From the IMG/VR virus record IMGVR_UViG_3300025110_000141, positions 1 through 22,717 of that record: a stretch of DNA of 22,717 nt; one strand, 5' to 3'. The notes beneath the pieces are model-generated. The model had not been told where the DNA came from, searched no databases, and saw only the letters and a program-made list of their open reading frames with translations. Each line of letters starts with the position of its first letter. Position 1 is the first letter of the stretch. Positions 1-22,717 of the stretch are shown piece after piece. This DNA is from a virus. The translations under genes were made by a program, and so were the position numbers.

Positions 1-335
1 CTACACAATATTGGGTCCAAAGATTTATAGATAAAGTTACAATGACTTTATATTTAACTCCAGGTGCAGCTCAGGACGGAAACTATATTAATTTTTATTA
101 TACAAAAAGAATTGATGATGTTGGGGCCTATACAAATGCAACTGATGTACCATATAGATTTGTTCCATGTATGATTTCAGGGTTAACATATTACTTAGCT
201 TTAAAATATGCACCACAAAGAGTTCAAGAATTAAAGATGTTATATGAAGATGAATTATTAAGAGCGGAGGATGAAGATGGTTCTTCTAATTCAACATACA
301 TAGCACCTAAAATATATTACCCAGGTATTGGTTAA
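1..335 (+). CDS. Virion neck/tail structural protein, C-terminal part (5' end outside window)
   Basis: The reading frame is open from the left edge (first full codon at position 3), so the ATG at 42 is probably internal and the gene begins upstream. About 110 residues are visible. The sequence is rich in Tyr and Asp and includes the stretches YYTKRIDDVGAY, PYRFVPCM and ALKYAPQRVQELK, followed by an acidic helix-like end. From memory this resembles a small structural protein common in marine tailed phages, lying next to adaptor genes; a neck or head-tail connection role is inferred from that position. It ends in a TAATG junction with the next gene, which suggests translational coupling. No enzymatic motif is visible. 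The exact role is not established. Confidence 0.6.
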   Translation, partial: TQYWVQRFIDKVTMTLYLTPGAAQDGNYINFYYTKRIDDVGAYTNATDVPYRFVPCMISGLTYYLALKYAPQRVQELKMLYEDELLRAEDEDGSSNSTYIAPKIYYPGIG

Positions 336-1174
336 TGACTACTTTTTCACAAGGTAAATATGCTTTAGCTATTTCAGATAGATCAGGCATGGCTTTTCCA
401 TATAATGAAATGGTTAGAGAATGGACAGGTGCATTTGTCCATATTTCAGAGTACGAGCCTAAACAACCACAATTAGATCCTAAACCAACAAGTGCAGACC
501 CGCAAGCTTTACAAAGAGCAAGAACTGCTAGAACAGAATTTCCAACAGAAGATTTTTTAGTAGACAACCCTATTACAACTGTAGCTGCTGATGCAACAGT
601 TTCTGTAGCTTTTGAAAACGGTGCTATGCAAGTAGATGATTTTGCTAGATTAAGAAATGTTAAATCTCCAGTGGGTGGTGTTGCCATATCTACTTTACAA
701 TTATCTACAACTTTAAATGGGGCCATTACAGATTCAGCTACAACAATTACTTTAGCTGACGGATCAGAATTTCCAACATCAGGTTTTATTGTAATTGAAA
801 AAGTTTTAACTTCTACAGATACAAGTGATCCTTTAAAAGTTGGAACATATCAAAACGAAGTAATTCAATATACTGGAAGATCAAGTAATGACTTGACAGG
901 ATGTACTAGAGGAACAAGTGCTCCATATAGAGGAGTGTCTCCGGAAAAAACAGTAGCAGGTTCTCATGCAACTGGAGCAAAAGTTTATGGTGCATATAAA
1001 ATAGCGACTCTTTCTACAAAACAAGAACTAGCTGGATATAATGATAGCGCCGGTAATCCTGCATACACTACTATTCAAACAGGTTTTACATTTGAACTTG
1101 TTAGCAATGCTAGTAGCGCAGAAACAGGAGGCGGTTTACAGTGTACAGTTGGACCGATTAATGATAGAGGTTAA
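335..1174 (+). CDS. Virion structural protein with a beta-rich SGxIxI/YTG module
   Basis: This 279-residue protein starts at an ATG sharing its first base with the previous stop codon. The N-terminal third (about 14-50: DRSGMAFPYNEMVREWTGAF, then a Pro-rich stretch) resembles a conserved structural protein of marine phages. Residues about 124-219 form a beta-rich module with the landmarks TTITL, FPTSGFIVI, EVIQYTG, TGCTRGTSAP and SHATGAKV. A related module occurs at residues 212-282 of the 725-residue tail protein encoded at 12242-14419. The C-terminus is Gly/Ser-rich. Its position between a neck-like gene and an adaptor-like gene supports a virion role. No catalytic residues are evident and the precise function is unknown. 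Confidence 0.6.
   Translation: MTTFSQGKYALAISDRSGMAFPYNEMVREWTGAFVHISEYEPKQPQLDPKPTSADPQALQRARTARTEFPTEDFLVDNPITTVAADATVSVAFENGAMQVDDFARLRNVKSPVGGVAISTLQLSTTLNGAITDSATTITLADGSEFPTSGFIVIEKVLTSTDTSDPLKVGTYQNEVIQYTGRSSNDLTGCTRGTSAPYRGVSPEKTVAGSHATGAKVYGAYKIATLSTKQELAGYNDSAGNPAYTTIQTGFTFELVSNASSAETGGGLQCTVGPINDRG
704..991 (+). other. Beta-rich module shared with the tail nozzle-like protein (copy 1)
   Basis: This covers residues about 124-219 of the 279-residue structural protein. The landmarks TTITL, FPTSGFIVI, IQYTG, LTGCTRG and HATGAKV occur in the same order as in the copy at 12875-13087. Compared with that copy it carries a longer insertion between the FIVIE strand and the EVIQY strand. It is best read as a small domain reused between virion proteins. 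Confidence 0.6.
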
Positions 1175-1176
1175 TT

Positions 1177-1926
1177 ATGTCAGGAATTTCAAAATATACA
1201 TACACTACATTAACAACTGCAATCAGAGATTATACTGAAGTAAGCTCTGATGTTTTATCTACAACTATTGTAGATGGAATTATTATGGCTGCTGAAATGA
1301 GAATTAATCAAGAGCTTCCTATGGATGCAGATAGATTTGTTCAAGAAGGAACTTTAGTTGCAGATGATAATACTATCAATGCGCCTGCAGGAACTTTATT
1401 TATAAGAGGTATTGAAGTCTTTGATTCAACTTCCGTTACTACAGGAAAAGGAACTTGGTTAGAAAAAAAAGATCAAACTTATTTAGCAGAGTATACGGAT
1501 AGATTAACAGGACCAGAAGGAAACTTAACAGCACAAGATGTGACAGGTTTTCCTAAGTATTATGCTATGTTTGGTGGTGCTACAGGGCTTTCAGACACGA
1601 CTTCTGGAGGTATGTATATAGCTCCTACACCAGACGCTAACTATAAATTTAGGGTATATTATAATAAATATCCTACAGGATTAGGTTCTGGAAGTGATGG
1701 AACCGCAGAGACTTATTTAAGTACCTATTTCCCACAAGGTTTATTATATGCCTGTCTAGTAGAGGCATATGGATTTTTAAAAGGTCCAACAGATATGTTG
1801 ACATTGTATGAAAATAAATATAAAAATGCAGTACAACAGTTCGCAGGAATGCAACTGGGTAGACGAAGACGAGACGATTATACTGACGGAACAGTTAGAA
1901 TACAAGTTAAGTCACCGTCTCCATAA
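1177..1926 (+). CDS. Phage adaptor protein, SU10-like (head-to-tail adaptor)
   Basis: This 249-residue protein has an early helical segment (about 8-45, including LTTAIRDYTEVSSDVLSTTI and AAEMRINQEL) followed by a beta-rich core. Landmarks in the core are GTLFIRGIEVF, LEKKDQTYLAEY, GFPKYYAMFG and YKFRVYYNKYP. A C-terminal helix (LLYACLVEAYGFLKGP ... YENKYKNAVQQF) ends in a basic Arg-rich patch, GRRRRDD. This order matches the adaptor family named after phage SU10, whose members form the ring under the portal to which the nozzle attaches. Family recognition is from memory and not from a search. A matching nozzle-like protein lies at 12242-14419, about 10 kb away. The start ATG follows an AGAGG ribosome-binding site after the upstream stop. 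Confidence 0.65.
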   Translation: MSGISKYTYTTLTTAIRDYTEVSSDVLSTTIVDGIIMAAEMRINQELPMDADRFVQEGTLVADDNTINAPAGTLFIRGIEVFDSTSVTTGKGTWLEKKDQTYLAEYTDRLTGPEGNLTAQDVTGFPKYYAMFGGATGLSDTTSGGMYIAPTPDANYKFRVYYNKYPTGLGSGSDGTAETYLSTYFPQGLLYACLVEAYGFLKGPTDMLTLYENKYKNAVQQFAGMQLGRRRRDDYTDGTVRIQVKSPSP

Positions 1927-1942
1927 ATGAGGAGAAAAAATT

Positions 1943-2383
1943 ATGGCAATAACATCGGCAATATGTAACAGTTTTAAAAACGAACTTATGACTGCGACAC
2001 ATAACTTTACTGCGTCTACAGGAAACACATTTAAAATTGCGCTATACACAAGTTCCGCAACTTTAGCTGCTGCGACTACGGCGTATTCTAGTTCAAATGA
2101 AATTACAAACTCTTCTGGATCTGCTTACACAGCAGGCGGAAAAGCTTTAACAAACATTACACCATCTTTAGATGGATCAACAGCTTGTGCTGACTTTGAC
2201 GACATCTCTTGGACGTCTGCGTCTTTCACAGCTAATGGATGTTTGATCTACAATGACACTGCAACAGGTGATCCTGCTGTTTGTGCCGTAGCATTTGGTG
2301 GAGACAAAACAGTTTCAAGTGGAACTTTTACTATTCAATTCCCTGCAAAAGCAGCTACAACAGCTATAGTTAGAATAGCATAA
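1943..2383 (+). CDS. Small beta-rich phage tail/virion protein
   Basis: This 146-residue protein starts at an ATG preceded by GAGGAG. Landmarks are a short N-terminal helix (ICNSFKNELM), FKIALYTSSATL, SAYTAGGKALTN, a DFDDISWT acidic-tryptophan motif, GCLIYND and a closing FGGDKTVSSGTFTIQFPA. This pattern is familiar from small phage structural proteins placed just upstream of fibre genes, where they probably form part of the tail or its decoration. That family link is remembered and not searched. It is Ser/Thr/Ala-rich with almost no charged residues in its centre, as expected for a beta-sandwich. No enzymatic motif is seen. Its stop codon lies in the hairpin described at 2381-2397. Confidence 0.6.
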   Translation: MAITSAICNSFKNELMTATHNFTASTGNTFKIALYTSSATLAAATTAYSSSNEITNSSGSAYTAGGKALTNITPSLDGSTACADFDDISWTSASFTANGCLIYNDTATGDPAVCAVAFGGDKTVSSGTFTIQFPAKAATTAIVRIA

Positions 2384-2397
2384 GGAGGAATTCCTTA
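2381..2397 (+). promoter_or_regulatory. Hairpin over a ribosome-binding site and start codon
   Basis: Six perfectly complementary bases (TAAGGA at 2381-2386, TCCTTA at 2392-2397) enclose a five-base loop. The hairpin spans the stop codon of the upstream gene, most of the AAGGAGG ribosome-binding site, and the first base of the next ATG. Folded, it would mask the binding site until a ribosome finishing the upstream gene opens it. Regulation is inferred; only the inverted repeat is seen. Confidence 0.45.
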
Positions 2398-3551
2398 TGT
2401 CTAAATCCTGGGGACAAAATTCTTGGGGAGCTAACCAATGGAACGATCAAGATTCCGTTGATGTTTCTTTAACAGGATTAGGTTTAACAACAGCAATCGG
2501 ATCCGTCGATGCATTTAATGAATCCGGTTGGGGTTCAGACTCTTGGGGCGATGAGAACTGGGGAGAAAGTGCAACAGATGTAACTTTAACTTCAGCTGGA
2601 GTTGCAACAACAGCAATCGGAAGTTTCCCTTATGCACAATCAGAAGAAGGTTGGGGCAGAGATGAATGGGGCAATGGTGGCTGGGGTGTTGATCCTTCTG
2701 TCATAGTTGGACTAACCGGCGATGCTCCTGCTGGATTAACAGTATCATTAGGAACGATCGATGCATTTCCACTTATAGAAGTTCCATTAACCGCACCATC
2801 AAATCAAGGTGCATCAGCTTTAGGAACTCCGACAACTACTCAACTTACGTACGCAGCTTTAACAGCTCCAAGTCAAATGACTTCTCAACTTGGAGATTTT
2901 GATAATGCTGGTACACTAGTTGGTTGGGGTAGAAATGGTTGGGGTGAAGAGCCTTATGGAGACTCATTTAATAAATTAGTTCAACCTGCTGGGATGTCAG
3001 CAACCGCAAGTGTTGGAGCTATTCTGCCAGCAGATGTTATAGGAATAACAGCACCTTCCGCATTAACTACAAGTGTTGGATCTTTTAATTTAGAATTTAC
3101 ATATATTCCAACTGGACAATCAGCAACTACAAGTGTTGGTGCGATTACGATAGGAATAGGAGTTCCAATAACTGCGCCTGCTGTAGCAACTGCAAGTGTT
3201 GGAGCAATTATAGTTGGAATAGGTGTTGTTCCTGATGGACAATTAGCAACTACAAGTGTAGGAGAAATAGAAGTAACAGAAACTCAATTAGTTAGAATTG
3301 GTTTCGATGGTGTAACTACACCGGCTATTTTAACTTCTTCAGTTGGGGCTATTATTCCAGAAATAGGAGTACCACTAACAGGAGTATCAGCAACTTCAGC
3401 AGTAGGGGCAATATCACCTGAAGATGGTGTAGGATTAACAGGACTTGAAGTTACCGCAGAATTAGGTATAACTGGCTTCGGAACAATAGGATACAAAGAT
3501 ATTGACATAACAGGCAATACATCTTATACAGATGTAAATCATGCTGCTTAA
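2397..3551 (+). CDS. Repeat-rich tail fibre-like protein (WG and SVG repeats)
   Basis: This 384-residue protein is built almost wholly from short repeats. Tryptophan-glycine clusters (pattern WGxxxWGxxxWG) occur at about 5-15, 45-56, 86-97 and 177-183. Between and after them run units of about 20 residues carrying A-T-T-S-V-G-A-I or close variants, at about 203, 223, 243, 264, 284, 312 and 332. Degenerate copies (TTAIGS, VSLGTI, SALGT, SQLGD) appear earlier. Each unit also contains a small-hydrophobic segment of the GVPLTA type. The design suggests a repetitive beta structure such as a fibre shaft. The gene lies directly upstream of a clear fibre gene. Similar WG-repeat proteins are remembered from uncultured marine phages, without assigned function. 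The C-terminus (residues 361-384) lacks the repeat. Confidence 0.6.
   Translation: MSKSWGQNSWGANQWNDQDSVDVSLTGLGLTTAIGSVDAFNESGWGSDSWGDENWGESATDVTLTSAGVATTAIGSFPYAQSEEGWGRDEWGNGGWGVDPSVIVGLTGDAPAGLTVSLGTIDAFPLIEVPLTAPSNQGASALGTPTTTQLTYAALTAPSQMTSQLGDFDNAGTLVGWGRNGWGEEPYGDSFNKLVQPAGMSATASVGAILPADVIGITAPSALTTSVGSFNLEFTYIPTGQSATTSVGAITIGIGVPITAPAVATASVGAIIVGIGVVPDGQLATTSVGEIEVTETQLVRIGFDGVTTPAILTSSVGAIIPEIGVPLTGVSATSAVGAISPEDGVGLTGLEVTAELGITGFGTIGYKDIDITGNTSYTDVNHAA
2982..3476 (+). repeat. Coding tandem repeat, about 20-residue SVGAI units
   Basis: At least seven units carry the pattern (A/L)T(T/A/S)SVG(A/S/E)(I/F), with a spacing of about 20-28 residues, at protein residues 203-340. The underlying DNA repeats are diverged (for example GCAACTACAAGTGTTGG-type segments recur with changes). 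This indicates protein-level selection on an old repeat and not a recent expansion. Confidence 0.6.
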
Positions 3552-3571
3552 TTGATTAAGGAGAAAATATT

Positions 3572-4870
3572 ATGGCATCAACATACACAGCGCTTGGCGT
3601 AGAATTAATGGCAACCGGTGAAAATGCCGGTACTTGGGGAACAAAAACAAATACGAATTTAAACATCATCGAGCAAATTGCTGGTGGTTTTACTACACAA
3701 TCAATAGCTGGAGGAGCACAAACTACAACTCTTTCGGTTTCAGATGGATCAACTGGTGCAACTCTTGCACACAGAATGATAGAATTCACAGGTTCAATTA
3801 CAGGAAATCAAATTGTAACAATACCTTTAGATGTACAAACTTTTTATTTTTTAAGAAATTCAACATCTGGTGCATACACAGTACAATTTAAATATGTATC
3901 AGGATCAGGTGATTCTTATACTTTCAGCGCAACAGACAAGAGTGATATCATAATATATGCATCAGCAAATGATGGTACAAACCCAGATATTATAACTTTA
4001 GAATTTGGTGCTGGAGATGTAACTCTTACAGGAACACAAACTTTAACAAACAAAACTTTAACTTCACCAAAAATTGGTACGTCTATTTTAGATACTAGTG
4101 GAAATGAATTAGCTTTATTAACAGCTACAGGTTCTGCAGTTAACGAATTTACAATAGCTAACGCAGCTACTGGAAACGGACCTACTCTTTCATCTACTGG
4201 TGGCGATACGAATATTGACATTAACGTAACTCCAAAAGGAACTGGGGACGTTGTTCTTGCGGGTGACACTGTAAAAGTTGGAGACTCAGGAGCAGCAGCT
4301 GTCCTAACTTCTAATGGAGCTGGTACTCTTACAGTAACTACTGGTGGAGCAACTGATTTAGTTTTAAATACAAATAGTGGTACAAACTCTGGATCATTTA
4401 CAATCACAGATGCAGCTAACGCTGACATGACTATGGCACCTAATGGTTACGGAAGATTTACTATCGATGGTCAAGGTAAGATTGAAAGTCTTGCTGAAAA
4501 AATTACAGTAGAAGCTACAGCGGCTACTGGTACAAAAAATTATGACGTTTTAACTCAAGCAGTTTGGTACTACACTACTGCAGCATCGGGTAACTGGACT
4601 CTAAACATTAGAGGTGACGGTTCTACTTCTTTAAATGATATTATGGATGCTGGAGAGTCAGTTACAATAGCACACTTAGTTACACAGACTGGAACAGCTT
4701 ATTATAATAACGCTGTAACAATAGATGGTTCTTCTATAACTCCAGAGTGGCAAGGTGGAGCTGCACCTACTGCAGGTAATGTTAACTCAATCGACACATA
4801 CACTTATACTATTATAAAAACGGCAGATGCTACATTCACAGCGTTGGCCGCACAAACACAATTCGCATAG
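3572..4870 (+). CDS. Phage tail fibre protein
   Basis: This 432-residue protein starts at an ATG 7 bases after an AAGGAG ribosome-binding site. The N-terminal part (1-145) resembles the opening of many phage fibre proteins (LMATGENAGTWGTKTNTNL, later FYFLRNSTSGAYTVQ). At 151-168 comes the widespread fibre motif LTGTQTLTNKTLTSPKI. A Thr/Gly/Asn-rich shaft follows (170-300), with NVTPKGTGDVVLAGDTVKVG typical of long fibres. The C-terminal 120 residues (ITVEATAATG to TALAAQTQFA) form a distinct domain that I remember as recurrent in marine phage fibres. It should mediate host contact or carry the glycine-rich tip protein encoded next. Assignment as a fibre is strong; the receptor is unknown. Confidence 0.8.
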   Translation: MASTYTALGVELMATGENAGTWGTKTNTNLNIIEQIAGGFTTQSIAGGAQTTTLSVSDGSTGATLAHRMIEFTGSITGNQIVTIPLDVQTFYFLRNSTSGAYTVQFKYVSGSGDSYTFSATDKSDIIIYASANDGTNPDIITLEFGAGDVTLTGTQTLTNKTLTSPKIGTSILDTSGNELALLTATGSAVNEFTIANAATGNGPTLSSTGGDTNIDINVTPKGTGDVVLAGDTVKVGDSGAAAVLTSNGAGTLTVTTGGATDLVLNTNSGTNSGSFTITDAANADMTMAPNGYGRFTIDGQGKIESLAEKITVEATAATGTKNYDVLTQAVWYYTTAASGNWTLNIRGDGSTSLNDIMDAGESVTIAHLVTQTGTAYYNNAVTIDGSSITPEWQGGAAPTAGNVNSIDTYTYTIIKTADATFTALAAQTQFA

Positions 4871-4882
4871 GAGTAATTTAAT

Positions 4883-5785
4883 ATGCCTTTATTAGGAACT
4901 CGAGGAGCCGCTTCTGGAAGAGGTTTCGGACAGACTGGTGGACCAAATGCTAAATACATTGATGCATCTGGAGGTACAGTAACTACTAGCGGAGATTACA
5001 AAATTCATACATTTACAGGACCTGGTACCTTTACTGTTAACGCAGCAGGTAACGAAGCAGGATCTGAGGCCGTTGATTATTTAGTTATAGCAGGCGGCGG
5101 AGGCGGTGCTGGAAGGCACGGGGGAGCCGGAGGAGCAGGCGGTGTTCGTGAGTCAAACGGAGACGGCGGCTGGTCTGGAAGTCCCAGAGCTGCAGGATCA
5201 GGTGTTGTAGTAACTGCACAAGGATATCCAGTTTCTGTTGGAGGAGGTTCAGGCGGCGGTAGCCGAGGATCAACTTCATCTGTTGTATCAAAAGAATCAG
5301 CAGGCGGAGGAGGCGGAGGCTTCTTCAATAACTCTCCACATTCAGGAGAGCCAGGAGGCTGTGGCGGAGGATCTGGAGGCGGCTTTGGCGGCTCTACAGG
5401 CGGAGGATCAGGAAATACTCCAAGTCAATCCCCACCACAAGGTTCAAATGGTGGATCAGGCGCAAGCTCAGACGGAGACGGATCTGGAGGCGGCGGAGGC
5501 GGAACGCTTAACACCGGACAACCTACACCTAACAACAGAACTCCAGGACAAGGCGGAAGCGGAATCACAACATCAATCTCAGGATCACCTACAGCTTATG
5601 GCGGTGGTGGAGGCGGAGGATCTAATGGTCCTTCTGCATCAGGTGGATCTGGTGGCGGTGGAAGCACGAACGGATCTGGCGGCACAAACCAAGGCGGAGG
5701 CGGAGGTGGAGGTACCTCTGGACACGAATCACCTGGAGGATCAGGCGGTAGTGGAGTAGTAATTATAAGGTATAAATATCAATAA
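4883..5785 (+). CDS. Glycine-rich tail fibre tip / receptor-binding protein
   Basis: This 300-residue protein has an N-terminal segment of about 60 residues with a beta-like stretch (KIHTFTGPGTFTVNAAGNE). It then has DYLVIAGGGGG, the standard entry to glycine-rich domains of phage fibres, and a low-complexity body of Gly, Ser, Pro and Asn up to residue about 288. It closes with SGVVIIRYKYQ. Known glycine-rich fibre adhesins (for example gp38 of T-even-type phages) fold as packed polyglycine helices that display variable loops for receptor recognition; a similar role is inferred. The gene is much richer in G (GGC/GGA codons) than its AT-rich neighbours, as expected from its amino-acid content. 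The long open frames in other phases and on the other strand across it are by-products of this composition. Confidence 0.7.
   Translation: MPLLGTRGAASGRGFGQTGGPNAKYIDASGGTVTTSGDYKIHTFTGPGTFTVNAAGNEAGSEAVDYLVIAGGGGGAGRHGGAGGAGGVRESNGDGGWSGSPRAAGSGVVVTAQGYPVSVGGGSGGGSRGSTSSVVSKESAGGGGGGFFNNSPHSGEPGGCGGGSGGGFGGSTGGGSGNTPSQSPPQGSNGGSGASSDGDGSGGGGGGTLNTGQPTPNNRTPGQGGSGITTSISGSPTAYGGGGGGGSNGPSASGGSGGGGSTNGSGGTNQGGGGGGGTSGHESPGGSGGSGVVIIRYKYQ
5087..5752 (+). repeat. Low-complexity glycine-codon tract
   Basis: GGC, GGA and GGT codons dominate, producing GGCGGAGGCGGA-like runs. The tract is imperfect, mixes synonymous codons, and is interrupted by Ser, Asn, Pro and Thr codons. It may be prone to slippage or recombination, which could vary the fibre tip. 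Confidence 0.6.
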
Positions 5786-6216
5786 TGGCACATTTTGCAA
5801 AAATAGATGAATCAAACGTGGTACTACAGGTACTTAAGGTAAATGATGAGGATGCTGCTACTGAAGCTGCAGGCCAAGCTCATTTAAATACACATAATAA
5901 CTGGCCAGCTAATCTTTGGATACAGACTTCTTATAACACTTGGGAAGGACAACACAAATTAGGTGGATCACCTTTTAGAGGAAACTATGCATGTATTGGT
6001 TATACTTGGGATTCAGTTAATGAAATATTTTGGGCACCTCAACCCTATGCTTCATGGACAAAAGATAACGCAACTGCAAGTTGGGTTTCACCCGCAGGTG
6101 CTGAACCAGCATTAACATCTGAACAAACACAACAAAATTTAGATGGAACACATGGTTGGAAATATAATTGGAATGAAGGAAATCAGTCCTGGGATTTAGT
6201 TGACGGACTAGAATAA
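5785..6216 (+). CDS. Small conserved phage tail-associated protein
   Basis: This 143-residue, Trp- and Asn-rich protein begins at an ATG overlapping the previous stop by one base. Landmarks are the start AHFAKIDESNVVLQVLKV, a central QTSYNT, PFRGNYACIGYTWD, WAPQPYASW and a C-terminal half with repeated Trp (ATASWVSP, HGWKYNWNE, QSWDLVDG). I remember the same opening and the GG-PFR-NYA-IGY-W/Y-D core from small proteins next to fibre genes in cyanophages and pelagiphages, where they have no settled function. The location after the tip gene fits a fibre accessory or chaperone-like role, but this is inference. It is the last structural-type gene before the oxygenase block. Confidence 0.6.
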   Translation: MAHFAKIDESNVVLQVLKVNDEDAATEAAGQAHLNTHNNWPANLWIQTSYNTWEGQHKLGGSPFRGNYACIGYTWDSVNEIFWAPQPYASWTKDNATASWVSPAGAEPALTSEQTQQNLDGTHGWKYNWNEGNQSWDLVDGLE

Positions 6217-6237
6217 TTCCTTTAAAAGAGGTATCGC

Positions 6238-6849
6238 ATGTCCTTAGTGATACCATTGTTTGCAACACCCATAAATTTATCTACTTTAGATATATCCGAT
6301 AAAGAACAAGATAGTATTGAAAAGACTCTACAGAGTTTAAAATACGGTCCTACAAATCAAAGCGGTGGTGCAGGAATAAGTAAAGATTTATTTCTGTTTA
6401 ATAATAAAAAATTTAAATCATTACATAAAAAAATTCTAGACTGTGTCTGTTTGTTTAACGAACAGGTCATGGGTTATAAAAAAACAAAATTTAAACTAAC
6501 AACATCTTGGGCTACGATTTGTAATAATCAAGAAGAATCAGAAAGACATAAACATTGTAATAGTATGTACTCAGCTGTTTATTATAACAAATGTAGTGAC
6601 AGTGTTGCTGACATAGTATTCTATAATAACAATTGGGCCAGTAATAATTATGATTTAGAGACGGTTGAAAGCAATCATTTTAATTCTAGTTATTGGTCTA
6701 TCCCACCAAAAGATAAGCTATTAATAGTATTCCCTTCTTCTATGTATCATAGGATATCTAAGAGCCATGACAATAAAACAAGATATTCAATAGCCTGTAA
6801 CTTTGTTCCCGTGCCTCCTTATGGGTATATGGATAGTTATAATATTTGA
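6238..6849 (+). CDS. 2OG-Fe(II) oxygenase, TIGR02466-like
   Basis: This 203-residue protein is predicted to use 2-oxoglutarate, O2 and Fe(II) to hydroxylate an unknown substrate. The N-terminus IPLFATPINLSTLD fits the opening of the TIGR02466 / 2OG-FeII_Oxy_5 group. The core follows: SWATICNN (90-97), then the metal region RHKHCNSMYSAVYY (H104, H106) and VFPSSMYHRI (H171). R182 in TRYSIACNF is placed to bind the 2-oxoglutarate carboxylate. The usual HxD/E dyad is absent; the family instead shows HxH followed by NS. Which second residue binds iron cannot be decided from sequence. The ATG has an AAGAGG site 6 bases upstream, the best in the block, so this gene probably leads translation of the cluster. 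Confidence 0.8.
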   Translation: MSLVIPLFATPINLSTLDISDKEQDSIEKTLQSLKYGPTNQSGGAGISKDLFLFNNKKFKSLHKKILDCVCLFNEQVMGYKKTKFKLTTSWATICNNQEESERHKHCNSMYSAVYYNKCSDSVADIVFYNNNWASNNYDLETVESNHFNSSYWSIPPKDKLLIVFPSSMYHRISKSHDNKTRYSIACNFVPVPPYGYMDSYNI

Positions 6850-6852
6850 TCT

Positions 6853-7404
6853 ATGTCAATGATTAAAGAAGTTATTTTTGATAAAAAAGAAATTAAACTT
6901 ATAACTGACTACGTATTAGAGAATGAAAAACATATTAAAAGTTTGGGTCCATCAATATATCCTGGAACCGCTAAAGATGCTTTGACAGGAAGGTACATGA
7001 TTTTTAATTTTTTAAACTCCCCTATAGGAGATATACTTAAATATAAAATCTTTAAGTTTTTACATAAAAATAATATTCATGAACCTTGTGCCATACAATG
7101 TTGGGCTAATACATTTAGAAAAGGTGAAGGCATTAAACAACATAGACATCAAGTAAAAGACCACGAGTTGTTTCTATGTGCAAACATATTTATAAAAGGG
7201 GATCCTAATTTAGGTACGACATATATTATAGATGGTAAGCATGTGAATGTTAAAAATAAACCTGGAGAAATAATGCTGTTTAATTCTAGACTTGAGCATT
7301 ATGTTGACAAAAATCCCAAAGATAGTATAAGAATATCTATAGCATTAGACATACATGAAAGAACTATATTTAACGATACAAAAAGATTTTACAATTGGGT
7401 ATGA
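6853..7404 (+). CDS. 2OG-Fe(II) oxygenase family protein (HxH type)
   Basis: This 183-residue protein has a helical N-terminus (about 1-75) followed by a double-stranded beta-helix pattern. Features in order are CWANTFRKGE (83-92), the metal motif KQHRHQ (H97, H99), a strand LFLCANIFI (106-114), NKPGEIMLFNSRLEHYV with distal H149, and R160 in IRISIALDI for 2-oxoglutarate. Like its upstream neighbour it shows HxH and not HxD. The two are clearly diverged in sequence, so a recent tandem duplication is unlikely. It starts 3 bases after the previous stop and ends in an ATGA overlap with the next gene. Substrate unknown. Confidence 0.75.
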   Translation: MSMIKEVIFDKKEIKLITDYVLENEKHIKSLGPSIYPGTAKDALTGRYMIFNFLNSPIGDILKYKIFKFLHKNNIHEPCAIQCWANTFRKGEGIKQHRHQVKDHELFLCANIFIKGDPNLGTTYIIDGKHVNVKNKPGEIMLFNSRLEHYVDKNPKDSIRISIALDIHERTIFNDTKRFYNWV

Positions 7405-7910
7405 TTAAAGAGACTTTATCAGAACTAGATTTTTATCACGGTAATGTAAAATTACCAAAAGGAATTTCTTTAGATATGGAATCTTTTAGAGCGGATATTT
7501 TATATTATAGTTCTACTGATAAACCTTTTCCAATGTCTAGAAATTTAGATATATTACATACGTACATAAGTGATTATTTTAATTTAAATTTTGTAAGACA
7601 TTTAATTATTAGAGACACGTTTGGTTTAATAATACAACCAAATGAACAAACTCCGACTATCGTAGAAGCAGACCCCATGGATTTAATAAATGCACCTGAT
7701 TATGTAATGCTCTATGGCGTTAAAGTTAAAGAAGAATCTTGTCCTGTGACTATAGAGTTTGATGATAAAAGACAGAAAAATAGATGGTATAAAAGAAAAT
7801 TAAAAACTAATTCATTTATGATATTCCCAAGCACTTTGACCTACAAAATAGAGAAGAATGAATCTAGTGACACAAATTATATCATGAAATGTACTTATGA
7901 ATCTAAATGA
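7401..7910 (+). CDS. Ligand-less DSBH-like protein, probable oxygenase-derived pseudoenzyme
   Basis: The ATG at 7401 overlaps the previous stop as ATGA and is preferred over an in-frame TTG at 7395, giving 169 residues. The second half has the strand pattern of its neighbours: LIIRDTFGLIIQP (68-80), DYVMLYGVKV (100-109), CPVTIEFDD, a basic KRQKNRWYKRK, then SFMIFPSTLTYKI (138-150) and a closing strand NYIMKCTYE. The FPS element matches the FPSxxxH motif of active members, but the expected distal His is Tyr148. At the proximal site TIVEADPMD offers no HxD/E. It therefore looks like a relative that cannot bind iron in the usual way, perhaps a partner or scaffold. Alternatively it could be another beta-sandwich protein. 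Confidence 0.6.
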   Translation: MIKETLSELDFYHGNVKLPKGISLDMESFRADILYYSSTDKPFPMSRNLDILHTYISDYFNLNFVRHLIIRDTFGLIIQPNEQTPTIVEADPMDLINAPDYVMLYGVKVKEESCPVTIEFDDKRQKNRWYKRKLKTNSFMIFPSTLTYKIEKNESSDTNYIMKCTYESK

Positions 7911-8547
7911 TTATTACTGGTATTTTGAATCAGCCATACCTGCTGAAGTTTGTGATAAGATTGTTAAAGCAGGTCTAGCTAAGCAAGAAGAAGAAGCTTT
8001 AACCGGTGGTCTGTCTCTTAGTAAAAAATTAAAATTAAAAAAGAAAGAATTATTAGATCTTAAAAAATTAAGAATTTCAAACGTATCTTGGCTAGATGAT
8101 AGATGGATATACGATGCTATACAACCATATATTCATAAAGCAAATAAAAGTGCCGGTTGGAATTTTGAATGGGATTACAGCGAAACTTGTCAGTTTACAA
8201 AATATAAAAAAGGCCAGCACTACGGCTGGCATTGTGATGCATGGCCAATGCCATATGGTGCAGGAAGTGAAGCAAATGATTTAAATAAAAATACAATAGG
8301 AAAAATTAGAAAGCTATCTGTTACAGTTAGTTTGTCGGACCCCAAAGATTATACAGGCGGCGAATTAGAATTTGATTTTAGAAATACTAATCCGGATAAA
8401 AAACATAATCGACAGACGTGTAAAGAGATACGACCTAAAGGAAGTGTTGTCGTATTTCCTAGTCATGTTTGGCATAGAGTTAAGCCAGTAACGAAAGGAG
8501 TAAGGTATAGTCTAGTAATTTGGAACCTAGGTTATCCTTTTAGATAA
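7897..8547 (+). CDS. 2OG-Fe(II) oxygenase, PiuC/PKHD-type prolyl-4-hydroxylase-like
   Basis: This 216-residue protein is the most classical oxygenase of the block. FTKYKKGQHYGWHCDAW carries the HxD dyad (H112, D114). RKLSVTVSLSDPKDYTGGEL (138-157) is the standard PKHD core. GSVVVFPSHVWHRVKPV supplies the distal H193, and GVRYSLVIWNLG carries R203 for 2-oxoglutarate. A lysine-rich insertion (about 42-58) precedes the core. Family members hydroxylate protein or small-molecule substrates; the phage substrate is unknown. The ATG at 7897 lies 14 bases inside the upstream gene with no clear ribosome-binding site, so translation is probably coupled to it. It ends in a TAATG junction with the next gene. 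Confidence 0.9.
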   Translation: MNLNDYYWYFESAIPAEVCDKIVKAGLAKQEEEALTGGLSLSKKLKLKKKELLDLKKLRISNVSWLDDRWIYDAIQPYIHKANKSAGWNFEWDYSETCQFTKYKKGQHYGWHCDAWPMPYGAGSEANDLNKNTIGKIRKLSVTVSLSDPKDYTGGELEFDFRNTNPDKKHNRQTCKEIRPKGSVVVFPSHVWHRVKPVTKGVRYSLVIWNLGYPFR

Positions 8548-9005
8548 TGGACTACCGACTAGAAAAAAATTTCTTACAGTTTAAAAAAGAATTAGACTTT
8601 AACAAACTAAGTAAACTAATGGCGGAGAATAATTTTCAAAGTAGGATTATGTCGACCCATCCTGAGAACTATTTATTGGACAGTATTTTTCAAATACGAA
8701 ATATTCAAGATGAAGTTTTCTTTACAGAAATGTTTAATCAAATGAATAATATGTTTAATAAAGACAATAGAAGAACAACTTTAGATCTATTTTTTTCTTT
8801 TGCTAGAGGTGCAAGAGGAGATAACCATAAGGACCAGGAATCTGTCAATATTTTAGGAGCGTATGGTAGGACAATGTATTTTATAAATAACAAAGAAATT
8901 GTATTAGAAAAAGGAGATAGGTTATTTATCAACAAAGGTGTAGAGCATAGAGCAATAGGTTTAACACCAAGAATAATTTTATCGTTTGGTATATTTGATG
9001 GCTGA
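8547..9005 (+). CDS. Small 2OG-Fe(II) oxygenase / cupin-like protein
   Basis: This 152-residue protein has a helical N-terminal half (about 1-75) and a compact beta core. FSFARGARGDNHKDQESV carries HxD (H94, D96). After the turn GAYGRTMYFINNKEIVLEKGDRL, NKGVEHRAIG supplies H134, and PRIILSFGI supplies R142. Spacing of about 40 residues between the HxD and the distal His, plus the GDRLFI turn, is cupin-like. It could equally be a minimal 2-oxoglutarate oxygenase; the context favours the latter. It begins at an ATG sharing one base with the previous stop and lacks a strong ribosome-binding site. Substrate unknown. Confidence 0.7.
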   Translation: MDYRLEKNFLQFKKELDFNKLSKLMAENNFQSRIMSTHPENYLLDSIFQIRNIQDEVFFTEMFNQMNNMFNKDNRRTTLDLFFSFARGARGDNHKDQESVNILGAYGRTMYFINNKEIVLEKGDRLFINKGVEHRAIGLTPRIILSFGIFDG

Positions 9006-9678
9006 TTTTAAAAAAGATAAATATGAAATAATTAAAAAAGCAATTCCAAAAGTCTTGTCGGAGTTTGCCTACAATTACATGTTGATCAAAAAACAAGTAG
9101 CGGCGACGATGTTTTATAGTAATTTTTTACACAAGGACCAAACTGAATGGGGGACTTTTAGAGACCCACAAGTGCCTAATACTTTTTCTATCTATGGTGA
9201 TCCAGCCATGGAAGCTTTGTTATTAAAAACCCAACCTGTTATTGAGAAATCTATAAACGATAAACTATTACCGACTTACTCTTACGCAAGAGTTTATAAA
9301 AAAGGCGATATACTACAAAGACACAAAGATAGAATAAGCTGTGAGATATCAGCTACTATGAATCTTGGTGGAGATCTTTGGCCTATCTATTTAAATCCTG
9401 ATCCAAAAGCAGGATACGTACATGGTAAACCAAGAGGCATACATAAAATTCAAACGTACCAACCATCAACAAATAAAAAAGAAATTAAAGTTAATTTAAA
9501 ACCAGGAGACATGCTTCTTTATTCAGGCTGTGATCTGGAGCATTGGAGAGAACCTTTTGAAGGTAGAGATTGTGCACAAGTCTTTCTACATTATAATAGA
9601 TCAAGCCTTGGGGAGAAAAACATATTTGATAATAGAAAACATTTAGGATTACCAGTTGACTTCAAAAACAAAGTATAA
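8998..9678 (+). CDS. 2OG-Fe(II) oxygenase, marine-phage type (CEISATxNLGG)
   Basis: I place the start at the ATG at 8998, 8 bases inside the upstream gene, and not at the TTG at 8986; this gives 226 residues. Features in order are YARVYKKGDILQRHKDRISC with HxD (H109, D111), EISATMNLGGDLWPIYL (116-132) and LKPGDMLLYSGCDLEHWREP with distal H182. GRDCAQVFLHYN closes the core. A substrate-facing insert (about 133-162) separates the strands. This arrangement is one I remember from many marine cyanophage and pelagiphage genomes, usually annotated only as 2OG-Fe(II) oxygenase. The 2-oxoglutarate-binding basic residue is less obvious than in the neighbours; R190 near the end of the core is one candidate. 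Substrate unknown. Confidence 0.85.
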   Translation: MADFKKDKYEIIKKAIPKVLSEFAYNYMLIKKQVAATMFYSNFLHKDQTEWGTFRDPQVPNTFSIYGDPAMEALLLKTQPVIEKSINDKLLPTYSYARVYKKGDILQRHKDRISCEISATMNLGGDLWPIYLNPDPKAGYVHGKPRGIHKIQTYQPSTNKKEIKVNLKPGDMLLYSGCDLEHWREPFEGRDCAQVFLHYNRSSLGEKNIFDNRKHLGLPVDFKNKV

Positions 9679-10183
9679 AGTAATAGATAATTTTTTAGAT
9701 GAGGACACTTATAATAAGTTCTCAGCGTATCTTAAGTCAGAAACAGTACCTTGGTATTTTAGAAGTATTGACACTACTATGGGCGATACTAAAAACAAAA
9801 ATGGTTTCTTTTCTTTTTGTTTTTACAACGACCATGCACCTAATCATGATTCATTCTATGAGTTTATGCCACCTTTTATTAAACAATTAAAAGCAGAGGC
9901 CTTAATACAAATTAGGGCCAATTTAACTTTTAGAGATATCGATGCCAGAGAATCTGCTTTTCACAATGACTATTTATATAAAAACTCTGTAACAGGAATA
10001 TTTTATCTAACCACTTGTAATGCAAAGACTGTTCTTGATTTACCTGGTGTCAATAAATCTGTGGAAAGTGTGGAGAATAGAATGTTGTTATTCCCTACAA
10101 AAATAAAACATAATGTTTTATATCAAACCGATGTCCACAAAAGGTATGTGGTTAATTTTAATTTTTTTAGTGGCCAATGGTAA
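9656..10183 (+). CDS. 2OG-Fe(II) oxygenase, TTG start
   Basis: No ATG exists in the first 40 codons. The TTG at 9656 has AGGA at 9645-9648, 7 bases upstream, and preserves the conserved-looking opening KYKVIDNFLDEDTYNKF, so TTG is the likely start (175 residues), 23 bases inside the upstream gene. Residues about 85-107 (IQIRANLTFRD ... SAFHNDY) carry HxD (H103, D105). A strand VTGIFYLTT follows, then RMLLFPTKIKHNVL with H152 and KRYVVNFNF with R163. All three metal ligands and the 2-oxoglutarate Arg are therefore readable. The NDY and FYLTT elements are familiar from marine phage oxygenases. Substrate unknown. Confidence 0.85.
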   Translation: MTSKTKYKVIDNFLDEDTYNKFSAYLKSETVPWYFRSIDTTMGDTKNKNGFFSFCFYNDHAPNHDSFYEFMPPFIKQLKAEALIQIRANLTFRDIDARESAFHNDYLYKNSVTGIFYLTTCNAKTVLDLPGVNKSVESVENRMLLFPTKIKHNVLYQTDVHKRYVVNFNFFSGQW

Positions 10184-10503
10184 AAGATTTTACAAAACTT
10201 TTAAAGAATAAAAATTATCCAAAACGTAAATGTAGCTGGCATGTCGAAGGCATATTACATAAGAAAACAAATAAATCTTACAAGTTTGATCTATCTCCTA
10301 TTAGAAAATTTACAGATGGGTCTGAAGGTAAAGAGGGGTTCTTCAAAACAAAAGCAGATAAAACAGTATTTGATTTTAATAAACAATGGGTTATATTAGA
10401 TAACGAAGAGTTACATGAGTTTCTAAAAGAGAGAAATATTAAAGACATAGCGCTAGAAGAATTAATTAAAACACTAACATGGAACATAATAATAAATAAA
10501 TGA
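10177..10503 (+). CDS. Unknown small basic protein within the oxygenase block
   Basis: This 108-residue protein is Lys-rich, particularly in the first half (VKDFTKLLKNKNYPKRKCSW). It has a single CSWHVEG segment, a middle with alternating charged and aromatic residues (SYKFDLSPIRKF, GFFKTKADKTVFDF), and a C-terminal helix-like segment (NEELHEFLKERNIKDIALEE). I see no HxD/E dyad, no FPS-H element and no other recognised motif, so it differs from its neighbours. It overlaps the upstream gene by 7 bases and the downstream gene by an ATGA, so it is fully built into the translational chain. It could be a partner, a substrate or a small nucleic-acid-binding protein; none of these can be supported further. 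Confidence 0.6.
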   Translation: MVKDFTKLLKNKNYPKRKCSWHVEGILHKKTNKSYKFDLSPIRKFTDGSEGKEGFFKTKADKTVFDFNKQWVILDNEELHEFLKERNIKDIALEELIKTLTWNIIINK

Positions 10504-11177
10504 ACTGGCCTTTAATAGTTGCAGATGATTTTTATAGAGACATTGATCTTTTAAAACAATTTTGTGAGAAACAAAACTATGCTGCCGGTTTAAATTTTCC
10601 AGGATTTAGAACAGATCCTGTGCATGAAATAAACAATAACTTGTTTCAAGAAATTGCACTTAAAACTTTAGCAGTATTATATCCAGACAACTACAGAAAC
10701 TTATCTTTTGAAGCAACGTCGTACATACAACGTGTTCCACCAAACTTAGTAGATGGGTGGGTCCACTCTGATTCAGATAGTCAAATAACTTCTATTTTAT
10801 ATTTAAATAAAAATATAAATGCAGGAACTTCTTTGTTTAGACCGGTCGTACCTTCTCCGGATATAAATAGTTTTTCTTTTGATAAAAGATCATATTATCA
10901 AAGAGTGAACAATCTTGATAAACTAACTAAGAAAGAAGATGAAATTTTTACAAAAATAAGAACTGAGAATAATGATCAGTTTAGAAAAACTTGTTTTATT
11001 AATTCAGAATACAATAGATGTATTATGTTTGACGCTGTTGAATATCATGCAGCAGAAAACTTTTACTCTGATACTAACGAAGATAGATATACTTACATTA
11101 CTTTTTGGCATCAGTTGTGGGACAAAGGTAAACAACTAAACCCACACCTTACTACCTCAAGAAGAGTTATACCTTAA
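10500..11177 (+). CDS. 2OG-Fe(II) oxygenase, DUF6445-like
   Basis: This 225-residue protein starts at an ATG overlapping the previous stop as ATGA. Features in order are an N-terminal VADDFYRDIDLLKQF, then SYIQRVPPNLVDGWVHSDSD with HxD (H89, D91), TSILYLNKN and AGTSLFRP (98-114). A long charged insert with helix character (about 120-165) follows. The distal half has EYNRCIMFDAVEYHAAENF with H183, and DRYTYITFWH with R196. The W-(V/I)-H-x-D, ILYLN and GT-LF sequence is the pattern I associate with the DUF6445 branch of the Fe/2OG superfamily, common in marine phages and alphaproteobacteria. The substrate is not known for this branch. Confidence 0.85.
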   Translation: MNWPLIVADDFYRDIDLLKQFCEKQNYAAGLNFPGFRTDPVHEINNNLFQEIALKTLAVLYPDNYRNLSFEATSYIQRVPPNLVDGWVHSDSDSQITSILYLNKNINAGTSLFRPVVPSPDINSFSFDKRSYYQRVNNLDKLTKKEDEIFTKIRTENNDQFRKTCFINSEYNRCIMFDAVEYHAAENFYSDTNEDRYTYITFWHQLWDKGKQLNPHLTTSRRVIP

Positions 11178-11713
11178 TGGATAACTTCATACATGAGTCA
11201 ACAATAAATAAAACTGTTTGTGAAGACATACTTAAATATTATTTAGATAATCAAGACAAGCATTTAAAACCAGACTTTGACGAAGAAGTAAAAACATCAA
11301 CCGAGATACCTATTTCAGTAAACAATAATATGTATCCTTTCAATGAATATAAAACAGGGTTACAGAAATGCATAAATGAATACAGAGAAAAATATCCAGA
11401 AGTAGATACTCTATTAGAAAAATGGAGTTTAGTTGAAGACTATAATATTCAATACTACAAACCAGGTCAGGGATTTAAAAAGGTACACTGCGAAAGGGGT
11501 TGTGCAGAGGCATCAAAAAGAGTTCTAGTCTTTATGACCTATCTTTCTACTTTAGATAATGCAGGAACCATTTGGCCAAAACAAAAATTTAAATCTGAAT
11601 GTGTTCTTGGTAACACTATAATATGGCCTACAGATTGGACTTACTCCCACGTAGGAGTCGTAAATGAATATAAAGATAAATGTATTGTAACAGGATGGTA
11701 TAGTTTTGAATAA
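11177..11713 (+). CDS. 2OG-Fe(II) oxygenase (HxE type)
   Basis: This 178-residue protein begins at a TAATG junction. DYNIQYYKPGQGFKKVHCE carries an HxE dyad (H104, E106), followed by RVLVFMTYLSTLDNAGTIWP (115-134). VLGNTIIWPTDWTYSHVGVV supplies the distal H158, and the closing strand DKCIVTGWYSFE carries K168 where the 2-oxoglutarate-binding basic residue is expected. This overall pattern (HxE, YL-D/N, GTxW/F, WP-WTH-H-G, K-I-TGW) is well known from cyanophage and marine phage oxygenases. It differs from the neighbours by Glu in place of Asp and by Lys in place of Arg, both accepted variants in the superfamily. Substrate unknown. Confidence 0.85.
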   Translation: MDNFIHESTINKTVCEDILKYYLDNQDKHLKPDFDEEVKTSTEIPISVNNNMYPFNEYKTGLQKCINEYREKYPEVDTLLEKWSLVEDYNIQYYKPGQGFKKVHCERGCAEASKRVLVFMTYLSTLDNAGTIWPKQKFKSECVLGNTIIWPTDWTYSHVGVVNEYKDKCIVTGWYSFE

Positions 11714-12224
11714 GATAAAGAGAATAGACAGTTATTATATTGTAACACGGATCAAAGAACATAAAGAAATTAAAAATAAACTCCTTAATCTAATTAGTCA
11801 AATACCCAGAAACAGCTATGAGAACATTACCCACACTGATTGGAGCTTACCTAAAGATTATAAGAGAGAATATTTAGATTATTTTTACACGATAATAAAA
11901 CCCTATATAGATGACATGAGAGATCTCCTTAAGGAGAAGACTTGTGAGATTCAAAACGGTTGGTTTCAACAGTATTACCAAAACGACTTTCATCAATGGC
12001 ACAGGCACGCTAAGACAAATTTTGCAAATGTGTATTATCTTGAACTGCCGGATAAGAAAATGACAACAAAAATTAGACCTATTTTAAATGGTAAAAAGGT
12101 ACAAAATTTCGTAGCTAAAGAGGGAGACCTAGTAACTTTTCCTGCCATGATGCAGCACACGTCTGAAAAATCTAGTAGCAATTTGAGAAAAACTATTATA
12201 TCATTTAATAGCGATTTTTACTGA
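11706..12224 (+). CDS. 2OG-Fe(II) oxygenase family protein (HxH type), TTG start
   Basis: The frame has no ATG until codon 71, well inside the protein. The TTG at 11706, 10 bases after an AGGA at 11692-11695 and 8 bases inside the upstream gene, is the likely start (172 residues). A basic helical N-terminus is followed by WFQQYYQNDFHQWHRHAKTN (H96, H99, H101) and ANVYYLELPD (107-116). EGDLVTFPAMMQHTSEK then gives the distal H151, and RKTIISFN gives R161. The FHxWHxH cluster resembles a phage oxygenase group with an HxH proximal motif; which pair binds iron is not decidable from sequence. It is the last gene of the block. Confidence 0.78.
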   Translation: MNKIKRIDSYYIVTRIKEHKEIKNKLLNLISQIPRNSYENITHTDWSLPKDYKREYLDYFYTIIKPYIDDMRDLLKEKTCEIQNGWFQQYYQNDFHQWHRHAKTNFANVYYLELPDKKMTTKIRPILNGKKVQNFVAKEGDLVTFPAMMQHTSEKSSSNLRKTIISFNSDFY

Positions 12225-12241
12225 AAATTTACAGAGGTTAT

Positions 12242-14419
12242 ATGCTACAGAAACTAGGATTTTTACCCGGATTTAACAAACAAGTCACCGAAACTGGGGC
12301 CGAAGGCCAATGGTTTGATGGAGATAATGTACGGTTTAGATATGGATCACCTGAAAAAATAGGTGGTTGGAGTCAATTAGGACAGGATAAACTTACCGGT
12401 GCGGCAAGAGCAATACATCAATTTGAGAACAAAGACAGTGTTAAATATTCTGCTATAGGTACAAACAAAATTTTATATGTATATGTCGGTGGTCAATATT
12501 ACGATATCCACCCTATTAGAACAACTTTAACTGGAGCCAGCTTTTCAAGTGACGCTTCAACTCCCACAGTTACAGTAACATGTACCGGGGACCATGGATT
12601 ACTAGAAGGCGATATTGTTTTATTTGACAGTGTATCAGGGTTAAGTGGATCTACATTTACCGACGCATCATTTGAAGACATAAAATTTATGGTTGCTTCA
12701 ATTCCTACTTCAACTACTTTTACTATTACAATGGCAGCTGTAGAATCAGGAACTCCTTTATCTACTGATGGATCAGCTTCTGTTTTGTGTTATTACAATG
12801 TTGGTCCTTCTCAACAACTAGGTGGCTTTGGATTTGGAGCAGGTAACTTTGGGGGTCAAACTAGCGGAGCAGCAACTACAACACTAGCTTCTGGTATTAA
12901 TGATACAGTAACTAATATTCCTTTAACCAGCTCTTCTGCTTTTCCGGCATCTGGAGAAATTAGAATTGGGTCAGAGGACATAAGCTATACAGCTAATAAT
13001 ACTTCTACAAATATTTTAAGTGGAGGTGCAAGAGAAGTTAATGGTACAACCAAAGCATCACATAGTGGGGGAGCTACAGTTACAAATATTTCTGAATACG
13101 TTGCATGGGGAGAATCCTCAACAGCACAAGATTTTACTATTGATCCTGGACTATGGGTTTTAGATAACTATGGTCAAAAGTTAATAGCACTTATTTACAA
13201 CGGCCCTTGTTTTGAATGGGATGGGTCTCCAACAAATGCGGTTAATAGTAGGGCAACTCTTTTACCAAACGCCCCAACAGCATCGCGTCATGTGTTGGTA
13301 TCTACACCTGATAGACACTTAGTATTTTTTGGAACAGAAACAACAGTAGGAACTAAAACTACACAAGATGATATGTTTATTAGATTCTCTGATCAAGAAA
13401 ATATTGATGGTACAGATTCATATACAGTAACTGCAGAAAATACCGCAGGTACACAAAGACTGGCCGACGGATCAAGAATCATGGGAGCTATCAAAGGTAG
13501 AGATGCTATTTATGTGTGGACTGATACAGCATTATTTTTGATGCAATTTGTTGGTGCACCTTTTACTTTTTCTTTTCAACAAGTAGGTACAAACTGTGGA
13601 TTAATAGGCAAGAATGCTTGTATTGAAGTAGACGGTAAAGCTTATTGGATGTCAGAGAATGGTTTCTTTACTTATGATGGACAATTAAACTCACTACCTT
13701 GTTTAGTAGAAGATTTTGTATACGATGATATTAATACTACATCAAGAGATTTAATTAATGCGGGTCTTAATAATTTATTTGGTGAAGTCTCTTGGTTTTA
13801 TTGTAGTTCAGCATCTGATGCGGTTGATAAAGTAGTTACCTTTAACTACTTAGATTCATCTGTTAAAAGAACTATTTGGACAACCGGAACATTAGCTAGA
13901 ACAGCATGGGAAGATTCTGCGTTGTTTGATAGACCCCACGCAACATACTATAATTCTTCTGATGATGCATCGTACGATGTTGTTGGTAACACGGACGGAA
14001 GTACAATATACTATAATCAGGAAACAGGGACCGATCAAGTTAACGCTGGTGGGGCTGTTACAGCTGTAATAGCAAGCATATCTTCAGGTGATTTTGATAT
14101 CACTCAAAAAAGAAGTACCAGTGGGGCGACTGTAGGTATGCCCGATCTTAGAGGGGACGGTGAATTTATTATGAGAATAAGTAGATTTATACCAGATTTT
14201 ATAGACCAAACAGGAACGACTGCGATCAAATTTAAAACAAGAATATATCCAAATAGCGCACAGGTTACAAATAGTTTTACTTGTACCTCTTCTACAACTA
14301 AAAAAGATGTAAGAGTAAGAGCTAGACAAATTGCGTTAGAAGTTGCAAACACGGGAGCAAATGAGAATTGGAAATTAGGAACATTTAGACTAGACATACA
14401 CCCAGGAGGAAGAAGATAA
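12242..14419 (+). CDS. Tail nozzle-like / P22 gp10-type tail stabilisation protein
   Basis: This 725-residue protein begins at an ATG after AGAGG. Its opening, GFLPGFNKQVTETGAEGQWFDGDNVRFRYG (in two parts, 6-35), is the hallmark start of a large beta-propeller-like tail protein found in many short-tailed phages. The central region includes the extra module at 212-282, then WVLDNYGQKLIAL, the FEWDG element, HVLVSTPDRHLVFFG and FIRFSDQENIDG. The C-terminal third has YWMSENGFFTYDG and ends in DVRVRARQIALEV plus WKLGTFRLDIHPGGRR, a typical closing segment. The nozzle seals the DNA channel and binds beneath the adaptor. An adaptor-like protein is encoded at 1177-1926, so the pair points to a podovirus-type tail. 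Identification is from memory of family patterns. Confidence 0.7.
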   Translation: MLQKLGFLPGFNKQVTETGAEGQWFDGDNVRFRYGSPEKIGGWSQLGQDKLTGAARAIHQFENKDSVKYSAIGTNKILYVYVGGQYYDIHPIRTTLTGASFSSDASTPTVTVTCTGDHGLLEGDIVLFDSVSGLSGSTFTDASFEDIKFMVASIPTSTTFTITMAAVESGTPLSTDGSASVLCYYNVGPSQQLGGFGFGAGNFGGQTSGAATTTLASGINDTVTNIPLTSSSAFPASGEIRIGSEDISYTANNTSTNILSGGAREVNGTTKASHSGGATVTNISEYVAWGESSTAQDFTIDPGLWVLDNYGQKLIALIYNGPCFEWDGSPTNAVNSRATLLPNAPTASRHVLVSTPDRHLVFFGTETTVGTKTTQDDMFIRFSDQENIDGTDSYTVTAENTAGTQRLADGSRIMGAIKGRDAIYVWTDTALFLMQFVGAPFTFSFQQVGTNCGLIGKNACIEVDGKAYWMSENGFFTYDGQLNSLPCLVEDFVYDDINTTSRDLINAGLNNLFGEVSWFYCSSASDAVDKVVTFNYLDSSVKRTIWTTGTLARTAWEDSALFDRPHATYYNSSDDASYDVVGNTDGSTIYYNQETGTDQVNAGGAVTAVIASISSGDFDITQKRSTSGATVGMPDLRGDGEFIMRISRFIPDFIDQTGTTAIKFKTRIYPNSAQVTNSFTCTSSTTKKDVRVRARQIALEVANTGANENWKLGTFRLDIHPGGRR
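12875..13087 (+). other. Beta-rich module shared with the 335-1174 protein (copy 2)
   Basis: This covers residues about 212-282 of the nozzle-like protein. TTLASGINDTVTNIPL, FPASGEIRIGSEDISYT, ILSGGAREVNGTT and SHSGGATV parallel the landmarks of the copy at 704-991. Most homologous tail proteins remembered from other phages do not need this module, so it is probably a mobile decoration domain. Confidence 0.55.
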
Positions 14420-15669
14420 TGGCTACTGACCAAGAGATACGAGAAGCAGGTTATTATGGAATACCGCAACAACAATATTTATTAAATCCTTTTGAGATAC
14501 CCACTGCCGATCCGGTGACCGACCAAGGTATTGTTGCAACTAAAGCTTTTACAGGCAATGATGGTTTTAGTGTCTACAATCCTGACCCTAATTCAATCGT
14601 AAACAGAAACTACGATCCTACTCGTTACAATAATCTTATGGAAAATTCTTTCCTTTATGGTGGGTCTAATGCTACAGAGCCAAAGTATCTTAATCAACCA
14701 TTTCCTGGTGGTTTAAATTCTGCACAAGCTGCTTACGACTATGCAACTAAAGGAATAAATTTAGGGTATGGAGATATGATAGCTAAAGATGACCCAAATT
14801 TAAAAATGTACAGAGGAGATAAGTCTGTTTTTCAAATGCAAAAAGATGCTGATGATATAATACAAGATGAAAAAATGAGATACGCAACCCAGGGACAATA
14901 CGAAACTGTACCTAGTGAATTTGCTTACAGCTCACAAACAGAATTAGATAAATTTAAAGATATGTATCCAGAATATTTTGGTTTAAATCAAACCGGTCCT
15001 AAAAAAGGTATACCTGGTATAATGGAAAAATATATACAAAATAGTTTTTTAGGAAAAGGACTTAGCGCTGCCGGGAATATTTTGCAGGAGTTCCTTCCAA
15101 CAAATAGAAGATCAATATTAGAAAATGAATTAAGTGGTAAAGGTATAATGGTTAATGACATTGGACAGATTGTACAAGGCGAAGGTGCTTACGATACAGC
15201 GGCTAATGTTATGGCGGGTTATAATGCTAGTAAAATGACTGCAAAAACTTTTGATGATAGAATTGCAATGGCAAGAGAAAAAATGTCTGATGAAAATAAA
15301 GGTGCAAGAATAGCAGCTCTTGAAGCAGCTAAAAAAGATTTTCTTGCTGCACAAGGTAAAGCAGATTTTGTATACGACGAAGAAGAAGCTGAGAAAAAGA
15401 GAAAAGGTACTATTATATCGAGACTATTTAAAAATAAAAAGAAGGATAAGCCGGTCGACACTTCTGATGATACTTCTACTAATGTAGTGACTGTTTCTGG
15501 TAACAATAATCAGAACGATGGCGGTGGATATACTAAAGGAAAAGACCAGGGACAAACAGGATCGTGGACTCCGGGCGGTAGCTATACTGCGCCCGCACCA
15601 AAACAAAGAGACTACAGTCAACATCATGCATATGGTTTAAGACGTGGAGGACTAGTAAGTATTTTATAA
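14419..15669 (+). CDS. Unknown virion-associated protein with a charged C-terminal region and GLRRGG tail
   Basis: This 416-residue protein starts at an ATG 8 bases after AGGAGGA. The N-terminal part is Asn/Tyr/Pro-rich (IPQQQYLLNPFEIPTADPV, YNPDPNSIVNRNYDPTRY) without a known motif. The middle is helical and charged (residues about 260-345, ending in EEEAEKKRKGTIISRLFKNK). A disordered-looking Asn/Gly/Thr linker then leads to the terminal segment HHAYGLRRGGLVSIL. The Arg-Gly-Gly end recalls glycine-arginine motifs in the next larger proteins (16385-17566, 18475-18681). Its place between the nozzle-like gene and probable internal proteins suggests a virion role. I do not recognise a family with a known function. 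Confidence 0.55.
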   Translation: MATDQEIREAGYYGIPQQQYLLNPFEIPTADPVTDQGIVATKAFTGNDGFSVYNPDPNSIVNRNYDPTRYNNLMENSFLYGGSNATEPKYLNQPFPGGLNSAQAAYDYATKGINLGYGDMIAKDDPNLKMYRGDKSVFQMQKDADDIIQDEKMRYATQGQYETVPSEFAYSSQTELDKFKDMYPEYFGLNQTGPKKGIPGIMEKYIQNSFLGKGLSAAGNILQEFLPTNRRSILENELSGKGIMVNDIGQIVQGEGAYDTAANVMAGYNASKMTAKTFDDRIAMAREKMSDENKGARIAALEAAKKDFLAAQGKADFVYDEEEAEKKRKGTIISRLFKNKKKDKPVDTSDDTSTNVVTVSGNNNQNDGGGYTKGKDQGQTGSWTPGGSYTAPAPKQRDYSQHHAYGLRRGGLVSIL

Positions 15670-15836
15670 TGGCAAAAATTGTAAACTCATTAACTAAAGC
15701 TAATCCTGAATACAGCCAAGAAAATTTACAATCTTTGGTTAGAGATTTAGATTCAGTAATAAAAAAATTAAACACTTCTTTTCAAGAAGAATTAAAACAA
15801 GAGATAGAAGCTAAGAGTTTCTTTCTAGATTCATAA
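15669..15836 (+). CDS. Small helical protein, 55 residues
   Basis: This short frame begins at an ATG sharing one base with the previous stop and ends one base into the next gene. Its product (starting MAKIVNSLTKANPEYSQE) is charged and strongly helix-forming. Leu, Val and Ile residues in NLQSLVRDLDSVIKKLNTSF fit a coiled coil. The exact fit into the TAATG chain is the main evidence that it is real. Function unknown; an assembly or chaperone-like helper is possible. Confidence 0.65.
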   Translation: MAKIVNSLTKANPEYSQENLQSLVRDLDSVIKKLNTSFQEELKQEIEAKSFFLDS

Positions 15837-16195
15837 TGGCAGTAGTAAACCAGTATAAGTTTTATGGTGTAGATAATGACACTACAGGAGCAGCTATTAC
15901 TATGTTTGGGACCACTACTGTACAAGGGGTTGCAACACAGAATCCATTAATAAATGAAACATATATTATTAAGTCTATTAAAGTCACCTCTGCAGGCACG
16001 CCGACTGTGACTATAACAAATAATGCTATTACAACTATTAAAACAGCTGCTTTAACAGCTAACCAAACAGAAGAATTATTAACCCAACCGTTAATAGTAG
16101 AGGGCAATACTGTCTTCAAAATAACTTCTAGCACTTCCGATTCCTTTGATATTGCTATTAGTTATTTAAACATCAAAAAGGAGAGATTAGACTAA
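15836..16195 (+). CDS. Small beta-rich virion protein
   Basis: This 119-residue protein is Thr/Ile/Val-rich, with strands such as YIIKSIKVTSAGTPTVTI, TTIKTAALTANQTEELL and NTVFKITSSTSDSFDIAIS. It has few charged residues and ends in KKERLD. The pattern suggests a beta-sandwich such as a decoration, neck or tail accessory protein. It overlaps both neighbours by one base, so it is in the same coupled chain. No specific family is recognised with confidence. Confidence 0.6.
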   Translation: MAVVNQYKFYGVDNDTTGAAITMFGTTTVQGVATQNPLINETYIIKSIKVTSAGTPTVTITNNAITTIKTAALTANQTEELLTQPLIVEGNTVFKITSSTSDSFDIAISYLNIKKERLD

Positions 16196-16362
16196 TGGAA
16201 CTAAAAGAAGCAGAAGTACAGCTAACGTACAGACACAAGGAAACAGGCGAGCTTTTTAAGGAAAGAAAAGACTGGGAAGCTAAAGGGTATAAAAATGAGG
16301 AGATGGCTCAAGACGTAAATGTCATCATGCCGGCTCTTGATTTAATGAGCAAAACAAAGTAA
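16195..16362 (+). CDS. Small conserved phage protein (TYRHKETGELF), 55 residues
   Basis: The frame begins in a TAATG junction. Its product opens MELKEAEVQLTYRHKETGEL, continues with a charged-aromatic KDWEAKGYKNEEMAQDV and ends in IMPALDLMSKTK. I remember similar short proteins, with the TYRHK-TGE and GYK-EEMAQDV segments, from uncultured marine phages near internal-protein genes. Function unknown. The next 22 bases hold AAGG, the likely ribosome-binding site of the following gene. Confidence 0.65.
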   Translation: MELKEAEVQLTYRHKETGELFKERKDWEAKGYKNEEMAQDVNVIMPALDLMSKTK

Positions 16363-16384
16363 AACGATTAATTAAGGTAAAATT

Positions 16385-17566
16385 ATGGCCATATCTAACA
16401 TGCAACAACCTCTACAGATACAAGCGGGAATAGGTTCCTTACAGGACCCTAGACAAGGCTATTTCTTAGGTAAGCTTGTAAAGAAAGCTGGTCGTGCTGT
16501 AAAGAAAATTGTTAAAAGTCCTATAGGTAAACTAGCTTTACTAGGTGGGGGTGCATATTTAACAGGTGGACTTATGGGCGGCGGTGGTGGCCTTGGAAAT
16601 TTTTCTAAATTATTTGGTGCAATGAAAGGTGGCCTTGGAACAGGTGGTAAGTTCAGTACACTTGGAGACTTATTTAGAGTAGGTGGAGAATCTGGTGCAG
16701 CTTTTAGTGTGCCTAGAATGTTAGCCGGTGGCTTAGGTGCTACAGCAATCGCAGCTCCATTTTTTATGGGCGATGAAGAAGAAGAAGATGTAGAAGTTAT
16801 GGATCCAAGATACCAAGTTCAAAGAGCAAAAGATTATTATACAGGTCAAGGGACAAAAGGTGCTGGTTTAGATTTTATGCCACAGAAAAAATATGTAATG
16901 CAAAATTTTTATGCTGCTGACGGTGGTCGTGCAGGTTATGCTAATGGCATGATAGTTGAAGAAGAAGATGACGAAGAATATATTAGATCTGGTGCAGGTG
17001 TGTCTAGAAGAATGCCCAAAACATATTTAAACATGGGTGGTGGCGCAGGTCAAGCTCAGGCAGAACAGATGCTTATGATGGAATTTGTTAAATACAAAAA
17101 TAAAGGTGGCACATTATCTTTTGAACAATTTGTAAAAGCAGTAATGCAACAGCAACAACAAGCACCAGAAGGTGCAGGTATGGAACAACCAGAAGCAGTT
17201 CAAATGGCAGCTAAAGGTGGAAGAATAGGTAAAGAAGAAGGCGGGATTATGGAAGCTGAAGCATCAGAAATGATTGACTTAGACGGCCAAGAAAAAGACT
17301 ACAGAGAAACAGGTGGTTTTGTTGACTTAGGTGGCAAAGAAAGAGCTGATGATGTACCTGCTAGACTATCAAAAAATGAGTTTGTATTTACTGCAGATGC
17401 TGTTAGAAATGCAGGAGGCGGCGATATAGATAAAGGCGCTGAAGTTATGGAAAATTTAATGAATAATTTAGAACAAGGTGGTGAAGTTTCTGAAGATTCA
17501 CAAGGTTTAGAAGGTGCGCAAGCAATGTATGAACAACAACAAATGTTACAATCGAGGATGATATAA
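16385..17566 (+). CDS. Probable internal/ejected virion protein with GGR motifs and a VPARLSxxEFVFTADAV domain
   Basis: This 393-residue protein contains, in order, a basic segment AGRAVKKIVKSPIGKL (36-50), Gly-rich hydrophobic stretches (51-70 and 112-127) that could insert in membranes, and an acidic cluster EEEEDVEV (131-138). It has two glycine-arginine motifs, AADGGRAGYANGMI (177-190) and AAKGGRIGKEEGGIM (275-289), and a Gln run at 255-259. A domain GKERADDVPARLSKNEFVFTADAV (317-340) is one I remember from phage structural proteins near their C-termini. The ATG follows a weak AAGG site. Hydrophobic plus charged design fits a protein ejected with DNA, but this is inference. It ends in a TAATG overlap. 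Confidence 0.55.
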   Translation: MAISNMQQPLQIQAGIGSLQDPRQGYFLGKLVKKAGRAVKKIVKSPIGKLALLGGGAYLTGGLMGGGGGLGNFSKLFGAMKGGLGTGGKFSTLGDLFRVGGESGAAFSVPRMLAGGLGATAIAAPFFMGDEEEEDVEVMDPRYQVQRAKDYYTGQGTKGAGLDFMPQKKYVMQNFYAADGGRAGYANGMIVEEEDDEEYIRSGAGVSRRMPKTYLNMGGGAGQAQAEQMLMMEFVKYKNKGGTLSFEQFVKAVMQQQQQAPEGAGMEQPEAVQMAAKGGRIGKEEGGIMEAEASEMIDLDGQEKDYRETGGFVDLGGKERADDVPARLSKNEFVFTADAVRNAGGGDIDKGAEVMENLMNNLEQGGEVSEDSQGLEGAQAMYEQQQMLQSRMI

Positions 17567-18468
17567 TGTCAGTACAAGAATATTTAGAACCGGCAGTAAA
17601 AGATTACGCAGATCAGGCGAAAGCCACATATTCAGCCGAGTTAGATCCACAAACTTTTATGGGCAAGCAATACGTTGCTGGTGAAGACCCATTACAAACA
17701 CAAGCTATCAACCTTGCACAACAAGGTGTAGGTTCTTATCAACCATTTTTACAAGCAGCACAAACTGCACAGGCAGCAGGGGCCGGGGCTCTGGGACAAT
17801 CAGCACAGACAGTCGGTGGACTAAGCGCGTTAACAGGAGCAAATGCTTACCAACCTTTTATGTCTCCGTATCAATCACAAGTTATTGATGCAACGTTATC
17901 AGAATTTGACAAACAAAGAGTAGCTGGAGAACAAAATATTAAAGATCAAGCAATGGCTTCAGGTAATTTTGGTGGTGGTAGAGAAGGAGCACAACTTGGT
18001 CAGTACCAAGCTAACTCACTAGCAGATAGGTCTGCACTACAAGCTTCAATGTTACAACAAGGATTTCAACAAGCACAACAAGCAGCACAACAAAATTTTA
18101 TGAATCAAGGATCTATCGCAGCAGCACAACAAGGACTAGCTGGTGCATATGGAAACCAAATGAACCAACAATTTGGTCTATCAGATTTTAATAGAACCGG
18201 TATGGGTCAAGACGTTTCTGCATTAGGTTCTCTTGGTGCATTGAGACAAGGTCAAAGTCAAGCTGAACTATCAGCACAGCAACAAGCTGATCAAGCTAGT
18301 GCTTACGAACCTTATGGTAGAATGAATCAATACGGTAATACATTAACAGGTTTATTAGGTGGTGTAGCAGGATCACAATACCAACAACCAGGATCATCTA
18401 GTCCATGGCAAGGTGCATTAAGTACGGCGTTAGGGATTGGTGGATTGTATGGAAAAATATTCGGGTAA
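17566..18468 (+). CDS. Gln/Ala-rich probable internal virion protein
   Basis: This 300-residue protein has about one residue in six Gln and is also very rich in Ala. GAGG lies 8 bases before the ATG. It is likely to be long helices: LQTQAINLAQQGVGSYQPFL, then MSPYQSQVIDATLSEFDKQ (102-120), and a conserved-looking AMASGNFGGGREGAQLG. An extended Ala/Gln region (about 160-250) follows. The C-terminus ALSTALGIGGLYGKIFG is hydrophobic and Gly-rich. Such composition is typical of ejection proteins that line the portal or cross the envelope. A similar SGNFGGGREG segment is remembered from marine phage proteins of unknown function. No enzymatic signature is present. Confidence 0.6.
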   Translation: MSVQEYLEPAVKDYADQAKATYSAELDPQTFMGKQYVAGEDPLQTQAINLAQQGVGSYQPFLQAAQTAQAAGAGALGQSAQTVGGLSALTGANAYQPFMSPYQSQVIDATLSEFDKQRVAGEQNIKDQAMASGNFGGGREGAQLGQYQANSLADRSALQASMLQQGFQQAQQAAQQNFMNQGSIAAAQQGLAGAYGNQMNQQFGLSDFNRTGMGQDVSALGSLGALRQGQSQAELSAQQQADQASAYEPYGRMNQYGNTLTGLLGGVAGSQYQQPGSSSPWQGALSTALGIGGLYGKIFG

Positions 18469-18474
18469 TTACTT

Positions 18475-18681
18475 ATGGCTGGCAAAAAAGACGGAATTGG
18501 TAAAAAAACTTTAAATACTGCAAAATATTGGACCGTGGGTGGCGGAGGTTTAGGACTTACTATTGCTGATCTATTAGCAAAAGCTGGTGGCTACTCTGGA
18601 CTTTTTAAAGATGGCGGTAGAGTTAGAGGATGTGGCAAAGCTAAACGTGGATTTGGCAAAGCAATGACGAGGAAGAGATAA
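18475..18681 (+). CDS. Small basic protein with DGGRVRGCGKAKRGFGKA tail
   Basis: This 68-residue protein starts at an ATG 6 bases after the previous stop. A short Gly-rich hydrophobic segment (about 21-44, including GGGGLGLTIADLLAKAGG) is followed by a strongly basic tail, DGGRVRGCGKAKRGFGKAMT (46-65) and RKR. The DGG-VRG-G-A-RGFG pattern is one I remember at the ends of small phage proteins in structural regions. Its role is unknown. One membrane-like segment plus a basic end could suit a membrane- or DNA-contacting protein. It overlaps the next gene by one base. Confidence 0.65.
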   Translation: MAGKKDGIGKKTLNTAKYWTVGGGGLGLTIADLLAKAGGYSGLFKDGGRVRGCGKAKRGFGKAMTRKR

Positions 18682-19994
18682 TGAAACCATTAAATAGACC
18701 GATGTTTAGATATGGCGGCCCTATTAAAGAAGGTGTCATGTCGGGTATTAGAGAGCCATTAAAAAGTGGTGGCGCAGCGCTTGTCGGTAATCCTGTTTAT
18801 CCAAGAACTAATGGAAGAGAGCATCACAACAAAGTTCTTTCAACAATCCTGGGCCAAGCTGGTAAAGTTAAAAACTTTTTTAAAAAACCTACTGCTCCCT
18901 CTGGAATTGTAGCAACGAATGCTGCAACTAAGGGTGGTTTTATACCATCAATGGGTACTAAGATTAAAGAATTATTTAGAGGAAGACAAATCCCTACTTC
19001 TGTACCAGCAGGTGGAACTGGTACAACTACAGGAGCTATTGTTCCTTATGGAACAAGAGTATCAACAGGAAGCATTAGAGGTAATTTACCTTTTGGAAAA
19101 AATCCTTTTGATAACCAGTCGATACTTGCAGCTACACAAAGAATTTTAACTCCAGCGACAGACGCTGTTATAGGAACTGCTAAAGCAGTTAAACCATATA
19201 CAGGTGCGTTAACTATTGCTGGTGTTACTTACTCAATGTTAAAACCTGATGGCACACCAAAAACAATTGAAGAGTTAAAAGTTGAAACAGGTGCCGACGA
19301 AACTACAATCACAGAAGAAATTAAAAGTAATGAGCCTAAAGTTTTAACTGCAGAAGAAAAAAGAAAAGCACAAATTGAGAAATACAGAGACATTGTAGAT
19401 ATTAAAGGTATGAACAAAGACGCTGCATACAATTCTTTAATTGCAGCCAGCCAAGCTATCCAAGAGTCAGGAGACTTTAAAGGTGATATTAAATCTGGTA
19501 AATTAATTAATCAAATCATAGGAGCTGCTAGTAAAGCATATGATAAACCTAAAGCAACTAAAGATGCTATTGATACACTTATACTTAAAGGTGAAATACA
19601 GTCAGACATTGCTGCAGGCAAACCAAGTGCAATTGAACAACAGATTAATGCAGTTTCTAAAAATTTAAAAGTTGATAAAGAGACAGCAACTAAAATGGTT
19701 TTAAAACAACCAACTGATTTAAGATCGCAAGTAACTGAAGACGCATCTTTAATGAAATCAATTCCAACGCATTCAATAATAGCTAGCGCAACTAAAAAAC
19801 AATACCCTAATGCAGAAATTTTATTAAGCGACACGGAAGTTAAAGAAAAATATGGAGATAAAATGAGTGGTGAAGACATTATTAAAAGTTTAGATATCTT
19901 TAAAACAGCTAAAGACCCTAGCGGAATATACGTTGTCGGAAAAGAAGTAATTCAGATAGACAAACAAGGTAACACTAACACAATATTTCCGTAA
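18681..19994 (+). CDS. Probable internal virion protein with glycine-rich N-terminal motif
   Basis: This 437-residue protein has an ATG 6 bases after an AGGAAG-type site. Its N-terminus, NRPMFRYGGPIKEGVMSGI then REPLKSGGAALVGNP (5-38), repeats the glycine-arginine style of the preceding proteins. A basic segment (KVKNFFKKP, 62-70), a Thr/Gly-rich part and one hydrophobic stretch (YTGALTIAGVTYSML, 173-187) follow. The C-terminal half is helical and Lys/Asp-rich (for example AAYNSLIAASQAIQESGDF and AIEQQINAVSKNLKVDKETA). It ends in a compact beta-like IYVVGKEVIQIDKQGN. The position before the very large protein suggests co-packaging, by analogy with internal cores of short-tailed phages. No known enzymatic motif. 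Confidence 0.55.
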   Translation: MKPLNRPMFRYGGPIKEGVMSGIREPLKSGGAALVGNPVYPRTNGREHHNKVLSTILGQAGKVKNFFKKPTAPSGIVATNAATKGGFIPSMGTKIKELFRGRQIPTSVPAGGTGTTTGAIVPYGTRVSTGSIRGNLPFGKNPFDNQSILAATQRILTPATDAVIGTAKAVKPYTGALTIAGVTYSMLKPDGTPKTIEELKVETGADETTITEEIKSNEPKVLTAEEKRKAQIEKYRDIVDIKGMNKDAAYNSLIAASQAIQESGDFKGDIKSGKLINQIIGAASKAYDKPKATKDAIDTLILKGEIQSDIAAGKPSAIEQQINAVSKNLKVDKETATKMVLKQPTDLRSQVTEDASLMKSIPTHSIIASATKKQYPNAEILLSDTEVKEKYGDKMSGEDIIKSLDIFKTAKDPSGIYVVGKEVIQIDKQGNTNTIFP

Positions 19995-20000
19995 TGAATC

Positions 20001-22717
20001 ATGGCTATAAAAAGATCAGACCTATTTTCAACTGCAGAATTCGAGAGCTACGATAGGAATAACAAAGTAGGCACACTAGAGTCTATGTTATCAGGTGTAG
20101 CATCGGGTTTGATTGCTATACCGAAAGGTTTCTTTTCACTAGGTGCAAGTCTTATGGACCTTGGAGTCAACAGCGGTAAAGCTGCCGCAGTAGAAAGATG
20201 GTTTGATGACCTTACAGAATTTGATGAGAAAGCAGAAGCAACAGCTGCTGGTAAAATTACAGAAGCATTAGTAAACATAGGTATCCCTGGTGGTATTGCA
20301 TTTAAAAGTGCAGCAGGTTTATCTAAGGCAGCTATGCTTGCAGGTAAAAATAATAAGTATGTTAGATTAGGAAACAAAGGTCTTGTTGGTGCAGCTGATG
20401 AAGCATTAGAACTAACAGCAAAAGGTAAAGGCAGACAGTTTATTGCCGGTGCATTAGGTGGTGGTGTAGCGGAAGGAGTATTTGTTGGTGATGCAGAAAA
20501 GCTTGGTACGTTTGGTGATCTTATTGGTGGTCCAACTAAAATAGATAGAAGTGATACTGACCCAGATGCAACAAGAGAAATATTAAACAGAATTAAATTT
20601 GGTACAGAGGGTGCATTATTTACAGGTATCCTAAGTGGTACAGGTAAAGTTATTAAAAAAATAACAAACAGGAACAAGGGATTAGACACAGCCAACTCAC
20701 AACTAGATAGATGGATTGATAAAGTTGCATCTAAATTTAGAGCTCGTAGTGGTAAGACTCAAGAATTTTTTGACATAGAGAGAGGCACTATTGGTGCACA
20801 AGCAGCTGATGCAAACGTTGCAAGAAACTTATCGAGAGATCTTGATGTAGATATAGATAGAATGTTTCCACCTATGCGTACTGTATTTAACAAGCAGTCT
20901 GCAAAAGAAAGAACAAAATTTTTAGGCGATGTAAACGATGCGTTGTTATCAGGAGAAGCAAGACTTGCCGATGATGGTGTTGCAACTTTTGGAGAAATAG
21001 ATGCAGCCGCTAAACAAAGAGTTCTTGAAGGTATAAGAAAATTTGCACCAACTAAAGAAGCAGCAGCTGAGTTAGAAAAATCTATTCTTGGTGGTCTGTC
21101 TATTATGAGAAGTAAATGGTCTGACTTGTTTTCTAAACTTGGTGGGTCATTGGGACAAGATGATATCCAAGCATTCAAACAATTATTTGGTGGTAAATTT
21201 AAAAACTATCTTGGTTCTACGTACGACATCTTTCAAGACAAAAGTATTCTACCATGGTTAAGATACAAACCTGCGGCAGAAGCTGTAGAGAATGCAAAAA
21301 ATTTATTTAAAGCTAGTGCAAGAGAAGCTGGAAAAGATCTTACAGATTTAGAAGCAGAGCAAATTGTAAACAATGTTCTTAAAACTTCTGGCTTACCTAA
21401 AGGTTTAAGAATGGACAAACCTTCTGATGCATTATTTAATATACCAGACTTCTTTGTAAACAGAACTGCACTAGATGATGCAGTTAAAAGAGGTGGTGTA
21501 CCTAGAATATCTATTAGAGATCTCGCATCACCCGCAGATAGAAAAGTGTTTGATGATTTGTTTGGTAAACAAAAAAATCCTATGCAAACTATGATTGGTG
21601 GTATGGCTAAACTATCTTTAATTACAAGACGTAATTTATTTTATGATGATCTTATGAAAAAGAATGATGAAGTTGTTGCTAACTGGAGAAATGCAACAGA
21701 TAAAAATTCTGTATCACAACCCATGTTTGCAAAATCAGAAGGAGAAGCAAGAGCTTTTTTTGGTGACGACTTTCAAAGAATAGAAGTAATTGACCCTGCA
21801 CAAACTTTAAATGTAAACATTGCATCTGGTGCAAGTAATCCTTTTGGTGATGTCACAAAACCTTTCTTTGCAAGACCGGGTGTTGCAGAAGCGTTAAAGA
21901 ATACATCTTTACAAACACAAGGCTCAGGAATGCTTGGTAGACTTTATGAAAGTTTAGTATTGTATCCTAAAGCTACATCACAGATTGCCAAAACAATTTT
22001 ATCACCAGTCACACACTTACGTAACTTTGTAAGTGCTGGAGCTTTTGCTGCAGCAAATGGTATCTTACCAGCAGCCGATCCTGCTGCAATTAAACAAGCA
22101 TACCAAGCATTACAAACAGGATTAAAAGGTACGAGACAACAAAATGATTTGTATCAAGAACTATTAGAACTGGGTGTTGTAAACTCTAACGTAAGACTTG
22201 GAGACTTATCAAGACTATTACAAGACGTAAACTTTGGTGAGACTATGACGTCTGACAAAGGTATGAGATTATTATTAAAACCATTATCAAAATTAAAACA
22301 AGTATCACAAGATTTATATACGGCTGAGGATGACTTCTGGAAAATTTATTCATGGGCTATAGAAAAAAATAGACTTGAAAAAAACTTTGAAAAGGTTGGT
22401 CTTGTTAGAGGACAATGGTTTAAAAGAAACGGAGTAGATATAAAACTAGATGACCAATTTTTAAAACAAGAAGCAGCTGACGTTGTAAGAAACAACATAC
22501 CTAACTACGATTATGTGTCTGACTTTGTAAAAGGTTTAAGAAAATTACCTATTGGAAACTTTGTATCTTTCCCAGCAGAAATAGCTAGAACAGGTACTAA
22601 CATTGTTAGACGTGCATTAAGAGAGATCAATGAGAGTATAACCTTAGCTGATGGAACGGTGGTAAAACCATTTCAAAACATAGGTTACACTAGATTATTT
22701 GGCTTTACGACTACGGT
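20001..22717 (+). CDS. Very large virion/ejection protein, N-terminal 905 codons (3' end outside window)
   Basis: The frame is open from the ATG at 20001 to the window edge; I followed the codons and saw no stop. The protein starts MAIKRSDLFSTAEFESYDR and has an early hydrophobic Gly/Ala segment (about 29-54, SMLSGVASGLIAIPKGFFSL). Long Lys/Asp/Ala helices follow, and another hydrophobic stretch includes SPVTHLRNFVSAGAFAAANG (about 674-693). Near the edge, YTAEDDFWKIYSWAIEKNRL and GLRKLPIGNFVSFPAEIART are motifs I remember from very large structural proteins of marine phages. A role like the large T7 internal core protein or another polyvalent virion protein is inferred. No lytic-transglycosylase motif is seen in this part. 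There is little ribosome-binding signal upstream. Confidence 0.6.
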   Translation, partial: MAIKRSDLFSTAEFESYDRNNKVGTLESMLSGVASGLIAIPKGFFSLGASLMDLGVNSGKAAAVERWFDDLTEFDEKAEATAAGKITEALVNIGIPGGIAFKSAAGLSKAAMLAGKNNKYVRLGNKGLVGAADEALELTAKGKGRQFIAGALGGGVAEGVFVGDAEKLGTFGDLIGGPTKIDRSDTDPDATREILNRIKFGTEGALFTGILSGTGKVIKKITNRNKGLDTANSQLDRWIDKVASKFRARSGKTQEFFDIERGTIGAQAADANVARNLSRDLDVDIDRMFPPMRTVFNKQSAKERTKFLGDVNDALLSGEARLADDGVATFGEIDAAAKQRVLEGIRKFAPTKEAAAELEKSILGGLSIMRSKWSDLFSKLGGSLGQDDIQAFKQLFGGKFKNYLGSTYDIFQDKSILPWLRYKPAAEAVENAKNLFKASAREAGKDLTDLEAEQIVNNVLKTSGLPKGLRMDKPSDALFNIPDFFVNRTALDDAVKRGGVPRISIRDLASPADRKVFDDLFGKQKNPMQTMIGGMAKLSLITRRNLFYDDLMKKNDEVVANWRNATDKNSVSQPMFAKSEGEARAFFGDDFQRIEVIDPAQTLNVNIASGASNPFGDVTKPFFARPGVAEALKNTSLQTQGSGMLGRLYESLVLYPKATSQIAKTILSPVTHLRNFVSAGAFAAANGILPAADPAAIKQAYQALQTGLKGTRQQNDLYQELLELGVVNSNVRLGDLSRLLQDVNFGETMTSDKGMRLLLKPLSKLKQVSQDLYTAEDDFWKIYSWAIEKNRLEKNFEKVGLVRGQWFKRNGVDIKLDDQFLKQEAADVVRNNIPNYDYVSDFVKGLRKLPIGNFVSFPAEIARTGTNIVRRALREINESITLADGTVVKPFQNIGYTRLFGFTTT

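Follow-up and report, generated by a model that had tools for sequence, protein, structure and literature searches.

A swappable island of predicted 2OG-Fe(II) oxygenase genes inherited with fibre-region genes in a relative of SAR11 podoviruses

The window, that is, the whole 22,717-nucleotide stretch analysed here (IMG/VR record IMGVR_UViG_3300025110_000141), comes from a phage related to the HTVC023P-type (SAR11) podoviruses; it is a 22.7 kb fragment, and its relatives measure 53-61 kb. A nucleotide search of the whole window against phage records gave no match. At 6238-12224 its plus strand carries eleven tightly packed short genes (g1-g11) that overlap or abut at most junctions, lying between fibre-region genes (f1-f3) and a nozzle gene whose product is 43-47% identical to those of HTVC023P-type relatives and DSL-LC04. 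Motif residues in the list below are from family alignments.

3572..4870, plus strand: f1, conserved protein of the fibre region, lying upstream of the module (phrog_31104/5906)
4883..5785, plus strand: f2, Gly-rich fibre-region protein (Gly_rich_2, PF21722; composition, about 30% Gly in the family)
5785..6216, plus strand: f3, small Trp-rich 'MAHFAK' protein (phrog_7759; composition, 5.2% Trp in the family, with several near-invariant Trp)
6238..6849, plus strand: g1, 2OG-Fe(II) oxygenase-like (2OG-FeII_Oxy_5), HxH...H at H104xH106/H171 (PF13759 E 1.5e-16, phrog_81 E 5e-38)
6853..7404, plus strand: g2, 2OG-Fe(II) oxygenase-like, HxH...H...R at H97xH99/H149/R160 (PF13759 E 8e-10)
7395..7910, plus strand: g3, conserved pseudo-oxygenase with the double-stranded beta-helix (DSBH) fold, metal motif lost, Tyr for the distal His (AF2, Foldseek, alignments)
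7897..8547, plus strand: g4, 2OG-Fe(II) oxygenase, HxD...H...R at H112xD114/H193/R203 (PF13640 E 6e-16, phrog_61)
8547..9005, plus strand: g5, cupin/JmjC-like oxygenase, HxD...H at H94xD96/H134 (Pfam/profile matches, family alignment)
8986..9678, plus strand: g6, phrog_2954 'ferrochelatase', re-assigned as a 2OG-Fe(II) oxygenase-fold protein, HxD...H at H113xD115/H186 (AF2, Foldseek)
9656..10183, plus strand: g7, phrog_274 'DNA endonuclease V', re-assigned as 2OG-Fe(II) oxygenase-like, HxD...H...R at H103xD105/H152/R163 (Pfam, PHROG, HH, alignment)
10177..10503, plus strand: g8, conserved 108-aa non-oxygenase protein, unrelated to the others (homologue alignments)
10500..11177, plus strand: g9, DUF6445/phrog_1644 protein, HxD...H...R at H89xD91/H183/R196 (Pfam, PHROG, HH, alignment)
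11177..11713, plus strand: g10, 2OG-Fe(II) oxygenase-like, HxE...H...K at H104xE106/H158/K168 (phrog_61 E 1e-23; PF13640 E 0.0019, below cut-off)
11706..12224, plus strand: g11, 2OG-Fe(II) oxygenase-like, HxH...H at H99xH101/H151 (PF13759 E 2e-8, phrog_81 E 2e-25)
12242..14419, plus strand: nozzle/stabilization-type virion structural protein, closing the island (phrog_3287 E 2e-94)

The first-pass annotation had described nine motif-bearing 2OG-Fe(II) genes and one degenerate relative among the eleven, and this observation is confirmed. The HxD/HxE/HxH...H motif of the nine is near-invariant within their respective families, with motif residues 90-100% conserved except for the Glu (75%) and Lys (77%) of g10. 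The canonical HxD/E...H triad is found in g4, g5, g6, g7, g9 and g10, while g1, g2 and g11 have an HxH...H that is invariant family-wide, the canonical carboxylate being absent. A conserved Arg or Lys placed for 2-oxoglutarate follows the distal His in g2 (R160), g4 (R203), g5 (R142), g7 (R163), g9 (R196) and g10 (K168), with no clear one in g1, g6 or g11. Pfam 2OG-Fe(II) families were matched above cut-off by g1, g2, g4 and g11, DUF6445 by g9, and PHROG 2OG families by g1, g2, g4, g10 and g11. HH profile links join g1, g2, g4, g7, g9, g10 and g11, most pairs at 85-99.9% (g4-g9 at only 15%); the links of g5 to the rest are weaker, and its profile resembles cupins and ribosomal-oxygenase hydroxylases. 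These nine proteins are thus predicted to have the DSBH fold (g5 on weak cupin/JmjC matches only; g7, g9 and g10 on profile; g6 by its predicted structure) and to be enzymes mostly of the 2OG-Fe(II)-oxygenase type.

Two database names needed revision. The AF2 model of g6 (pLDDT 94.2) has Pseudomonas putida P4H as its top Foldseek match (E 9e-9), and its 50 best matches among solved structures are all 2OG oxygenases, the closest including protein-substrate enzymes (P4H with EF-Tu, PHD2, and a viral collagen prolyl hydroxylase). No ferrochelatase Pfam match was found at E 0.1 among 62 members of the g6 family, phrog_2954; both this absence and the fold matches are inconsistent with the published name. 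The T4-type 'DNA endonuclease V' of the PHROG naming is likewise contradicted for g7 by its 2OG profile links (HH 96-98% to g1, g2, g10 and g11) and conserved HxD...H...R; at E up to 1 it matched 2OG Pfam families only, with no pyrimidine-dimer glycosylase match. The phrog_2954 and phrog_274 proteins are 2OG-oxygenase-like. A PDB sequence search with the g6 and g9 profiles returned nothing useful.

That the block oxidises bases of the phage DNA or repairs it in the manner of AlkB is extremely improbable. The 'DNA endonuclease V' labels would fit such a role, DNA repair was proposed earlier (PMC3037559), and PMC9599517 records DNA hypermodification genes in this phage lineage. Against it, AlkB or TET/JBP-type Pfam matches were absent at E up to 1 for g1-g10 and up to 0.1 for g11, a sub-threshold AlkB-family match appeared in only 3 of 62 members of the g6 family, and the genes lie among structural genes. 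DNA-base oxidation had already been disfavoured for want of a visible glycosyltransferase; that argument carries little weight, since the record covers just part of the genome and a glycosyltransferase is annotated downstream in both HTVC023P and HTVC027P. The missing AlkB and TET/JBP matches are the stronger evidence.

The AF2 model of g3 (pLDDT 93.4) finds 2OG dioxygenases as its best Foldseek matches (E 4e-7), so the protein shares the fold, and the earlier description as a relative stands. 'Degenerate' does not, if taken as decay: HxD...H is absent and Tyr occupies the distal His position in 88% of 68 family sequences, and because this loss is common to homologues we regard g3 as a conserved pseudo-oxygenase. 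The non-oxygenase g8 is present in 41 of 91 related islands; its homologues gave just scattered weak Pfam matches and it falls in no PHROG family.

The block was seen again in three other assemblies, one of which reaches only as far as g3; identity is 99.7-99.9% over the overlaps, and the longest alignment gives 98.4%. An assembly chimaera is thereby ruled out. Purifying selection acts on every block gene that could be tested (dN/dS 0.05-0.43), g2 lacking a close relative for comparison. Almost no pair of block genes is alike by BLAST, yet several are homologous by profile. Decay and recent tandem duplication are ruled out by these dN/dS values and the missing BLAST similarity. The first reading, 'not tandem duplication', holds for recent events, but g1/g2/g11 and g4/g10 are profile-level (HH) relatives, and a run of four g7-family genes occurs in one related phage.

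We surveyed the same slot, between f2/f3 and the nozzle gene, in 91 complete relatives. This is the usual position of the island, and it holds 0-10 oxygenase-type genes (median 5; up to 11 in incomplete contigs), g4 being the most widespread member (87 of 91). A block of this size is not unique, since relatives and the cyanophage S-SM1 carry similar numbers (nine in eleven genes in S-SM1). The idea of a dedicated multi-gene system is supported. Across the 91 islands we counted 442 oxygenase-type genes and 93 others; the recognisable guests are mostly of tailoring types, comprising 19 halogenase (tryptophan halogenase), 8 carbamoyltransferase and 4 sulfotransferase sequences together with methyltransferases. 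The island is variable and swappable, and the block in this phage is one of its forms.

Island content follows the fibre-region genes. By position and composition f2 is probably a receptor-binding component and f3 probably a fibre component. In Mantel tests oxygenase content correlated with f2 at r 0.30-0.54 and with f3 at r 0.40-0.63 (ranges over analyses), and for N=71 island content gave r 0.53 with f3, 0.41 with f2, 0.03 with the nozzle and -0.05 with f1. The f3 coupling was robust to threshold and persisted in loci sampled by nozzle alone (N=22; f3 0.40, p=0.0045; nozzle -0.12); one of two locus sets showed a small nozzle correlation (0.13). At both ends of the island, nozzle-proximal genes included, content varies with f3 but not with the N-terminus of the neighbouring nozzle; g7 alone showed no correlation (N=24). 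The cluster is inherited together with f2/f3, and not with the backbone.

Could the site downstream of the fibre genes simply be a permissive landing place, with oxygenases that work elsewhere in the infected cell and are carried along with f2/f3 only as neighbours? Linkage of this kind predicts the f3 correlation and its fall with distance from f3, as seen in single-gene distances (g3 0.82, g4 0.68, g6 0.61; all about 0 against the nozzle), and many cyanophages have such genes away from fibres. We nevertheless consider it unlikely: the nozzle, just as close at the other end, shows no correlation even with the oxygenases nearest to it, the cargo is not of a general kind (442 against 93, with the recognisable others mostly tailoring), and the same pairing is found in podoviruses and T4-like myoviruses. 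Co-inheritance can come from physical linkage of neighbours without functional coupling, and g3 lies close to f3.

Pelagimyophages and T4-like cyanophages have the module too, with f2-f3-oxygenase arrangements in S-SM1, S-RSM4, HTVC008M and S-MS29. Among 12 records chosen by oxygenase match alone, eight had clusters of at least two, in each case next to fibre/tail genes or f2 homologues; in the other four the genes were scattered and had no such neighbours. In some cyanophages similar genes lie apart from the fibre genes, and in S-SCSM1 the oxygenase genes adjoin sugar-modifying genes. Polaromonas and two MAGs have a g6 homologue and a P4H-like gene after a large Gly/Ala/Ser-rich repetitive protein, a possible cellular analogue.

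Of the targets first suggested, the phage's own fibre or virion proteins are now favoured, on genomic grounds, because of co-inheritance with f2/f3, the module's presence next to fibre genes in unrelated T4-like phages, and the tailoring guests. It is plausible, at about an even chance, that the block works as a variable cassette of tailoring enzymes whose putative substrates are the receptor-binding fibre proteins. More broadly, and tentatively, marine phages of at least two morphotypes may share a common mobile, combinatorial protein-tailoring island (2OG oxygenases, pseudo-oxygenase, flavin halogenases, and carbamoyl-, sulfo- and methyltransferases) with which they would chemically modify their own receptor-binding fibres, diversifying host recognition post-translationally. 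The oxygenases would act on freshly synthesised f2/f3/fibre proteins, most adding hydroxyl groups at specific residues; occasional guest enzymes would further carbamoylate, sulfate or methylate these hydroxyls, the halogenase would target aromatic residues, and the g3 pseudo-oxygenase would be a binding or scaffold partner. Swapping cassette and fibre together would give the receptor-binding tip a different surface chemistry and thereby change host recognition. We dropped f3 Trp enrichment as a specific halogenase target, as f3 Trp content did not differ between islands with and without halogenase.

Late in infection the enzymes might instead modify proteins or glycans of the host envelope, for instance against superinfection or readsorption, and track the fibre by matching the same receptor. 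This would account equally well for the coupling to receptor-binding genes. Carbamoyltransferases and sulfotransferases commonly act on glycans or small molecules, so these guests would suit such targets, as would the sugar-modifying neighbours in S-SCSM1. We judge host-surface modification very unlikely, given that Pfam and PHROG searches recognised no glycan-pathway genes within the window and that a position in the structural gene block suits virion assembly better.

Abundant ocean phages commonly carry unexplained 2OG-Fe(II) oxygenase genes, and these have so far mostly been taken as metabolic: the targets of the enzymes would be small molecules of the host, or they would shift its nitrogen or iron physiology by drawing down 2-oxoglutarate or iron. 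This is the published view for cyanophages (PMC3037559) and for 'ferrochelatase' pelagiphages (PMC9599517, PMC11561400), and host iron-uptake genes go up during pelagiphage infection (PMC12753301). It seems quite unlikely here. Consuming one co-substrate needs no ten divergent enzymes with separate pockets, and content tracks fibre type, not phage backbone. The 'ferrochelatase' partner, moreover, is an oxygenase-fold protein, which removes the haem link and takes away support for the haem/ferrochelatase account of two published surveys. If fibre tailoring is correct, phages would have a post-translational means to diversify receptor binding. A search of the open literature, with most subscription papers outside its scope, found nothing on phage fibre hydroxylation; fibre coupling, tailoring guests and the pseudo-enzyme appear new, whereas earlier work had already described 2OG genes lying together in this type of phage.

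Among characterised enzymes, YcfD/ROX (the 50S L16 arginine hydroxylase) shares weak profile similarity and the HxD...H pattern with g5, although g5 is far shorter (152 aa), the match is borderline (E 0.009) and plain cupins score higher. P. putida P4H (PDB 4j25/4iw3), the best fold match of g6, has been solved in complex with the protein EF-Tu; it is only about 13% identical to g6 and belongs to no multi-enzyme island. vCPH of chlorella virus PBCV-1 (PDB 5c5t) is a viral DSBH hydroxylase of similar fold (E 1e-6) and, judged from its name, an earlier case of a virus encoding a hydroxylase for a fibrous protein, but it is a single gene of an algal virus, 11% identical to g6, and the fibres here are Gly-rich or Trp-rich, not known as collagen-like.

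Among phages, the cultured Synechococcus phage S-SM1 is closely comparable (SSM1_049-061): f2-f3 homologues are followed by eleven genes, nine in the same oxygenase-type families, although S-SM1 is a T4-like myovirus of a cyanobacterium. Its virion proteome comprises 41 proteins (Sullivan et al. 2010, PMC3037559), and that study read the 2OG genes via nitrogen status or DNA repair, not fibres. The HTVC023P-type pelagiphages of Wittmers et al. 2022 (PMC9599517) share lineage and gene families with our phage; eight non-orthologous 2OG genes are reported across their genomes, frequently near one another and next to one or two 'ferrochelatases'. There these 'AMGs' are termed nearby, not adjacent, the partner is viewed as a haem enzyme, and the searched text makes no mention of halogenase, carbamoyltransferase, sulfotransferase or tail fibres. 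The phage described here, by contrast, has ten oxygenase-type genes that are contiguous apart from g8, a partner with an oxygenase fold, and a content that follows fibre type.

The window, a fragmentary 22,717-base IMG/VR virus record, groups on sequence with HTVC023P-type podoviruses of SAR11: across the aligned region, its nozzle/stabilization-type protein shares 43-47% identity with the counterparts in 023Pt_psg01, HTVC027P, HTVC023P and DSL-LC04. Eleven packed genes (g1-g11, 6238-12224) fill the space between the fibre-region genes f2 and f3 and the nozzle gene:

f2, 4883-5785, Gly-rich protein
f3, 5785-6216, small Trp-rich protein
nozzle gene, 12242-14419, nozzle/stabilization-type

The block is no assembly artefact: in three other assemblies, contigs agree with the window at 99.7-99.9% in the overlapping parts and at 98.4% along the longest alignment, and two of the three cover the block from g1 or g3 through the nozzle gene and further. 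An upstream protein (335-1174) also scores with the nozzle-family profile, probably through a shared repeat domain.

The first-pass annotation had counted nine motif-bearing 2OG-Fe(II) oxygenase genes plus one degenerate relative, and this count holds: the metal-binding motif is conserved at 93-100% in each of nine families, except for the g10 Glu (75%), and g3 lacks it. In g1, g2 and g11 HxH replaces HxD/E, so their chemistry may differ. Profile searches placed g1, g2, g4 and g11 (Pfam and PHROG, above cut-off) and g10 (PHROG) in 2OG-Fe(II) families, g9 in DUF6445 (Pfam) and g5 near cupin/JmjC (Pfam/PHROG comparison), and structure prediction gave confident DSBH-type models for g3 and g6. In profile-profile comparison g1, g2, g4, g7, g9, g10 and g11 are interlinked (most pairs at 85-99.9%, some lower), g3 is linked to g11 at 94% and g5 to g7 at 76%; the g6 link is weak (38%, to g1), and g8 showed none to any block member. 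The PHROG names of the oxygenase-like g7 (9656-10183, phrog_274, 'DNA endonuclease V') and g9 (10500-11177, phrog_1644, 'minor coat protein') look wrong. No family was found for g8 (10177-10503), a conserved 108 aa protein in 41/91 islands, often immediately upstream of the nozzle gene.

The degenerate member, g3, is a conserved pseudo-oxygenase whose motif loss is common to its homologues. It has neither HxD nor the distal His, the position of the latter being Tyr in 88% of 68 sequences, with Asp102 and Tyr107 conserved; its predicted fold is nonetheless DSBH (pLDDT 93.4), and the best structure matches listed are 2OG dioxygenases or uncharacterised proteins with the same fold. Present in 54 of 91 islands, g3 is constrained, more loosely than most others (dN/dS 0.21-0.43 versus 0.05-0.23). 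A few distant members keep His at one position, consistent with descent from an active ancestor by motif loss; that it serves as partner or scaffold is guesswork.

The g6 family (8986-9678; phrog_2954) is widely labelled 'ferrochelatase' in pelagiphages and cyanophages. We reject that name: none of 62 members matched ferrochelatase, and fold and motif are of 2OG oxygenase type. The AlphaFold2 model (pLDDT 94.2) best matches, among solved structures, Pseudomonas putida P4H, human PHYHD1 and PHD-type prolyl hydroxylases, with E-values as low as 9e-9, a probability of 1.00 and moderate TM-scores (0.44-0.63). Published ecological inferences on haem depend on the name.

The block is one form of a recurring island and no one-off. 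Scanning IMG/VR with the nozzle, g3, g8 and g6 and adding annotated relatives gave 318 sequences including the window, a non-random sample in that three scans were baited with island genes and best matches retained. Oxygenase-type genes number 0-10 (median 5) in 91 dereplicated complete islands, the window holding the maximum, and 1-10 (mode 5) in the nozzle-sampled subset of 28; g4 occurs in 87/91 and g6 in 80/91. Counts reach 11 in two truncated, phage-like contigs placed in bacterial MAG bins (L348, L349). These and L336 and L340-L345, whose titles name Maricaulis, Flavobacteriaceae and Verrucomicrobia MAGs, carry the cluster and are probably phage contigs binned into MAGs. Four g7-family genes in a row in L345 (7069-9050), whose island also has a tryptophan halogenase, are possibly a local expansion. 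Wholly or partly inverted islands (minus strand) occupy the same slot in five loci (L003 12295-13956, L013, L068, L187, L235), and islands can therefore flip or swap in either orientation.

Island-content similarity correlates with f3 (0.53) and f2 (0.41; N=71, permutation p=0.001 each), stably over identity thresholds of 0.3-0.6, and with neither the nozzle (0.03) nor f1, the fibre-region gene at 3572-4870 (-0.05; N=71). Nozzle-drawn loci alone (N=22) give 0.40 for f3 (p=0.0045) and -0.12 for the nozzle; when island genes were the bait, a small correlation with the nozzle is present too (0.13). Distances of the single genes g3, g4 and g6 agree with f3 coupling; those of g7 do not. Linkage alone could produce this co-inheritance, a reading argued against, short of proof, by cargo specificity and by the asymmetry between the two neighbours: nozzle-proximal oxygenases follow f3 (0.37), not the adjoining nozzle N-terminus (0.01). 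In locus L006 the nozzle is 89% identical to that of the window, and the island genes either share 23-56% identity or lack a match. We infer that f2, f3 and the island are swapped as one cassette.

Guest genes sit between the oxygenase genes; among them are 19 tryptophan halogenase sequences (PF04820, E to 1e-108), eight carbamoyltransferases, four sulfotransferases, methyltransferases and a single haem oxygenase. A 31-sequence guest cluster was rejected as a tailoring gene, being a structural-looking repetitive protein. Carbamoylation, sulfation or methylation after an initial hydroxylation would be chemically coherent. The first-pass reading, a modification system with the phage's fibre among its possible targets, is partly supported and can be put more sharply: the analysis shows the structure, the conservation and the co-inheritance, and the further step, that the oxygenases would modify the fibre, has in our judgement about an even chance of being right.

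Neither the fibre coupling nor the pseudo-oxygenase nor the tailoring guests turned up in the open-access literature searched. Wittmers et al. (PMC9599517) describe eight non-orthologous 2OG genes in HTVC023P-type phages, nearby and not mutually adjacent, and 'ferrochelatases' adjacent to 2OG genes; none of the terms halogenase, carbamoyltransferase, sulfotransferase or tail fibre occurs in the searched text. Seasonal enrichment is reported for phrog61 and phrog2954 (PMC11561400), and the Phold paper noted PHD-like folds in phage 2OG proteins (PMC12774648). Sullivan et al. interpreted 2OG genes in terms of nitrogen status and DNA repair; their published virion proteome of S-SM1 lists 41 proteins (PMC3037559).

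In that cultured cyanomyovirus nine of the eleven genes following the f2-f3 homologues are oxygenase-type; S-RSM4 and S-MS29 also carry f2-f3-oxygenase modules, as does HTVC008M, with f2-f3 on the opposite strand. Twelve records, picked solely by oxygenase match, were tallied by hand with no statistical test: in all eight that have clusters of at least two oxygenase genes, these adjoin f2 homologues or genes annotated as fibre or tail; in the other four, whose oxygenase genes are scattered or single, they do not. Cellular g6 homologues accompany a second 2OG gene in L356, L368 and L375. In Polaromonas (L356 1-6982) and two MAGs, g6 and a P4H-like gene lie downstream of a large repetitive protein rich in Gly, Ala and Ser. 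The g6 homologues of Mucilaginibacter and Methylomonas have 2OG and asparagine-synthase-like genes close by, neighbours that resemble peptide-tailoring clusters. Both cellular contexts are compatible with peptide or protein substrates.
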